A stretch of DNA of 64,000 nt from Phycisphaerae bacterium (GTDB taxonomy: Bacteria; Planctomycetota; Phycisphaerae; UBA1845), in contig JAJDDQ010000031.1 in assembly GCA_029260215.1 (NCBI GenBank), positions 62,001 through 126,000 of the forward strand, in the 5' to 3' direction. Position 1 is the first letter of the stretch. Each line of letters opens with the position of its first letter. A program made the position numbers and the translations under genes. Positions 1 through 64,000 of this stretch are shown in pieces. The notes under the pieces were generated by a model that was given only the letters and a program-made list of their open reading frames with translations, had not been told where the DNA came from and did not search any database.

Positions 1-51
1 CGAATTCACCTGTTGCCGCGAGGTCCGCATTCGCAAAAAAAACACTCAGCC

Positions 52-80
52 TTGACTTTCACTGTTTTGTGCTGTATATT
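52..80 (+). promoter_or_regulatory. Sigma-70-like promoter of the GbsR-type regulator gene
   Basis: TTGACT at 52-57 and TATATT at 75-80 are separated by 17 bases, a near-consensus housekeeping promoter. It is followed at 81-92 by CTGTATTAACAG, a partial palindrome with CTGT/ACAG ends that would overlap the transcription start. That is a plausible autoregulatory operator for the MarR-like product, but this is inference. The ribosome-binding site AGGAG lies at 97-101, eight bases before the ATG at 110. Confidence 0.7.
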
Positions 81-109
81 CTGTATTAACAGAAACAGGA
101 GAAACACAC

Positions 110-643
110 ATGGCCAACATGACTCCCGCGACACAAGGGTTCATCCTTCATTGGGGCGAAATGGGCACAAAGTGGGGCATCAACCGCACCGTAGCGCAAA
201 TCCACGCCCTGCTGTACCTCTCCCCGAAACCACTGGATGCCGAGCAAATCGCCGAAACACTCTCGGTGGCCCGATCCAACGTAAGCAACAGCCTGCGCGA
301 GCTTCAAAGCTGGAACATCGTCAAGGTCGTGCATGTCATGGGCGATCGCCGCGACCACTATGAATCGATGAAAGACGTGTGGGAGATGTTCCAGGTCATC
401 CTCGACGAACGAAAAAAACGGGAGATCGACCCCACACTGGCTGTCTTGCGCGATCTGACTGCCAAGGCCCAAAAATCCGGCATCAAAGACGCCTACACGC
501 ACGAACGCTTGAACGACATGCTCGGATTTTTCGAGTCCATGACCACATGGTACGCGCATATTCGTCGGATGCCGACAAAGGCGTTTATCAGATTCGTGAA
601 GATGGGCGACAAGGTTCGCAAACTACTGGGGCTTGCATCATGA
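110..643 (+). CDS. GbsR/MarR-family transcriptional regulator
   Basis: A 177-residue winged-helix regulator of the GbsR branch of the MarR superfamily. The N-terminal half reads as helix-turn-helix: residues around 45-75 carry PLDAEQIAETLSVARSNVSN, where the recognition helix begins, followed by a wing region with GDRRDHYES. The C-terminal half is helical (FQVILDERKKREIDP), typical of the GbsR dimerisation part. The ATG at 110 is supported by AGGAG eight bases upstream and by the strong promoter at 52-80. GbsR-like proteins in other bacteria control osmoprotectant or membrane-related genes; here the likely targets are itself and the two downstream genes on the same strand. An ATG overlaps its stop codon (640) but opens only a 15-codon frame, possibly a remnant of a lost translationally coupled gene. 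Confidence 0.85.
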   Translation: MANMTPATQGFILHWGEMGTKWGINRTVAQIHALLYLSPKPLDAEQIAETLSVARSNVSNSLRELQSWNIVKVVHVMGDRRDHYESMKDVWEMFQVILDERKKREIDPTLAVLRDLTAKAQKSGIKDAYTHERLNDMLGFFESMTTWYAHIRRMPTKAFIRFVKMGDKVRKLLGLAS

Positions 644-782
644 CAGAACAAGCCAATACCGCAGATTGCAGCAATCAAAACGGTTAGGCAATTCACGACA
701 ACCCTCTTGTGTTCCCGCTCGCGTAAAGCGTTTGACGGTCCCTGGAGGCTTTGAAGAAGCCTTGCCGCTCGGAGACAACTCA

Positions 783-1709
783 ATGGCCAACAAAGAAATC
801 GCTGATGTGACGGGTGCTTTCGGGTATTCAGGACGTTACATCGCACGCCGGCTTCTCGACGCTGGCGTGGAGGTTCGCACGCTCACCAACGCGCCGGATT
901 CACAAAGCCCATTTGGAACACGAGTCAAGGCTTTCCCGCTCTCGTTCCACGATCACACCCGACTCATCGAAGCGATGCGAGGAGCAACATCGCTATACAA
1001 CACCTACTGGGTCAGATTCAACCACGCCAGATTCAGGCAGTCGGACGCGGTGAAAAACACGCTCGCCCTGTTTCGTGCGGCACGTGAAGCCGGCGTGCAA
1101 CGCGTTGTCCATCTCAGCATCACGAACCCTTCGGAAGACTCGCCGCTGGAATACTTCCGCAGCAAAGCCACGCTCGAAAAAGCGTTGGTAGATTCCGGTT
1201 TGTCGCACTCGATCCTGCGACCGACCGTGCTGTTCGGGCGTGAAGATGTCCTGGTCAACAACATCGCGTGGTTGCTGCGAAGGTTCCCGTTCTTCGGCCT
1301 GTTCGGAAACGGCTCGTACCGCTTGCAACCCATGTATGTGGACGACATCGCCAAGCTCGCCGTGGAGGAAGGCCAGCGAACCGAAAACCGTGTCGTTGAT
1401 GCCATCGGGCCAGAAACATTCACCTACCGAGAACTCGTCGAGCAGATAGGGCGCGCCATCGGAAAACCAAGGCCGATCATGTCCTTTCCGCCCACAGTCG
1501 GACATCTCGTCGGCTGGATGGTTGGCAAAATCGTCGGCGATGTGGTCATCACGCGCGAGGAAATAACAGGCCTGATGGCCGGGCTTCTATGCACAAATTC
1601 CAAACCGGCAGGTGAAACCAGCCTGACCGAGTGGGCAACCACAAACCACGAGACACTCGGCCTGCGCTACGCGAGCGAACTCGGCAGACGGAAGGACAGA
1701 ACAACGTGA
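783..1709 (+). CDS. NAD(P)-binding NmrA/NDUFA9-like protein
   Basis: A Rossmann-fold protein of about 308 residues of the atypical SDR type (NmrA-like, complex I NDUFA9-like). The start at 783 is preferred over an in-frame upstream codon at 633: GGAG lies at 771 just before it, and the dinucleotide-binding motif TGAFGYSGRYIARRL then falls at the N-terminus as expected. Further support comes from VVHLSITNPSEDSPLEYFRS (SDR-like strand and substrate segment) and ILRPTVLFG, which are typical of the family. Such proteins bind NAD(P)H and act as redox sensors, assembly factors or oxidoreductases on quinone-like substrates; the substrate is not deducible. It lies 139 bases after the GbsR-like gene and is probably co-regulated with it. 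Confidence 0.8.
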   Translation: MANKEIADVTGAFGYSGRYIARRLLDAGVEVRTLTNAPDSQSPFGTRVKAFPLSFHDHTRLIEAMRGATSLYNTYWVRFNHARFRQSDAVKNTLALFRAAREAGVQRVVHLSITNPSEDSPLEYFRSKATLEKALVDSGLSHSILRPTVLFGREDVLVNNIAWLLRRFPFFGLFGNGSYRLQPMYVDDIAKLAVEEGQRTENRVVDAIGPETFTYRELVEQIGRAIGKPRPIMSFPPTVGHLVGWMVGKIVGDVVITREEITGLMAGLLCTNSKPAGETSLTEWATTNHETLGLRYASELGRRKDRTT

Positions 1710-1863
1710 CTGCCGGGTACACGCAGATGCGAGGGCAACTCACCGGCGCGATCAAAAAGCTCGTAAAGATGGACCACAAGGCTCACTCGAAGCACTTGGT
1801 GCGGTTGTCGCGATGTGAATATTGGCTGAGCTGCAATTCCTTTTTTTGACTCAGGATTTTGTC

Positions 1864-3351
1864 ATGACTATAGAATCCGAAAAAACAGTCCGAACAGATT
1901 CTCGATCACATGGGTTGTTCAGCTTGCGCGGTGAGATCAATCGGCTTCCCTTCGCTGCAGTTGGCATTGGGCTGTTTCTTGCCAAATATGCTCTGGATTG
2001 CACCGTTTCGAATTTTGTGTTTGGGCGGGCATGGTCGATCTTCAATTACCTCAGCGGTCAACAGGCTTCGCTGCTATTCTCAGCTGCGCCGGAAGACCGT
2101 TTCTACTTTTGGGCGATGTTGCTGATTGCCCTGCCGTTCATTTGGATCGGCGTCGCCTTGACCACACGCCGGCTTCGATCAGCCGGTATGCCGATTGGGT
2201 TGGTTTTTCTGTTCTTTCTACCGACGATTAACCTGCTGTTCCTGGCGACGATGACAACCGTTGCCTCTCGCGGCGGCAGGACGGCACAAGCACGGAAGAG
2301 CGCTCCCACATACCGGGATATTATCTCGCGCGCCGTGCCTCGCAATCCATTCGCGAGCGCAGTCTTCGCCGTGTGCTTCACCATCGTTGCAGGCCTCGCC
2401 ATATCAGGGTTGAGTGTTTACGTCCTTGAGATGTACGGGCTGGGCCTGTTTGTGGGCGCACCTTTTGGTATGGGCTTGATTTCAACAATTGTGTTTGGGT
2501 TCTGTGGATATCGCACCGGAGCAGCGTATCGCTTTGTCAGCATAGCCAGCGTCGTCGGGTTGGAGCTACTCATGTTCGCGATAGGTGCCGAAGGCATGGG
2601 TTGCTTGTTCATGGCGCTTCCCATTTGGATCGTTGCAGGAGTGCTGGGTGGTTTCGTCGGTGAAGCCATTCAACAACGCGCTGCCGACAAACGCGAAATG
2701 GCTCTTTCCACACTTGTTATTATCGTAGCCGTCCCCGCGCTCCTCGGCATGGAATACCTCACCCAACCCAACGCGCCGACACATATGGTCATGACGAGCT
2801 TGAGAATCGAAGCTCCGCCCGAACGCGTCTGGAAAAACGTCGTCGGGTTTCCCGATCTGCCCCCTCCTACGGAGTGGCTGTTTCGGTTGGGGATCGCCTA
2901 TCCGATCAGCGCAAGCATCGATGAAACCGGTGGTACTGGCGAGCGACGGTGCGAATTCAACACGGGCACGTTTGTAGAGCCGATCACAGTCTGGAATCCA
3001 CCAATACGCCTCCAGTTTTCCGTCACGAAGAATCCTCCACCGATGCGTGAATGGAGTTTCTACGAAAATGTGCATGCGCCGCACCTGGAAGGGTTTCTCT
3101 GTTCCCGGGCAGGCCAATTCGTGCTCAAGCCGCAAGCGAACGGAGGCACACGACTCGAAGGGAGTACGTGGTACGAGCACAACATGAGGCCTGTTGGATA
3201 TTGGCGGTTCTGGTCCGACCGAATCATCGCGACGATTCATCGACGTGTGCTTCGACACATCAAAACGCTGTCCGAGTCACCACGCGCGATCACAATCGAA
3301 GTGCCACAACATGTCTCGAATCACAATAATTCTCGCGAGTCACAAGAATAA
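1864..3351 (+). CDS. Membrane protein, DUF805-like N-terminus fused to SRPBCC domain
   Basis: A 495-residue protein. Residues about 10-125 resemble DUF805: LFSLRGEINRLPF followed by four hydrophobic segments and TRRLRSAGMP. Several more membrane segments run to about residue 300. The C-terminal 170 residues look like a soluble SRPBCC/START-like ligand-binding domain (SLRIEAPPERVWKNVVGFPD, later GSTWYEHNMRPVGYWRFW). The ATG at 1864 is chosen because AGGA precedes it by seven bases; a TTG at 1822 would add 14 residues. Its position after a GbsR regulator and an NmrA-like protein suggests a membrane-stress or hydrophobic-ligand role, which is inference. The fusion of the two domains is uncommon. 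Confidence 0.75.
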   Translation: MTIESEKTVRTDSRSHGLFSLRGEINRLPFAAVGIGLFLAKYALDCTVSNFVFGRAWSIFNYLSGQQASLLFSAAPEDRFYFWAMLLIALPFIWIGVALTTRRLRSAGMPIGLVFLFFLPTINLLFLATMTTVASRGGRTAQARKSAPTYRDIISRAVPRNPFASAVFAVCFTIVAGLAISGLSVYVLEMYGLGLFVGAPFGMGLISTIVFGFCGYRTGAAYRFVSIASVVGLELLMFAIGAEGMGCLFMALPIWIVAGVLGGFVGEAIQQRAADKREMALSTLVIIVAVPALLGMEYLTQPNAPTHMVMTSLRIEAPPERVWKNVVGFPDLPPPTEWLFRLGIAYPISASIDETGGTGERRCEFNTGTFVEPITVWNPPIRLQFSVTKNPPPMREWSFYENVHAPHLEGFLCSRAGQFVLKPQANGGTRLEGSTWYEHNMRPVGYWRFWSDRIIATIHRRVLRHIKTLSESPRAITIEVPQHVSNHNNSRESQE

Positions 3352-3463
3352 GCGGTAGTTCAGCCAAGCATGGCTAACACAAAACGCAATCGCAAACGAA
3401 CCGTGACGCGCGTATTGGCATCGATTTACCGATGTCACGGTGGAACGAAGCCATGCAAACCGA

Positions 3464-6058
3464 TCAGTTTCCACCCGCTCCATCACCTGTTTCGTCATCA
3501 CTCGTGTATGAATCTTTGGTTGCATTCATATCTTGGGTTGCCTCGTGGATTTCTTTGATCGCAGCAACCGCATTTTGGGTTTGCGGGTGCGTGTCGCCGA
3601 GCTTTCGCGACAGGTTTTCATGTGCAGTCGCAACCGTCCGTTCCGCCTCTTCCAGTCGCCCCTGCCTCAAGAAGCACACGCCCCGATTACGCAGAAACAC
3701 GTCGGCCAGCCAATGGTTTTTCGGAATCCCCTTCTGAGATCGAAGCTCCAATTCGGCGAAGGAACCTTCCGCATCGGCGAACGCAGCCGCGTCCACCTGA
3801 CACATCGCCAGGTTGTTCAAGGCGATCAACGTCTTGACGTGCGCGGACCCGAGCGTGCGGTCCATAGCCTCGAACGCCTCTTCGAAAAGCGGTTGTGCCG
3901 CTTCGTGTCGACCGGACGAACGCATCACATCGGCAAGGTTCGACAAAGTCGTCAATGTCGCAGGGTGGTCCTCACTCATGGTGCGACGGCGCGTATCGAG
4001 CAAATCGCGGTAAAGCCCCTCGGCCTCCGTGAAGCGCTTCAGATCGCCATAGGCGCTGGCCAGGTTGCCCTTGGCAGCGAGGGTGACCGGGTGTTCCGCT
4101 GACCATCGTTCGCTCATACGGTCGATCGCCGGAACGAGGAGCGCGACAGCTTGGTCGTAAGCGCCGCGTTTGACGAGCAGTTCCGAGAAATTGTTGACCG
4201 CAATGAGTGTTTCCTCGTGGTCATCCCCGGCAACGCGGCGCAACGTTGCGACGGCCTGTCGGACGACAGGCTCTGCCTCACTATGCTTACCCTGAGCTTG
4301 AAGCAGGGCAGCCAGATTCGTCTGGGCTTTGAGCGTGCTCAGGTGTTCCGTCCCGAGAGTTTCCTGTCGAGTTTCCCAGACGTGACGCACGAGTTTCTCT
4401 GATTCCTCAAGTTGCCCGGACTGCTCGAGCGCTCGGGCCAGGTTGGTCTTGGCAGCCAAGGTCTCTTCGTGGTCAGGTTCGAGGAATCGCGCGGACAAGT
4501 CCACTGTACGCCGAAGATGAGGTTCCGCCTCTGAGAAAAGCCCAAGTCGCAACAGGGCAAGCCCGATGGTTGAACGCAAAGAGGCTTCGATCAACGGCTG
4601 AGAATCGAACCGCGTATTAATCTGGTCCGCAGCCCTTTGAAGAAAATCAACGACGCGCACTTCGTGTCCTTCGTGTTCGGGAACGGGTGAACCGAGCATG
4701 TCGTTTAGGAATTCGTTGATGGCTCGAACCTTAGCGGTTTCACGCTGAACCTCGACAAGCCGGTTTCGAAATTCACGTTCCGCGCGAAGGGATTCGAGCA
4801 GTCCCCAGCCGAGCGCAACCAGGAGCGCGCACACGCCGCCCACGAGGAGCTTGTGCCGCCGCGTGAATTTTGTGACTTGATACATCGTGCTCGCGGGCCG
4901 AGCGCTGATAGGCTCGTCACACAGAAACCGGCGGATGTCCGCGGCGAGGTCCGATGCCGATCCGTACCGGCGATCCTTGTCCGGTTCGAGCGCCTTGGCC
5001 ACGATCGTTTCGATGTCGCCGCGAAGCGCTTTGTTCATCGTGCCAAGTCGCGCGGGCCGATGTTCCGCAATTGTGCGAATCGCCTCGGCGATGGATTTTC
5101 CGCCGATCGCGTGGGGCGGCTGGCCGCTCAGCAATTCATAAGAAATAACACCAAGGGCGAAAACGTCGGAGCGCGTATCCAATTCCTCCGGGCGGCCCGA
5201 GACCTGCTCGGGACTCATGTACTGCAGCGTGCCCACGAGTTGGCCTGTGCTGGTGGCCGCGGTTGTGGCCATCAAATCGCAGTCTGTCGCCCGAGCCACG
5301 CCGAAATCCAGTATCTTGGGTTGACCCGATTCGGTAACGAGGATGTTGCCCGGCTTGAGGTCGCGATGAATGACACTCTTGGTATGGGCGTGATGAACGG
5401 CGTCCGCAATCTTAGCGATCAACTCCAATCGTGCGCGGATTCCCAGCCGGTTCCTGTCTGCGAACTCAGTTACGGACGTGCCCTCGATCAATTCCATGGC
5501 GAAAAATGGCTGCGCGCTAGAACCGGAATCATCAATGCCGGCTTCGTAAATGTGTGCGATCCCGGGATGTTGCAGTCGGCCAAGAACCTGTGCCTCAAGT
5601 TGAAATCGACGCAATGCCGCATCCGACGCCACACTGGAGCGTACGACTTTCAAAGCGACACGCCGACGCGGGTTATCCTGTTCCGCGAGGTAAACGATGC
5701 CCATTCCACCCGCGCCCAGAACCTCGATAATCGCGTATCTGCCGATGGTCGCCGGCACGGCGCGGTCGCGAATAGCGGCCTCCATGCCGGATAGCTCCGA
5801 ACCAAACTCACGCTCTGCATCGTCGCCGGCTGATGAAGCCTCCCAAATCGCGGGAATCAAACCGCCCGCCGGAATCCTGCCGATAGCCAGGCTGGTGGGT
5901 GTTTCCACCTCGACATGGTCGAGAAGGGATTCCACTTCAATGCGCAGGTCCGTGTCTTTTCCACACGATCGGTCGAGGTAGTCCGCCCGGGCCGAGTATT
6001 CCATATCGAGTGCCGCGAGGAACAGTTCTCGGACGTATTCGTAGCGCTGCTTGTTCAC
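3464..6058 (-). CDS. Ser/Thr protein kinase with transmembrane helix and TPR array
   Basis: An 864-residue Hanks-type kinase typical of Planctomycetota. An N-terminal leader of about 100 residues is followed by the kinase domain at about 108-375, with the glycine loop GAGGMG near 115-120, the catalytic lysine in VALKVVR, HRDLKPGN, DFG and the GTLQYMSPEQ activation-segment end. A membrane helix lies near 390-410 (LLVGGVCALLVALGWGLL). About ten TPR repeats then run to the C-terminus (patterns such as LGLFSEAEPHLRRTVDLS), the presumed sensor or scaffold part. The start is taken as GTG at 6058, which overlaps the sigma-factor stop as GTGA; a longer frame from 6112 would intrude on that gene. The coupling indicates a regulatory partnership with the ECF sigma factor. 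Confidence 0.9.
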   Translation of the reverse strand: MNKQRYEYVRELFLAALDMEYSARADYLDRSCGKDTDLRIEVESLLDHVEVETPTSLAIGRIPAGGLIPAIWEASSAGDDAEREFGSELSGMEAAIRDRAVPATIGRYAIIEVLGAGGMGIVYLAEQDNPRRRVALKVVRSSVASDAALRRFQLEAQVLGRLQHPGIAHIYEAGIDDSGSSAQPFFAMELIEGTSVTEFADRNRLGIRARLELIAKIADAVHHAHTKSVIHRDLKPGNILVTESGQPKILDFGVARATDCDLMATTAATSTGQLVGTLQYMSPEQVSGRPEELDTRSDVFALGVISYELLSGQPPHAIGGKSIAEAIRTIAEHRPARLGTMNKALRGDIETIVAKALEPDKDRRYGSASDLAADIRRFLCDEPISARPASTMYQVTKFTRRHKLLVGGVCALLVALGWGLLESLRAEREFRNRLVEVQRETAKVRAINEFLNDMLGSPVPEHEGHEVRVVDFLQRAADQINTRFDSQPLIEASLRSTIGLALLRLGLFSEAEPHLRRTVDLSARFLEPDHEETLAAKTNLARALEQSGQLEESEKLVRHVWETRQETLGTEHLSTLKAQTNLAALLQAQGKHSEAEPVVRQAVATLRRVAGDDHEETLIAVNNFSELLVKRGAYDQAVALLVPAIDRMSERWSAEHPVTLAAKGNLASAYGDLKRFTEAEGLYRDLLDTRRRTMSEDHPATLTTLSNLADVMRSSGRHEAAQPLFEEAFEAMDRTLGSAHVKTLIALNNLAMCQVDAAAFADAEGSFAELELRSQKGIPKNHWLADVFLRNRGVCFLRQGRLEEAERTVATAHENLSRKLGDTHPQTQNAVAAIKEIHEATQDMNATKDSYTSDDETGDGAGGN

Positions 6059-6633
6059 GACCCCGTGGCTCCGCTGAGTTCGCGTTTGAGCCACGCGCGA
6101 GCCATAGCCCAATCACCCTCGACCGTACGGAGGGAAACACCCAAAACTTCGGCTATTTCCTTTAGAGGCAGGTCACCGAAGAAACGCAGCTCGACGATGC
6201 GCGCTTGACGCTCATGGAGTCTTGTCAGCTTGGCCATTGCGTCGTCCAGGGCGATCACGTCGAGTTCGCTCGTGCCGGTCCACGCAAGGTTTTCATCGAG
6301 CGAAATACGGTGACGTCCGCCGCCGCGTTTGGCGCGTAAATGACCCCGAGCGTGATCAACCAGGATGCGACGGATAGCCTGAGAAGCGACGGCCATAAAA
6401 TGAGCACGGTTTCGCCATTGTACCGCCTCCTGATCCACCAATCGGATGAACGCTTCATGGGCCAGCGCGGTAGCTTGAAGCGTGTGGTTCGGGCGTTCGT
6501 TCTTGAGATAGGAAGCGGCCAAAGCGCGCAACTCATCGTAAATCAAGGGCATCAATTGGCGCAGCGCCGAGTCGCCCTCATCAGTCACCCGGCTGAGGAT
6601 TTCGGTGACACGGGTTTTGCGTTCGTCATGCAC
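6055..6633 (-). CDS. ECF-family RNA polymerase sigma factor (TIGR02999 type)
   Basis: A 192-residue sigma factor with region 2 (LMPLIYDELRALAASYL, then TLQATALAHEAFIRLVD and AHFMAVASQAIRRILVDHAR) and region 4 (LTRLHERQARIVELRFF, GDLPLKEIAEVLGVSLRTVE). The sequence matches the sigma-70-like ECF subgroup abundant in planctomycetes, which generally lacks a classical anti-sigma factor and sits beside a Ser/Thr kinase, as here. It overlaps the kinase start by four bases, so the two are translationally coupled and probably form one signalling unit in which phosphorylation or binding by the kinase controls the sigma factor. That mechanism is inferred from the family. No promoter could be assigned with confidence. 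Confidence 0.92.
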   Translation of the reverse strand: MHDERKTRVTEILSRVTDEGDSALRQLMPLIYDELRALAASYLKNERPNHTLQATALAHEAFIRLVDQEAVQWRNRAHFMAVASQAIRRILVDHARGHLRAKRGGGRHRISLDENLAWTGTSELDVIALDDAMAKLTRLHERQARIVELRFFGDLPLKEIAEVLGVSLRTVEGDWAMARAWLKRELSGATGS

Positions 6634-6783
6634 GATGCCGCCACTCCCCCCAAAAAAGTGCTGTCCGATTGCGGGTTCCCCAACTCATTGTCGCGTTTCG
6701 AGACAACGGAATCAAGGTGACGCCCTGCTGGCAGCACACGATCGCACACTCCGTCCATAACGTCCCTGGGGGTCTTGAGGGCT

Positions 6784-6818
6784 GAAAACCGAAGATTCGA
6801 CCTTGGAAATCGGTTTTC
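6784..6818. promoter_or_regulatory. Inverted repeat in the sigma-factor/secreted-protein divergent region
   Basis: GAAAACCGA at 6784-6792 and TCGGTTTTC at 6810-6818 are perfect nine-base inverted arms with a 17-base spacer. They lie between the divergent sigma-factor gene and the secreted-protein gene that starts at 6911. No T-run follows, so it looks more like an operator or mRNA leader structure than a terminator. Confidence 0.35.
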
Positions 6819-6910
6819 CGGAGGTCTTTGGATGGAGCAAAGAGCACTGTGCAAGCCGGTGAACGCAATTGAATTGTCGAGTGAATCAAGCATTCTTTAG
6901 GGAGTTCGTC

Positions 6911-9016
6911 ATGATGCACGCACGTTACGTGGGATTCAAAACAGCCGCTATTTTCTTGTCAGCAACAGCCTTGTCACTGGCAGCCCCGCTGGGGACGGGG
7001 TTCACTTATCAAGGGGAACTTCGACTCAACGGCCAGCGCGTGGACTCGTCCGCCGACCTCATTTGCACACTTTGGGCAGCGGCGGTCAACGGGCAGCAGG
7101 TCGGACCCGTGGTGGAGTTGAACAATGTCACGGTTGACAAAGGCCTGTTTCAAATCGAACTCGATTTCGGTTCCAATGCCTTCAACAGCGACAAACGGTG
7201 GTTACAGATTTGGGTGCGTTCTCCGGCTGGCGACGGCGGGTATTCGGCACTTTCCCCGCGTCAGCCGCTGACGGCGGCACCCTACGCGTCGACAACACGC
7301 GGCATCCATGTCGCCCCCGACGGAGACGTCGTCATCGGCGGCGAATACGACCCTGTCCAGTCCAGGTTCGAGGTCTTGGGCCAGAACCAACCGGCGGCCA
7401 GGATGTACAGCATCGGAGATGAAGTGGATGTCGTCGTCAATGCTCTGGAAGTCCTCGCAATGACTTCCGGAACACCGGAACCCGGGTTCGGATCGCGTTT
7501 GACCTTTCGTGCCGAAGCGGAAAACGGCGGCCTGGCATCAGTCGCCCAAATCGACGCGGTTCTTACGAATCCGAGCACGGCCGGAATAAGAGGCGACCTG
7601 ATATTTCGAACCATTGAACCGGGATCGTTCACAGAACGTCCGGAGCGAATGCGCATCACCGGCGATGGCCGCGTGTTTGTCGGACGCGACGAATTCGTTT
7701 CCAGTGCGGAATATTTCGGGGTTCACGCTCCTGAGCAGGGTAACGGCTTTGGCGGGATGTACGTGTCGACCGAAAGCGAAACAGCCAAGCCATTCTATGG
7801 CTATTCGGTGAACGGCAACGTTGACGCATACCACTTCTATGACGGTGTTTCAGATACATGGTCGCTGTACATTGATGGTGCCGAACGCCTGGTCGTAGCA
7901 TCCAATGGAAACGTGGGTATCGGTGACGACAACCCGGACGCAACGCTCGACGTACACGCGGCCAATGATGTGAAAGGCGTCACGATCACTCAGTCGACAA
8001 GCAACCAGATTCCGGCTTTGGAAATCAAAACCACCGGCAACAGTTTTCCGGTCCTGATTACCGCGGAGGGCGGGATTTCAAATCTCGCAAAATTCAGGCT
8101 GAACAACAGCACGTCCGTCGCACCAGCCTTCGAGGTTGAAGCCGACACTGTCGGCCCGGTTGCGTATTTTGAGTCGACCAACTCGGTCCACAATCGGGCA
8201 GCGATACACGCCGTGAATCCCGGAACCGGCTCCTCAGCCTATGCGGTTGCCGCATTTCAAACAGCGACCAACACGAATACCGCCGCCATCCACGGCAACA
8301 ATACCAACACGGAGGGTCGCGGCGTCGGCGTGAGCGGCATCGGCGGGTGGCGCGGTGTGTTCGGCCAGGGACTCGGCGACGGGGCGGGCACGCGCACCGG
8401 TGTATACGGTGGCGCGGTCAGTTCAGCCGCCACGAACTACGGCATTTTCGGTGTCGCGCTCAACGGTGTTACGAACTGGGCGGGCTGGTTCGCGGGCAAC
8501 GTCAACGTTACCGGGACACTGAGCAAGGGCGGCGGATCATTCAAAATCGACCACCCACTCGATCCCGAAAACAAGTACCTGTACCACTCGTTCGTCGAAT
8601 CGCCGGACATGATGAACATCTACAACGGCAACGTGAGCCTGGACTCCGGCGGTGTCGCCAATGTCGAACTGCCCGATTGGTTCGCGACTCTGAACCGCGA
8701 CTATCGTTATCAACTGACCGCCATCAGAGCGCCGGGCCCAAATCTGTACATCGCCGAAGAGGTGCGCGACAACCGTTTCGTCATCGCCGGAGGTGAGCCT
8801 GGCATGCGCGTGTCTTGGCAGGTCACTGGCATTCGCCAGGACGCCTTCGCCAACGCGAACCGCATTCCCGTCGAGCAGGACAAGCCCGCGCACGAACAAG
8901 GGTACTACCTCCATCCGAGTGTTCACGGCAAGTCGCGGGCCTCTTCGGTGGAAGTCGCCAACGATCCGACCATGGCGGAATATCTGGGTGTGAACGTCTC
9001 CAAGAACAAGGAATAG
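6911..9016 (+). CDS. Large secreted protein of unknown function
   Basis: About 701 residues with an N-terminal signal peptide (hydrophobic IFLSATALSLAAP) and a mature start GTGFTYQGELRLNGQ, a pattern common in large secreted planctomycete proteins. The first 100 residues form a beta-rich domain. The middle contains Gly/Asn/Thr-rich repeats similar to tail-fibre or adhesin beta-helices (AAIHGNNTNTEG, GVYGGAVSSAATNYGIFG). The C-terminus (SFKIDHPLDPENKYLYHSFV to the end) is a conserved-looking terminal domain recalling tail-fibre chaperone regions, but no conserved catalytic pair is obvious. The start at 6911 is supported by AGGGAG six bases upstream; a frame from TTG 6869 would add 14 unsupported residues. 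It is followed after 49 bases by another exported protein, and the two are probably co-transcribed. Confidence 0.75.
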   Translation: MMHARYVGFKTAAIFLSATALSLAAPLGTGFTYQGELRLNGQRVDSSADLICTLWAAAVNGQQVGPVVELNNVTVDKGLFQIELDFGSNAFNSDKRWLQIWVRSPAGDGGYSALSPRQPLTAAPYASTTRGIHVAPDGDVVIGGEYDPVQSRFEVLGQNQPAARMYSIGDEVDVVVNALEVLAMTSGTPEPGFGSRLTFRAEAENGGLASVAQIDAVLTNPSTAGIRGDLIFRTIEPGSFTERPERMRITGDGRVFVGRDEFVSSAEYFGVHAPEQGNGFGGMYVSTESETAKPFYGYSVNGNVDAYHFYDGVSDTWSLYIDGAERLVVASNGNVGIGDDNPDATLDVHAANDVKGVTITQSTSNQIPALEIKTTGNSFPVLITAEGGISNLAKFRLNNSTSVAPAFEVEADTVGPVAYFESTNSVHNRAAIHAVNPGTGSSAYAVAAFQTATNTNTAAIHGNNTNTEGRGVGVSGIGGWRGVFGQGLGDGAGTRTGVYGGAVSSAATNYGIFGVALNGVTNWAGWFAGNVNVTGTLSKGGGSFKIDHPLDPENKYLYHSFVESPDMMNIYNGNVSLDSGGVANVELPDWFATLNRDYRYQLTAIRAPGPNLYIAEEVRDNRFVIAGGEPGMRVSWQVTGIRQDAFANANRIPVEQDKPAHEQGYYLHPSVHGKSRASSVEVANDPTMAEYLGVNVSKNKE

Positions 9017-9065
9017 TCTCAGCCATCGCTCTGTTGAACGACACGAGACAAGAACAGGAGACGCA

Positions 9066-10052
9066 ATGATGAAAAACAATCAAAGCAAACCCAACGAGCC
9101 GCGAAGTTCAGTTCGCGCGGCTTCCCCGATCGCCAAAACCACAAACCGCGACCCCCGTCTCGAGTTTGCCTTGGCGGTCGCTCTGGGCATCTTCGCCGCA
9201 ACAACAACAGCCGGTGCCCAGGAGATTCGCTCGAATTTCGAAAACGGAACGATGCAGGGCTGGACGTTCATCGGCGACGTGGCGGAAGCCACCGTCGAAC
9301 CAGGCGGACCCGCGGGATCAACATCCTACCTGCAAGTAACCGACGCAGGTGATGGTGGTGTGATCCGGGCAATCGCCCCGTCAGCCTATCTCGGCTCATG
9401 GGCAGCGTTTGGACCGCACGCCCGCGTCAGTGCCGATGTCGCACTGCTGTCCGTTCCCGCATTTGGACAATTCAGCCTGCCCGTGCATTTCGAAATCAGC
9501 GGGCCCGGTGGGCGGGCGGTCAAAACGTTTGCGTATCCGCCGATCGGACCGTGGATACATTATGAAACACCCATCGTCGAGTCGGAGTGGGTGGTGATAA
9601 ACGGAACGTGGGACACGCTCGTGCAGAATGTGACTCAGTTCCTGATCCTGGCTGAATACGCCACCGGCTTCGACGTGACCGGAATCGACAATGTTAAGTT
9701 CGGGTTCCAGTACGAAGTCGGCTGGAACACTGTGGACGGCGGCGGCACGATGGTCTCGTTCGGTGACCACTCTTCGCTCAAGGGTACCATCGGCCAATCC
9801 GATCCGGGCGCGATGTCTGAAAACGGTTTCACGCTAACAGGCGGATTCTGGCCGGGGGCGACAACCAGCGTTAGGGGCGACTGCGACGTCGATGGCGATG
9901 TGGATCTGAACGACACTGCGAGTTTCTTCGCATGCACCAATGGGCCGAGCGCGGGTATTCCAGTGGATTGCGCGTGCTGGGATCTGGATGGCGATCTGGA
10001 CGTGGATTTGCACGATTTCGCGATCGTGCAGCAAGCCTTCACGGGCAGCTGA
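9066..10052 (+). CDS. Secreted protein with C-terminal dockerin-like calcium repeats
   Basis: 328 residues. The N-terminus carries a polar stretch, then a hydrophobic segment (LALAVALGIFAATTTAGAQE) ending in a likely signal-peptidase site. The middle resembles a carbohydrate-binding or concanavalin-like beta sandwich (NFENGTMQGWTFIGD). The C-terminus has two EF-hand-like dockerin loops, DVDGDVDLND and DLDGDLDVDLHD, separated by a Cys-rich linker. In planctomycetes such loops are frequent C-terminal motifs of exported proteins without a recognised cellulosome. ACAGGAGACGCA directly precedes the ATG. Partner and function are unknown; it is likely expressed together with the preceding secreted protein. 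Confidence 0.75.
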   Translation: MMKNNQSKPNEPRSSVRAASPIAKTTNRDPRLEFALAVALGIFAATTTAGAQEIRSNFENGTMQGWTFIGDVAEATVEPGGPAGSTSYLQVTDAGDGGVIRAIAPSAYLGSWAAFGPHARVSADVALLSVPAFGQFSLPVHFEISGPGGRAVKTFAYPPIGPWIHYETPIVESEWVVINGTWDTLVQNVTQFLILAEYATGFDVTGIDNVKFGFQYEVGWNTVDGGGTMVSFGDHSSLKGTIGQSDPGAMSENGFTLTGGFWPGATTSVRGDCDVDGDVDLNDTASFFACTNGPSAGIPVDCACWDLDGDLDVDLHDFAIVQQAFTGS

Positions 10053-10131
10053 TGGGCGCAACAGTCCTCGAATCTCCAGGGATTCGGGGATTTCGCGCGC
10101 GCTGTGGTCGCGTTCATTGTCGCGGAAGTTC

Positions 10132-11193
10132 TCAGAAATCGCGCGACCACATAACCGCGCGCGGGCTGCGGTTGGGATTGTTGATCGAGCCGACGATTTG
10201 GCCTCGATTGTTGATACCACGCGCGAAATTCTGGTTGAACGCGCCGTGATCGGGCAACTGGAAAATACCGCCCTCAATCGTACCGTAGAAGGCCTTGGCA
10301 CGGTTGGCCGCCGTCGAAGACGTACCCGCAATCTCACCGTTGTCGTTCATGGAAATGATCTGCCCGCCCGTCCCGCCCAGTGAACCGATGTTGAGGATCG
10401 ATCCGTCGGGAAACCACACGACCGCCACCCGATCACCACCGTCTTCAAGGTTGGCCCGGCCCCCAATACGGCCCAGATTGTCGACGGTGAGTGCTTCGGA
10501 CAAATTGCCGCCAAGTGTGCCGAGATCAACCATGCCCTCTTCCCGCGTCCAGCGAAAAGCCGAAGTGTCCACACCGCCGGTTTCGGAAACACCCACGACC
10601 ACACCGTTGTCATTGATCGCGTTGGCAATGCTGCGCTCGCCGCCCTCAAGCGTGCCCAGCACAATGAGCGTACCATCCGGCTCCCACAGCGTGGCTTTCC
10701 TGAAAAACTCCTCATCATCAGAGCCACCGATAATTTGGCCCGACTCGTTGATGCCGTTGGCCTCGGAGCTTCCGCCCGCCGCCAGCGAAGACAGCAACTC
10801 GGGCGTCCCATCGGGTGCCCAGCGAACGGCAAAGATAACGTTGTCCGCCTGCTGAGAGATGCCGACGACGACATTGTCATCATTGATAGCCAACCCTCGC
10901 CCGCGAACTCCGCCAGCCGTCCCAAGATCGATCATGCCGGTCTCTTCGGTCCAGCGCATGGCGTGCTCCGCCCCGTCTTCAGTCCGCGAGCTTCCGGTCA
11001 CAACGCCGTTCTCGTTAATGGCCCACGCGAAACGATCGGTACCGCCGAGCGACCCGAGGTCCTTGAACCGCACGGGTACCACGGGCGCCTCCGGACCGCC
11101 TAACTCAGCCAAGAAACCACCCAGCTCCGTGCAGCCGGCCACCCCGGCCAACAGGAACAGAGAGGCGGAGAACAATTCGTTGGACTTACTCAT
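10132..11193 (-). CDS. HAF-repeat lipoprotein
   Basis: 353 residues. The start ATG at 11193 follows GAGG by six bases and gives a lipoprotein signal peptide with lipobox AGVAGC; four residues encoded upstream are dropped. The mature part consists of about seven HAF repeats of roughly 40 residues, each with a DLGxLGG-like opening and an AINxxGxVVG-like centre (for example MIDLGTAGG, AINDDNVVVG, MVDLGTLGG). HAF repeats occur in secreted proteins and probably form a beta-propeller-like fold; no enzymatic residues are evident. It lies 26 bases after mqnD on the same strand, but a functional link is doubtful. Confidence 0.82.
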   Translation of the reverse strand: MSKSNELFSASLFLLAGVAGCTELGGFLAELGGPEAPVVPVRFKDLGSLGGTDRFAWAINENGVVTGSSRTEDGAEHAMRWTEETGMIDLGTAGGVRGRGLAINDDNVVVGISQQADNVIFAVRWAPDGTPELLSSLAAGGSSEANGINESGQIIGGSDDEEFFRKATLWEPDGTLIVLGTLEGGERSIANAINDNGVVVGVSETGGVDTSAFRWTREEGMVDLGTLGGNLSEALTVDNLGRIGGRANLEDGGDRVAVVWFPDGSILNIGSLGGTGGQIISMNDNGEIAGTSSTAANRAKAFYGTIEGGIFQLPDHGAFNQNFARGINNRGQIVGSINNPNRSPRAVMWSRDF

Positions 11194-11219
11194 AATCAAC
11201 CTCACACTCGGCAGGCGCG

Positions 11220-12080
11220 TCAGCCCACGATTTCGATATCCGCCATTTCAGGAACCATCCCGATCCGCGCACCGCGATTCAAAAGCTCACGCACCGCCCG
11301 CCGACCACGCTCACCATAATCTATGGTCCACTTGTTCACATACATCCCCACGAATCGATCCGCCAGATCGTGCTCCATGTCGCGGGCGTACTCAAGTGCA
11401 TACGCGACGGCAGCCTCACGGTTCGCCAAGCTGAATTCGATGCTGTTTTTCAGGATACGCGTCACGTCGCGAATCGCCTCTTCGCCCAGATCGCGACGGA
11501 TGCAGTTGCCGCCCAGCGGCAGAGGCAGATCGGTCTCCTTCATCCACCACGCCCCAAGGTCCACAACATTGTGAAGCTGCTGATTCCGATAGGTCAACTG
11601 ACCTTCGTGGATAATCAGCCCCGCATCCGCGTCTCCGTTCGCGACGGCCTGCAAAATCTCGTCAAACATGACGACGCGGTGTTTGAAGTTGCCGCGCCCC
11701 AAAAGGAGGTTCAGAGCGAGGAAAGCGGTGGTCATCTCACCGGGCACCAGAATCGTCTTGCCCGCAAGCTCCTCGACAATCATCGGCTCGCGCGTCACGA
11801 CCAGAGGCCCGTACCCGTCGCCCATGCTCGATCCGCAGGCCGTGAGCACGTAGCGGTCCGACACAAACGGGTAGGCGTGGATACTGATGGCCGTTATGTC
11901 CAACTCGCCGAGTTTGGCCCGCTCGTTGAGCGTCTGAATGTCCTGAAGCACGTGTTCAAACGACCAGCCCTCGGTGTCGATCAGATTCTTGGCCAGCGCG
12001 TAAAACATGAATGCATCATCGGGATCGGGGCTATGCCCCAGCGTCAAAGCACGTTTTTGGGTTGTCGTCGTCTCTTGCAC
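11220..12080 (-). CDS. mqnD: 1,4-dihydroxy-6-naphthoate synthase (futalosine pathway)
   Basis: A 286-residue periplasmic-binding-protein-like enzyme that makes 1,4-dihydroxy-6-naphthoate from cyclic dehypoxanthine futalosine, a step of the alternative menaquinone pathway. Recognisable motifs are LTLGHSPDPDDAFMFYAL at the N-terminus, the central GDADAGLIIHEGQLTY, and LPLPLGGNCIRRDLG. The length matches MqnD. No other mqn genes are in the window, so the pathway is dispersed in this genome. It is divergent from the FHA-phosphatase gene with 209 bases between them. The gene is intact and the identity is confident. Confidence 0.93.
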   Translation of the reverse strand: MQETTTTQKRALTLGHSPDPDDAFMFYALAKNLIDTEGWSFEHVLQDIQTLNERAKLGELDITAISIHAYPFVSDRYVLTACGSSMGDGYGPLVVTREPMIVEELAGKTILVPGEMTTAFLALNLLLGRGNFKHRVVMFDEILQAVANGDADAGLIIHEGQLTYRNQQLHNVVDLGAWWMKETDLPLPLGGNCIRRDLGEEAIRDVTRILKNSIEFSLANREAAVAYALEYARDMEHDLADRFVGMYVNKWTIDYGERGRRAVRELLNRGARIGMVPEMADIEIVG

Positions 12081-12289
12081 GTTTGTCCTTCTTGCTGAAT
12101 TCGTGGGTTTCTTTCCAGAGCGATTGGAGAAACCGGAAGTAGTCTGACGAATTTTACAATGATATACTTGACCAGGCGGACCTCCAAGTAGGTTCCGAAA
12201 ATCCAGGCCGCTCCCCAGCCCGCAGCGCGACGATTTGTACCCGTTGCCGGGGTCTTGAGGATCAGCCGCCGAAACCAGCCGGAATTGCG

Positions 12290-13915
12290 ATGCGAATACT
12301 CGTACGAGAAGGCCTCGACCTGATTCACACCGCCGAAATCGACTCTAACCGAGTCCTGATCGGCTCGGACAGCACCGCCACCATCCACCTGCCCGATGCC
12401 CGCGTGCTGCCCGTTCAAGCCACCCTCGCACTCCAGGACGACGGGGCGTGGATAATTGAGGCAGCCGCCGATAACCAGGTAGCACTGCTCAACGGACGAC
12501 CGATTCTCAAGCCAACATCCCTGGAAAATTCCGACGAAGTCAAGATATTCGACTTCACGCTCATAATCTCCCGCGCATCGAACCAGAAGCAAGCCGCACC
12601 GAAAAAGGCACCCCGGACGGTCGCAACACGCGAAGTCGCAGAGCTGCGCGCCCATCCTCTGCCGCCCGCATCCGTCGTAAAGCACCTGAAAGACCAGTTT
12701 CGCATCGACGGCCGGGAGCTGGTCCGCTCAACCACCCTCCCAGCCAAGCTGCTCGAATCCCCGGATATCGCCCGGCTTATCGACTTTGCCCTGGATCACA
12801 CGCTCGAAGCGTTCGGCGGGCGGGTCGCGTTCATAGGCGTTCGCCGAAACGGCTATGGCCCCGTCGAATTCGTTCAAGGGCGAAACGTGGAGGGTCGCAA
12901 CGTCGGCGAACCTCCGGACATGAAGACTTTCATCTATCGCTGTCTCGAACAGGATCAGTTCATCTGCGTGCCCGACGCCCGCAGCGAACACCTTTCGACA
13001 ACGATGGCTGTACCGTTGTGCTGCAATCGCGGGATTCTGGGGCTTGTGTACATCGACCGCAAACCCAACGCCGACCCCTTTTCACTGGACGATCTCGACC
13101 ATTTTTCACTCTTCGCGACGCAAGCAGCCGCCAGACTCGAAACGATCGTAACCAGCCAGCAAGGCCTGCAAGAAGCTGTCGATACCGAGCGGTTGTCGTT
13201 CCTGCGTGAGGTGCAGACGCGAATGGACCCCACGACCGCCCCGCAGTGGGATGGGCTTCAGATGGCCGTCTATTGCAAGCCCGGCGACAGGAGCGGCGGC
13301 GACGTCTTCGACGTCATGCGCCTGCCGAACGGGCTGGCTGCCTGCCTGATCGCCCACGTTTCCGGGGAACCAACGCGAGCGGCGATGGCCATGGTGGAAG
13401 TACGGGCCGCCTTCCGTAACGCCGGGCTGCATGCCGATCCGCCGCACATCTTTTTTCGGGCCTTCAACTGGTTTCTGAGCGAGGAACGCGTGCCCTGTAA
13501 GCTCGACGCTGCCATGCTGGTCATGAACCCCAAATCGGGTGCGATGGAATTCTGCACCGCCGGAAACGTCGGCGTAGTCGTTGTGGACAGCCGGGGTGAA
13601 CCGAGGGAGCTTTTCATGGCCGACTCGCCGGCAATCGGGGAACAAAAGGCAGCCAATTACACGCCGGGCAGGGACCGCGTCGCCCCAGGGGAGACACTGG
13701 CGCTGTTCACTCGGGGTTGCCTGGCCGTTACGGACGCCGACGGAGCGTCGCTGGGCCGCGAACGGTTCGTGGACAGCCTGTGCGATGGCTTCGGCCAAAG
13801 CGCCGCGGTGGCTTTGGATGAGCTGATCGCGGATCACGGTGCATTCTTCAAGGGAGGAACCCAGCCCGACGATATCAGTATTCTGGTGTTCCATCGCGTG
13901 AGCGCACCTGCTTAA
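12290..13915 (+). CDS. FHA-GAF-PP2C (SpoIIE/RsbU-type) protein phosphatase
   Basis: A 541-residue signalling protein. Residues about 1-95 form an FHA domain (RVLIGSDSTATIHLPD, then NGRPI). A GAF domain covers about 150-290 (EAFGGRVAFIGVRRNGYG, STTMAVPLCCNRGILGLVYI). A SpoIIE-type PP2C phosphatase ends the protein, with GDRSGGDVFDV carrying metal-binding aspartates and QPDDISILVF near the C-terminus. Such proteins dephosphorylate anti-sigma antagonists or other phosphoproteins in response to phosphothreonine ligands and small molecules. It may counteract Hanks-type kinases such as the one at 3.5-6.1 kb, which is inference. It is cytoplasmic, with no membrane segment seen. Confidence 0.87.
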   Translation: MRILVREGLDLIHTAEIDSNRVLIGSDSTATIHLPDARVLPVQATLALQDDGAWIIEAAADNQVALLNGRPILKPTSLENSDEVKIFDFTLIISRASNQKQAAPKKAPRTVATREVAELRAHPLPPASVVKHLKDQFRIDGRELVRSTTLPAKLLESPDIARLIDFALDHTLEAFGGRVAFIGVRRNGYGPVEFVQGRNVEGRNVGEPPDMKTFIYRCLEQDQFICVPDARSEHLSTTMAVPLCCNRGILGLVYIDRKPNADPFSLDDLDHFSLFATQAAARLETIVTSQQGLQEAVDTERLSFLREVQTRMDPTTAPQWDGLQMAVYCKPGDRSGGDVFDVMRLPNGLAACLIAHVSGEPTRAAMAMVEVRAAFRNAGLHADPPHIFFRAFNWFLSEERVPCKLDAAMLVMNPKSGAMEFCTAGNVGVVVVDSRGEPRELFMADSPAIGEQKAANYTPGRDRVAPGETLALFTRGCLAVTDADGASLGRERFVDSLCDGFGQSAAVALDELIADHGAFFKGGTQPDDISILVFHRVSAPA

Positions 13916-14011
13916 TTGACAATAGGTTACAGAAGATTCTGGAGAATTGGTTGCTCCAACCCCCGGCACATCTTAAACTGTTATGTTCGCTGGAGCACTG
14001 AGGAGTTGGGC

Positions 14012-14593
14012 TTGCGTCGCCATGTGAAATTCCGTTCGAAGTCGCCTTCGGCGGCCTTGTTACTGGCTGGTGTGTTCGCACTGTCAGCCGGTTGCAGCGT
14101 CGACGATCCCGCGCTCTTCGGCCAGGAACGCACGGTGAGCACCGACCCCGGCGAGTCAGCCAAGCTGCAAGAGGTCGAGTCTGAGTGCAAAAACCCGTCC
14201 CGCGCGGACGACATTTCCGAGCAACTCCTGCGACTTGTGAATTTCGAACGTTTTGAAATCGGCGGCGTGGATTTGGATTCCGAGCTTTCCGCCGTGGCTG
14301 CAGATTATGCGTGCTCGATGATCGACGGCCATTTCTTCGGTCACGAAAACCCGGAAACCGGCGAAAAACTGCTCGATCGCATCACAGCCAGCGGATACGT
14401 CTACATCACCATCGGCGAGAATCTGGCAGCTGGCTTGACCACCGCGCCCGAAATCCTCGATGCTTGGCTGGCGAGCGAATCGCATCGTGCGGTCCTGCTC
14501 GATCCGGCGTTCACCCGAGCCGGTATTGCCGTCCGACACGGCGGCGAATACGGTGTCTACTGTGTCATGCTCCTGGCAGAGCAGCCATCTTAG
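14012..14593 (+). CDS. CAP (SCP-like) domain lipoprotein
   Basis: About 193 residues. The TTG at 14012 is preferred as start because GAGGAG sits six bases upstream and it produces a proper lipoprotein signal (VFALSAGC lipobox); the longer frame from 13916 lacks these. The mature C-terminal 130 residues form a CAP/SCP domain: LLRLVNFERFEIG, DGHFFGHENPETGEKLLDRI, YITIGENLAAG, and AWLASESHRAVLLDPAFTRA, with the His/Glu residues of the CAP cavity. Bacterial CAP lipoproteins are exported and of unclear function. It is followed by a palindromic repeat and then an unrelated operon. Confidence 0.85.
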   Translation: MRRHVKFRSKSPSAALLLAGVFALSAGCSVDDPALFGQERTVSTDPGESAKLQEVESECKNPSRADDISEQLLRLVNFERFEIGGVDLDSELSAVAADYACSMIDGHFFGHENPETGEKLLDRITASGYVYITIGENLAAGLTTAPEILDAWLASESHRAVLLDPAFTRAGIAVRHGGEYGVYCVMLLAEQPS

Positions 14594-14632
14594 CGCATGA
14601 GTCACACTGTTAGCATCTTAGTTGTTACCTTG

Positions 14633-14664
14633 CCCGTTTAGCTGTGTCGCGTGCGACACGACCC
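14633..14664. repeat. Palindromic repeat, family A (copy 1)
   Basis: The core GTGTCGCGTGCGACAC at 14644-14659 is a near-perfect palindrome flanked on the left by CCCGTTTAGC. The same core plus the tail occurs inverted at 48605 and 48670. It lies between the CAP lipoprotein and the next operon. It resembles REP elements; no RAYT transposase is in the window. Confidence 0.7.
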
Positions 14665-14691
14665 AAGACCCAGAAAGAAGAATCAATCGAC

Positions 14692-15861
14692 ATGTCAAGT
14701 TCCCGCTCCCAATCAGACGAACTGTTTTCGGACCCCGGCAACCGGGGCGTACGCGTCGTGGTCACCGGCCAGGTCGGCCTGGACAAAAAAGCGTTTCTGG
14801 AGGAACTAGCCTCCCTTTGCAAGGATCGCGGGCAGGACGTGGACCTTTTCCACCTGGGCGATCGCATGTACGCCGAGGCGCCGGATGTCGCCCCCGGGCG
14901 CATTCTTGATCTGCCCAAGAAACGCCTCGACCAGCTTCGCCGCAGCGTGTTCAAGGACATCCTCGCCCACGCCGAGCGCGGCGGGAACATGATCGTCAAC
15001 ACGCACGCCACGTTTCGCTGGAAGCATGGCCTGTTCCATGCCTACGACCATGTGGACATGGTGCGCCTCGACGCCGACCTGTACATCACGCTCATCGACA
15101 ACATGGAAGTGGTACACGAACGGCTCAAGCGCGATCACGACATCCCCCACACGCTCAAGGACATCCTCGTCTGGCGTGAGGAGGAAATGGTCGTAACGCG
15201 AGCGATGGCGGAGGCCGTCAACCCCGACAACCCTTGCTACATCGTCTTCCGAGGCGATGCGAAGGTAATGGCTGAAACCGTATACCGGCTGATGTTCGAG
15301 CCGGAACTCAAGCGCGTGTACCCGTCGTTTCCCATGACGCACGTGATGGACATGCCCGACACCCTGGCTGAGATCAACCATTTTCGACGTCGGCTAAATG
15401 AATACTTCATCACCTTCGACCCCGGCGACGTTGATGAAAAAGACCTGCTCTTCAAAGCCGGTGCCGCGACACAGCGTGGGGAAGACACGATCAAACTCGA
15501 CGTGAACGGACGGCAGGTCGAGCTGCGCGTTTCGGACATCACACAGGTCGCCCCCGACATCGACGGCCAGATTTACGCCCGCGATTTCGCACTCGTCGAT
15601 CAATCAGACATGATCGTCAGCTACGTCCCGCAACTACCCGGCGGCAAACCGGGGCTGAGCAGCGGCGTCGAACGCGAGTTGCAGCACGCTTTTGAAGCCA
15701 CCAAGGAGGTCTACGTCATCTGGACGCCCAAGTCCGAGCCGTCGCCCTTCATCACCGCGACCGCCACCCGCGTTTTCGACAGCGTGGATGCGCTTTTCGA
15801 ATACTTCGTCGAGTGCGGCTACATCAAGGATTTCCAGCCGGAATTGTTTCGGCAGGCGTGA
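14692..15861 (+). CDS. P-loop-kinase-like protein with C-terminal deoxyribosyltransferase-like domain
   Basis: 389 residues. The ATG at 14692 is used; a GTG at 14644 lies inside a palindromic repeat and is unlikely. The N-terminal ~200 residues look like an adenylate-kinase-type P-loop fold: VRVVVTGQVGLDKKAFLEEL has a degenerate Walker A (GQVGLDKK instead of GKT/S), followed by a long helical region and DMVRLDADLYITLIDN. The C-terminal part (YARDFALVDQSDMIVSYVP then SGVERELQHAF and KEVYVIWTPKSEPSPF) resembles nucleoside 2-deoxyribosyltransferase-type Rossmann domains. A nucleotide-metabolism role is therefore inferred, but the reaction is unknown. The next gene overlaps by four bases (GTGA). 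Confidence 0.65.
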   Translation: MSSSRSQSDELFSDPGNRGVRVVVTGQVGLDKKAFLEELASLCKDRGQDVDLFHLGDRMYAEAPDVAPGRILDLPKKRLDQLRRSVFKDILAHAERGGNMIVNTHATFRWKHGLFHAYDHVDMVRLDADLYITLIDNMEVVHERLKRDHDIPHTLKDILVWREEEMVVTRAMAEAVNPDNPCYIVFRGDAKVMAETVYRLMFEPELKRVYPSFPMTHVMDMPDTLAEINHFRRRLNEYFITFDPGDVDEKDLLFKAGAATQRGEDTIKLDVNGRQVELRVSDITQVAPDIDGQIYARDFALVDQSDMIVSYVPQLPGGKPGLSSGVERELQHAFEATKEVYVIWTPKSEPSPFITATATRVFDSVDALFEYFVECGYIKDFQPELFRQA

Positions 15862-16232
15862 TCAGCCAACCTGACATCATCGCCCACGTGGATCGTGCCT
15901 TTTCCCCAGCCCTGCCTCTGACCGAGGCTGAGGCCCTTCGTGATGTGTTCGGGGCGCTTGGCGACGAGGCTGCCCGGCGGGTATTCCTCCAGAATCTGGA
16001 TTTGGACGATTGTGTTTTCGACCGCCGGGCTGACGTCCGCACCGAAAACGGCACGCTGGTGAAAAACGTCGAACTCGTAGCCGCGCCCGAGACGGGAAAT
16101 CACCTTAAATATTTATGTATTAATGGTTTACATAAAATTTCAAACGAAGGCAAGGTCGTCGTTCTGCGGATTTCGATCGTTGTTCGGCGGGTCCGGGATT
16201 ATCCTGAACAATCTGGCCGCGAAAATACTTGA
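15858..16232 (+). CDS. Small hypothetical protein coupled to the P-loop protein
   Basis: A frame of about 124 residues starting with GTG that overlaps the upstream stop codon (GTGA), a sign of translational coupling. The first ~85 residues have good codon usage and read like an acidic helical protein (LTEAEALRDVFGALGDEAAR, then a FRRADVR-like stretch and ETGNHL). The last ~40 codons cross an AT-rich inverted repeat (16111-16140) and look poorly coding, so the true gene may end differently or be frameshifted near 16100. No family is recognised. Confidence 0.45.
   Translation: MISQPDIIAHVDRAFSPALPLTEAEALRDVFGALGDEAARRVFLQNLDLDDCVFDRRADVRTENGTLVKNVELVAAPETGNHLKYLCINGLHKISNEGKVVVLRISIVVRRVRDYPEQSGRENT
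16111..16140. promoter_or_regulatory. AT-rich inverted repeat, shared motif with dnaA upstream region
   Basis: ATTTATGTA (16111-16119) and TACATAAAAT (from 16129) are inverted arms around TTAATGGTT. The right part TAATGGTTTAC-ATAAAATTT matches 18 of 20 bases with 32921-32940 upstream of dnaA. In a GC-rich surrounding this is conspicuous. It may be an operator or promoter for the gene at 16291. Confidence 0.45.
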
Positions 16233-16290
16233 GTTCCGCGCCCGAATGAAGCATGGTGGAGAAGTTCCGGGTGCAATGGTGAGGTAAGCG

Positions 16291-16818
16291 ATGTTTCATT
16301 TCTGCATGTTCGGCGGTCACGAGGGTGAGTTGTCCGGCGATCAGGAGGTTTTCGTAACGATGTTCGGCGCGTGCGAGCTTAGGAAGCCGACCATCGCCAA
16401 GCAGCTAATGGAGCACCGCACCCGAACCAACGCAGGCCTCCCGCGTCGGAAGCACTTTTTCGTGACGCTGTTCGGGGCTACGGAGCTCAAATCCCCGACG
16501 CTGGCCGAGGAATTCCTCTCCATGCAGGAGGCCATCCGCTCGGGTGCCCTTTCCGTGGGCGATTGGGATTCCGCACTGGCCCACCTCTCCTCCGGCGACG
16601 GCTACCAATACGGCTCGTTTACGTTCATGGCCGGTATGTCGTCTTCCGAGTTGCCCGATGAAAACGAGGAAATCGAAGGGTTGGCCATCAACCGCCATCT
16701 GGGCCACATCGACAACGAAGCCGGCCAAACGCTCGAAATGGGCGTAGGCCGAGGCGGCGCCCAGCGCGCCTCCGTCGTCCGCCAAGCCCTCGCCAGCGCA
16801 TCCCGCGCGATGGTTTGA
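16291..16818 (+). CDS. Conserved-looking hypothetical protein with repeated FG motif
   Basis: 175 residues, cytoplasmic (no signal or membrane segment). GAGG six bases before the ATG supports the start. A motif is repeated: FHFCMFGG at the N-terminus, then FVTMFGACELRKPTIAK and FVTLFGATELKSPTLAE, suggesting duplicated beta-hairpins as in LiaF/DUF1707-like C-terminal domains; this resemblance is weak. The C-terminal half is Gly/Ser-rich and acidic, without known motifs. No function is assigned. It follows the AT-rich inverted repeat and is 270 bases from lpdA, in the same direction. Confidence 0.65.
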   Translation: MFHFCMFGGHEGELSGDQEVFVTMFGACELRKPTIAKQLMEHRTRTNAGLPRRKHFFVTLFGATELKSPTLAEEFLSMQEAIRSGALSVGDWDSALAHLSSGDGYQYGSFTFMAGMSSSELPDENEEIEGLAINRHLGHIDNEAGQTLEMGVGRGGAQRASVVRQALASASRAMV

Positions 16819-17088
16819 CCGGCGCAATCCCGCCAACTGGCCTGAATGTCTGTTCAACGCGGGGCGACGGTTTCATTTCACATCAAGCCAAGGCCCATCG
16901 TCTGCAAGGCTCTCAGAAACAGCTTGCTTGGCTCTGATCGTCTCCGCCTACCATTTTTCGCGGGACTTCGCCCGTGATCCCTTCGGTTGGCAACGGTCGG
17001 GTTGGCGATAGAATCGGTTTGGCTGGCTGCGGTTGCGGGTTGGCTTGGGTGAGACCTCCGGTTTGTTCGCGAAAGGACAGTAGATTTC

Positions 17089-18480
17089 ATGGTAGTAGGT
17101 GAATTCTCGCAAGAAACCGACCTTCTCGTCATCGGCGGAGGGCCGGGGGGCTACTCGGCTGCATTCAAGGCAGCCAAGCTGGGTATTCAAACAACGATTA
17201 TCGAGGAACGCGGGCCGCTCGGCGGCGTGTGCCTTCACTGCGGCTGCATACCCTCCAAAACGCTCCTGTCGATCTCCGAGATAATCTCGATGGCCGACCA
17301 TGCCAAGGATTTCGGGATCGAGTTCAAACCGCCCAAAATCGACCTCGACGGCGTGCGATCCTGGCAGAGCGGCGTGGTCAGCAAGCTCTCCAAGGGGTTG
17401 GACAGTGTGGCCAAGCAGCTCAAAATCGAGCGCGTGAAGGGTCGAGCCACCTTTGAGAACTCAAAATCGGTGAATATCGCTGGCGGCGACGTGACGCGGA
17501 TCAAATTCCGCCGGGCGATCATCGCGACGGGTTCGTCGCCGATCGGCTTGAAGGACATCAAGATGGACTTCGAGAGTCCTCGGATTCTCGATTCGACATC
17601 GGCATTGGCCCTCAAGGAGTTGCCCAAGACGCTGCTCGTTTTGGGCGGCGGGTACATCGGCTTGGAATTGGGGCAGGTTTATGCCAGCCTCGGTGCGGAA
17701 GTCACCGTGGTGGAAATGCTGGACACACTCCTGCCGGGTGCGGACGCCGATCTGGTCAAACCGCTGGCCAAGCGACTGGGCAAGCTTTTCAAGGAAATCT
17801 GCCTCAAAACGCGCGTCACGGGCTTCAAGGAGACCGCCAAGGGTCTCGAAGTGAAATTCGAGGGGGATCAGGCTCCGAAGCGCAAGACGTATGATCGCGT
17901 GCTGGTTTCGGTGGGCAGGAAACCCAACACCGGAAATCTGGGCCTGGAAAACACGAAAGTCCGCGTCGAGAGAGGCTTGATTCAAGTCGACGATCAGCTA
18001 CGCACGGACGATCCGAAGATATTCGCGATCGGCGACGTTATCGGCAACCCGATGCTGGCCCACAAGGCTGTCCACGAAGGGCATGTCTGTGCGGAAGTCA
18101 TTGCAGGGCATAAGGTTGCGTTTGATCGGCGAACCATACCGGCTGTCATCTTCACCGACCCTGAGATCGCCTGGTGCGGCATCACCGAGCAGGAAGCGAA
18201 GGCCCAGGGTATCAAGGTCGCGGTCAAGAAGATGCAATGGGTGGCTTCGGGGCGGGCGGTGGCGATCGGTCGCACCGACGGTCTGACCAAGATTCTGTTC
18301 GACCCGGAGACGCAGCGTGTGCTTGGCGTCGGGATGACCGGCGTGCATGTGGGCGAGATGATCGCCGAGGGTTGTTTGGCTGTCGAAATGGGCGCGGTCG
18401 CGACCGATCTGGCAGAGACCGTCCACCCGCACCCAACTTTAAGCGAGACAATCGGCGACGTGGCGGACATGATGCTGTAG
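17089..18480 (+). CDS. lpdA: Dihydrolipoyl dehydrogenase (E3)
   Basis: 463 residues, the flavoprotein that reoxidises dihydrolipoyl groups of 2-oxoacid dehydrogenase complexes or the glycine cleavage system using NAD. FAD-binding GGGPGGYSAA near the N-terminus, the redox disulfide region GGVCLHCGCIPSKTLL, the NAD-binding LGGGYIGLELGQVYASLG, FAIGDVIGNPMLAHKA, and the C-terminal HPHPTLSETIGD with the catalytic His are all present. The redox region has an additional Cys (CLHCGC) next to the usual C-x4-C pair. No E1 or E2 genes adjoin, so the partner complex cannot be deduced. Confidence 0.93.
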   Translation: MVVGEFSQETDLLVIGGGPGGYSAAFKAAKLGIQTTIIEERGPLGGVCLHCGCIPSKTLLSISEIISMADHAKDFGIEFKPPKIDLDGVRSWQSGVVSKLSKGLDSVAKQLKIERVKGRATFENSKSVNIAGGDVTRIKFRRAIIATGSSPIGLKDIKMDFESPRILDSTSALALKELPKTLLVLGGGYIGLELGQVYASLGAEVTVVEMLDTLLPGADADLVKPLAKRLGKLFKEICLKTRVTGFKETAKGLEVKFEGDQAPKRKTYDRVLVSVGRKPNTGNLGLENTKVRVERGLIQVDDQLRTDDPKIFAIGDVIGNPMLAHKAVHEGHVCAEVIAGHKVAFDRRTIPAVIFTDPEIAWCGITEQEAKAQGIKVAVKKMQWVASGRAVAIGRTDGLTKILFDPETQRVLGVGMTGVHVGEMIAEGCLAVEMGAVATDLAETVHPHPTLSETIGDVADMML

Positions 18481-18520
18481 CCGATTCACGAATTGTCTCG
18501 TGCTTTGGCAAGCTTGGAAT

Positions 18521-18618
18521 GACGGTTGGGTGCCCCACCTCTTCAGAGGTGGGAGAGTTGAATAATCCCTCGGATTCGACTTTCCCACGGCTAAAGCCGT
18601 GGGGCACCCAACCCGTCA
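18521..18618. repeat. Large nested palindromic element (BIME-like)
   Basis: Outer arms GACGGTTGGGTGCCCCA (18521-18537) and its near-complement TGGGGCACCCAACCCGTC (about 18600-18617) enclose two smaller hairpins: CCACCTCTTCAGAGGTGG and CCCACGGCTAAAGCCGTGGG. The whole element is a cruciform-capable pair of REP-like units between lpdA and tilS. It could also end lpdA transcription. Confidence 0.7.
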
Positions 18619-18672
18619 ATTGAGATGTGTCGAAGTACTAGCCGGGAGGTGCGGTCGCGGTTGCGATCGCCG

Positions 18673-20142
18673 ATGCGAGTGACGATGGGACCAGCCGCCT
18701 TTATCAAATCGTTGGCAGAGCAGATTGCTGCGGAGGATCTTTTTCCCGAAGACGCATCAGTCGTCGTGGGGGTTTCCGGCGGGCCTGATTCGATGGCGCT
18801 GCTGCACGCACTGCACGCTCTGAACGAGGAGTCAGGCTGGCGGCTGACGCTGCACGTAGCCCATCTGAATCATCAGCTTCGCGGGACGGAGGCGGAAAAA
18901 GACGCAGCGTTTGTCCAGGGTGCGGCGGACAGTTTGAGTCTGAGTTCGACGATTGACTGTCGCGATGTGGCGACGATCGCCGCCGACGAGGGCCGATCGG
19001 TTGAAGAGTCCGCCCGATTCGAGCGTTACCTTTTCCTCGAGCGCGTCTGCCTGAAGACCGGGGCTGAATTCGTGGCTGTCGGCCATCACGCGGACGACGA
19101 CGCGGAGACGATTTTGCATCGTGTTCTGCGCGGCACGGGGGTGCGTGGGCTGGTTGGCATTCCGCGCAAACGCTCCATCAGCCCCATCAGCGACATTCAC
19201 GTCGTTAGGCCTTTCCTGGATTTCACCAAGAAGCAATTGCGGGAGTTTCTATCCGAGCGCGGCATACCCTACCGGGAAGATCGCACAAACGAAGAAACAG
19301 AGGCCACACGCAACCGCATTCGCAACACGATTCTCCCGCTCATCGAAGAGCAGATCAATCCGCAGGTACGCGAAGCACTGCTCCGCCTCGGCGAGCAGGC
19401 CAAGTGGATCGAAGAATACCTCAGCCAAACGGCGCAGCGCACATTCGAGACGCTCATCATCAGCCGCAACGATCAACAACTCATCCTCAACGGCAAATCG
19501 CTGGCGCTTAAGAAACGCATCATTCAGACCGAACTGGTCCGGCGATCCATCGCATCGTTTGAATTGGGGATGCAGGAGCTTGGCTTCAATCACATGAAGG
19601 CTGTTCTCGATCTCATCGATGACCCCGGCAGCGGCAAGCAGGTGCATCTGCCGCGCGGCATGTCGGTAACCAAGCTCTACGACCGTCTTGTGTTCGCCGT
19701 GCCGACCGACGAGCCACGCGAGTCGATCGCGTCGGAAATCGCCGTACACGTTCCGGGCACGACGCATCTGCCCGTACGGCGCATGATTATCGAAACGGAG
19801 ATCGTCGAGGCCGACCCGCACGAAGTCGATCTCTGGCGCCGGCAGCCACATCGCAACGAGGAATGGGTTGACTTCGATCGTGTGCATCCGCCACTGATTG
19901 TGCGTACGCGTCGCACGGGGGATCGGTTCTGGCCTCTGGGTGCGCCGGGGTCCAAGAAGCTGTCCGAGTTTCTGATCGATACCAAGATCGAGCCGGCAGA
20001 GCGCGAGCGCGTGGCTGTCCTGTGCGACATGCTTGGGCCCATATGGATCGTGGGGCTGCGTCTCGACGAGCGCGTCAAACTCTCGCGTCAGACGCGGCGC
20101 GTGTTGCGACTCAGCGTCAGTCGCATTAAGGACGAGCGTTAG
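18673..20142 (+). CDS. tilS: tRNA(Ile)-lysidine synthase
   Basis: About 489 residues. It converts C34 of tRNA-Ile(CAU) to lysidine using ATP and lysine, so that the tRNA reads AUA and is charged with Ile. The PP-loop motif SGGPDSMALLH follows VVVGV near residue 30; further signatures are AHLNHQLRGTEAEKDAAFV, AVGHHADDDAETILHRVLRG and PYREDRTNEE. The C-terminal TilS domain ends with RTRRTGDRFWPLGAPGSKKL. The start is uncertain: ATG 18673, ATG 18685 and TTG 18661 are alternatives, with GGGAGG at 18642-18648 nearest to the last. Its substrate tRNA is also in this window (59292-59364). Confidence 0.92.
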   Translation: MRVTMGPAAFIKSLAEQIAAEDLFPEDASVVVGVSGGPDSMALLHALHALNEESGWRLTLHVAHLNHQLRGTEAEKDAAFVQGAADSLSLSSTIDCRDVATIAADEGRSVEESARFERYLFLERVCLKTGAEFVAVGHHADDDAETILHRVLRGTGVRGLVGIPRKRSISPISDIHVVRPFLDFTKKQLREFLSERGIPYREDRTNEETEATRNRIRNTILPLIEEQINPQVREALLRLGEQAKWIEEYLSQTAQRTFETLIISRNDQQLILNGKSLALKKRIIQTELVRRSIASFELGMQELGFNHMKAVLDLIDDPGSGKQVHLPRGMSVTKLYDRLVFAVPTDEPRESIASEIAVHVPGTTHLPVRRMIIETEIVEADPHEVDLWRRQPHRNEEWVDFDRVHPPLIVRTRRTGDRFWPLGAPGSKKLSEFLIDTKIEPAERERVAVLCDMLGPIWIVGLRLDERVKLSRQTRRVLRLSVSRIKDER

Positions 20143-20149
20143 CAAGAAG

Positions 20150-20175
20150 TGTGGCACGGGTTTTCAACCCGTGTA
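20150..20175. repeat. Palindromic repeat, family B (copy 1)
   Basis: GTGTGGCACGGGTTTTCAAC with CCCGTGT completes a hairpin CACGGGT/ACCCGTG. Related copies occur at 43566-43680 and 49626-49723, usually as oppositely oriented pairs. Here only one clear arm is present, just after tilS, and it may serve as its terminator. Confidence 0.6.
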
Positions 20176-20270
20176 TTCGACGGTCGGTAAGAGTTCAACC
20201 GTGTGCAATGTCGAATGGCGACAAACACTGTTGGGTTTTGTGGATGCGACAATAACCCTTTTCCTCCCCT

Positions 20271-20366
20271 CCTTGGGAAGGAGGGGCCGGGGGAGGTTCT
20301 TCTTGCGAACCGAAACGTTGTTTCGGTCCAAACCCCCCTGTATCCCCCCTTTGCAAGGGGGGAAAA
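20271..20366. repeat. Intergenic C/G-run palindromes between tilS and the GT39-like gene
   Basis: CCCCTCCTTGGGAAGGAGGGG forms one hairpin and CCCCCCTTTGCAAGGGGGG a second, joined by a spacer with an AACGTT-centred palindrome (GAACCGAAACGTTGTTTCGGTCC). Together with the flanking family B and C repeats the whole 440-base gap from 20143 to 20580 is repeat-derived; no gene is evident in it. Confidence 0.6.
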
Positions 20367-20520
20367 TATCGTTTCCTGTCGCAAGACGAGGTCGGGTCGT
20401 AGCTTCACATTGCACATGGCTGAAGAGTTTCAACGGTCGCAACAATTCAGTAGTCTGCAATTGCAATGTTTCGACATGGATAAACAGGGATTGAAAACAA
20501 TGTTGAATGGAGCTGCAAAT

Positions 20521-20548
20521 GTCCGCGCGAACTGAATTTCGCGGCTCG
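20521..20548. repeat. Palindromic repeat, family C (copy 1)
   Basis: GTCCGCGCGAACTGAATTTC followed by GCGGCTCG is a diverged copy of the element found at 21823 and 36987. The arms GCGCGAA/TTTCGCGG form an imperfect hairpin. It is located 33 bases before the next gene. Confidence 0.6.
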
Positions 20549-20580
20549 CTGCGCTTCAACAGAAACCGTGTTAGATTCCC

Positions 20581-21837
20581 GTGACTGCAATTCCCGACCC
20601 AATCGCCCGCCGTTCAACGATCCGCCCCTCAGTCCTGGCGATATTCATCGTGTTCTCGCTCGCGCTGCTGACACGCGGGGCTTGGCTGACCATTGTCGCG
20701 GTCAATGGCCAAGGACACTCCCTGCGTTTTCCGGATGAAATGGACTACTGGTCGATCGGGGAGTCGATTGCATACGGTGAGGGCATGGTCGGCGAGCACG
20801 GTTTTCGCGCACTGCGCATGCCGCTCTTCCCGGCGTATCTGTCCCTTTTCGCGGGAAGCGCGAATGGCCTGCTGATAGCCAAAGCGGTGCAATGTGCGAT
20901 CGGTGCGTTGGCGGCGGTGCTGGTCCTGATGCTCGGAACGCGCGTCGGCGGTTCGCGCGTCGGGCTGGTGGCGGGCGTGCTGGTGGCGGTGGACCCGTTT
21001 CTGGTCTTTTTCTCGTCGCTGCTCCTTACGGAAACAATCTACATCACAATGCAATGCCTGTTCTTCCTGGTCGCGTGGAAGGCGTTCGATCGCAATGCGC
21101 CGATCACAAAAACCCGATGGATCGTCGTCGGACTTGTGGCTGCTGCCTGCGTGCTCATTCGCGAAGCGTCTGTCCTGCCGTGTCTCGCGTTGATCGGGCT
21201 GATGATCGTGGTACGGCGGGACAGGTCCGCCATCGTCGGCGGCGGGATTGCGACGTTGGTTTTTGTGCTGGCCATGTGTCCGTGGGCGGTGCGCAACCAG
21301 CAGGTGACAGGCCACCTGTGCTGGCTGACGCATCGCGGCGGGATAAGCCTGTACGATGGCGTCGGGCCTCAAGCCACCGGCGAAGGCGATCTGGCGGACG
21401 TGAAGAACATGCCCGCCGTCCGTCATCTCGGCGAGAAGGAATGGAACGACTGGTTCATGCGTGAGTCGATACGCTCGATACGCGACGACGCCATGCGCAT
21501 CGCGAAACTTGCGCTCGTGAAAATCGCACGCACGTGGTCGCCGGTTCCGAACGCACGGGAGTTCAGAAGCTCCTACGTCAGGCTGGTAAGCGTCGGCTGG
21601 ACGCTGCCTGTCTACGTATTGGCTGTGTGGGGTTGCGTCGTTCTGCTCCGCCGCAATCGATCCGCCGTTGTCGCGCTGCTGATTCCCGCGCTGACGGTCC
21701 TGCTGATGCACGCCGTCTTTGTGGGCAGCGTGCGTTATCGCCTGGTGGCTATGCCCAATCTTGAGTTGCTGGCTGCGATCGCTCTTGCATCGTTTGGGAA
21801 GAAGACAATCGTCGCTAAAAACGTCCGCGCCGACTGA
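20581..21837 (+). CDS. GT39-like (PMT/ArnT family) membrane glycosyltransferase
   Basis: 418 residues, starting at GTG 20581, with about nine to eleven hydrophobic segments. The first extracytoplasmic loop contains RFPDEMDYWSIGESIAYGEG with the DE pair expected for lipid-phosphate-sugar-using GT-C transferases, and RALRMPLFPAYLSLF, characteristic of the ArnT/PMT-like fold. Such enzymes transfer sugars from polyprenyl-phosphate donors at the outer face of the cytoplasmic membrane; acceptor unknown. Its last codons and stop lie inside a family C palindromic repeat (21823-21850), giving the C-terminus VRAD. Confidence 0.8.
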   Translation: MTAIPDPIARRSTIRPSVLAIFIVFSLALLTRGAWLTIVAVNGQGHSLRFPDEMDYWSIGESIAYGEGMVGEHGFRALRMPLFPAYLSLFAGSANGLLIAKAVQCAIGALAAVLVLMLGTRVGGSRVGLVAGVLVAVDPFLVFFSSLLLTETIYITMQCLFFLVAWKAFDRNAPITKTRWIVVGLVAAACVLIREASVLPCLALIGLMIVVRRDRSAIVGGGIATLVFVLAMCPWAVRNQQVTGHLCWLTHRGGISLYDGVGPQATGEGDLADVKNMPAVRHLGEKEWNDWFMRESIRSIRDDAMRIAKLALVKIARTWSPVPNAREFRSSYVRLVSVGWTLPVYVLAVWGCVVLLRRNRSAVVALLIPALTVLLMHAVFVGSVRYRLVAMPNLELLAAIALASFGKKTIVAKNVRAD

Positions 21838-21850
21838 AGTCGGCGGCTCG
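21823..21850. repeat. Palindromic repeat, family C (copy 2), overlapping a gene end
   Basis: GTCCGCGCCGACTGAAGTCG followed by GCGGCTCG; arms CCGACT/AGTCGG with GA at the centre. The TGA at 21835-21837 inside it terminates the GT39-like gene. Confidence 0.75.
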
Positions 21851-21872
21851 TAAGAAACCTCTTGGTGCGATG

Positions 21873-22373
21873 CTATCCGTCGAAGAGTGAACCCTGCTCG
21901 GGCATGTTTGTTTCGGTCAGGTGTGTAACGTTGCGCACTTCGTCCACGAATTCTTCAACGTCGCTGTACTTGCGGTAGACGCTGACGAACCGGACGTATG
22001 CCACAGCGCTCAACTGGCGAAGGCGATCGACGAGGTATTCGCCGATCTGCTCGCTGGTGACTTCGCGATCGTGGTTTCGGAAGATGTCCTCTTCAACATC
22101 GCCGACGAGTTGGTTGATCTGCTCATCGGTCACGGGGAGTTTGTAGCAGGCGTGCCTTAGGCCGTGGATGATCTTGTCACGCACGTACGGCTCGCGGGAG
22201 CCGTCGCGTTTGACGACCGAGACGCGGATTTCCTCCTCCACGCGCTCTTTGGTGGTGAACCGCCGCCCGCAGACCAGGCACTCCCGTCGCCGGCGGATGA
22301 CCGAGCCGCGCTCCGTCGCGCGGGAGTCGATGACCTTGTCCTTATTCGCTTTCTTGCATCCGGGGCAGCGCAT
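21873..22373 (-). CDS. nrdR: Transcriptional repressor NrdR
   Basis: 166 residues from ATG 22373; a longer frame from 22670 is rejected because NrdR proteins start at MRCPGCKK. The zinc ribbon MRCPGC...CLVCGRRFTT is followed by the ATP-cone (VVKRDGSREPYVRDKIIHGL, then EQIGEYLVDRLRQL and AYVRFVSVYRKY). NrdR senses dATP/ATP and represses ribonucleotide reductase genes by binding NrdR boxes. It is divergent from the MBL-hydrolase gene, with 124 bases between. No ribonucleotide reductase gene is in the window. Confidence 0.95.
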   Translation of the reverse strand: MRCPGCKKANKDKVIDSRATERGSVIRRRRECLVCGRRFTTKERVEEEIRVSVVKRDGSREPYVRDKIIHGLRHACYKLPVTDEQINQLVGDVEEDIFRNHDREVTSEQIGEYLVDRLRQLSAVAYVRFVSVYRKYSDVEEFVDEVRNVTHLTETNMPEQGSLFDG

Positions 22374-22497
22374 CGTTCGCGGGACTCCGTGTGTCTGCCC
22401 GTATTGTAACCGCCGCACGCCGATCGGTGAACGCCGACTTTTTTCACACCCGCCGCACTGGACGCGACCGGAAACCTCCCTAATGTAGGCACCCACT

Positions 22498-23349
22498 ATG
22501 CCGACCTGGATGAACAAACGACGCGTGGGCGACATTGCCCTCGTGGGATACAGCCTCGCGGGCGAGGAAACCGTCATCGGCCTGCCCGAGCTGAACGTCT
22601 GCTTCGACGTCGGCAGAGCACCGCGCGAGATCATCCCCATCGACAACGTCTGCATTTCCCACGGCCACATGGACCACGCAGCCGGTGTCGCGTACTACTT
22701 TTCCCAGCGCGGGTTCATCGGTGCGGGGGCGGGGCGTGTGATTATTCACCGCGATCAAGCCGCCAACATTCGCAAGCTGATGGACGTCTGGGCCGACATC
22801 GAAGGCCACCCCGCGCCAAGTCACGTGCAGGGCGTGCTGGCTGGCGACGAGGTTCAGATTCGCCGCGGGTTGATCATCCGCGCGTTCGACGTCCTGCATC
22901 ACGGGAAGGCCCTCGGCTTCAGCCTGATCGAGCGTCGTCACAAGCTCAAGCCGGAATTCGTCGGCAAGACGGGGCCTCAGCTTGTGGAGTTAAAGAAGCA
23001 GGGTGTGGAAATCGAATCCACCGTCGAACATGCGTTGGTCACCTACTGCGGCGACACAGCCAACGGCGATTTCTTCGATCTGCCGCACGTTCGCGATGCC
23101 CATGTTCTGCTGCTGGAATGCACGTTCTACGAGCGGGATCATCTTCGCCGTGCCCGCGTCGGCAACCACATCCACGTCAGCGACATTCGCGAGATCGTCG
23201 GGCGCTTGCGCTGCCCCAACATCGTGCTGACACACGTCACACGACGTACCGATTTTCGCCGCGCCCGGGCCATGCTCCAGGAATCCGTACACAGCGACGA
23301 CCTCCCCCGCCTGTCATTCCTAATGGACCGCCCGCCACGCCGGGTTTAG
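22498..23349 (+). CDS. MBL-fold metallo-hydrolase (RNase Z/ElaC-like)
   Basis: 283 residues with the metal-binding motif SHGHMDHAAG (HxHxDH), then YCGDTANGDFFDLP (bridging Asp), LLECTFYERDH and HIHVSDIREI, followed by NIVLTHVTRR providing the last His. The architecture is that of the RNase Z-like branch of metallo-beta-lactamase proteins, but the characteristic exosite arm is not evident, so the substrate (tRNA 3' end or a phosphodiester) is undecided. Start ATG at 22498. Convergent with the small membrane protein that follows. Confidence 0.85.
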   Translation: MPTWMNKRRVGDIALVGYSLAGEETVIGLPELNVCFDVGRAPREIIPIDNVCISHGHMDHAAGVAYYFSQRGFIGAGAGRVIIHRDQAANIRKLMDVWADIEGHPAPSHVQGVLAGDEVQIRRGLIIRAFDVLHHGKALGFSLIERRHKLKPEFVGKTGPQLVELKKQGVEIESTVEHALVTYCGDTANGDFFDLPHVRDAHVLLLECTFYERDHLRRARVGNHIHVSDIREIVGRLRCPNIVLTHVTRRTDFRRARAMLQESVHSDDLPRLSFLMDRPPRRV

Positions 23350-23383
23350 CGGGAGCGGACAGGCCCCGGCTACCTTTGGGTTG

Positions 23384-23716
23384 TCATCCGTACGCGATGA
23401 TGAATTCCGAAAATGCGCAATAGAAAATCGGTGCCCATACCGGGAAAAGAATGTAGCTCCAACGGAAAAAGCGGTACTCGCAAGAACGAGGCTGGCTACG
23501 ATAGTGAAAAACCCGCCACGCGAGAAAAGGCAACCCCACAACAATGAACACCCCAAAACCACTTGTTCGCGCAGCGGTGACAGGTGATCCGCATGACACG
23601 CTGGGTATCAGCAAGTACGAGGACGCGGCAAATAAAGGCGGGAGCAGCCAGAACGCCAACGCGAGCACACAACGCCAAGCAACTCTCAAACGGTCTGTAG
23701 GGTTTGATTCATGCAT
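23384..23716 (-). CDS. Small membrane protein, function unknown
   Basis: 110 residues with three hydrophobic segments (VLALAFWLLPPLFAASSYLL, TSGFGVFIVVGLPFLAWRVF and YILFPVWAPIFYCAFSEFII) separated by basic loops. The N-terminus is polar (HESNPTDRLR). No family is recognised. It is an isolated gene; the 221 bases to the next gene (23717-23937) contain nothing I can identify. Confidence 0.55.
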   Translation of the reverse strand: MHESNPTDRLRVAWRCVLALAFWLLPPLFAASSYLLIPSVSCGSPVTAARTSGFGVFIVVGLPFLAWRVFHYRSQPRSCEYRFFRWSYILFPVWAPIFYCAFSEFIIAYG

Positions 23717-23937
23717 AGCGGCTTTCCACAGACAGGATCGATGATTGCGGTGTTTACTTCTGGCTGAACACCCAATTTACAAGAACGCAACACCGGAATG
23801 CACATCACGCATCGAGGCCAATTCAAAGCGTCGAACGAGCGATACCGCGTATCAATCATACGCCCCTTGTGACACGTTTTGTTTTGAGGATTTTTCAATT
23901 GAGGAAGCGGGGCGGGCCGATTGAGGATGTCGGCCCC

Positions 23938-24636
23938 CTATCCCGGCTTGTTTTCATTCTTACTCGCTGCGCCTGCTGTCCGACGTCGCCAGCGAAATCG
24001 CTTCATCAGGTAATTCAATCCGACGTTCCCGAGAATAACAGCAAAATTCAACGAAACGAGGAGCACGACACCGCGCACACCTTGTAGCATCGAGGGAACA
24101 TATGCATTCGCCCCTGAGACATCCAGCAAGAGGAGGATGACAAGTTCAATGAAAGTGATGGTGACTGCCATTGCGATCCCGTTCCTGACTGTAGCCACCT
24201 CCTGTGTCCGAGTTTTGTCGTGAGCAGAATGCACATAGCCGCATTCAGGGCACGTTGCAGACGAGATTCCCACGAGCAGGTAGCTGCATCGCACACACAA
24301 CAGGCACACCTCGTGCTCGCATTCATCGCCGAGCACCTTATCGATTTTGTTGAATAGTCCCAGCACATTGCGTTCATTTTTTCCCCAATCCACGATTTGC
24401 GTTGGAAGAATACAGGAACTCGAAACGTCGATCACGCTGTTGCCGGCGACAGAACCCACCTCCACGGTCACGCGTTCGCCGAAGCTCCAAAAACTGAGTG
24501 ACGCCTTGAAGCTCATTTGATCGGAACCAGGCATGACGGGTTTCAATCGAGCCTGTTCGGCTGCGCCCACGACGACCTCGGGCGTCACGTCTCCGCGCAC
24601 GTATCTTCGTACTTCCCTGAATATTGCGGGCGTCAT
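23938..24636 (-). CDS. Membrane protein with internal zinc ribbon
   Basis: About 232 residues from ATG 24636; an alternative ATG at 24750, only 16 bases after the glnA stop, would add 38 residues including a hydrophobic stretch. The centre carries two CxxC pairs (CVRCSYLLVG then CPECG), a small zinc ribbon frequent in planctomycete membrane proteins. Two or more membrane segments follow (ITFIELVILLLLDVS, VVLLVSLNFAVILGNVGL). A similar ribbon is in the protein at 58551-59162 (CATCGYLLYA...CPECGTEF). Function unknown; it may be co-transcribed with glnA. Confidence 0.6.
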   Translation of the reverse strand: MTPAIFREVRRYVRGDVTPEVVVGAAEQARLKPVMPGSDQMSFKASLSFWSFGERVTVEVGSVAGNSVIDVSSSCILPTQIVDWGKNERNVLGLFNKIDKVLGDECEHEVCLLCVRCSYLLVGISSATCPECGYVHSAHDKTRTQEVATVRNGIAMAVTITFIELVILLLLDVSGANAYVPSMLQGVRGVVLLVSLNFAVILGNVGLNYLMKRFRWRRRTAGAASKNENKPG

Positions 24637-24766
24637 GTTCCAGAGGATACCACAAGATGAACGTTCGCCAAAAGAGTAAAGGAGAGCAAACCCTATTGGA
24701 TATGACAAAACCCACCGCACCATTGCGACGAGTCTTGTGTTGTAATTCATTTTCAGTCGCAGCCGG

Positions 24767-26206
24767 TCAGAAATTCTTCCACAATGACTGGTTGGTCACC
24801 TCGTGGTGGAACTGGACTTCGGACCGCTTGATGATTTCGCCCAACGCTCGCGGGCAGCGATCAGCCGACACCTGCTTGGATTCGGCGTACTTGGCCTGCA
24901 ATTCCTCGCCCATCAGTCGCGTCGTCCACTTGCTGGCTTTGAAGTTGCGCATGGCGTCGTAAATGTTGTCGGGCAGGAACCGCGTACGCGAACGCTTCTC
25001 GGTGTCGTCCGGGGGCGGCGTTTCACCCTCAAGGCCCGTCTTGAGCAGCGTGAAGATGAGCAGATACGGATTGACGTCCGGCGATATCGAACGAACCTCG
25101 ACCCGCGCCGACCGCTCGTTGGCCAGCGGGATACGAATCATCGACGCCCGGTTCACCGCCGAGGCTTTGATCTGGTTGGGGGCTTCGTATTCGGGATCGA
25201 GACGGCGGTAGGCATTGACGCTGGGGTTCAGCACCAGGCAGATATCACTGGCAGCGTGCAGAATGCGATCGATGAATTCCCACGCCAGTGTTGACAGGCC
25301 GTCGGCACCGTTCCCGTCGTGAAAAATGTTCTTCTCGTTTCGACACAGCGAGATGTTGGTGTGCATGCCGTTGCCGTTAATGCCCGTCAGCGGTTTGGGC
25401 AGGAAACAGGCTGTCGCGTCGTAGTGGTGCGCAACCCGCCGGCAGGCCAGCTTGTAAAGCTGAATCTGATCGGCTGCGATCGACGCAAGCTCGTAACTCC
25501 AATTCATCTCAAACTGCGAAGGCGCCACCTCGGGGTGGTCCTTCTCGTTTCCGAAACCCATAGCCCGCTGGACCTCAGCAGCGGTGTCGATAAAGCTGCG
25601 TAGCGGATCCTGCGGCAGCGAATGGTAGTAGCCGCCCTCTGTGACGAATTCGAATTCCCGCGCCCGGCAATAATGACGCTCAGCCTCCACGCCCTTGAAC
25701 AGGAACCCCTCGATCTCAGCCGCGACATGGGCCTCCGTCTTGTCCTTGTCGTAGAGGTTTTTTTCGTAGGTCTTGAGCATCCCGCGCGTGTCCGCGTGAT
25801 AGGGTGCCCCGTCGCGGGTCATCACATCCGCGAACACCAGCACCTTGCCCGGTCCGAAGATGTCGGACGGCAGCCAGTAGAACGCCGGCCAATCGATGTT
25901 GAGACGCAGATCGGATTCCTGCTGCACGGTGAATCCCTTGATCGACGATCCGTCGAAGGTGAGGTTGTCGGCTGAGCGCAGGAGGAACTTCTTGTCGTAG
26001 TCCAACGTGTGCATCCGGCCTTCAACGTCCGAAAAACAGACGGTGACAGCCTTGATGCGTTTTTCCTCCGCCAGGTACTTTCGGCGACCGTCCTCGATCT
26101 CACCGAAGGCAGCGCGCGATTTTCGCTGCTCCTTCGCTTCCAGATTCATCTCGGCGAGCTGTTCGTACGGTATTTCGAGGAAATCACGAAGCGGCGGAGA
26201 ATTCAT
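24767..26206 (-). CDS. glnA: Glutamine synthetase
   Basis: 479 residues; condenses glutamate and ammonia with ATP to glutamine, the main route of ammonium assimilation. Signatures: NLTFDGSSIKGF (N-terminal), SQFEMNWSYELASIAADQIQ, the ATP-binding stretch CFLPKPLTGINGNGMHTNIS, and NAYRRLDPEYEAPNQIKAS. Near the C-terminus LPDNIYDAMRNF contains a Tyr at the position where enterobacterial enzymes are adenylylated, so that control is possible but not shown. The enzyme begins with about 40 extra residues before the usual start. It is driven by a strong promoter with an inverted repeat (26255-26298). Confidence 0.93.
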   Translation of the reverse strand: MNSPPLRDFLEIPYEQLAEMNLEAKEQRKSRAAFGEIEDGRRKYLAEEKRIKAVTVCFSDVEGRMHTLDYDKKFLLRSADNLTFDGSSIKGFTVQQESDLRLNIDWPAFYWLPSDIFGPGKVLVFADVMTRDGAPYHADTRGMLKTYEKNLYDKDKTEAHVAAEIEGFLFKGVEAERHYCRAREFEFVTEGGYYHSLPQDPLRSFIDTAAEVQRAMGFGNEKDHPEVAPSQFEMNWSYELASIAADQIQLYKLACRRVAHHYDATACFLPKPLTGINGNGMHTNISLCRNEKNIFHDGNGADGLSTLAWEFIDRILHAASDICLVLNPSVNAYRRLDPEYEAPNQIKASAVNRASMIRIPLANERSARVEVRSISPDVNPYLLIFTLLKTGLEGETPPPDDTEKRSRTRFLPDNIYDAMRNFKASKWTTRLMGEELQAKYAESKQVSADRCPRALGEIIKRSEVQFHHEVTNQSLWKNF

Positions 26207-26254
26207 CGTTTTATCCTTGCCATTTACGATTTTAACATTATGACAACAAGAATT

Positions 26255-26298
26255 ATTATAAAATACGTGACAACAAAGTCAACATTCTTATCACGTAT
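26255..26298 (-). promoter_or_regulatory. glnA promoter with bracketing inverted repeat
   Basis: On the minus strand, TTGACT (26282-26277), a 16-base spacer and TATAAT (26260-26255) form a near-consensus promoter about 50 bases before the glnA start. The palindromic arms ATACGTGA (26263-26270 on plus) and TCACGTAT (26291-26298) bracket the -35 box. TGACAACAA occurs twice (26241-26249, 26268-26276). These are candidate nitrogen-regulator sites; the factor is unknown. Confidence 0.7.
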
Positions 26299-26365
26299 CC
26301 AATAGGATTCCCGTTTGGTGAGAATCCCCGAGGTTTATCGGCGGAAGCGGCACGATGGGCGAGTT

Positions 26366-26435
26366 CAAAACAAGAGAACGCCCCCGTGGCCCGCGCAACG
26401 AAACGGTTGTTCGTTGCGGCGAACCGCGGGGGCGT
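26366..26435 (-). terminator. Hairpin terminator of the HU gene
   Basis: On the minus strand ACGCCCCCGCGG (26435-26424) pairs with CCACGGGGGCGT (26389-26378), with an inner CGCAACGAA/TTCGTTGCG stem. TCTCTTGTTTT follows. It lies 25 bases after the HU stop. Confidence 0.65.
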
Positions 26436-26460
26436 CGTTCAGATCGCGAGCGATCGTCGG

Positions 26461-26802
26461 CTAGGCCACCATGTCCTTCAGCCCCTTGAGCGGCTGAGCT
26501 TTGACGACCCGGCGTGCGGGCTTCGCCTTGAAAACGGTGTCTTCACCCGTGAACGGGTTGACACCCTTGCGTGCCTTGGTGGCGGGCTTGACTACCTTCT
26601 TGAGTTTGACCAGCCCGGGTAGTGCGAATACCCCCGGTCCGCGAGTACCCAGGTCTTTCTTGATCAGACCTGCGAGTTCTTCGAACAGTGAAGCCACCTG
26701 CTTCTTGGTCAGTCCGGTTGAATCCGCCAAACCCGAAAAAATCTCACTTTTCGTACGAGCCTTGCCCGTTGCCGCCGCCTTTTTCTTCGCCTTCTTGGCC
26801 AT
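26461..26802 (-). CDS. hup: HU-family histone-like DNA-binding protein
   Basis: 113 residues. A Lys/Ala-rich N-terminal extension (AKKAKKKAAATGKARTKSE) precedes the HU fold: helices FSGLADSTGLTKKQVASLFE, the beta region GVFALPGLVKLKKVVKPATK, and the arm segment ARKGVNPFTGEDTVFKAKPA with the intercalating-proline context. HU bends and compacts DNA; proximity to the origin is common. It has its own hairpin terminator. The basic extension, about 18 residues, is like those of planctomycete HU variants. Confidence 0.9.
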   Translation of the reverse strand: MAKKAKKKAAATGKARTKSEIFSGLADSTGLTKKQVASLFEELAGLIKKDLGTRGPGVFALPGLVKLKKVVKPATKARKGVNPFTGEDTVFKAKPARRVVKAQPLKGLKDMVA

Positions 26803-27131
26803 CGGTCATCCTTTCCGCGCCATGCGCCAATACTATAAAGACCTTCCTGTGGTCAAAAAACAACATCGACGAGGGTGATGCACACCAAGCAGGACGATTC
26901 GAATCGGTCACTGACCGCGTAATTCGCCCCCGTCGTTACCTGCTCCATCGAGTCCCCCGCCGGTTGCGCCGACCAATCGGTCTCGACGCACGATCGGCAA
27001 TCCGATCAGAGGATATCGGGGAAACTATAGAGCGCAACGCTGCGCGTCAACGGTTTTCCCCTTTATTTTCAGGGTTTTTCGCACCGCAGCGCAGCGTGGG
27101 CGGTCCGTTCAGGGTGTGAAATAGATTTCGG
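26803..27131. other. Intergenic region between gyrB and the HU gene
   Basis: 329 bases without a gene. The inverted repeat ACGCTGCGC (about 27040) and GCGCAGCGT (about 27088), separated by some 40 bases, may form a gyrB terminator stem. Near 26830-26860, on the minus strand, TTGACC and TATAGT elements occur but with non-standard spacing, so the HU promoter could not be fixed. Confidence 0.3.
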
Positions 27132-29741
<2,610 letters not shown>

Positions 29742-29755
29742 CTACCAAACACCGC

Positions 29756-30139
29756 TCAGGGAAACATGGGACGCGGTACGTTGTGTCCGCCGGACGCGCG
29801 ATATACGAACCGCACACGCCGTAATTTCAAATCGGGCCGAACTCTGCCGACACCTTCAAGCAATTCCAACGCCCAACGCAAACGCATCGGGACAAGCATC
29901 CGTGCATCATCCATGCCAAGAATGAGCACGTCGTTCTTAATACCCACAGCCGTACACCGCTGGCGAAAATCTTCATCCACAAGACTACGCAGGTCTTTTT
30001 CCAGACCCGTCGATGCCCGTTCGATGGCCTGCTCCAGCCTTTTGAACACCACGGCTGCGGACTCGCCGATCGCACGACTTCGCAATCGAAGCCTGCGATT
30101 GTGCGTGATCCATTCCAGTGAACGACGATTCAGATGCAC
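29756..30139 (-). CDS. dciA: DciA/DUF721-family replication protein
   Basis: 127 residues, a DUF721 protein; DciA interacts with the replicative helicase DnaB and promotes its loading, replacing DnaC-type loaders in most bacteria. Recognised by length, by position between dnaN and gyrB, and by the C-terminal part (LVDEDFRQRCTAVGIKNDVL, LGMDDARMLVPMRLR, LLEGVGRVRPDLKLRRVRFV), which matches the DUF721 core. The order dnaA-dnaN-dciA-gyrB is the usual origin block (recF is missing). Spacing of 20-25 bases to its neighbours suggests an operon. Confidence 0.8.
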   Translation of the reverse strand: MHLNRRSLEWITHNRRLRLRSRAIGESAAVVFKRLEQAIERASTGLEKDLRSLVDEDFRQRCTAVGIKNDVLILGMDDARMLVPMRLRWALELLEGVGRVRPDLKLRRVRFVYRASGGHNVPRPMFP

Positions 30140-30163
30140 GAGATTCTCACTAATCGAGCGACC

Positions 30164-31258
30164 CTACGACAAATTGACCGGCATCACCACGTACAGCATG
30201 TTCTCGCCGATCTTGAACACGCCGGGTCTGTTCGCTTCCTTGAACTCGAACAAAACCTCGTCGTTGGGCACGACCCGGAGCACATCGGCGATGAACACCG
30301 GATTGAAACCGATGTCGATGTCAACGTCCTGATACTCGATGGGCAGGGAAACCTCAGCCTCACCCTGATCGGGAGCACGACTGCTCAACGTCAGCTTGCC
30401 CTTGGTGAAGGCCATCCGCACGCCCTTGGATTCTTCGTTGGTCAAAAGTGCCACGCGACGCACCGCGCTGAGCAACTCAGCCTTGTCAAACCGCACGCTC
30501 TTGTCGCTGTCCCCCGGAATGACGTCTTCGTATTTCGGAAAGTGACCCTCGAGCAACGTCGAACAAATCAGAACGCGCGCCGTCTTCACCGCGATCTGAT
30601 TGGATTCGATCCGCACGCTAATGGGCGTATCCGCGGAGGCAAACACTTTGCCGATGAGTTGCATCGCCTTGATCGGCACGATCGCGGTCAACGCCTTTCC
30701 GCCTCCGTCGATCGCACGCTCCACGCGGGACAAACGCCGGCCGTCGGTGGCAACCAGAGTCAGGCGATCGCCCTTGCGATCCCACAGCACGCCGTTGATG
30801 GCGTACCGCGTGTTCTCCCGGGCGGCGGCGAAAACGGTCCAGTCGGTCAATTCTCGCAGTTGGTCGGCTTCGAGGGTCAGGTCGCCGTCGCCTTCGATCT
30901 CCGGGACGGGCGGAAAATCCTTGAGATCCTGGACGTAGATGCGAAAATGACTGTCGTGCCCGCGAACGTGGCAGACATCCTTGCTCACCTCGAGGGACAG
31001 CACCTCGTCAATCGACTCGCGGACGATCTGATTCAGCTTGTCCGCCAGCACGAGCACCGAACCCGTCTCATCGACTTCGACCTGGCTGACGCTGACGCGC
31101 ACCCCAATTTCGAGATCGGTGGCGGAGAGGATGACGTAGTCGTCGTGAACGTCGATCAGCACGCATTGCAGGATCGGCTTGGGCGTGCGCGAGGGCGCTA
31201 CGCTGGTAACGATCGCCAACGCGTCCAGAAACTCGTGTCGGTTAAGCGAGAGCTTCAT
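30164..31258 (-). CDS. dnaN: DNA polymerase III beta subunit (sliding clamp)
   Basis: 364 residues starting at ATG 31258, preceded by an AGGGAG-type ribosome-binding site; an upstream in-frame codon at 31282 is not needed. MKLSLNRHEFLDALAIVTSV at the N-terminus and the triplicated clamp domains (VLILADKLNQIVRES-like, KALTAIVPIKAMQLIGK, VFIADVLRV) are evident. The C-terminal VVMPVNLS is the classic clamp end. It encircles DNA as a dimer and tethers polymerases. It is in the origin block on the minus strand, downstream of dnaA. Confidence 0.95.
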   Translation of the reverse strand: MKLSLNRHEFLDALAIVTSVAPSRTPKPILQCVLIDVHDDYVILSATDLEIGVRVSVSQVEVDETGSVLVLADKLNQIVRESIDEVLSLEVSKDVCHVRGHDSHFRIYVQDLKDFPPVPEIEGDGDLTLEADQLRELTDWTVFAAARENTRYAINGVLWDRKGDRLTLVATDGRRLSRVERAIDGGGKALTAIVPIKAMQLIGKVFASADTPISVRIESNQIAVKTARVLICSTLLEGHFPKYEDVIPGDSDKSVRFDKAELLSAVRRVALLTNEESKGVRMAFTKGKLTLSSRAPDQGEAEVSLPIEYQDVDIDIGFNPVFIADVLRVVPNDEVLFEFKEANRPGVFKIGENMLYVVMPVNLS

Positions 31259-31540
31259 CCCTGGTTCTCCCTGTTTTCGCACTGATTATGAATGAAAGTA
31301 TTTAAAATCTCTATCATCATCTTATGCCATGTGAAATGCGTGCGTGACGCAGCCTCGATGTCGTAAACCACTTTCGGACATGAAGTTGGAATCGTTCGGA
31401 AAGACACAGGTGCCTGTTCGGAGGTGTTGCCAAGTCGCCGGTTCGCACCATGTGAAGTCCGGGGTCGGACGTCGCCTGTGAAGATGGGTAATTCGTAACG
31501 GTTGCAACCAAAGTATTCAACATGATTCTCACGGGCATTG
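31259..31540. other. dnaA-dnaN intergenic region, candidate origin part
   Basis: 282 bases with relatively high A/T near 31290-31320 (TATTTAAAATCTCTATCATC). TGTGAA-type motifs occur three times (near 31331, 31451 and 31479) and TCGTAAACCA once (31361-31370, also upstream of dnaA). None is a consensus TTATCCACA box, so the origin assignment rests on gene order and is tentative. Confidence 0.4.
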
Positions 31541-32854
31541 TTAAGTACCGTTTCGCAGTTCTCGGGACAGGCGTTCAAGCTCCGAATCGAGTTCGGGGCT
31601 GGCGGCGCGTTTCTTCTGAATCAGGCGGCAGGCGTGGATGACCGTGGTGTGGTCTCTCCCGCCGAAGAATCCGCCAATCTCTTCGAGGCTGGCGGTGGTC
31701 ATCTCCCGCGCCAGGTACATGCAAATTTGACGGGGAAACGCGATGGAGCGCGTGCGACGTTTGCCCTGAAGGTCCACCAGACGCAGATTGTGTCGCGTCG
31801 CGACGAGGCTGAGGATGTCGGGAATCGCCACCGCGAAGCTGGACGGGGACGAGCCGGACAGCGACTCCAAAGCCAGCTCGCGGTCTATGACTCCGCCGCG
31901 CGTCTGACTGAGCAGAGCCAGTTTGCACAACGCGCCCTCCAGTTCGCGAACGTTGGATTCGATTCTGGCTGCCAGCAAGCGCGTGACGTCCTCCGGTACC
32001 TCCAAACACCTCATGCGTGCTTTGGTGCGCACGATGGCCATCCGCGTTTCGAGGCAGGGTTTGTCCACCAGCGCGACCAGCCCGGAGTTGAAACGGCTTA
32101 CCAGCCTTTCTTCGAGGCTGGGAATCTCGGCTGGGCTGCAATCTGCCGACAGGACAATCTGGCGTTTGGATTGGTACAGCGTGTTGAACGTGTGAAAGAA
32201 CTCCTCCTGGCTTCGCTCGCGCTCCGCCAGAAACTGAATGTCGTCGATGACCAGGAAATCCGCGTGTCGATACCGATAGCGAAACTGGTGCAGCTTACCG
32301 CGCTCCACGGACTCGATAAAGTGGTTCGTGAATGTCTCGCAGGACAGGTAGACGATATTTGTCTCCGGCTGCTTCCTGAGAATCTCCTGGCAAACAGCCT
32401 GCAACAGGTGCGTTTTGCCCAAACCAACATCGCCATGCACGAACAGCGGGTTGTAAGCCCGGCCTGGGGATTCCGCGACGGCTACCGACGCGGCATGGGC
32501 GAGTCGATTACAGGGGCCTGTGACGAAGTTGTTGAATATGTAGTCGTCCGCCAGTTGCAACCCCTCTTCCCGCTCGAAGGACAAGGGTTCTGACGTTTCC
32601 TCGTCGGCATCGGTTTCGAAGGAAACGGTCACGATACGCCCGAACAGGTCCTGGGCCGCCTGTGAAAACGCGATTCGGCACCGATCATTGAGGTAGCGGA
32701 CGCGGGACGGGCTGGTGGTATGAACCGCGAGCACGCCGCCGGTCATCTCGATGGGGGTGAGTTCGGAGAACCACGGGCGGATTAAATCCGGCGAAGAGGC
32801 TCGAACACGGTCGATAATGTTCTGCCAGCTTGCGTCACCCAAAGATCGAGCCAT
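31541..32854 (-). CDS. dnaA: Chromosomal replication initiator DnaA
   Basis: 437 residues. The N-terminal domain I starts SWQNIIDRVRASSPDLIRPW. The AAA+ domain has Walker A GDVGLGKTHLLQAV, Walker B LVIDDIQFLAERERSQEEFF, sensor/Arg-finger region SRFNSGLVALVDKP, and ESNVRELEGAL. The DNA-binding domain IV has the signature GGRDHTTVIHACRLIQKK. It is shorter than the E. coli protein because the linker domain II is nearly absent. DnaA binds the origin as an ATP-bound oligomer and opens DNA. Start ATG 32854. Confidence 0.96.
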   Translation of the reverse strand: MARSLGDASWQNIIDRVRASSPDLIRPWFSELTPIEMTGGVLAVHTTSPSRVRYLNDRCRIAFSQAAQDLFGRIVTVSFETDADEETSEPLSFEREEGLQLADDYIFNNFVTGPCNRLAHAASVAVAESPGRAYNPLFVHGDVGLGKTHLLQAVCQEILRKQPETNIVYLSCETFTNHFIESVERGKLHQFRYRYRHADFLVIDDIQFLAERERSQEEFFHTFNTLYQSKRQIVLSADCSPAEIPSLEERLVSRFNSGLVALVDKPCLETRMAIVRTKARMRCLEVPEDVTRLLAARIESNVRELEGALCKLALLSQTRGGVIDRELALESLSGSSPSSFAVAIPDILSLVATRHNLRLVDLQGKRRTRSIAFPRQICMYLAREMTTASLEEIGGFFGGRDHTTVIHACRLIQKKRAASPELDSELERLSRELRNGT

Positions 32855-33040
32855 GAACCGAATTTCCGCCAGAAAGAACCTGTTTGTGCCGCTGAACGAT
32901 TTTCATAAACAATTTGAATATAATGGTTTACGAAAAATTTGACCTCGGCGAAGAGTCAGCCCGATATTGTACCACGGGTTCAGTATTTCGTCACCCCGGG
33001 AATCGGTCTGGCGGAAAAGTGTGGCAAAAGGATTTCACAG
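32855..33040. other. dnaA upstream region
   Basis: No gene. AT-rich at 32897-32940, including TATAAT (32919-32924, plus) and the motif TAATGGTTTAC-GAAAAATTT that recurs at 16121. TTTCACAG near 33034 is similar to the TTCACA motifs in the dnaA-dnaN gap. It may contain origin elements or the dnaA promoter; neither could be fixed. Confidence 0.35.
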
Positions 33041-33070
33041 TTGCAACTGCGGGGTAAACGGCGCTATACT
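33041..33070 (+). promoter_or_regulatory. Candidate promoter for the first PEP-CTERM gene
   Basis: TTGCAA (33041-33046), an 18-base spacer and TATACT (33065-33070). If used, the mRNA leader before the ATG at 33285 would be about 205 bases; it holds a CGGGCG/CGCCCG hairpin but no recognised riboswitch. Confidence 0.4.
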
Positions 33071-33284
33071 GGTGCAGACAGAACGACTCCGGGCGTTTGG
33101 GAGCGCCCGCTGTTGTGCTTGGATGGAAAGAGGAAGAGAGAGCGGCTGGGAAGCATCGGAGAGGGATTCACTTCCGGGGTGTACGTTCGGAAAAGGTACG
33201 CCCGTGGACCCGTCTGGTTTGGATTATCTCCTGCAGAAACCGACTTCCGTGCGCTTGTGCTCTCGCATTTGACAGGCGGTAGCC

Positions 33285-33947
33285 ATGATTTGGAGAGAGA
33301 GGACACTTGCTGCGTTCTGCGCGCTCTGTGTAGGTTCAGCGGCATTTGGTGAGCCCATTCGATCGCTGTACCTGGATGTGCCGGATTCACCGGCGGCAGC
33401 GCTTTCTTTTGATTACGATGATCAGAACAGCGACGGAACGCTGGCGGTCGAGATAGATTCGTTTTCCCTGCTGATCGAGCGATCGATGAACGGCGGAACG
33501 GTAAACGAGTTTATTCAGGACGCTTCGATCACGCTGACGGCCACGGGTCTCACCGACATTTCGCAGGCGCCGCTGGCGGCTGGCAGTTTTGCGTCGGTTG
33601 AGTTCGCTTTACGCGACGGCAACGACGATTTGCTGCTTTCCGGTGCCAACCTGATCGATGCCAACGTCATTTACGCCGAGACCGCCATTGCGGATGTGAT
33701 GCTCCTGGTCGGCGGATTTCTGCCGATAACCGGCGGCTCGCTCGCGGCTGACTTCGACACGGCGGCTACGCTGGTCGGATTGGCGTACAATATCGACCCC
33801 GGAACGGATTCTCTGAACAGCCTGGACACAGACCATTCCGGCGGCATACAACTGAGTATCAATCCCGTCCCCGAACCGGGTGCGGCGCTGATGATGATCG
33901 CGATGATCGGGCTGGTGGGTGGAATCGCTTCGCGGCGATCGCGCTGA
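33285..33947 (+). CDS. PEP-CTERM sorting-domain protein
   Basis: 220 residues. Signal peptide (LAAFCALCVGSAAFGEP), a beta-rich Asp/Thr-rich body, and a C-terminal PEP-CTERM signal: NPVPEPGAALMMIAMIGLVG followed by the basic tail ASRRSR. Such proteins are recognised by an exosortase (not in the window), cleaved and attached to the outer surface or released into extracellular polymer. The body has no conserved enzyme motif; DTDHSGGIQL resembles a calcium loop. The first of two tandem PEP-CTERM genes after the dnaA upstream region. Confidence 0.88.
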   Translation: MIWRERTLAAFCALCVGSAAFGEPIRSLYLDVPDSPAAALSFDYDDQNSDGTLAVEIDSFSLLIERSMNGGTVNEFIQDASITLTATGLTDISQAPLAAGSFASVEFALRDGNDDLLLSGANLIDANVIYAETAIADVMLLVGGFLPITGGSLAADFDTAATLVGLAYNIDPGTDSLNSLDTDHSGGIQLSINPVPEPGAALMMIAMIGLVGGIASRRSR

Positions 33948-34009
33948 TCGGGAAACACTGAGTAGCGGTTCCCATTTGGGAGAATGGGGACTTTAGGGAG
34001 AGAGCAAAA

Positions 34010-34693
34010 ATGGTACGTTTATCGCCCGTTTTCGGGCACATGGTTCTGGCGGTCGCGGTCACCGCTTTTTCGATTTCGCAAGCCCGGGCGGAAGTTCTGA
34101 CCAGCATCGGGATTAACGACGTGGCCACCACGTACACTTATCCCGCCGGCCAAGACTCCGGCATTTTGACTTTGAGCGACACGGGTCTGGGGTTGCTGGC
34201 GACGTTCGCGGACGCCGCGGATCTGAATCTGGTTGACACGCAGCTCACGCTTTCGGTGCCGTTTCTTGGCGAGCTTGGCGACGCCGGTGACGACATCGCC
34301 TTCGGCGAGTTCGGCGCGGGCACGATTACGATCGTCGATCTTGGCCCCGAGTCGGGTGTGCCTTTGTTCCAAGCCGACATCGTCGGGTTGATGCTGGCAG
34401 AAAGCCAGTTCGTTTCCGGTGCATTTGCTGGAACGGGCACGTTTACAAACGCTACCTACGGCGGAGCGCTCGCGGGCGTTACGCTGCCGACCTCGGGCAG
34501 TATCATTACCGACCTGTTTACATGGCGAACCGGGTCGCTGGCTGGACCCAGCGTGGACATCGACAACTTCGTCGACGCACCGATCGGCGGCGAGACGATC
34601 TACAGCGACATGCACGATCTGTCGATCGTGCCCGAACCCACGACACTGGCCATGTTGGCCGTCATCGTATTCTCCGTCCGTCGTCGCCGTTAG
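34010..34693 (+). CDS. PEP-CTERM sorting-domain protein
   Basis: 227 residues with a signal peptide (VLAVAVTAFSISQARAE) and the C-terminal signal VPEPTTLAMLAVIVF followed by SVRRRR. The body is a Gly/Thr/Asp-rich beta protein (GDDIAFGEFGAGTITIVDLG) without recognised catalytic residues. It starts 62 bases after the preceding PEP-CTERM gene and has an efficient hairpin terminator downstream (34730-34763), so both probably form one transcript. Exosortase substrates; function unknown. Confidence 0.88.
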   Translation: MVRLSPVFGHMVLAVAVTAFSISQARAEVLTSIGINDVATTYTYPAGQDSGILTLSDTGLGLLATFADAADLNLVDTQLTLSVPFLGELGDAGDDIAFGEFGAGTITIVDLGPESGVPLFQADIVGLMLAESQFVSGAFAGTGTFTNATYGGALAGVTLPTSGSIITDLFTWRTGSLAGPSVDIDNFVDAPIGGETIYSDMHDLSIVPEPTTLAMLAVIVFSVRRRR

Positions 34694-34729
34694 AGGCAAC
34701 CGGACTGATCAATAACTTGCATTGCTCCG

Positions 34730-34763
34730 AAGGCCGGCCCGCTCCTCCGCGGGTCGGCCTTTT
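34730..34763 (+). terminator. Intrinsic terminator after the tandem PEP-CTERM genes
   Basis: AAGGCCGGCCCGC (34730-34742) pairs with GCGGGTCGGCCTTTT (34749-34763) around a six-base loop, ending in TTTT. The stem is near-perfect with one mismatch. Confidence 0.85.
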
Positions 34764-35032
34764 GCGCAGCGCATCCCGAGTTGATCGATCGCTCCTGTTG
34801 AATATGATGCGACGGTCGCTGCGGAAGTATTCCCTTGGACGAAACCGCTCCCGAGGGAGCCGTCCCGAGCGCGCCGGGAGGTTATCCCATGAGGGTGCGT
34901 CCCGTTCTGGGTGGCATGGTCTGGCGCAGCCAGGCCGTGGCGTTTCGCGACTCCCACGGCCTACCGGCTACGCCGTTAGACCGTGCCACACTGCACTACG
35001 AATGGCTACCCGTTTTGGGATGCACCCGTACC
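34764..35032. other. Region upstream of the topoisomerase VI B gene
   Basis: An open frame runs from a TTG at 34835 into the topoisomerase gene, but the residues it would encode before 35033 (such as AVPSAPGGYPMRVRPVLGGM) do not resemble a topoisomerase N-terminus. No clear ribosome site was found there. No other feature recognised. Confidence 0.3.
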
Positions 35033-36937
35033 ATGAGCAAACAGATGACGCTCGATTTCGCATCCGCAAAGGCCCAAAAGGCCAAGTCCGCCGATGCGCC
35101 GCCGACAAGCAAGAACAGGAATGACGACGTAATGCCACCCGACAAGCCCACGCGCTCGCGCAACGGTTCATCCGGAAAGAATGAAAAGAGCGTGGCGGAG
35201 AAGATGGCTTCGCAGCAGCGTGAGATTTCCATCTCGGAATTCTTCGCGAAAAACCGTCATCTGCTGGGCTTTGATAACAAACGCAAATCGCTGCTGACGA
35301 CGGTCAAGGAGGCCGTGGACAACAGCCTGGACGCATGTGAGGAAGCTCGCATTCTCCCGAAACTGCATGTCGAGGTGACGCAGACGGGTGAAGAGACGTT
35401 TCGCGTGCTCATTCGCGACAACGGTCCGGGCATTGTCAAGGCACAGATTCCGAACATCTTCGGCAAGTTGCTTTACGGGTCGAAGTTCCACCGCTTGAAA
35501 ATGTGTCGCGGGCAACAGGGCATCGGTATTAGTGCGGCTGGCATGTATGGGTTGATTACCACGGGCAAGCCGATCCGGGTTATCAGTCGCACGAAGCGCA
35601 ACAAGGCTCATCTTTACGAAATCGCCATCGACACCAAAAAGAACAGGCCCGACATTATGCTCGATCAGGAGGTCGAAGTTGATTGGCCTCACGGTACGGA
35701 GGTGGTGATTGATCTGGTGGCGACCTACAACCGCGGTCGCCAGAGCATTGATGAATATCTCGAGCAGACGGCCATCGCCAACCCGCACGCGGAAATCAGT
35801 TTTGTTTCACCGACCGGTGAGCATGTGATGTTCCCGCAAGCCAGCAAGGAGCTGCCGGAGGAAACGCGCGAGATCAAGCCGCATCCGCATGGCATTGAAC
35901 TTGGCGTGTTGATGAAGATGCTCAAGGAGACCGAATCCAGCCAGGTCGGCGCATTCTTGCAACGGGAGTTTTCCCGTGTAAGCCCGACGGTTTGCAGGAC
36001 GGTGTGCGAAGCAGCCAAGATCACGCAGCGCACGTGGGTGAAGCAGATCGACTCGCACGGGGCTGAGCGCATTTTCAAGGCGTTTCAGAAGGCGCGCATT
36101 ATGGCGCCTTCGACGGATTGCCTGGCACCGATCGGCGGCCGGCAGATATTGGCTGGTTTGCTGAAGGGTTTGAAGGCCGAGTTTTACACAGCCACTTCGC
36201 GTTCACCGACCGTTTATCGCGGCAATCCGTTTCAGGTCGAGGTGGGGCTGGCGTACGGCGGGGATCTGCCGGGGGACCAGGGCGCGCGGCTGATTCGTTT
36301 TGCGAATCGCGTGCCGCTGTTGTACCAGCAGTCGCATTGTGCGGTGTACAAGTCCGTTTTGGACTCGAACTGGCGATCGTACGGCGTGCCGCAGAGCAAC
36401 GGGGCGCTGCCTCAAGGTCCGCTGGTCATCATGGTTCATTTTGCGAGCGTGTGGGTTCCGTTCACCTCGGAATCGAAGGAGGCCATCGCCGACTACGACG
36501 AAATTCGCAAGGAAGTAGGGTTGGCTGTCCGCGAGTGTGCCCGCAAGCTCCAGATTTTCATACGCCGTCGGAAGCGTACCGATCGTGAGGGCGAACGTCG
36601 CAGCGCGTTCCTGCGTTACATTCCGGAGGTCGCGTCGGCGTTGCAGGCGATTACCGGTGCGGACCGGAATCGTGTGATGGATCAGCTTACCGAGATCGCG
36701 CGTCTTCGGACTGAGTTGGCTGACCGCGAACTCGACGAAGATGGTCAGATCATCAAAAAGAGGGTTCGCAAGGATCAACTGGATGACGAACATACCGTGA
36801 TCGTCGAGCGCGATCCGGCGGATTCGAAATCGGACTTGTTTGAACCCGAGGACAATCGCATCATCAAGCGCGGGGTCAAAAGCCCGCGTGCCGGTCGCAA
36901 GACCAAAAAGACCGCTCGATCCCGCAAGGGGCGGTAG
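35033..36937 (+). CDS. top6B: Type IIB DNA topoisomerase VI subunit B
   Basis: 634 residues. The GHKL ATPase motifs are clear: ISISEFFAKNRHLLGFDNKR, N-box TVKEAVDNSLDACEEA, G1 RDNGPGIVKAQIPNIFG, G2 GQQGIGISAAGMYGLITTGK. The topoisomerase-VI transducer region follows (AREIKPHPHGIELG, SPTVYRGNPFQVEVGLAYGG, LLYQQSHCAVYKS). Archaeal Top6B has about 530 residues; the extra ~70 C-terminal residues are very basic (SPRAGRKTKKTARSRKGR). Topo VI relaxes and decatenates DNA with subunit A carrying the Tyr; no top6A is in the window. ATG 35033 is preferred to a TTG at 34835. Bacterial Topo VI is sporadic and suggests lateral transfer. Confidence 0.88.
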   Translation: MSKQMTLDFASAKAQKAKSADAPPTSKNRNDDVMPPDKPTRSRNGSSGKNEKSVAEKMASQQREISISEFFAKNRHLLGFDNKRKSLLTTVKEAVDNSLDACEEARILPKLHVEVTQTGEETFRVLIRDNGPGIVKAQIPNIFGKLLYGSKFHRLKMCRGQQGIGISAAGMYGLITTGKPIRVISRTKRNKAHLYEIAIDTKKNRPDIMLDQEVEVDWPHGTEVVIDLVATYNRGRQSIDEYLEQTAIANPHAEISFVSPTGEHVMFPQASKELPEETREIKPHPHGIELGVLMKMLKETESSQVGAFLQREFSRVSPTVCRTVCEAAKITQRTWVKQIDSHGAERIFKAFQKARIMAPSTDCLAPIGGRQILAGLLKGLKAEFYTATSRSPTVYRGNPFQVEVGLAYGGDLPGDQGARLIRFANRVPLLYQQSHCAVYKSVLDSNWRSYGVPQSNGALPQGPLVIMVHFASVWVPFTSESKEAIADYDEIRKEVGLAVRECARKLQIFIRRRKRTDREGERRSAFLRYIPEVASALQAITGADRNRVMDQLTEIARLRTELADRELDEDGQIIKKRVRKDQLDDEHTVIVERDPADSKSDLFEPEDNRIIKRGVKSPRAGRKTKKTARSRKGR

Positions 36938-36938
36938 G

Positions 36939-37014
36939 GTCCGCGCGGATTGAGGAAGACCATTTGATCTTGCTGGAGGCGGTGGGGTCCGCGCGGACTG
37001 AAGTCCGCGGCTCG
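36939..37014. repeat. Palindromic repeat, family C (partial plus full copy)
   Basis: GTCCGCGCGGATTGAGGA at 36939 starts a truncated copy and GTCCGCGCGGACTGAAGTCC plus GCGGCTCG at 36987-37014 is a full one; arms GCGGACT/AGTCCGC. Located directly after the topoisomerase stop. Confidence 0.7.
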
Positions 37015-37043
37015 TTGATATCGATGGAATGTGGCGTGTAAGA

Positions 37044-37082
37044 AAGTCCGCCCCGGTTTTAGAAAACCGGAGCGGACTTCTT
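37044..37082. terminator. Bidirectional terminator hairpin
   Basis: AAGTCCGCCCCGGTTTT (37044-37060) pairs with AAAACCGGAGCGGACTT (37063-37079), with one mismatch near the middle and a two-base loop. T-rich flanks occur on both strands, so it probably ends the topoisomerase gene and the convergent PEP-CTERM gene. Confidence 0.7.
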
Positions 37083-37112
37083 GTATGAACTCGGGTTGTT
37101 TGACGCGGCGGG

Positions 37113-37760
37113 TCAGGCGGCGCGTCTGCGTCGGATGCAGGCACAGGCACCGATCGCGAGCAGGACTACGGTGGCCGGCTCGGGTACCGGGGTTTCCTTG
37201 AGCGTGAACAGCGTGAACGGTGCTTGCTGACTTGGGACCACGTCGATGTAGAGGTCGCCGGTCAAACCCGGGAACCAGATTCCACCGTCGGCTACCACGC
37301 CGCCGTCGACGTTGAACACGGTCAGGTCGTCACTGAAGGTCTGGTTGCTGAATGGCGAAGTCGTGAAACCCGAACCAAAGGTCGACGCCGAGTTGAACGT
37401 AGCGTTGCCGCTGTCGAGCAATTCCATCCGGAAACCGGTCCAATCCGAACCGGTCGAATTCGAAATAATCTCGTCGTTGATGATGATTTGCGAGACCGCC
37501 GGCCAGGCGATCTGCCTGAAGACGATCGGAATCGTCGGGAAGAGTCCCGCTTCGTTGGGGCCTTGGAGGAATTGGGCGCTTTTTTCGATGAATACAGCGT
37601 CGTCGGTGACGGCGTCGACGGCGATGTCTACCAAGCCGTCAAGTGAGCTGTCCCAAATCGCTTCCCAACCCGAATCGCCGAGGACGATGGTTCCGGCGTG
37701 TGCCGGTTGTGCCACGCAAACCGTGAGCGCAAGCAAAGTACCTAGTGCCAAACGACCCAT
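37113..37760 (-). CDS. PEP-CTERM sorting-domain protein under leader control
   Basis: 215 residues: signal peptide (ALGTLLALTVCVAQPAHAG), a beta-rich body resembling choice-of-anchor secreted domains (DWTGFRMELLDSGNATF), and the C-terminal anchor VPEPATVVLLAIGACACI followed by RRRRAA. GGAGGAGGC lies just upstream of the start. The gene is transcribed from a clear promoter (37948-37919) with a 150-base leader that contains an intrinsic terminator, suggesting attenuation. Exosortase-processed surface protein of unknown function. Confidence 0.88.
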   Translation of the reverse strand: MGRLALGTLLALTVCVAQPAHAGTIVLGDSGWEAIWDSSLDGLVDIAVDAVTDDAVFIEKSAQFLQGPNEAGLFPTIPIVFRQIAWPAVSQIIINDEIISNSTGSDWTGFRMELLDSGNATFNSASTFGSGFTTSPFSNQTFSDDLTVFNVDGGVVADGGIWFPGLTGDLYIDVVPSQQAPFTLFTLKETPVPEPATVVLLAIGACACIRRRRAA

Positions 37761-37822
37761 TTTGTGCCTCCTCCGTTCAACTGTGCGCCCCCGTCCGCCC
37801 GTTCACCTGCGTGCGGGGACAC

Positions 37823-37868
37823 AAAAAAAAGAGAGTCCGAGCGCATTTGCTCAGAACTCTCTCTCAAT
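37823..37868 (-). promoter_or_regulatory. Leader terminator hairpin (attenuator candidate)
   Basis: On the minus strand GAGAGAGAGTTCTGAGC (about 37868-37849) pairs with GCTCGGACTCTC with one bulged T, and is followed directly by eight T (37830-37823). It lies between the promoter and the start codon at 37760, about 62 bases ahead of it. An intrinsic terminator in the 5' leader with no gene upstream implies read-through control by protein, RNA or ligand. Confidence 0.65.
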
Positions 37869-37918
37869 AATCCCAAAATCCTACCGCGCACCCGGCCCAA
37901 CCCGTTCACGCGATCCTG

Positions 37919-37948
37919 AGTATCCTCAAAACGACCCCCCGGTGTCAA
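37919..37948 (-). promoter_or_regulatory. Promoter of the minus-strand PEP-CTERM gene
   Basis: On the minus strand TTGACA (37948-37943), an 18-base spacer and GATACT (37924-37919). The transcription start would be near 37912, leaving a leader of roughly 150 bases that includes the terminator hairpin at 37868-37823. Confidence 0.65.
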
Positions 37949-38038
37949 GTAAATCTCAAAATAATCGTAATCTATTTTAATACATAGGGTTGTGGCGTGT
38001 CCGATAATTGTTTGCACAGCCTCGAACGGTGGAATAAA

Positions 38039-38605
38039 ATGCGTACCATGGCATGGATTGAAATGGTTCCGATAAAAGCGGCAGAGGGGCTCCTTGGGCG
38101 GTTGTACGAGGGGGCGATGAAGCGTGCGGGCAGGGTGTTCAACATCGTGCGTGTGCAGAGTCAGAATCCCCCCGTTCTTCAGGCGGGTATGGGGTTGTAC
38201 ATGGGGATAATGTTCAAGGAATCGCCGTTGTCGCGGGGGCAGCGGGAGATGCTGGCTACCGTCGTCTCGCGTGCGAACGAGTGCTATTACTGAACGTTCG
38301 CCCACGGGGAAGACCTCCGGGTTGAGGTCAAGGACGATGTGCTGGTTGAGGCTGTCAAAACCGACTACCGCGAGGCTGACCTTTCGGCTGGGGATCGGGC
38401 GTTGTGCGATTTTGCGGCGAAGCTGACGCGAACGCCGGGGGCGATGTCGGCCGACGATGTCGGTGCGTTGCGGCTGGCAGGGTTCAGCGATCGAGCGATT
38501 CACGACGCGGCTCAGACGATCGCGTACTTCAATTACATCAATCGAATCGCGGATGGTCTCGGGGTTGATCTCGAACCTGAGATGCCACCGCCACCGGCGC
38601 GTTGA
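38039..38605 (+). CDS. AhpD-like peroxidase-family protein, candidate selenoprotein (UGA at 38291)
   Basis: Two ORF halves in one frame, interrupted by a single TGA at 38291-38293, give a 188-residue carboxymuconolactone-decarboxylase/AhpD-like protein (alkylhydroperoxidase-type, peroxidase-related family). The first half ends SRANECYY; the UGA follows; the second continues TFAHGEDLRVEVKDD. The family motif here is CxxCxxxH, so the UGA stands at the second Cys (residue 85; C82-x-x-U85-x-x-x-H89). The second half has its usual features (AVKTDYREADLSAGDRALCD, YFNYINRIADGLGVDLEPE). The start ATG 38039 has GGTGGA five bases upstream. A SECIS-like hairpin lies at 38312-38329. The alternative is a nonsense mutation, but both halves show intact family sequence. 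Confidence 0.8.
38312..38329 (+). promoter_or_regulatory. Candidate bacterial SECIS element
   Basis: GACCTC (38312-38317), loop CGGGTT (38318-38323), GAGGTC (38324-38329): a perfect six-base-pair stem. The apical loop begins 25 bases after the UGA and has G as second base, matching the described bacterial SECIS rule of a G among the first two loop bases and a distance of about 16-37 bases. It is translated sequence in frame. Confidence 0.55.
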
Positions 38606-38763
38606 GTGCGGACCGGATCGGTCTGCGGCGGGCGTGACGGCAGTTGTGAAAATCATTACAATTCGGCTCGACGCGGAAAGCCCGCGAGCGTGTGGTTTGG
38701 GCATCCCCGATGCGCGTTGGCGGTGCCTGTTACTCACTCACCACTGAATTAAAGTGACAACTG

Positions 38764-39906
38764 ATGGACTTTGAACTTTCGGACGACTTGGTAGCGCTTC
38801 GAGAAATGGCTCGGCGGTTCGCGGCGGAGGAAATCGCCCCTCATGCGCGGGCTTGGGATCGTGACGGTGAGATTCCGATGGAGGCGATCAGAAAGCTGGG
38901 CGAGCTTGGATTTATGGGCACGCTGGCACCTACGGAATTAGGTGGGGCGGAGCTGGGCTATCTGGGCAACGCCATTGTGGTCGAGGAAATCGCCCGTCAG
39001 TGCGGCGGGACGGCGCTGATGTTGGCTGCCCACAATGGATTGTGCCAAGGGCATATCCTGTTGTCCGGCAGCGATGAGCAAAAGCGGAAGTACATTCCGA
39101 AGCTGGCTTCGGGCGAGATGATCGGCTCCTGGTGCCTGACGGAGCCGAGTTGTGGAAGCGATGCGGCGGCGCTCAAGACGCGGGCGGTTCTCGACGGGGA
39201 CGAATGGGTCATCAACGGCTCGAAGATGTTTATCACCAACGGCCATCGTGCGGGTGTGTTTGTGGTGACGGCGCGGACTTCTGACGAGAGCAAGACCAAG
39301 GGAATCAGCGCGTTCATCGTGGACCGGGAGACGAAGGGCCTGTCGACTGGCATCAAAGAAGACAAGATGGGCATGCGGGCCAGCGATACGGTGCCGGTGA
39401 ATTTTGAGGATGTGCGGATTCCGAAAGAGAGCCTGTGCGGCGAACTCAATATGGGGTTCATCGATACGCTGAAAGTGCTGGAGCGCGGGCGGATTACGAT
39501 CGGAGCGTTGTCGGTCGGTCTTGGTCGGGGGGCGTTGGAAGAAGCACTCTCTTACGGCAAGCAGCGGGAGCAGTTCGGTAAGCCGCTGACCGAGCATCAG
39601 ACGATTCAGATGATGCTGGCGGACATGGCGATGGAGGTCGAGGCGGCTCGGCTGATGGTTCACAAGGCCGGCATTTTGCAGGATCAGGGTCAGGCGACAG
39701 AGATTGAATCCGCGATGTGCAAGTTGTTTGCGAGCGAGATCGCGACGAAGGCCTGCTTGAACGGGATACAGATTTGTGGCGGGTATGGCTACACGAAGGA
39801 TATCCCGATCGAGCGGTTGATGCGTGATGCGAAGCTGTGCGAGATTGGTGAGGGATCGAGTCAGGTGCAGCGGATGATTATCTCGCGGCGACTGTTGGAT
39901 TTGTAG
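38764..39906 (+). CDS. Acyl-CoA dehydrogenase
   Basis: 380 residues, FAD-dependent alpha,beta-dehydrogenation of an acyl-CoA with electron transfer flavoprotein as acceptor. Features: GSWCLTEPSCGSDAAALKT (FAD/substrate loop), the middle beta domain NGSKMFITNGHRAGVFVV, and the C-terminal GYGYTKDIPIERLMRDAK followed by EIGEGSSQVQR, whose Glu is at the place of the catalytic base of short/medium-chain enzymes. Start ATG 38764. It lies 18 bases before a second acyl-CoA dehydrogenase and heads a catabolic cluster to 46.6 kb. Confidence 0.92.
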   Translation: MDFELSDDLVALREMARRFAAEEIAPHARAWDRDGEIPMEAIRKLGELGFMGTLAPTELGGAELGYLGNAIVVEEIARQCGGTALMLAAHNGLCQGHILLSGSDEQKRKYIPKLASGEMIGSWCLTEPSCGSDAAALKTRAVLDGDEWVINGSKMFITNGHRAGVFVVTARTSDESKTKGISAFIVDRETKGLSTGIKEDKMGMRASDTVPVNFEDVRIPKESLCGELNMGFIDTLKVLERGRITIGALSVGLGRGALEEALSYGKQREQFGKPLTEHQTIQMMLADMAMEVEAARLMVHKAGILQDQGQATEIESAMCKLFASEIATKACLNGIQICGGYGYTKDIPIERLMRDAKLCEIGEGSSQVQRMIISRRLLDL

Positions 39907-39924
39907 AAGAAAGGGATCGGTCGA

Positions 39925-41091
39925 ATGGATTATCAGCTTGACGAAGACCATCAGATGCTTCAGCAGTCGGTGCGTGATTTTGCGTTGAAGGAAGTGGCGC
40001 CGGGGGCGGAAGAGCGCGATCAGACGGGCGAGTTGCCGAAGGGGCTTCGCGATCAGATCACCGAGCTCGGGCTCATGGGTGTGTGCATTCCCGAGCAATA
40101 CGGTGGCGCGGGGATGGATTGCATGTCTTCCACGATTGTGGTTGAGGAGGTCTCAAAGGCGTGCGCTGGGACGGGTGTATATCTGAGTGCGCACAACTCT
40201 TTGTGCGTGGACCCGATAGTGGCGTTCGGGAATGAAGATCAGAAGAAAAAGTACCTGCCCAAGCTGGCAAGCGGGACGGTGGGGTGTTTGTCGTTGACCG
40301 AAGCGGGCAGCGGTAGCGACGCGGGATCGGCGTGCTGCATGGCTGTCGAAGAGAAGGACGGCTGGCGCATCAACGGCAGCAAGATTTTCGTGACCAACGG
40401 CAAAGAAGCTGGCGTGATGGTGCTCATCGCGGTGACGGACCCGGACAACGCGCGTCGCCGGTTGAGTGCGTTCATTGTCGAGCAGCCTTGGCCTGGGTTG
40501 CGTGTTGGGAAGCTCGAAAAGAAGCTGGGTATCAAGTGCAGCTCTACGGCGGAGTTCGTGTTTGAGGATTGTGTGATTCCGAAGGAGAACCTTCTCGGCG
40601 AGCGTGGTAAGGGTTTTAGTGTGGCGCTCGCGACTTTGGACGGCGGGCGGATCGGGATCGGTGCGCAGGCGCTGGGTATCGCACAGGCGTGCTTGTACGA
40701 AGCCACCAAGTACGCGCGGACGCGGGAGCAGTTCAATAGGCCTATCGGAAAATTCCAGGCGATTCAGAACAAGATTGCGGATATGGCGTTGCGTATCGAA
40801 GCCTCGCGCGGTCTGTTGTATCGGGCGGCGTGGTTGAAGGATCAGAAGCGGCCGTACGGTTACTACAGCGCGATGGCGAAGTTGTACGCGAGCGAGACGG
40901 CATCGCTTTGTGCGAATCACGCGGTGCAGGTTTTTGGTGGGTATGGGTATTGTCAGGATTATCCCGTGGAGCGGTTCTTGCGCGATGCGAAGATTACGGA
41001 GATTTACGAAGGGACGAGTGAGATTCACCGGATCGTTATTGCGCGGAATTTGATTAAGAATACCGAGGAAGTTTTTTCGGCGCGGGTTTAG
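39925..41091 (+). CDS. Acyl-CoA dehydrogenase
   Basis: 388 residues, paralogous to the preceding gene (MDYQLDEDHQMLQQSVRDFA). Flavin loop CLSLTEAGSGSDAGSACCM, beta domain INGSKIFVTNGKEAGVMVL, R-x-F region TREQFNRPIGKFQAIQNKIA and catalytic-Glu region IYEGTSEIHRIVIARNLI. This is the short-chain-type (butyryl/isobutyryl-CoA-like) pattern. AAGAAAGGGATCGG upstream of the ATG is the ribosome site. Two adjacent dehydrogenases suggest different chain or branch specificity, such as isobutyryl- and butyryl-CoA; that is inference. Confidence 0.92.
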   Translation: MDYQLDEDHQMLQQSVRDFALKEVAPGAEERDQTGELPKGLRDQITELGLMGVCIPEQYGGAGMDCMSSTIVVEEVSKACAGTGVYLSAHNSLCVDPIVAFGNEDQKKKYLPKLASGTVGCLSLTEAGSGSDAGSACCMAVEEKDGWRINGSKIFVTNGKEAGVMVLIAVTDPDNARRRLSAFIVEQPWPGLRVGKLEKKLGIKCSSTAEFVFEDCVIPKENLLGERGKGFSVALATLDGGRIGIGAQALGIAQACLYEATKYARTREQFNRPIGKFQAIQNKIADMALRIEASRGLLYRAAWLKDQKRPYGYYSAMAKLYASETASLCANHAVQVFGGYGYCQDYPVERFLRDAKITEIYEGTSEIHRIVIARNLIKNTEEVFSARV

Positions 41092-41189
41092 GTGAAGCGT
41101 GTGTGGGTGACATGGAATGCGTGTCGTGTGATCCACTGCACTTGTGGTTCTTGTTCGACTATTTATGACGTAACAGCGAGACGAGGGTG

Positions 41190-42044
41190 ATGGAAACAAG
41201 TAAATCGGTCGCGGTAATTGGTGCGGGGACGATGGGTCGGGGGATTGTGCAGACGTTTGCGCAGTCGGGGTTTGATGTCAAGGTTTTTGATGCTCAACCG
41301 GCTGCGCTGGAGAGCGCGGTGGGTTCGATCGGGAAGATGCTGAACAGGGCGGTCGAGAAGGGCAAGATGGAGCAGGCAGACGCCGACGCAGCCGTCAAGC
41401 GCATCACGCCGGTGAACTCTGTGTCCGATCTGGGTATGCCTTACCTGATCATCGAGGCGGCTACTGAGAACTCGGAAATCAAGGTTCAGATTCTCAAGTC
41501 GGTCGATCCGTTTCTTGAGGCGGGTGGCATTCTTGCGACGAATACGAGCAGTATCAGTGTGACGAAGCTCGGGGCGGTTGTATCGAAGCCGGAGCGGTTC
41601 ATCGGTATGCACTTTTTCAACCCCGTGCCTTTAATGAAGCTTGTCGAGGTTGTGGTGGGATTGGAAACGAGCGAGGAGACTGTTCGCGAGACGATGGCAC
41701 TAGCGGAGGCGGTGGGCAAGACGCCGCTGAAGGTGAACGATCATCCGGGTTTCGTTTCGAATCGCGTGCTGATGCCGATGATCAATGAGGCGGTTTTTAC
41801 GTTGCAGGATGGTGTGGCGGATGCCGAGACGATCGACGGTGTGATGAAGATGGGGATGAATCATCCGATGGGGCCTTTGGCGCTGGCGGATTTGATCGGT
41901 GTGGATGTTTGTTTTTTTATTCTTGAGGTGTTGCACCGTGATCTTGGTGAGGATCGTTATCGGCCTTGCCCGCTGTTGAGGAAGATGGTGGATGCGGGGC
42001 GGTTGGGTCGGAAGGCGAAGCGCGGGTTTTATGTTTATGACTGA
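41190..42044 (+). CDS. hbd: 3-hydroxybutyryl-CoA (3-hydroxyacyl-CoA) dehydrogenase
   Basis: 284 residues, NAD(P)-dependent oxidation of a 3-hydroxyacyl-CoA. The N-terminal Rossmann motif VAVIGAGTMGRGIVQTFAQ, IEAATENSEIKVQ, TNTSSISVTKLG, the catalytic-His region GMHFFNPVPLMKLVEVV, and NHPMGPLALADLIGVD in the C-terminal domain match the family. ATG 41190 with GAGGG just before it is used; a GTG three bases upstream is less likely. It is part of the acyl-CoA degradation cluster. Coding direction is the same as the neighbours, but a TA module follows. Confidence 0.93.
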   Translation: METSKSVAVIGAGTMGRGIVQTFAQSGFDVKVFDAQPAALESAVGSIGKMLNRAVEKGKMEQADADAAVKRITPVNSVSDLGMPYLIIEAATENSEIKVQILKSVDPFLEAGGILATNTSSISVTKLGAVVSKPERFIGMHFFNPVPLMKLVEVVVGLETSEETVRETMALAEAVGKTPLKVNDHPGFVSNRVLMPMINEAVFTLQDGVADAETIDGVMKMGMNHPMGPLALADLIGVDVCFFILEVLHRDLGEDRYRPCPLLRKMVDAGRLGRKAKRGFYVYD

Positions 42045-42086
42045 CGATCTTCCGGCAGTCGATGGGTATCGTCAAAGCACGCTTGA

Positions 42087-42428
42087 TTGGTGCGGCGGGT
42101 GATTACCATACTTTCAGATTCGAGGGTTGCGATCGCGGAACTCTGCCGCCGGTTCAAGGTGCGGCGGCTGGAGGTTTTCGGATCGGCGGTGGATGGGACG
42201 TTTCACCCGGAGTCGAGCGACATCGACTTTCTTGTCGAGTATTCTCGGCTGGCTTCCGGCGAAGCTTACGACGTCTATTTCGGATTACTGGAATCTCTTC
42301 AGGAGTTGTTCCAACGGCGCATTGACCTTGTTGATGTGGAGTGCCTGACGAATCCGTATTTCGTCGCAGGCGTGAACCGCAGTAGAAAGGTAATTTATGA
42401 CGCGCGATCCGCGGATGTATCTGTGTGA
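42087..42428 (+). CDS. mntA: MntA-like minimal nucleotidyltransferase antitoxin
   Basis: About 113 residues from TTG 42087 (GTG 42090 or 42099 are alternatives; none has an obvious ribosome site). The minimal nucleotidyltransferase motif GSAVDGTFHPESSDIDFLVEY (GSxxxG then D-x-D) follows ELCRRFKVRRLEVF; a third acidic residue lies in RIDLVDVE. In HepT-MntA systems this antitoxin AMPylates a Tyr of the HepT ribonuclease. The next gene overlaps by 32 bases and is the toxin. It is inserted between hbd and an enoyl-CoA hydratase gene. Confidence 0.85.
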   Translation: MVRRVITILSDSRVAIAELCRRFKVRRLEVFGSAVDGTFHPESSDIDFLVEYSRLASGEAYDVYFGLLESLQELFQRRIDLVDVECLTNPYFVAGVNRSRKVIYDARSADVSV

Positions 42429-42741
42429 CATGCTGGACGCCTGTCGATTTTTGCTGGATTTCACGAAAGGGAAGTCGCTCGCGGATTACACATCGGATCG
42501 CGGCTTTCGTTCTGCGGTGGAGCGTGAATTGCAGATTGTCGGCGAGGCGATGGTTCAGTTGGATTCGACTGCGCCCGAGCTTGCTGCACGCATCACCGAA
42601 CACGACAAGATCATTCACTTTCGACACGTGTTGGTTCACGGATATCATAGCTTGAAGCCGCAACTTGTGTGGGACGTCATCTCGACGAGACTTGACGCGC
42701 TGCGTGCGGAAGTTGAGATATTGATGACAGAGTCGAGTTAA
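42397..42741 (+). CDS. hepT: HepT-like ribonuclease toxin (DUF86)
   Basis: 114 residues of the DUF86/HepT family, a HEPN-domain RNase. MYLCDMLDACRFLLDFTKG at the N-terminus and RELQIVGEAMVQLDST follow the four-helix HEPN pattern; the catalytic Rx4-6H motif is RHVLVHGY (Arg-x4-His-x-Tyr), in which the Tyr is the AMPylation target in characterised systems. AAGGTAATTT directly precedes ATG 42397. It overlaps the antitoxin gene, the usual operon form. The RNase target is unknown. The pair may stabilise this chromosomal segment. Confidence 0.88.
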   Translation: MTRDPRMYLCDMLDACRFLLDFTKGKSLADYTSDRGFRSAVERELQIVGEAMVQLDSTAPELAARITEHDKIIHFRHVLVHGYHSLKPQLVWDVISTRLDALRAEVEILMTESS

Positions 42742-42800
42742 CAGCATCTCGTGCGTGGGTTGCGGTGAATTCACAATTTGAAAATGAGGAAGCCATCAAC

Positions 42801-43553
42801 ATGAGCATTACAACGCAGAGTACGGCGGTCATTGATGGGGCGTACGCTACAATCACTATCAGCACCGAGTCGGGGTTGAACGTGATGTCGGCGGAAGCGA
42901 TGCGCAGTCTGGGGGCTGCGGTGGAGAAGGTTGCGTCGGCGGAGGGTGTGCGTTTCACCGCGATACGGGCGGAGGGGAAGGTTTTTGTCGCGGGTGCGGA
43001 CATCAAGGAGATGTCTGCCTGCGACGCCGATCAGGCGCGGGAGTTTGGCCGACTGGGGTCGGGCGTTTGCGATGCGATTGCGGCGTTGCCGTGTGTGACG
43101 GTGGCGGTGCTTCAGGGTGCGGCGGCTGGCGGTGGGTGCGAGATTGCATTGGCGTGTGATTTTCGGATCGCGACGGCCCGGGTGAAGATCGGGCTTCCGG
43201 AAGTGACGCTGGGTCTGATTCCCGGATGGGGTGGGATTCCTCGGGCGGCAAGGATTTTAGGGTGTACGCAGGCCAAGAGATTGATTTTCAGCGGTTCACT
43301 TATTTCGGCTGAGGAGGCGAATCGCATAGGATTGATTACGTCGGTGGTGGCGGATGCGGACGGGTTGGCTGACGAGCTTGGTTCTTTGTGGGAGTTGTTC
43401 GTCAAGGCGAGTCCGGCTGCGATCGGGCTTGTGAAGCGGGCGTTGCGTGATGGAGATGATGTGGGTGCGTTTGCCGATTGTTTCCGCAATGCCGAATCGC
43501 GTGAGGGTATGGCTGCTTTTGTGGAAAAGCGGGCGGCGAAGTGGGCTGGGTAG
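42801..43553 (+). CDS. Enoyl-CoA hydratase/isomerase
   Basis: 250 residues of the crotonase superfamily, adding water to trans-2-enoyl-CoA or related chemistry. The oxyanion hole segments FVAGADIKEM and AAGGGCEIALACDFRIA are present, then EVTLGLIPGWGGIPRAARIL. ATG 42801 is preferred; the in-frame upstream GTG at 42765 would add 12 poorly conserved residues. The usual catalytic Glu pair is in the GCE and LPEVTLG regions, consistent with a hydratase. Between it and the acyl-CoA mutase gene is a palindromic repeat block. Confidence 0.88.
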   Translation: MSITTQSTAVIDGAYATITISTESGLNVMSAEAMRSLGAAVEKVASAEGVRFTAIRAEGKVFVAGADIKEMSACDADQAREFGRLGSGVCDAIAALPCVTVAVLQGAAAGGGCEIALACDFRIATARVKIGLPEVTLGLIPGWGGIPRAARILGCTQAKRLIFSGSLISAEEANRIGLITSVVADADGLADELGSLWELFVKASPAAIGLVKRALRDGDDVGAFADCFRNAESREGMAAFVEKRAAKWAG

Positions 43554-43565
43554 GTTGTTGAAGAA

Positions 43566-43680
43566 GTGTGGTGTGGGTTTTCAGCCCGTGTTATTGGGTG
43601 ACTTAGGATGGTTGCTATGGTCCGCACCGGTTGAAAACCGGTGCCACACGGAAACCGGTGCCACACGGAGACCGGTGCAA
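43566..43680. repeat. Palindromic repeats, family B (paired copies)
   Basis: GTGTGGTGTGGGTTTTCAGC, then about 30 bases on GCACCGGTTGAAAACCGGTG, followed by two short decayed units ACCGGTGCCACACGG and ACCGGTGCA. These are oppositely oriented copies of the element at 49626-49723 and 20150. Confidence 0.6.
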
Positions 43681-43712
43681 TAAAGAAACCGTTGCGTTGA
43701 AGGGTTTTGCGA

Positions 43713-45314
43713 ATGAGTACGAAGCCGAGTGCGAATCACAGTGCAGCCTCAGTGGATTGCGACGAGAAGCCGTTCGCCGGTCTTGAGGATATGTACGCCT
43801 TCGACGCGGAGTCCATGCTTGCGGAGCCTGGGGTTTTTCCGTTTACGCGCGGTGTGCATCGGGAGATGTACCGCAAGAAGCTTTGGACGATGCGGCAGTT
43901 CGCCGGGTTCGGCAGCGCTCAGCAGACCAACGAGCGGTTCAAGTTTCTGCTGGACAAGGGGCAGACGGGCCTGAGTACCGCGTTCGATCTTCCGACGCTG
44001 ATGGGCAGAGATAGTGACGACTCGTTGTCACTTGGCGAGGTGGGTCGGTGTGGCGTGGCGATATCCTCTTTGGACGACATGCGGCGATTGTACGATGGGA
44101 TTGACCTTTCGCGTGTCAGCACGAGCATGACGATCAATGCGCCAGCGGCGATCATTCTCGCGTTTTATGTTTGCGTGGCCGAGGAGCAGGGGCACGGGCC
44201 TGACGAGCTTCGCGGGACGTTGCAGAACGATATTTTGAAGGAGTTTCACGCTCAGAACGAGTATGTTTTTCCGCCTGGCCCCAGCGTGAAACTTGTGATC
44301 GATACGATCGAGTACGGCACGCATCACATGCCGCTTTGGAATACGGTTTCGATCAGCGGGTATCACATTCGTGAGGCCGGCGCTACGGCGGCGGAGGAAC
44401 TGGCATTCACGCTTGCGGACGGGATGGAATACGTGCGTCTGTCACAGGAGCGTGGTCTGGATGTCGATGATTTTTCTCAGCGGCTGAGCTTCTTCTTCGA
44501 CGTGCATAATGATTTTTTCGAGGAGATCGCGAAGTTGCGGGCGGCGCGGCGGATTTGGGCCAACGTGATGCGTGATCGTTTTGGTGCGAAGAACGATCGC
44601 AGCCTGTGGTGTCGGATGCATTGTCAGACGGCTGGTGTGACGCTGACCGAGCAGCAGCCGATGAACAACGTGGTGCGTGTGGCGTTGCAGGCGATGGCTG
44701 CGGTTCTGGGTGGTACGCAATCTTTGCACACGAACAGCATGGACGAGACATTGGCATTGCCGACTGAGGAAGCGGTCAAGGTGGCATTGCGTACGCAGCA
44801 GATTATCGCGCATGAATCCAACGTGACGCAGACGGTGGATCCGTGCGGCGGGAGCTATTTCATTGAGAAGCTGACGAATGAGATGGAGGCGAAGGCCAAC
44901 GCGATTTTCGATCAGATCGACGCGATGGGCGGCGTGCTGAAGGCCATCGATCGTGGCTATTTCCGGCGGGCGATCGCGGAGTCAGCCATGATGGAGAACA
45001 AGCGTATCGAGTCCGGTGCGCAGGCGATCGTCGGTGTGACTGATTTCGTGGATGAGGAATCGCACGGGATGGAGACGCTCAAGATCGGGCAGGATGTTGA
45101 GGATGCACAGGTCGCGAGCTTGAAACAACTCAAGGCTGATCGCGATCAGAAGCGTTGGCGCGCATCGCTCGACCATCTGCGCGACTTGGCCCGTGAGGGT
45201 GCGAATGTTATGCCGGCGCTTATCGCGGCGGCCAAGGCGGACGCGACAGTGGGCGAGATGATGGAGACGATGAAGGGTGTGTTCGGTGCGTACGACGGTG
45301 GGCCTGAGTGGTGA
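43713..45314 (+). CDS. B12-dependent acyl-CoA mutase, large (catalytic) subunit
   Basis: 533 residues, the TIM-barrel chain of methylmalonyl/isobutyryl-CoA mutase-type enzymes; it lacks its own B12 domain, which is in the next gene. FPFTRGVHREMYRKKLWTMR, SISGYHIREAGATAAEELAF, LSFFFDVHNDFFEEIAKLRA, GGTQSLHTNSMDETLALPTE and VADPCGG-like TQTVDPCGGSYFIE are family hallmarks. The MRQFAGF segment has Phe where methylmalonyl-CoA mutases normally have Tyr, as in isobutyryl-CoA mutase, so the substrate may not be methylmalonyl-CoA. ATG 43713. The mutase acts with the B12/GTPase chaperone encoded 147 bases downstream. Confidence 0.9.
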   Translation: MSTKPSANHSAASVDCDEKPFAGLEDMYAFDAESMLAEPGVFPFTRGVHREMYRKKLWTMRQFAGFGSAQQTNERFKFLLDKGQTGLSTAFDLPTLMGRDSDDSLSLGEVGRCGVAISSLDDMRRLYDGIDLSRVSTSMTINAPAAIILAFYVCVAEEQGHGPDELRGTLQNDILKEFHAQNEYVFPPGPSVKLVIDTIEYGTHHMPLWNTVSISGYHIREAGATAAEELAFTLADGMEYVRLSQERGLDVDDFSQRLSFFFDVHNDFFEEIAKLRAARRIWANVMRDRFGAKNDRSLWCRMHCQTAGVTLTEQQPMNNVVRVALQAMAAVLGGTQSLHTNSMDETLALPTEEAVKVALRTQQIIAHESNVTQTVDPCGGSYFIEKLTNEMEAKANAIFDQIDAMGGVLKAIDRGYFRRAIAESAMMENKRIESGAQAIVGVTDFVDEESHGMETLKIGQDVEDAQVASLKQLKADRDQKRWRASLDHLRDLAREGANVMPALIAAAKADATVGEMMETMKGVFGAYDGGPEW

Positions 45315-45461
45315 CGCTTGGCTGCTCGGTGTTTTTGGTGCGCGTCCGATGCGTGGATTGCGCGTTTGACGACTTGAACTCCTTCGCTTGAAACCTATGC
45401 CACGCATGTTCCGGCTGGTTCGATTGCTGAAGCGGCGGCCTGCGGTCAGAATAAACAAACC

Positions 45462-46571
45462 ATGAAACGACCTATACGCATATTGCTGGCTAAGATCGGT
45501 CTCGACGGGCATGACCGTGGGGTCAAAGTGCTCGCGCGGAGTTTTCGTGAGGCTGGTTTCGAGGTCATTTACACCGGATTGTGGCAGACCTGTGAAGCTA
45601 CGATGTACGCGGCGATGCAGGAGGATGTCGATATCGTCGGTGCCAGCCTGCTGTCGGCGGCGCACATGACGGTGGTGCCGGAGCTTGTTCGTTACCGTCG
45701 CGAACTCGGCGTTGAGAATATTCCCATTCTGTTGGGCGGCATCATTCCGGAAACAGACCATGAGACTGTTCTGGGCATGGGGGTGGCTGCGATTTTCAAC
45801 CCCGGTGCCTCCACGGCGGACATTGTGACGCGCATTCGCGAGATGGTTGCGTCGTCCCGGTCGGAGTCGGACGAGGACTTGGTCAGGGGTTACAAGAATC
45901 GCGAGCCGGTGTCATTGGCCAGGCTTATCACGCGTTTGCAGCGCGACGGTTTGCCGGGCGGAATCGATCTCGAGCAAGGCAAGGCAACGATTGTCGGTGT
46001 GACGGGTGCGCCTGGCGTCGGCAAGAGTTCGTTTATTGGCAAGCTGGGCGGTGCGTTGCGCGAACGGGGTTTGAAAGTGGCGGTGTTGGCCGTCGATCCG
46101 ACGTCGCCGATTAACGGTGGGGCGTTGCTGGGTGATCGTCTGCGCATGATGCGCGGCAAGCCGGACGCGGATTTTTTCATTCGGAGCGTGGCGTCCGGCG
46201 ATGTGCAGGGGGGGCTTGGGCCCAAGAGCGAGGAGATCATCAGGCTGTTCGACGGATTCGATTTTGACGTTGTGCTGGTCGAAACCGTCGGTGCGGGTCA
46301 GTCCGATTTCACGGTGCGTGAGATTGTCGATCATGTTCTGCTGCTGGTCATGCCGGAATCCGGCGATGCGATTCAGTTTTCCAAAGCTGGCATTATGGAG
46401 ATCGCGACGCACTTTGTGCTCAACAAATGTGATCTGGATGGCGCGGATGCCACGCATGCACAGATGATCGGTGCGCTGGGTGATTCCAGGCCTATCTGGC
46501 GCATCAGCACGATAAACGGTGAGGGCATCGGCGACGTGGCTGACTGGCTTGTTCAATCTCGCAGCCGCTGA
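45462..46571 (+). CDS. Fusion of B12-binding domain and MeaB/ArgK-type G-protein chaperone
   Basis: 369 residues. The first ~130 residues form a cobalamin-binding Rossmann domain with the DxHxxG motif (KIGLDGHDRGVKVLAR), which carries the lower-ligand His, followed by SLLSAAHMTV and LLGGIIPETD. The rest is a MeaB-like P-loop GTPase: Walker A GAPGVGKSSFIGKLG, switch DPTSPINGGALLGDRLRM, VETVGAGQSDF and NKCD. MeaB gates B12 loading and protects the mutase. The order resembles IcmF, in which B12 domain, G-protein and mutase are one chain, but here the mutase is separate. Thus a split IcmF-like system. Confidence 0.9.
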   Translation: MKRPIRILLAKIGLDGHDRGVKVLARSFREAGFEVIYTGLWQTCEATMYAAMQEDVDIVGASLLSAAHMTVVPELVRYRRELGVENIPILLGGIIPETDHETVLGMGVAAIFNPGASTADIVTRIREMVASSRSESDEDLVRGYKNREPVSLARLITRLQRDGLPGGIDLEQGKATIVGVTGAPGVGKSSFIGKLGGALRERGLKVAVLAVDPTSPINGGALLGDRLRMMRGKPDADFFIRSVASGDVQGGLGPKSEEIIRLFDGFDFDVVLVETVGAGQSDFTVREIVDHVLLLVMPESGDAIQFSKAGIMEIATHFVLNKCDLDGADATHAQMIGALGDSRPIWRISTINGEGIGDVADWLVQSRSR

Positions 46572-46745
46572 AATCACGCCTTGAGTCAGTCATTACCGGC
46601 TAGCTTGGTGTCGGCCTGAGAACGACCAACGCGGGAGCACGACGGGAGTGGTCTTCCGACAACAAAGCGGACCGCTCCCTTACGGTCGCGGCTCTGATAA
46701 GACTTTTTTGGACACGCCTTGAGAACCAATCGCATGGAGCGAACC

Positions 46746-48584
46746 ATGAAGACCAAAGCATCTATTTTCAGGGGCGCGTGCGTGTTGACGCTCGCGCTGG
46801 TGACGTTTCCCGAGGCACATGCCTGCACGAATTTTCTTGTGACCAAGGGGGCTTCGGTCGACGGCTCGACCATTATCACCTACGCAGCCGACGCACACGT
46901 GTTGTACGGTGAGCTTTACTACACGCCGGCCGGCAGGTTCGCGCCGGGGACGATGCTGGATATTCACGAATGGGACACGGGGAAATTCCTCGGTCAGATC
47001 GAGCAGGTGGCGGAGACGTATTCGGTCATCGGCAACATGAACGAGCATCAGGTCGCGATCGGTGAAACGACGTTCGGTGGTCGGAAGGAGCTGCGCGACC
47101 CCAATGCGATTATGGACTACGGCAGTCTGATCTACGTCGCGTTGCAGCGTTCGCGAACGGCTGTCGAAGCGATCAAGATCATGACCGATCTTGTGGATAA
47201 GTATGGTTACTACAGCTCGGGTGAGTCGTTTTCGATCGCTGATCCGAATGAGGTTTGGCTGCTGGAGTTGATCGGCAAGGGGCCTGAGCACAAGGGTGCG
47301 GTCTGGGTGGCGCGCAGGATCCCCGACGGGTACATCACCGGGCATGCCAACAGCCCCCGTATTCGGCGGTTCCCGTTGCACGATCCGGAGAACACGCTTT
47401 ACGCAACGGATGTCATTTCGTTCGCGCGCGAGATGGGATTTTTCGACGGCCGGGACGAGGAGTTCAGCTTTACGGATGCTTATTCGCCGGTTCGCTTTGG
47501 CGGTGTCCGATTTTGTGATTCGCGTGTGTGGTGCATGTTCAAGCGGGCAGCACCGTCGATGACGCTGAATTCGGATTGGGTTCGCGGTGTGGATGGTGCG
47601 GAGCCGCCGCCGCTTTGGATCAAGCCTGATCGCAAGGTGTCGGTGCAGGATGTCATGGGTTTCATGCGCGATCACTTTGAAGGTACCGATCTTGACATGA
47701 CCAAGGATGTCGGCGCGGGGCCTTACAAACTGCCCTACCGCTGGCGACCGCTGACGTGGGAGGTCGGCGATCAGAAGTACTTCAACGAGCGTGCGACCTC
47801 GACGCAGCAGACGGGTTTTTCGTTCGTGACGCAATCGCGATCGTGGCTGCCGAATCCGATCGGCGGCGTGTTGTGGTTTGGTGTGGATGATACGTACAGC
47901 ACTGTTTACCTGCCTATCTACTGCGGCAATACGAAGCCGCCGCACAACTTCGCCGTCGGGACGGGATCGTTCGACGAGTTTTCGTGGGAGTCTGCTTTTT
48001 GGGTTTTCAACTTCGTTTCGAACTATGCATACTCACGTTACAGCGACATGATCCTGGATGTTCAGTTGGTGCAGCGCGAGTTGGAGGGTCGTTTCGCGGC
48101 TGATCAACTTCGGGTGGAGGGGGCAGCCCTTGCGTTGTACAAGCAGTCGCCGCGTCTGGCGGTCGATTATCTGACGGACTACTCGTGTTCAGCCGGTGAC
48201 AACGTGGTTAAGCGTTGGCGGAAGCTGGGCGAGCATCTGGTCTACAAGTATCTCGACGGCAACAAGAAGAACGAGCACGGCAAGGTTACGCATCCCGGTT
48301 ATCCGCAGGCGTGGTACGACCGGGTGGCGGCGGAGACGGGCGATCATCTGAAGATGCGCAAGCTGGCGTCGGAGGTGGATGAGGCTGAACCGGATGAGGC
48401 TGACATCGCGCGCAGGACGGCTGTGGCGGACAGTGTTTTGGCGCTGCTGGATGTGCGGCAGATCAAAGTTGTGGAGTCGGCTCGCGATCGGATTCTTGGT
48501 TGTGAGGATATCAAACTTCTTGAATCCTGGCTTCTTCGTACCGCCACCGCTACGGACGTTGCGGACCTGTTTGGGGCGGATTGA
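46746..48584 (+). CDS. Secreted C69-family dipeptidase
   Basis: 612 residues. A signal peptide ending EAHA is cleaved so that Cys27 (ACTNFLVTKG) becomes the N-terminal nucleophile, as in Ntn-type C69 dipeptidases. The body contains SVIGNMNEHQVAIGETTFGG, GESFSIADPNEVWLLELIGK, WVARRIPDGYITGHANSPRI and GVLWFGVDDTYSTVYLPIYC, all typical of the family. It hydrolyses dipeptides, outside the cytoplasm given the signal. ATG 46746 follows GGAG by six bases. Probably monocistronic; the following gap holds two copies of palindromic family A. Confidence 0.88.
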   Translation: MKTKASIFRGACVLTLALVTFPEAHACTNFLVTKGASVDGSTIITYAADAHVLYGELYYTPAGRFAPGTMLDIHEWDTGKFLGQIEQVAETYSVIGNMNEHQVAIGETTFGGRKELRDPNAIMDYGSLIYVALQRSRTAVEAIKIMTDLVDKYGYYSSGESFSIADPNEVWLLELIGKGPEHKGAVWVARRIPDGYITGHANSPRIRRFPLHDPENTLYATDVISFAREMGFFDGRDEEFSFTDAYSPVRFGGVRFCDSRVWCMFKRAAPSMTLNSDWVRGVDGAEPPPLWIKPDRKVSVQDVMGFMRDHFEGTDLDMTKDVGAGPYKLPYRWRPLTWEVGDQKYFNERATSTQQTGFSFVTQSRSWLPNPIGGVLWFGVDDTYSTVYLPIYCGNTKPPHNFAVGTGSFDEFSWESAFWVFNFVSNYAYSRYSDMILDVQLVQRELEGRFAADQLRVEGAALALYKQSPRLAVDYLTDYSCSAGDNVVKRWRKLGEHLVYKYLDGNKKNEHGKVTHPGYPQAWYDRVAAETGDHLKMRKLASEVDEAEPDEADIARRTAVADSVLALLDVRQIKVVESARDRILGCEDIKLLESWLLRTATATDVADLFGAD

Positions 48585-48604
48585 CGCTGGTGTGGTGTTG
48601 GGGC

Positions 48605-48696
48605 GTGTCGCACGCGACACGGCTAAGCGGGACGTCGCGCGAATGCGCAAGTGTTGGTCGTCTGGGATCGTGTCGCACGCGACACGGCTAAACGGG
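48605..48696. repeat. Palindromic repeat, family A (copies 2 and 3)
   Basis: Two direct copies of GTGTCGCACGCGACAC, each followed by GGCTAA(A/G)CGGG, at 48605-48631 and 48670-48696. They match copy 1 (14633-14664, opposite orientation) over 27 bases with one or two mismatches. Located between the C69 peptidase and the next gene. Confidence 0.75.
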
Positions 48697-48722
48697 TGGG
48701 GGTGACCTGAGATGCGAAGAAC

Positions 48723-49610
48723 GTGAGTTCCTTTGCGGGCTTGTATCTTGTCGCAGCGTTCTTTTTGTTTGGCGGGAGCGGTGATGCGCACCGGTCGGTG
48801 CACTTCGAGTTGTCATGTGGCGCGGATGATCGTGTCGCGCGGATAGTCTTGGCGGATATGGAGCACACGCTGGATCGTGTGCTTCGTTTTTGTGACCGCA
48901 TCGGCCTCAAGTACGAAGTCGGTGTTGATCGGATTCGAGGGCGGGTTGTGTGCGATGAACGGGCGCGTTCCGCGTTGCGCCAACCGGGCATGCAGTGGGG
49001 TGTGTACGATACGAACAGCGGGAATATTTATCTGGACCCGTCGATTTTCGCGCCCGGTGAGGTGGCTTTGTCGGGGCCTCGATTGGCTGCCCTGCGTTTG
49101 ACGGTGCGTCATGAAACTGCCCATCTTGTCCTGGACCGCTTGTTGCCCCGATTCGGAACGAACGCGCCGGCTTGGCTTGCGGAAGGGTTGGCTTGTTTGT
49201 TTGAGCATGTTCCGGAAGACGAAGCGGATGCCGATACTTTACCCAACGCTTTTCGACAGGCGGACCTGCGTCGATTGTGGTCGGCGTCGCGACGGAATCC
49301 GGCAATTGAATTTGACATTGTGCGTGTTCTTGAATCCCGCGACTGGCCTGACGTGTCGGGTGTTTCCGCGTCCAAAGCCGACAAGCGGTTGAGTGCGTGG
49401 TATGCGTCCTGCTGGGCGATTGTTTATTACTTGTCTGAGCGGGAGCCGGCGTGCCTTGCGGATGTTGTGCGCATGTTCAATGGTGCTGCTGAGGGCGCGG
49501 ATTCAACGGCACGTGCGCATGAGGCTCTTCGCGGTGCGGCGGGCTGTTTGAATGGCGATGTGTCTTCGCGCGTCGTACGTTTTGCGCTCGGTGTTGAAGC
49601 CCGTCATTAA
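48723..49610 (+). CDS. Secreted zinc-protease-like protein (DUF1570/peptidase MA type)
   Basis: 295 residues from GTG 48723. An N-terminal hydrophobic segment (AGLYLVAAFFLFGGSGDAH) suggests export. The metal motif HETAHLVLDRLLP (HExxH) is followed 26-30 residues later by PAWLAEGLACLFE, where the Glu would be the third ligand of a gluzincin. This arrangement is that of DUF1570-like proteins common in planctomycetes. Substrate unknown. The C-terminus has two Cys (AWYASCWAIV, GAAGCLNGD). Its ribosome site is weak (GAAGAAC), so the exact start is uncertain. Confidence 0.7.
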   Translation: MSSFAGLYLVAAFFLFGGSGDAHRSVHFELSCGADDRVARIVLADMEHTLDRVLRFCDRIGLKYEVGVDRIRGRVVCDERARSALRQPGMQWGVYDTNSGNIYLDPSIFAPGEVALSGPRLAALRLTVRHETAHLVLDRLLPRFGTNAPAWLAEGLACLFEHVPEDEADADTLPNAFRQADLRRLWSASRRNPAIEFDIVRVLESRDWPDVSGVSASKADKRLSAWYASCWAIVYYLSEREPACLADVVRMFNGAAEGADSTARAHEALRGAAGCLNGDVSSRVVRFALGVEARH

Positions 49611-49623
49611 CGAGCCGTTGAAA

Positions 49624-49723
49624 AAGTGTGGCACGGGTTTCCAACCCGTGTCTTCACCGGTCAAGAAAACTGGCGCTGCGTAGAACACCACATCTGGCAC
49701 CGGTTGGAAACCGGTGCCACACC
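49624..49723. repeat. Palindromic repeats, family B (head-to-head pair)
   Basis: GTGTGGCACGGGTTTCCAAC with CCCGTG (about 49626-49651) and GGCACCGGTTGGAAACCGGTG with CCACACC (49696-49723) point toward each other across about 44 bases, a BIME-like pair. Together with the following 200 bases they form a 313-base gap (49611-49923) holding no other gene that I can support. Confidence 0.65.
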
Positions 49724-49923
49724 AAAAGCTCGTGTCCTTAAACAAATCGTCAGCGCGACTCCTTGGCGAAAAAGTGTTTGTTTGCTTCGGCGGGATTCCG
49801 GGCAGGCTTTACGTTGGCCTGTTGATCGTCGAGAATAATGGGTTGTTCGCTTTGTGCGTTCCGAAGTGTACGCCGAAAAGTGCGAAGTGTGGATCGAATG
49901 TTCTCGGCGCGGTTAAGAACGTC

Positions 49924-51261
49924 ATGAATATCGTCATAAGTGGCGCGGGCACGGTGGGTCGTTACCTGGCTGAGGTTCTCTGCGGTGCCGGGCACGACAT
50001 TACCGTAATCGAACAGCAGTCTTCCGTTCTGCAAGCACTGGAAAACGAGCTGGACATTCGCACGCTCCGCGACCACTGCGCGCACGGGGCTGCTTTGCAC
50101 AAAGCCGGTGTCGCGAATTGCGACATGTATGTGGCTGCCACAAACAACGATGAAGTGAATCTGCTGTCCACATCGGTCGCATCAAGCATGGGTGCGCGTT
50201 GCACGGTGGCGCGTATTCATCACCGTGCCTATTTCGACAAAGAATATTTCGACTTCCAACGGCATTTTGGGATCGACCATATCATCTGTCCGGAGTATGC
50301 GACGGCTGTTGCGATCGCGCAGACGCTGCGTAACCCCGGGGCGTTGGCTGTGGAGATCTTTGCGCGGGGCGAGATCGAGATGCAGGAGCTGCGCGTCAGC
50401 GATAAAGCCAAAGCGGTCGGCAGCACGCTCGCGGGCTTGGCGTTGCCGGCGGGCGTGCGCATCGCCACTGTGACGCGCGAGGAGGAATCGTTCATCCCCA
50501 ACGCAACGACGACGATCGAGCGCGACGATGTCATGACGCTGGTGGGCGAGAAGAAGGCGTTTGAAGTCGCTCGCAAGCTGTTTCAGCCAGCCAAGAGTGC
50601 CAAGAAGCACGTTGCGATTTTGGGTGAATCCTCGATGGGGGTTTGGCTTTGCAGGGCGCTGCGTCAGCGGCATTTTTCGGTGCGCATTTTCGTGTTCACG
50701 CCCGAACGTGCGGAGGAGTTGGCCGCCAAGCTGCCGCACGTGACGGTGATTCAGGCTGACCCGACCGAATCGGCCGTGTTCGATGAGGAGCACGTCGCCG
50801 ACGTGGATGCGTTTGTCGCACTTACCGACGATGACGAGCAGAACATCCTGGCCGCCGCCCAAGCCAAGAGCCTGGGGGCCAAGCTGGCGATTGCGGTGAC
50901 AAGCCGATCGACTTATTTGCATCTTCTGACTCACGTTGGTATCGATCAGGCGTTCAGCCCGCGCACGGTGGCGGCCCGCGAGATTCAGCTCTTGCTCGAG
51001 ACCGGGCCTATCCGCGTTGTGGGGTCTCTCAAGGAAGCGATGGCCGACGTTTACGAAATCCGCGTCGGCAAGAGTGCTCCCGCGACCGGTGCCAAGCTGA
51101 AGGATATCAAGTTTCCGGGTCCGAGCGTGCTCGCGGCGATTCAGCGGGGTGATTCCGTGTGTGTGCCAACGGCTGACACCGCGATCGAGGCGGGCGACGA
51201 TCTTCTGGTCATAGGCCGGCGGGAGATGGTCAAGGACTTGAAAAAGGTCTTTTGCGGGTAA
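49924..51261 (+). CDS. trkA: Trk potassium uptake regulatory subunit TrkA
   Basis: 445 residues, peripheral membrane NAD(H)/nucleotide-binding gating protein. Two RCK modules are present: the first begins NIVISGAGTVGRYLAEVLCG, the second HVAILGESSMGVWLCRALRQ, each followed by a TrkA-C domain (for example EIFARGEIEMQELRVS and VYEIRVGKSAPATGAKLKDI). ATG 49924 is used; the longer frame from 49714 crosses a palindromic repeat and non-homologous sequence. The next gene 10 bases on is the TrkH pore, so both form an operon. Confidence 0.93.
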   Translation: MNIVISGAGTVGRYLAEVLCGAGHDITVIEQQSSVLQALENELDIRTLRDHCAHGAALHKAGVANCDMYVAATNNDEVNLLSTSVASSMGARCTVARIHHRAYFDKEYFDFQRHFGIDHIICPEYATAVAIAQTLRNPGALAVEIFARGEIEMQELRVSDKAKAVGSTLAGLALPAGVRIATVTREEESFIPNATTTIERDDVMTLVGEKKAFEVARKLFQPAKSAKKHVAILGESSMGVWLCRALRQRHFSVRIFVFTPERAEELAAKLPHVTVIQADPTESAVFDEEHVADVDAFVALTDDDEQNILAAAQAKSLGAKLAIAVTSRSTYLHLLTHVGIDQAFSPRTVAAREIQLLLETGPIRVVGSLKEAMADVYEIRVGKSAPATGAKLKDIKFPGPSVLAAIQRGDSVCVPTADTAIEAGDDLLVIGRREMVKDLKKVFCG

Positions 51262-51270
51262 CCCAGACAC

Positions 51271-52806
51271 GTGAACCTTCGTCTTGTCGCACGTCAACTT
51301 GGTCTGCTGATGATCGTCATGTCAGCCTCCATTCTTGTGGTGGCGTTATGGTCCGCCATTGCGTATCTCAGTGGAGAGACATCGGAACTGGCGTCGATGC
51401 GCGCCCTGATGGTGACGGTGGGGGTCGGCAGTGCGGTGGGGGTGGGCATGTGGTTCGGCGTGTCCTCCGCGAAGGCTACGATAGGTCGCCGTGAAGCGAT
51501 TCTGCTCGTGTCGCTGAGCTGGTTTGTCGGGGCTGGGCTTGCTGCATTACCGTTCAGGCTTTGGCCAGTGTTCGCCGGTGGGTTGTCCGATCATCCGTTC
51601 TCCGGTTTCGTGAGTTGTTATTTCGAGTCGATGAGCGGGCTGACAACGACGGGGGCGAGCGTTCTCACTGAAATTTCGGCGTTGCCGCGCAGCCTGCTTC
51701 TTTGGCGGGCGTTGACGCATTGGCTTGGCGGTTTGGGAATCGTCGTTTTGTTTGTGGCGGTTCTGCCCATGCTGGGCGTCGGCGGCAAGCGTCTGTTCCG
51801 TGTGGAGGCTGCTGGTCCGTCGCCCGACGGTGTGACGCCGCGTATTCAGGACACGGCGCGCGTGCTTTGGCTGATATACCTGGGGCTTACCGTCGCTGAG
51901 ATTCTCGCGTTGCGTGTCGTCGGAATGGGTTGGTTTGACGCGGTCTGCCACACGTTCGCCACGCTTGCGACGGGTGGTTTCAGCACGCACAACGCAAGCC
52001 TTGCGGGCTTTCGATCGGTCGGTATCGATCTGGTCGTTCTGTTCTTCATGGTGCTCGCGGGCGTGAATTTCGGGCTTTATTTTCATGTTCTCAAGCGACG
52101 CTGGCGAACGGTTTGGACCGACGTGGAATTGCGGTGCTATCTTGGCATCATTGTTGTCGGCTCGGCGGTCGTGGTGTGGTCGATCCACGGACAGGCGTAC
52201 GTGACGATTACGGGCGAGGTCGCGCCGCAGACGATCGGGTCCACGTTTCAGTACGGTGTTTTTCAGGTCGTCTCGGTGCAAACCACGACCGGGTATTGCA
52301 CGGCTGACTTCAATCAGTGGCCTGTGCTGGCGAAAATCGTCATGCTCCTGCTCATGTGTGTGGGCGGCTGTGCGGGGTCGACCGGCGGGGGATTCAAAGT
52401 CGTACGTTGCATCATGGCCGCCAAGATCATCATGGCGGAGATTTATCGCTCGTTCCGCCCGCAAGTGGTCAGGCCTATCAAGATCGGCAACGTGACCGTG
52501 GATGCGGATCTGAGATCGTCGACCATGATCTATCTGTTCACGCTCGTATTGCTGACCTTTCTGGGTGCCGCCGGATTGATGGTGCTGGAGCGCGAAGCCG
52601 GGATGGACGCGACCACCGCGACCACGGCATCGCTGGCTATGATCAACAACATCGGCCCCGGACTGGGGCGCGTTGGCGCTGCCAACAACTACGGCTGGCT
52701 GACGGACGGAAGCAAGATTCTGACGTGCGTTCTGATGGCGTTGGGACGGCTGGAGGTGTTCAGCGTGATCGTGTTGTTCCACCCGCAGTTCTGGCGCAAG
52801 GATTGA
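51271..52806 (+). CDS. trkH: Trk-type potassium transporter membrane subunit
   Basis: 511 residues with about ten hydrophobic segments, the K+ (or Na+) channel-like pore of the Trk/Ktr family. The four selectivity loops are seen: SGLTTTGASVL, LATGGFSTHNAS, VQTTTGYCTADFNQW and NNIGPGLGRVGA. GTG 51271 follows trkA by nine bases. The protein works with TrkA bound at the cytoplasmic face. Operon position is the usual one. Confidence 0.93.
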   Translation: MNLRLVARQLGLLMIVMSASILVVALWSAIAYLSGETSELASMRALMVTVGVGSAVGVGMWFGVSSAKATIGRREAILLVSLSWFVGAGLAALPFRLWPVFAGGLSDHPFSGFVSCYFESMSGLTTTGASVLTEISALPRSLLLWRALTHWLGGLGIVVLFVAVLPMLGVGGKRLFRVEAAGPSPDGVTPRIQDTARVLWLIYLGLTVAEILALRVVGMGWFDAVCHTFATLATGGFSTHNASLAGFRSVGIDLVVLFFMVLAGVNFGLYFHVLKRRWRTVWTDVELRCYLGIIVVGSAVVVWSIHGQAYVTITGEVAPQTIGSTFQYGVFQVVSVQTTTGYCTADFNQWPVLAKIVMLLLMCVGGCAGSTGGGFKVVRCIMAAKIIMAEIYRSFRPQVVRPIKIGNVTVDADLRSSTMIYLFTLVLLTFLGAAGLMVLEREAGMDATTATTASLAMINNIGPGLGRVGAANNYGWLTDGSKILTCVLMALGRLEVFSVIVLFHPQFWRKD

Positions 52807-52825
52807 CGGCGGATACCGCGTTGGG

Positions 52826-53281
52826 TCAGGGGTTGTATGCGCCGCCGCTGGCCACTGTTTGCAGCGCTCTGATGAATCCGAGCACGAAAAACAGTGTCGA
52901 AAGCGACGTGACCGCGCCGATCACGACGAAACATGAGACGACAAAAACGCTGCCCCTGGTGGGGGAGTTTATGTTCATGGTGGCTTCGATGTGCGGGCGG
53001 GCGAGGAACAGCATGGACGCGAGCACGGCTGCGATCGTTGGCCAAATGCTGATCGAGTGAACGAAGCTGTAAAGCCAGACGTTTCGCGATACCGGATCGG
53101 TCGGTTTGCCCGAGAGTGCCCACAGGAAATGGCCCCGGAGATGGTAAACGCCGTCTTCGACGAATCCATTCGGAGCATCGCCGCCGAGATACCAATAGAT
53201 CAGCGTGTAGGCGACAAAATTCACCAGGCCAAGGGCGATGACCCAGAGCAGCAGTTGGTTGCGTTTTTGTTGATCGTGCAT
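52826..53281 (-). CDS. Small membrane protein, unknown function
   Basis: 151 residues with about four hydrophobic segments (LLLWVIALGLVNFVAYTLIY, FLWALSG, SISIWPTIAAVLASMLFLA, GSVFVVSCFVVIGAVTSLST). An extracytoplasmic-like loop with GFVEDGVYHLRGHF lies between the first two. It is convergent with trkH; only 19 bases separate their stops. No family is recognised; GAAAGAAA precedes ATG. Confidence 0.65.
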   Translation of the reverse strand: MHDQQKRNQLLLWVIALGLVNFVAYTLIYWYLGGDAPNGFVEDGVYHLRGHFLWALSGKPTDPVSRNVWLYSFVHSISIWPTIAAVLASMLFLARPHIEATMNINSPTRGSVFVVSCFVVIGAVTSLSTLFFVLGFIRALQTVASGGAYNP

Positions 53282-53473
53282 TTTCTTTCGCCCGTTAGCG
53301 TCGGGTCGTAAGAATGCTGCGGGTGTCCCTGTGTGTCAACGGCGACATGGAATTGCCGATCGAAAACGGCTCGCACTGGAGTTGCGCATCGCGCAAGCCG
53401 CTTGACATCCATGCGTTTCGGGCGAGAGTGCGCCGACATAAACCCGGCTAAGTGTTCGGGATGGAGGTGGTCA

Positions 53474-53641
53474 ATGCTCAAGCGTCTTGCAAAGCGTTAT
53501 CTGGCAGTGTGTGTCGTACTGGCCTGCGGTGCTCAGGTCCACGCGGGGTTTCTGCCGTCGAGTTTCGGGTTCTCATTCTTGACGGATTTCATTCAAAACG
53601 TCTTTTTTCTACCTTTCCGATTGGTCGGCTGCCTGGGCTGA
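53474..53641 (+). CDS. Short exported peptide (55 residues)
   Basis: A 55-residue frame with an ideal ribosome site GGAGG six bases before ATG 53474. It begins LKRLAKRYLAVCVVLACGA with a signal-like hydrophobic core and continues after QVHAG with an aromatic/hydrophobic mature part (FLPSSFGFSFLTDFIQNVFF, RLVGCLG). No family is known to me. The ribosome site and signal make a real gene likely. Confidence 0.5.
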   Translation: MLKRLAKRYLAVCVVLACGAQVHAGFLPSSFGFSFLTDFIQNVFFLPFRLVGCLG

Positions 53642-53789
53642 TTGAGTGACGACGGTTGTGATGTAATCGGGGCTGCTCAACCTCGCTTTCGTTTTGTCCG
53701 ATAAAGCGCCGGGGTTGATGCTGATTCAATTCCAGCCGCCGCACGCGGGATTGTGCGTCGCGCTTAACCTGAATGCGGGAGGATGAGCC

Positions 53790-54167
53790 ATGCGCCGGAT
53801 TCGTCACGTTGCACTGTTTGCATTGTTGTTTGCGGGTTGTGGTTTGCCGGTGGCGGACCTGCTGAGTGCGTCGATCGCGTCACGTTCGCAGATTCCGCCG
53901 GACGTCTTGGCGGTTTGTTCCCCGCTCTTTCGGTCGGTCGATATTGAGCGTATCGTGATCGAGGTGAATTCCGGCATCGATGAGAACGTCGTCAAGACGA
54001 CGGCCATCACCGCCGCGGATGACGCTTGCTCCGAGACAGCCACCGTGCTCCTCGCGGCCGGTGAAGAGGATGAAAGCCTGATGTTCAACGAGCTTGACGC
54101 CGCAGTCTACAGAACCGATTGCGGAATCTGCTACATACGGATTATCGACAAACTCTACGACCGGTAA
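53790..54167 (+). CDS. Small lipoprotein
   Basis: 125 residues with GGGAGG nine bases before the ATG and a lipoprotein signal (ALFALLFAGCGLP; lipobox FAGC). The mature part contains VDIERIVIEVNSGIDEN and ends with a pair of Cys (TDCGICYIRI). No family recognised. It precedes another lipoprotein gene by about 90 bases. Confidence 0.6.
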   Translation: MRRIRHVALFALLFAGCGLPVADLLSASIASRSQIPPDVLAVCSPLFRSVDIERIVIEVNSGIDENVVKTTAITAADDACSETATVLLAAGEEDESLMFNELDAAVYRTDCGICYIRIIDKLYDR

Positions 54168-54260
54168 GTTGTCCGCGATCTTCCTCAAATGTCCCTCGAC
54201 ACGATGCCACGACGGTGGGCATCGTTGCATTCCCCTCCCGCCGAGTTAAAAAGACGGCTG

Positions 54261-54842
54261 ATGAAGATCGTTGTCTCAATGTCGTGCCTCGCTTTTGCGC
54301 TGCTTACCGCTCCCGGCTGTTCAGGTTCGGGACGAATCTATTGCATCACCACAAGCGTCAAGAAGCTGTCCCAACGCGGGCCGTTGTTCGTCGAAATGTC
54401 AGCCGATCGATGTCACCATTGGCTCGACGAGGCAGGCCGACTCCGAATCGCAATGAGCGGAGAGAACACTTCGATCATCGGTGATGCGGGCAAGCGTGTG
54501 CTGAACGCATCGCTGGTTCTTGGCCTGCCGCCGCAGGACAACGCACGCAACTATCACGTCACGCGCGACACGCTTCGCGTGCGCCTGCGCAAAGGTTACA
54601 ACCATCAGCGGTGGGCGTCGTATGGCGGGATCGTGGCCGTCTGGAAACATGGTGCGAAGGGTTACCGTGGGCGATTTCGCGTGCGCGCGAATCAGCAGTC
54701 CTTTCTCATCACCACCGGGTGGACCGGCAATCAGCGGGTGATTCTCACCGGCGAATTCACATCGACGGAGGATCCAGCGCGAGGCCGGCTGATCCTGGAG
54801 CGGACGGAGTCTCCGGGGATGGAGCGCCCGATCGAGCCTTGA
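54261..54842 (+). CDS. Lipoprotein of unknown function
   Basis: About 193 residues from ATG 54261; the lipoprotein signal (SCLAFALLTAPGCSG) then lies at the N-terminus, whereas the frame from 54189 would place it internally. The mature part is a basic beta-rich domain (GNARNYHVTRDT-like LPPQDNARNYHVTRDTLRVR, GYRGRFRVRANQQSFLITTG). The C-terminal 28 codons overlap the convergent protease gene by 86 bases. Function unknown. Confidence 0.6.
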   Translation: MKIVVSMSCLAFALLTAPGCSGSGRIYCITTSVKKLSQRGPLFVEMSADRCHHWLDEAGRLRIAMSGENTSIIGDAGKRVLNASLVLGLPPQDNARNYHVTRDTLRVRLRKGYNHQRWASYGGIVAVWKHGAKGYRGRFRVRANQQSFLITTGWTGNQRVILTGEFTSTEDPARGRLILERTESPGMERPIEP

Positions 54843-56073
54843 GTGCGTTCAGGGCTGCGCGCAGTTGCTGATCGATCGGAATCGCGTCGATTTCGTGACG
54901 ATCGAGACGAGCACGGTCCGCGCGGATGCGTGCGTACGCTTCGTCCGACAGGGGCACGACGATATCCGGCAGGACGCCCCAATCGCCCGTCTCGCGATTG
55001 GCCTTGTTGCGATGAATGGAGCGTCCGCCCGGCAACTGATAATGGGCGATGGTGATCTTCACACCCCCCGCGTTACCGTGCAGCTCGAAGAAACCCTGCA
55101 CACTGCCTTTTCCGAAGCTCCGCTCGCCGACCACGATCGCCCTGCCGTGGTCTTGCAACGCGCCCGCGACGATCTCCGCCGAACTGGCTGATGCACCGTT
55201 GATGAGCACCGCGATCGGTATTTTCACATCGCCGCGACCATTGGCGACCCACGTGTCCACAGCTTTGCGACGCGTAACCGTGGTCAGAAGCACGCCGTTC
55301 TCAACGAATTGGTCGATGAGTGCGAGGCTCTCCTGCATGACGCCGCCGGGGTTGAAGCGCAGGTCAAAGATGATTCCCGTTATGCCGGTTTGACGGGCGA
55401 CCGCTTCCGCGACGCGCTCCGCCATGCCGTTGCTGAAATGTGCGATGCGCAGATAAGCAATCCGGGGCGAATTCTGAATAATCAAATCCCATTGGTCGGC
55501 CGCGTCGTGACGCACACCTTTAATGAGTATCTTCTCGACCGGCATGCGCGTGACGCTCTTCCGTGTGCGTTGGCCATCGCCTCGACGAATCGAAAGCGTC
55601 ACCTTTGACTGTGGCTCACCCGCGAGCAACGCCCCGGACTTTTCGTAGTCGGTCGGGCCGAGGGGAATGTCGTTCACGGCTTCGATGACGTCGCCGCAGG
55701 CGATTCCCGCTTGGGCGGCTGGTCCGTTTTCGATGGGTGCGATCACGACGATTTCGCCATCGACCAAAGCCGTCTCGATGCCGATGCCGATGTACTCTCG
55801 CGCGTGGCGGCGGCGGAAAGCGTCCATCTGACGCGGTGGAATGTACGCACTGAATCGGTCGAGCTTGCCAAGCATGCCGCCGATGGCTGCTTCCACGAGT
55901 CGCGCGTCGTCGATTTCCTCGACGTAGTGACGTTTGATCAGCGTGTCGATTTCGACAAGCGGCCCGTAGGTCCGATAGATCGTGTCCTGCTCCGCGATCA
56001 TCGGCGTCAGGCCGACGAACATGGTCGCAGCCGCCGCGAGAATGCAGAGTGTCACCAAAACGCGCTTGGACAT
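54757..56073 (-). CDS. ctpA: Carboxy-terminal processing protease (S41, CtpA-like)
   Basis: 438 residues. An N-terminal hydrophobic segment (VLVTLCILAAAATMFVGLTP) anchors or exports it; a helical region follows with RTYGPLVEIDTLIKRHYVEE. A PDZ domain (EYIGIGIETALVDGEIVVIA, NGPAAQAGIACGDVIEAVND) precedes the S41 protease core: RFNPGGVMQES, the catalytic Ser in NGASASSAEIVAG and the Lys in SFGKGSVQGFF. Such enzymes cleave C-terminal regions of periplasmic proteins. ATG 56073 is used. Its 3' end overlaps the convergent lipoprotein gene by 86 bases. Confidence 0.93.
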   Translation of the reverse strand: MSKRVLVTLCILAAAATMFVGLTPMIAEQDTIYRTYGPLVEIDTLIKRHYVEEIDDARLVEAAIGGMLGKLDRFSAYIPPRQMDAFRRRHAREYIGIGIETALVDGEIVVIAPIENGPAAQAGIACGDVIEAVNDIPLGPTDYEKSGALLAGEPQSKVTLSIRRGDGQRTRKSVTRMPVEKILIKGVRHDAADQWDLIIQNSPRIAYLRIAHFSNGMAERVAEAVARQTGITGIIFDLRFNPGGVMQESLALIDQFVENGVLLTTVTRRKAVDTWVANGRGDVKIPIAVLINGASASSAEIVAGALQDHGRAIVVGERSFGKGSVQGFFELHGNAGGVKITIAHYQLPGGRSIHRNKANRETGDWGVLPDIVVPLSDEAYARIRADRARLDRHEIDAIPIDQQLRAALNALKARSGAPSPETPSAPGSAGLALDPPSM

Positions 56074-56109
56074 CACGCTAATCGGTATCGGCCTGCCTGC
56101 GTCGGGCGG

Positions 56110-57081
56110 TCAGTCGTCCGTGTTCAGCCTGACCAAGCCGAGCACTTCCAACGCCCAAAGTAGGTCGCGACGGTCGTGCCGCGTGGTCGGGAAGGCCTCG
56201 TTTATCGGAATGAGGTGGACGCGATCCTTCTCGCAGCGGAATAGTTTGCAGACCGCGCCGATCTGGTTCTTCAGTTGGACAACGGCGGTGCGGCCTTCGC
56301 GGGCCGGTTGATCGGGCGACACGATGACGAATTGACCGTGGCGGATTCGCGGCTTCATGCTGTCGCCGTCCACGCGCAGTGCGAACGCGCGCGGATGCTT
56401 CTTCAGGAAACGCGGCGCGTCGAGGCATTGCGAGACGGAAGCCCCCGCAAACGATGTAGGGCGATTCAACTCGACGAGGCGAATCGATTCTTCGCCCGCA
56501 CCTTGTGGAACATGCTCCTCGCTGACCACGCCCGACTCGTTCGTTTTGTACGTGACGTTTCCGGTTGTGGCTGCGTGAATCAAAATATCGGTTTCACTGC
56601 CGTCGCGCCAAAAGTGTGGCACGCCGGCTGCGGTCCTGCCGAGAACGGGGATCATCATCGCGCCGCCGCTGGTTGGGACGGGCGATAATGTAGCGACTAC
56701 GTCTGATAATTCGCGCGCGTCGTCGAGCAGATCGATCATGGCGATCAGAGCGGGCAGCGCCTTGGGCCGGCGATTGACGATGTGTGCGAACCGACCGAGC
56801 GCCTCACGCGATGCCCGAGTCGCACCGACCGCCGCCCCCGATCTCGTGCCTTGTGAAAATTGCCCGGTCAGCAGCCAGCGAATATCGAGGCCGGAAACCT
56901 CGCAGGTTTTCAGAAGGATCGGCATCGGCGGCAGACGGTCGGATTCGTAGCGTCGCCACGTTGACACATGCACACCGACCGCGCGTGCGAAGCGCGTCGC
57001 ACCTCGCTCGCCGAACGTGCGCAAGCGCGCCTCGCGCAAACGGCGGCGAACACCAGCTTCCTTGGGCTGTCGAGCGGGCAT
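56110..57081 (-). CDS. LexA/cI-like self-cleaving repressor (HTH-S24 peptidase)
   Basis: 323 residues from ATG 57081; a longer frame from 57723 is shadow sequence. The N-terminal ~75 residues form a helix-turn-helix (FGERGATRFARAVGVHVSTW, RYESDRLP). The S24 peptidase part contains a putative Ala-Gly cleavage site (GRTAAGVPHF), the Ser motif LRVDGDSMKPRIRHGQFVIV and the Lys in AVCKLFRCE. This matches phage-repressor-like or LexA-like proteins that autocleave on RecA filament formation. It is divergent from the two Cys-cluster genes (126 bases). Targets unknown. Confidence 0.85.
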   Translation of the reverse strand: MPARQPKEAGVRRRLREARLRTFGERGATRFARAVGVHVSTWRRYESDRLPPMPILLKTCEVSGLDIRWLLTGQFSQGTRSGAAVGATRASREALGRFAHIVNRRPKALPALIAMIDLLDDARELSDVVATLSPVPTSGGAMMIPVLGRTAAGVPHFWRDGSETDILIHAATTGNVTYKTNESGVVSEEHVPQGAGEESIRLVELNRPTSFAGASVSQCLDAPRFLKKHPRAFALRVDGDSMKPRIRHGQFVIVSPDQPAREGRTAVVQLKNQIGAVCKLFRCEKDRVHLIPINEAFPTTRHDRRDLLWALEVLGLVRLNTDD

Positions 57082-57207
57082 TCTGGATAGCCTACATCGT
57101 GAATTGCCGTGGGCAACGGCGTGATGATTGACCGAACGAAAGCGATCCGATGAAATAGCCCGCGAATCGTGGCCTGTGTCTTGGAAACCCAGCAAAGGAT
57201 CAGCATC

Positions 57208-57633
57208 GTGGGCAGGAAGGAAAAGTGGTACGCCGCGGGCTTGGCGTTTGAATGTACGCAGTGCGGAAACTGCTGCAGCGGGCCGCCGGGCTACGTGTGG
57301 GTCACGAAAGTGGAAATCGGGCGCATCGCGAAGTTCACGGGCCGAACGGACGGATGGCTGCCGAAAACTCAGCTTCGCCGCGAAGGGTTCCGATACAGCC
57401 TGACGGAATTGGCCGATGGCGACTGCATTTTCCTCAAGCGCGAAAACGGAAAATCCTATTGCGGCATCTACGACGTCCGCCCGCTTCAGTGTAGGACTTG
57501 GCCTTTCTGGACGAGCAATCTGAAATCGTCCGACACCTGGACTCAGACGGCTGAAACCTGCCCGGGGCTGAATCGCGGAACGCGCCGCGATTTCGTCGCC
57601 ATCGAAGAACTGCGGTTGAAAAAGGAATGGTAA
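57208..57633 (+). CDS. YkgJ-family cysteine-cluster protein
   Basis: 141 residues from GTG 57208 (AAAGGAT seven bases upstream). A Cys-rich motif FECTQCGNCCSGPPGYVWVT is followed by Cys at DGDCIFLKRENGKSYCG, and RPLQCRTWPFW, giving the usual YkgJ set of about eight Cys that probably binds a metal or Fe-S cluster. The function of the family is unknown. It overlaps the next gene by seven bases, a second protein of the same family. Both are divergent from the S24 repressor. Confidence 0.82.
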   Translation: MGRKEKWYAAGLAFECTQCGNCCSGPPGYVWVTKVEIGRIAKFTGRTDGWLPKTQLRREGFRYSLTELADGDCIFLKRENGKSYCGIYDVRPLQCRTWPFWTSNLKSSDTWTQTAETCPGLNRGTRRDFVAIEELRLKKEW

Positions 57634-58094
57634 CCGGTGCAGCCGACATCCTCCCCGCCTGGCGTATTCTCGAACTCGCCACCGAATCAGAATTCGTTGA
57701 CGCGATGGGAGCGCTTTACGCACGTCTGGACGAACGGATCGCAGCCCGCACGCCGGTTTGCGTCAACCGGGGTGATTGTTGCAAGTTCGCCCAATACAAA
57801 CATCGGCTGTATGTGACCCCTGTCGAGCTAGCTTATTTTGTGGCGACGGAACAACTTCCCGCCGAGCCTTTTGACGACGGGGTCTGCCCGCATCAGCGCG
57901 AGGGGATGTGTACCGTTCGCACTGGTAGGCCTATGGGGTGTCGCGTGTTCTTCTGCGAGCTTCGAAGCCAATTCTGGCAGGGCGACGAAACGGAGGCCAC
58001 CCTCACGGAGATTAAGCAGCTGCACACGCGTTTTGACGTACCCTACGCCTACGTAGAGTGGCTTGAAGCCTTGCGATGCCTTTCCCCGGCGTGA
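57627..58094 (+). CDS. Second YkgJ-like cysteine-cluster protein
   Basis: 155 residues, paralogous in motif to the previous gene: VNRGDCCKFAQYKHRLYVTP with the Cys cluster, then CPHQREGMCTVRTGRPMGC and FFCELRSQFWQG. The spacing differs from the first protein, so they may be partners instead of copies. ATG 57627 overlaps the upstream stop; its ribosome site AAAGGA is adjacent, so the true start might be a few codons later. Function unknown. Confidence 0.72.
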   Translation: MVTGAADILPAWRILELATESEFVDAMGALYARLDERIAARTPVCVNRGDCCKFAQYKHRLYVTPVELAYFVATEQLPAEPFDDGVCPHQREGMCTVRTGRPMGCRVFFCELRSQFWQGDETEATLTEIKQLHTRFDVPYAYVEWLEALRCLSPA

Positions 58095-58178
58095 TTTGAC
58101 ACCGCCAACCCTGTGACTTAGGATTTTACTGTTGTCTGGTTCGGGATTTGAGTTTGCTCCTCTGTACGGTGATCGGCG

Positions 58179-58454
58179 ATGAAGAAAGCCTCTTTCATTT
58201 TGGCGATGGCGGGTTCCGCCGCGATTTTGACCACAACCGGCTGCCTCGGGCGCATCGTGGCCAGCTCCAGCTACGCGGGCAGGGTTATGATGAGAACGCT
58301 CGAACCAGGCCCCACCATCACCCAGAGCACAGGCGACCACCTTCATTCCATCAACGCGGTCATCGAAATGGACCGGCGAGCGCTTTTTGAGGACATCGAT
58401 TTGCTCATGCAAACGAACCGTCCCACACGCCTGACCCGCTGGGTCGAGCGTTAG
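58179..58454 (+). CDS. Small lipoprotein
   Basis: 91 residues with a lipoprotein signal (FILAMAGSAAILTTTGC; lipobox TTGC). The mature part is short and polar (TITQSTGDHLHSINAVIEMD), ending in a basic tail WVER. No family recognised. It is followed by 96 bases without an evident feature. Confidence 0.6.
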   Translation: MKKASFILAMAGSAAILTTTGCLGRIVASSSYAGRVMMRTLEPGPTITQSTGDHLHSINAVIEMDRRALFEDIDLLMQTNRPTRLTRWVER

Positions 58455-58550
58455 GCGTTTTTCCAACTGTCTTGTCAATCCTGGATTCTTGCCTGCGGAC
58501 ATGCTGTACGAGAAGATGCCGCGCACGCGCATTGGGGCGTCTCATTCAGC

Positions 58551-59162
58551 ATGCAACCGGATAACGCCTTGACCAGAAAGCCATCCACAAGAATTGACTA
58601 TATCTCCCGCCGCGGAGGCCGCAATTCGACTCCCGACCCCTTATTAGCATTAACGGATGTTCGCGCTGGTCGCATGATTCGGATCGGCGTCATTGCCGCC
58701 AAGACGGCGTGGGTGGCCTGTGCCGTGGCGGTGCCGCTCATTGTCTTGGTTGACGTCGAATCCGTGCTGGTGACCGGGTCGATCGTTTTCCTGTCCGGCA
58801 TAATCAGTTTTTGGTGTGGATGGCGGCGGTACACTCGGTTGACGTGCCTGGCAGTGGCCAATTGTGGCATCGTTTTGCTTTTCGTCGCATTGGTGAATCT
58901 GTTTGGCTGGGGCCCTCCCGACGCAGAAATTCCTTTCGCCTTGATGGGCACCGCGTTTGCCGCGATGACGTTACCGGCGATCATCTCTGTCGCGCGCAAC
59001 GTTCCGATTCAAGACCCGCGCGTGTGTGCAACATGTGGCTACCTGTTGTACGCACTTGTCACGCCCCGCTGCCCTGAATGTGGCACAGAGTTCAACGCTT
59101 CGCTTCTCACGACCGATCAACGCGGCGAGCTTGCCGACCAACGAAGATCGAACCGCCAATGA
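58551..59162 (+). CDS. Membrane protein with C-terminal zinc ribbon
   Basis: 203 residues, or about 162 if the ATG at 58674 is used. Four hydrophobic segments (IAAKTAWVACAVAVPLIVLV, SVLVTGSIVFLSGIISFWCG and two more) precede a zinc ribbon CATCGYLLYALVTPRCPECG at residues ~165-184. The ribbon resembles the one in the protein at 23938-24636, suggesting a family of ribbon-bearing membrane proteins. Function unknown. Confidence 0.6.
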   Translation: MQPDNALTRKPSTRIDYISRRGGRNSTPDPLLALTDVRAGRMIRIGVIAAKTAWVACAVAVPLIVLVDVESVLVTGSIVFLSGIISFWCGWRRYTRLTCLAVANCGIVLLFVALVNLFGWGPPDAEIPFALMGTAFAAMTLPAIISVARNVPIQDPRVCATCGYLLYALVTPRCPECGTEFNASLLTTDQRGELADQRRSNRQ

Positions 59163-59291
59163 CGGCGGCTGCGGTTCCCAGGGATATCAGCCCGGTGAAA
59201 ACGAGTGGGGCGATGTGGGAATCGGCTGGGCGGGTTTAGCCCGTTGCAGCTCCCGAACGGCCCGCTTCGGCGAATGCCGCCGGTGCTGAAT

Positions 59292-59364
59292 TGGGCCCGG
59301 AGGGATTCGAACCCACGACCAAGCGATTATGAGTCGCCTGCTCTAACCGCTGAGCTACAGGCCC
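59292..59364 (-). tRNA. tRNA-Ile(CAU)
   Basis: A 73-base cloverleaf on the minus strand. Acceptor GGGCCTG pairs with CGGGCCC (one G-T pair); D arm contains AGCTCAGCGGTTAGAGC, anticodon loop CTCATAA gives CAT, the variable/T region has TTGGTC then GTGGGTTCGAATCCC. The anticodon stem GGCGA/TCGC and the sequence GCGACTCATAATCGCTTGG match tRNA-Ile2 rather than elongator or initiator Met tRNA. C34 is to be modified by TilS (18673-20142), giving reading of AUA. CCA is not encoded. Confidence 0.9.
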
Positions 59365-59651
59365 GTAACGATGTATGAAGGCCGGCGGACCGGCGGAACG
59401 ATGTTCGCGTGCCTTCTTACAGGATTCGACACGATATCGGCGTGCATTGCAACCGGCGTGGAATATGCTCTTGGGGCGGGGTGCGGGGGGAATAGGCCTC
59501 AACCGGGAACTTGATCGTGGCCGATGAATCGGTGTGAAGTCTTTCGCGCAGGCCGTCGCGACGGCGCGGTTGGCGGCGGTCTCCCCTATACTGTTCGGCC
59601 CGGTCGGCGATGACGCTGATGCGGCGCGAGGGATTACGAAAAGGAGCAATC

Positions 59652-62600
59652 ATGAATCGACGCTGTGTTTTCGGATGGGCTTTGTGTGTTGTTCTTGCGG
59701 CTGGTGCCACTTCGCGCGTGTCGGCGATCGAGGGCGGCGGCGATTCAAGCGAAGGAGACGATTCGTGGATGAAGGCGTCGAATTTTTCGGCGTTGAAAGC
59801 GCGGTCGATCGGGCCTGCGTTGATGTCCGGGCGCGTCTGCGACTTCGCCGTCGATCCCAACGACGACAGCAACTACTTCGTGGCGGTCTGTTCGGGCGGC
59901 GTGTGGAAAACGACCAATCGCGGGACGACGTACGAGCCTGTATTCGACGGCGAATCTTCCTACTCAATCGGGTGCGTTACGCTTGACCCGAACAATCCGC
60001 ACATCGTGTGGGTGGGTACGGGCGAAAACAACAGCCAGCGCAGCGTGTCGTTCGGCGACGGTGTGTATCGCTCACTCGACGGCGGCAAGAGTTGGAAAAA
60101 CATGGGGCTGAAGGAATCCGAACACATCGGCAACATCGTGGTCGATCCTCGCGATTCCAACACGGTGTACGTCGCAGCCCAGGGCCCTTTGTGGCGATCA
60201 GGCGGCGACCGCGGTTTGTACAAGACCACCGACGGCGGCGAACGCTGGGAGCGCATTCTGCGCATCAGCAATGATACGGGCGTGAACGAGGTCCACATGG
60301 ACCCGCGAAACCCGGACGTGTTGTATGCTTCGTCGTATCAGCGGCGGCGGCATGTGTGGACGCTGATCAACGGCGGGCCTGAGTCCGCGATTTACAAATC
60401 GACCGACGCGGGCAAATCGTGGCGCAAAATCACTTCGGGCATCCCCAGTGAAGACAAGGGCCGCATCGGCATGTGCGTATCGCCTGCCAACCCGGACGTG
60501 GTCTATGCGATCGTTGAGGCTGCGATGGGCAAGAGTGGTGTTTTCCGATCGACGGATCGGGGCGAAACGTGGTCCAAGCGAAGCGGTTATGTCGCCGGCA
60601 GCCCGCAGTATTACAACGAATTGGTCTGCGACCCGATCGACGTTGACCGAGTGTACAGCCTGGACACGTTCATGCATGTAACGACCGACGGCGGCAAGAC
60701 GTTCAAGCGTGCGGCGCGCAAGTATCGTCACGTCGACGATCACGCGCTTTGGATCAATCCGAATGATACGGAGCATCGGCTTGTCGGTTGCGACGGCGGC
60801 GTGTACGACACCTACGACGGCGGTGAGAACTGGGATTTCAAGGCTAACCTACCCGTAACGCAATTCTACCGCGTCAGCACGGACGATTCCGAGCCATTCT
60901 ATTACGTCTACGGCGGTACACAGGACAACAACTCGCAAGGCGGACCGTCACGCACCAACAGTCGAGCCGGCATCACCAACGCTGACTGGTTCGTCACCGT
61001 CGGTGGAGATGGATACGAAACCGTGGTCGATCCAGTCGATCCCAACACGGTCTACAGCCAATGGCAGTACGGCGGGTTGGTGCGTCACGACCGGCGCAGC
61101 GGCGAAATCGTGGACATCAAACCGCGCGAAGCCCCCGGGGAAGAGCCGTACATATGGAATTGGGATTCGCCGTTGATTCTCAGCCCGCACAACCACACAC
61201 AGTTGTACTTCGCGGCGAACAAATTGTTCCGCTCGGACGATCGTGGGAACAGTTGGACGACGATCAGCGACGACCTCACGCGTGGGCTTGACCGTGACGC
61301 GCTCGAGATCATGGGTAAGATTCAGAGCGTCGATGCGGTGGCCAAGAATCGCTCGACGTCGATCTACGGCAACGCTGTGTCGCTGTCGGAATCACCGTTG
61401 GTCGAAGGGTTGTTGTACGTGGGAACCGATGACGGTGTGGTGAGTGTTTCCGAAGACGGTGGCGAAAACTGGCGACGCAGCGACCTGTTCCGCGGCGTGC
61501 CGGACATGTCGTATGTAAGCTGCCTGACTGCGTCCGAGACCGATCCCGACACGGTGTTCGCCGCGTTCGACAATCACAAGAAGGGTGACTTTCACCCGTA
61601 TCTGCTCAAGAGTACTGATCGCGGGAGAACGTGGAAGGCGATCGCGGGCGACCTGCCCGATCGCGACGTTGTCTACTCGATTCAGCAGGACCGTGAAAAC
61701 ACGGACATCCTGTTCGCCGGGACGGAATTTGCTGCCTACTTCACGCTCGACGGTGGCGAGCATTGGCTGAAGATCGGTGGTGTGCCGACCATCGCCGTTC
61801 GCGACATTGCGCTTCAGCGTCGGGAGAACGACGTTGTCCTGGGTACGTTCGGGCGCGGATTCTATGTTCTCGATGACTACACCCCGCTGCGGCATGCAAG
61901 TGCGGAAGTGTACGAGGAAGACGCGCACATTTTTCCGATCAAGGACGCATTGCACTATGTCGAGATGAGTCGTCTTGGCGGGCGAACCGGTCGCGGTTCC
62001 CAGGGTGCGTCGTATTTTGCAGCCCCCAATCCGCCGTTCGGCGCGGTGATTTCGTATGTATTGAAAGAGGACATTCAATCGCGCGTGCAGCGCCGGCGAG
62101 AGGCCGAGAAGAAAGCGTACAAAGCCGGCAAGACGCCGGACTACCCCGATATCGAAGCACTTCGCGCCGAAGACGAAGAGCACGATCCGGGCGTGTTTCT
62201 GCTCATTCGTGATGAATCCGGCGAGATCATTCGTCGCGTACATGCGCCGCGGACCAAGGGCATGCACCGCGTAGCCTGGGACTTGCGCTATCCGTCGTCG
62301 TTGCCCGTACGGTTGCGCGATTCGTCCGAGTTAGCACCTTGGGATCGCGAGCCGGTCGGGCCTCTCGCTCGCCCGGGAACGTATAGCGCTTCGTTGGCCA
62401 AGTCGGTCGACGGCGACATGGTCGAGCTGACCGACGCGGTTTCGTTCGAGATTGTCCCGCTCGGGTTGGCCACGTTCGCCGCGGACGACAACGAAGCCGT
62501 TATCGCGTTCAATCGCCGGGTCGCCTCGCAGCGCCGCGCGGTACGCGGCGCCATTCGGGCCGCCGGCGAATTCAAGAAGCGAATCGCCCACATTCGCAAA

Positions 62601-62954
62601 GCCATCCTGGTAACACCCGATTCCGATCACGCTCTGTTGGCTGAGGCCCAAGCACTCGAGTCCACGCTGAACGTGCTGTCACGCGCGTTGTCCGGTGATC
62701 GAACCAAAGGCAAGCATCAGCGCGCCGTGCCGCCCTCGATCAGCACGCGCGTAGAGATCGCAGCCGATTGGTACGTTACCTCGCCGCCCACGCAAACACA
62801 GCGCGACAGCATCGGTTATGCGGAAGAACTGTTCACCGATGTCCTCGCCGGTTTGAAGTCGCTGCGGGAAGACTTGGCGGCGTTGGAAGGCAAGATTGAG
62901 AACATCGGCGCTCCCTGGACACCGGGCAGGCTGCCGAACTGGTCGGCGGAGTAA
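59652..62954 (+). CDS. Large secreted BNR/VPS10-like repeat protein
   Basis: 1100 residues. AGGAG precedes ATG 59652 by five bases; a signal peptide (FGWALCVVLAAGATSRVSA) follows. Most of the protein consists of beta-propeller repeats with Asp-box motifs S/T-x-D-x-G-x-x-W: SLDGGKSW, TTDGGERW, STDAGKSW, STDRGETW, SDDRGNSW, SEDGGENW, STDRGRTW. This is the sortilin/VPS10-like or sialidase-type propeller fold. The C-terminal 250 residues form a helical/beta tail (FKKRIAHIRKAILVTPDSDH). No sialidase Arg triad is evident, so it is more likely a binding or structural protein, or a peptidase-associated propeller. Confidence 0.83.
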   Translation: MNRRCVFGWALCVVLAAGATSRVSAIEGGGDSSEGDDSWMKASNFSALKARSIGPALMSGRVCDFAVDPNDDSNYFVAVCSGGVWKTTNRGTTYEPVFDGESSYSIGCVTLDPNNPHIVWVGTGENNSQRSVSFGDGVYRSLDGGKSWKNMGLKESEHIGNIVVDPRDSNTVYVAAQGPLWRSGGDRGLYKTTDGGERWERILRISNDTGVNEVHMDPRNPDVLYASSYQRRRHVWTLINGGPESAIYKSTDAGKSWRKITSGIPSEDKGRIGMCVSPANPDVVYAIVEAAMGKSGVFRSTDRGETWSKRSGYVAGSPQYYNELVCDPIDVDRVYSLDTFMHVTTDGGKTFKRAARKYRHVDDHALWINPNDTEHRLVGCDGGVYDTYDGGENWDFKANLPVTQFYRVSTDDSEPFYYVYGGTQDNNSQGGPSRTNSRAGITNADWFVTVGGDGYETVVDPVDPNTVYSQWQYGGLVRHDRRSGEIVDIKPREAPGEEPYIWNWDSPLILSPHNHTQLYFAANKLFRSDDRGNSWTTISDDLTRGLDRDALEIMGKIQSVDAVAKNRSTSIYGNAVSLSESPLVEGLLYVGTDDGVVSVSEDGGENWRRSDLFRGVPDMSYVSCLTASETDPDTVFAAFDNHKKGDFHPYLLKSTDRGRTWKAIAGDLPDRDVVYSIQQDRENTDILFAGTEFAAYFTLDGGEHWLKIGGVPTIAVRDIALQRRENDVVLGTFGRGFYVLDDYTPLRHASAEVYEEDAHIFPIKDALHYVEMSRLGGRTGRGSQGASYFAAPNPPFGAVISYVLKEDIQSRVQRRREAEKKAYKAGKTPDYPDIEALRAEDEEHDPGVFLLIRDESGEIIRRVHAPRTKGMHRVAWDLRYPSSLPVRLRDSSELAPWDREPVGPLARPGTYSASLAKSVDGDMVELTDAVSFEIVPLGLATFAADDNEAVIAFNRRVASQRRAVRGAIRAAGEFKKRIAHIRKAILVTPDSDHALLAEAQALESTLNVLSRALSGDRTKGKHQRAVPPSISTRVEIAADWYVTSPPTQTQRDSIGYAEELFTDVLAGLKSLREDLAALEGKIENIGAPWTPGRLPNWSAE

Positions 62955-63014
62955 TCCCGAAGCGTGCGGCCGGTGGTGCAGGGTGGATGGATCGATGCTG
63001 ATTCCACGGCGTGC

Positions 63015-64000
63015 TTACGAGAGAATCAGCATGGCGCTGGTGAGGTAGATTGTCACACTGAGCAGATCGTTGGCCGAGGTGATGAGCGGGCCTGATGCGA
63101 TGGCTGGGTCCACGCCGAATCGCTTGAACGCGAAAGGCAGCGTGATGCCCAGCGTGACCGACTCGGCGATGGCGCAAATCATGCCGAAAAAGATGGCCAC
63201 GCCCATGAGCGTCGGGCGGACGTCTTCCGGTATCGCAACCTGAAACTCCAGGCTGCGCATCGTGGCCAGCAATGCGCTGCCGCCCACGCCGGTCAGTGCA
63301 GCGCACAGAATGCCCACAAAAATAGCCACGCGCACCTCGCGCGCGAAAACATACTGAATCCTGCTCGCGCCCAGCTCGCCGGTGGCCAATCCACGCAGAA
63401 CAATGGTCGAGGCTTGTATGCCCGCATTACCGCTTGTGGCTGCGATCATCGGAACGAACAGCGTCAGAGCAGCCATCTGTGTCTTGGTGAGGGACGACGA
63501 CGCGAACAGCGCGATCACGCCGCCCGCCAACAAGGTTCCGATAATACAGGGGACGAGCCAGGCCATGCGTACGCGAGCCGCCCGGAAAGGCGAGTGCGTT
63601 TCCAGTTCAGCCGCATCCGTACCAGCCATTCGAAAGATGTCTTCGTCCGCCTCCTCGCTGGCAACGTCCATGACATCGTCGTAGGTAATGCGCCCGAGCA
63701 GAAGTCCATCCGCATCGACGACCGGGACGGCAGCCAGGTCGTACTTTTGAATGGCCCGCAATGCTTCTTCCTGATCCGCATCGACGCGGACGGTAATCGG
63801 ATCAGGTTCGGCAATGGATGCCAATACGGTGTTCGAGTCACGAACCACCAGCCGCCGCAATGGAACCATGCCCACCAGCCGCTTGGATTCGTCAACGATG
63901 TAGACGTAGTGCAGATCCTCCTCCGGCGCGAATTTCCGCAGCCCGGCGATGGCGCTTCCCACCGTCTCGTCGGAGCGCAACGCAATCAGCCTGGGATTCA
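63015..64000 (-). CDS. mgtE: Magnesium transporter MgtE, C-terminal part (runs off the window)
   Basis: The frame remains open to the window end and lacks its N-terminus. The visible part starts with the CBS domain pair (YVYIVDESKRLVGMVPLRRL, DADQEEALRAIQKYDLAAVP, GRITYDDVMDVASEEADEDI) and continues with the MgtE pore: five hydrophobic segments, with TLFVPMIAATSGNAGIQAST as the conserved Asn/Gly stretch. MgtE is a Mg2+-gated channel; Mg2+ binding at the CBS/N domain closes the pore. C-terminal ITSANDLLSVTIYLTSAMLI completes the domain. Confidence 0.92.
   Translation of the reverse strand, partial: NPRLIALRSDETVGSAIAGLRKFAPEEDLHYVYIVDESKRLVGMVPLRRLVVRDSNTVLASIAEPDPITVRVDADQEEALRAIQKYDLAAVPVVDADGLLLGRITYDDVMDVASEEADEDIFRMAGTDAAELETHSPFRAARVRMAWLVPCIIGTLLAGGVIALFASSSLTKTQMAALTLFVPMIAATSGNAGIQASTIVLRGLATGELGASRIQYVFAREVRVAIFVGILCAALTGVGGSALLATMRSLEFQVAIPEDVRPTLMGVAIFFGMICAIAESVTLGITLPFAFKRFGVDPAIASGPLITSANDLLSVTIYLTSAMLILS

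Follow-up and report, generated by a model that had tools for sequence, protein, structure and literature searches.

Introduction

The Sargasso Sea survey of 2005 counted AhpD-like proteins carrying a CxxU motif among its selenoproteins (PMC1088965). In the later GOS survey, the family 'AhpD-like 1' (COG2128, CxxU) was among the commonest (PMC2398784), and a 2026 review catalogues it as 'AhpD-like protein, TIGR01926, CxxU' (PMC13188914). Selenoproteins are also already known in Planctomycetes (PMC4807772). The functional background comes from relatives that use cysteine at both positions of the motif. Cys130, Cys133, His137, His132 and Glu118 form the proposed proton-relay peroxidase site of Mycobacterium tuberculosis AhpD, the Cys-Cys-His set is invariant across the wider AhpD family, and peroxide reduction in these Cys relatives depends on the CxxC pair (PMC3141380). 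Both CxxC cysteines of an AhpD-like protein of Deinococcus radiodurans have likewise been reported to matter for resistance to H2O2 (PMC8945050).

Here we describe an AhpD-like gene with an in-frame TGA in a 64,000-nucleotide stretch of a Phycisphaerae genome (hereafter the window). The gene shares with the AhpD-like CxxU family (COG2128/TIGR01926) the same curated protein family, the CxxU position and a bacterial SECIS following the UGA; what differs is limited to the host, a Phycisphaerae-type planctomycete, and the details of the sequence. It is therefore an ordinary, well-supported addition to a selenoprotein family known since 2005. We put the probability at about 97% that it encodes an AhpD-like thiol/selenol peroxidase of the TIGR01926 type with selenocysteine (Sec) as second residue of the CxxC motif, decoded via SelB and a SECIS hairpin.

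Results and discussion

The AhpD-like selenoprotein gene (TIGR01926, CMD superfamily) occupies positions 38039-38605 of the forward strand and encodes 188 residues, with Sec (U) at residue 85. Its codons are open from the ATG at 38039 with the sole interruption of the TGA at 38291-38293, and the frame ends at a second TGA (38603-38605). The start codon is uncertain: the alignment of relatives begins at residues 2-4, so that the ATG at 38048 may be the true start instead. The internal TGA falls within the active-site motif C82-Y-Y-U85-T-F-A-H89 (CxxU...H; 38282-38305, forward strand), which is preceded by a glutamate and aligns with the CxxC...H of Cys homologues. The first-pass annotation had described a lone TGA on the second cysteine of a CxxCxxxH motif, breaking an otherwise complete AhpD-like frame, and both its coordinates and its sequence proved exact. 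It had also predicted that automatic annotation would report two truncated ORFs or a pseudogene, and standard ORF calling does split the gene into 37997-38293 and a GTG-started 38339-38605.

With residue 85 set to Cys for profile matching, the protein scores 158.8 bits against the NCBIfam model TIGR01926 'peroxidase-related enzyme' (cut-off 81.8) over residues 22-180, which places it in that family, and 31.1 bits against Pfam PF02627 (CMD; cut-off 23). Its own genome holds no other match to TIGR01926. Five solved relatives of the same family (6k40, 3c1l, 2pfx, 2oyo and 2prr) match over approximately 150-170 residues with E values from 1.5e-30 to 4.6e-24; they have Cys where the AhpD-like gene has Sec, and their CxxC...H motif is visible in the two alignments displayed. 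NF041238 (AhpD_rel_CFYUT), a model for an alkylhydroperoxidase-related (seleno)protein, has an AhpD-type domain and, by its name, a similar C-x-Y-U-T Sec motif, but our protein falls outside it, with 73.3 bits against a cut-off of 175 and 188 residues against the 357 positions of the model. The CxxC...H redox helix hairpin and a presumed proton relay are shared with M. tuberculosis AhpD (PMC3141380), whereas the chain topology differs in the wider family and the sequence identity between the two proteins is very low. The partner system of the M. tuberculosis protein is AhpC/lipoamide.

U85 stands in the place of Cys133 of M. tuberculosis AhpD and C82 in that of Cys130. By analogy with AhpD, the reaction with a peroxide or a disulfide partner would fall to U85, and the selenenylsulfide that results would be resolved by Cys82. 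The protein is likely to reduce peroxides or a partner peroxidase, and Sec would be its reactive residue; its activity, substrate and electron donor are inferred. For Sec to be incorporated, SelB carrying Sec-tRNA(Sec) would bind the mRNA hairpin at 38312-38329 and insert Sec at the UGA at 38291-38293, the predicted residue 85, and the terminal UGA would end translation in the usual way.

UGA decoding is in general dependent on selenium, which could potentially allow a regulated, two-way use of the codon, with Sec inserted under selenium supply and a functional truncated protein of 84 residues made in its absence. Such a product would, however, be without U85 and His89, and thus without most of the active site. 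The second half of the gene, for which the first-pass annotation had found no good start of its own, indeed offers nothing that stands out for reinitiation except the GTG at 38339. We consider regulated decoding of this kind very improbable.

The Sec reading is borne out by comparison with homologues. Searching the genomes of 60 relatives with translation continued across stops, together with one genome per species of a large collection, yielded, including the window, 110 U-type loci, which correspond to 104 distinct sequences over the 75 bases from the TGA. These loci are 44-100% identical as proteins and, by their record titles, occur in phyla that include Planctomycetota, Acidobacteria, Chloroflexi, Actinomycetota and Gemmatimonadetes. 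The residue-85 codon is TGA in all 110 (104 distinct sequences from independent assemblies). The 18 more distant homologues compared, which came from the 60-genome search and have no in-frame stop, all carry TGC or TGT there. This is the pairing that the first-pass annotation had proposed to look for among homologues. The search patterns for the one-genome-per-species collection spelled Cys at residue 85, so any bias would have been against TGA. As a rule there is one in-frame UGA per homologue, always at the position of the redox Cys. In two relatives, L115 and L039 (G017:C541), a second in-frame TGA lies within the match or the open frame and is possibly their terminal stop.

Between the window and its near relatives, pN/pS takes similar values on the two sides of the TGA, approximately 0.2-0.35, which indicates the same purifying selection on both halves of the gene. 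The first-pass annotation had noted that both halves keep the family sequence in one frame. A pseudogene or a sequencing error, in which the TGA would be a nonsense mutation or a miscalled TGC or TGT, would fit a frame that gene callers split in two and an assembly from which tRNA-Sec is missing (see below), but not an identical codon across independent assemblies, selection that persists beyond the TGA, or a conserved SECIS directly behind it. Since the TGA is present in all U-type loci and pN/pS is similar on both sides of it, this explanation is excluded for practical purposes.

Downstream of the UGA lies a bacterial SECIS hairpin, GACCTC-CGGGTT-GAGGTC (38312-38329, forward strand), which encodes D-L-R-V-E-V. 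Its stem has 6 bp and its loop 6 nt with a G at loop position 2, the loop begins 24 nt after the UGA, and the folding energy is -7.8 kcal/mol. The published model of the bacterial SECIS allows a stem of 4-16 bp, a loop of 3-9 nt with a G in the first two loop positions, a UGA-loop spacing of 16-37 nt and an energy of at most -7.5 kcal/mol (PMC13188914), and this is the sole hairpin within range that satisfies all of these terms. The whole downstream stretch of the window folds no better than shuffles (z ~0), and the case for the SECIS therefore rests on the hairpin model and on the family comparison.

In that comparison, 84 of the 104 distinct sequences satisfy the model, whereas synonymous shuffles average 15.5 and never exceed 22; the other 20 sequences fail it in its strict form. 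All six pairs of the exact stem found in the window form in 69 of the 104 (synonymous shuffles: mean 8.9, maximum 18). The codons used are highly restricted. The stem Leu codon is CTC in 93 of 99 cases, against a share of 33% among Leu codons in the rest of these genes, and the loop Arg codon is either CGG or CGT in all 97 cases and never CGC, which accounts for 52% elsewhere. Position 3 of the Asp codon covaries with position 1 of the Val/Ile codon, the two alternating jointly between C-G and T-A (Fisher p ~9e-11, uncorrected for descent). A tree built without these Asp and Val/Ile codons gives 7 independent pairs, of which 5.7 show concerted and 0.1 opposed change at the two positions (median p 0.03). 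Extreme codon choice, together with compensatory changes, maintains the hairpin.

Most members of the family have the SECIS loop 24-25 nt after the UGA, on the codons for D-L-R-x-E-V/I. A mostly acidobacterial sub-lineage with the residues HGEDLR has another hairpin, CACGGAGA-GGA-TCTCCGTG, with its loop 17 nt after the UGA (loci L063-L066, L068, L074, L078, L079, L086, L102, L103 and L105), and one member with this register carries the compensated pair ACGCAGA/TCTGCGT. The DLR stretch is absent from the Cys homologues that were fetched. We lean towards the view that the SECIS has moved within the family, between the D-L-R-x-E-V/I codons and the H-G-E-D-L-R codons, in which case the DLR of the Sec form would be held partly by an RNA function and not by a protein function.

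The first-pass annotation had made its reading depend on the presence of selA, selB, selD and tRNA-Sec in the genome. All three genes were found in the host assembly (88 contigs, 97.1% complete), each above its curated cut-off, as expected of a Sec-decoding organism: selA (558.9 bits) and selB (375.4 bits) are adjacent on contig C37, and selD (363.9 bits) is on contig C34. The selD gene (L018) has an in-frame TGA of its own, at locus position 1531, at the Sec site S-C-A-G-U-A-G-K, and is likely to encode a second selenoprotein of this genome. A strong hairpin with the loop CGGU follows the selD UGA at a spacing of approximately 13 nt, below the published range.

The tRNA was not found in the 88 contigs with an Rfam covariance model, a gapped pattern or the gene of a relative as DNA query. 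ARAGORN assigned the best candidates of the assembly to Ser, Leu, Tyr, Cys or Arg, and neither ARAGORN nor Rfam detected tRNA-Sec around selA/selB or selD. It is clear in 16 of the 20 relatives searched (65-70 bits, anticodon UCA, nearly identical sequence). Because of this, and because selA and selB would have no use if the tRNA were lacking, an assembly gap is the likely reason for its absence. In two relatives, GH3-like and Hsp20 genes lie beside tRNA-Sec, and synteny could be traced to contig C36 of the host genome; the Hsp20/tRNA-Sec neighbourhood is not conserved there, and synteny thus places no assembly gap.

A UGA read as Trp or Cys, through general reassignment of the code or near-cognate suppression, would accord with a tRNA-Sec that was not located, but it is exceedingly improbable given that UGA also terminates the same gene and is thus still a stop there, that the homologues' in-frame UGA is tied to the redox position, and that a SECIS and selA, selB and selD are present. 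Recoding to Sec, as the first-pass annotation had proposed, is supported because the TGA/Cys pairing, selA, selB and a UGA-containing selD, and a covarying hairpin that fits the SECIS model are found together.

With these observations, the genomes known to carry AhpD-like selenoproteins include a phycisphaeral one, and the known picture of selenocysteine use is unchanged. The gene is a clean, testable case of a gene broken in two by automatic annotation. In the family alignment, a SECIS within a coding region can be seen with unusual clarity, in its codon choice, its compensatory pairs and its two registers, and this alignment could be used to train or benchmark SECIS finders.

We found no conserved gene neighbourhood around the AhpD-like gene in the flanks of relatives. 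Downstream of the gene, positions 38764-46571 of the forward strand hold a run of acyl-CoA dehydrogenases, 3-hydroxyacyl-CoA dehydrogenase, enoyl-CoA hydratase and methylmalonyl-CoA mutase parts, names that come from reading the translations only, and linkage to this acyl-CoA dehydrogenase-type run does not recur in the flanks of relatives. A 331-aa open frame on the reverse strand (37742-38737) overlies the selenoprotein gene, and a similar antisense frame can be seen in 30 loci, forming the sole recurrent cluster that includes an ORF of the window. This frame is probably only a shadow cast by the conserved gene, and it may lead to misannotation.
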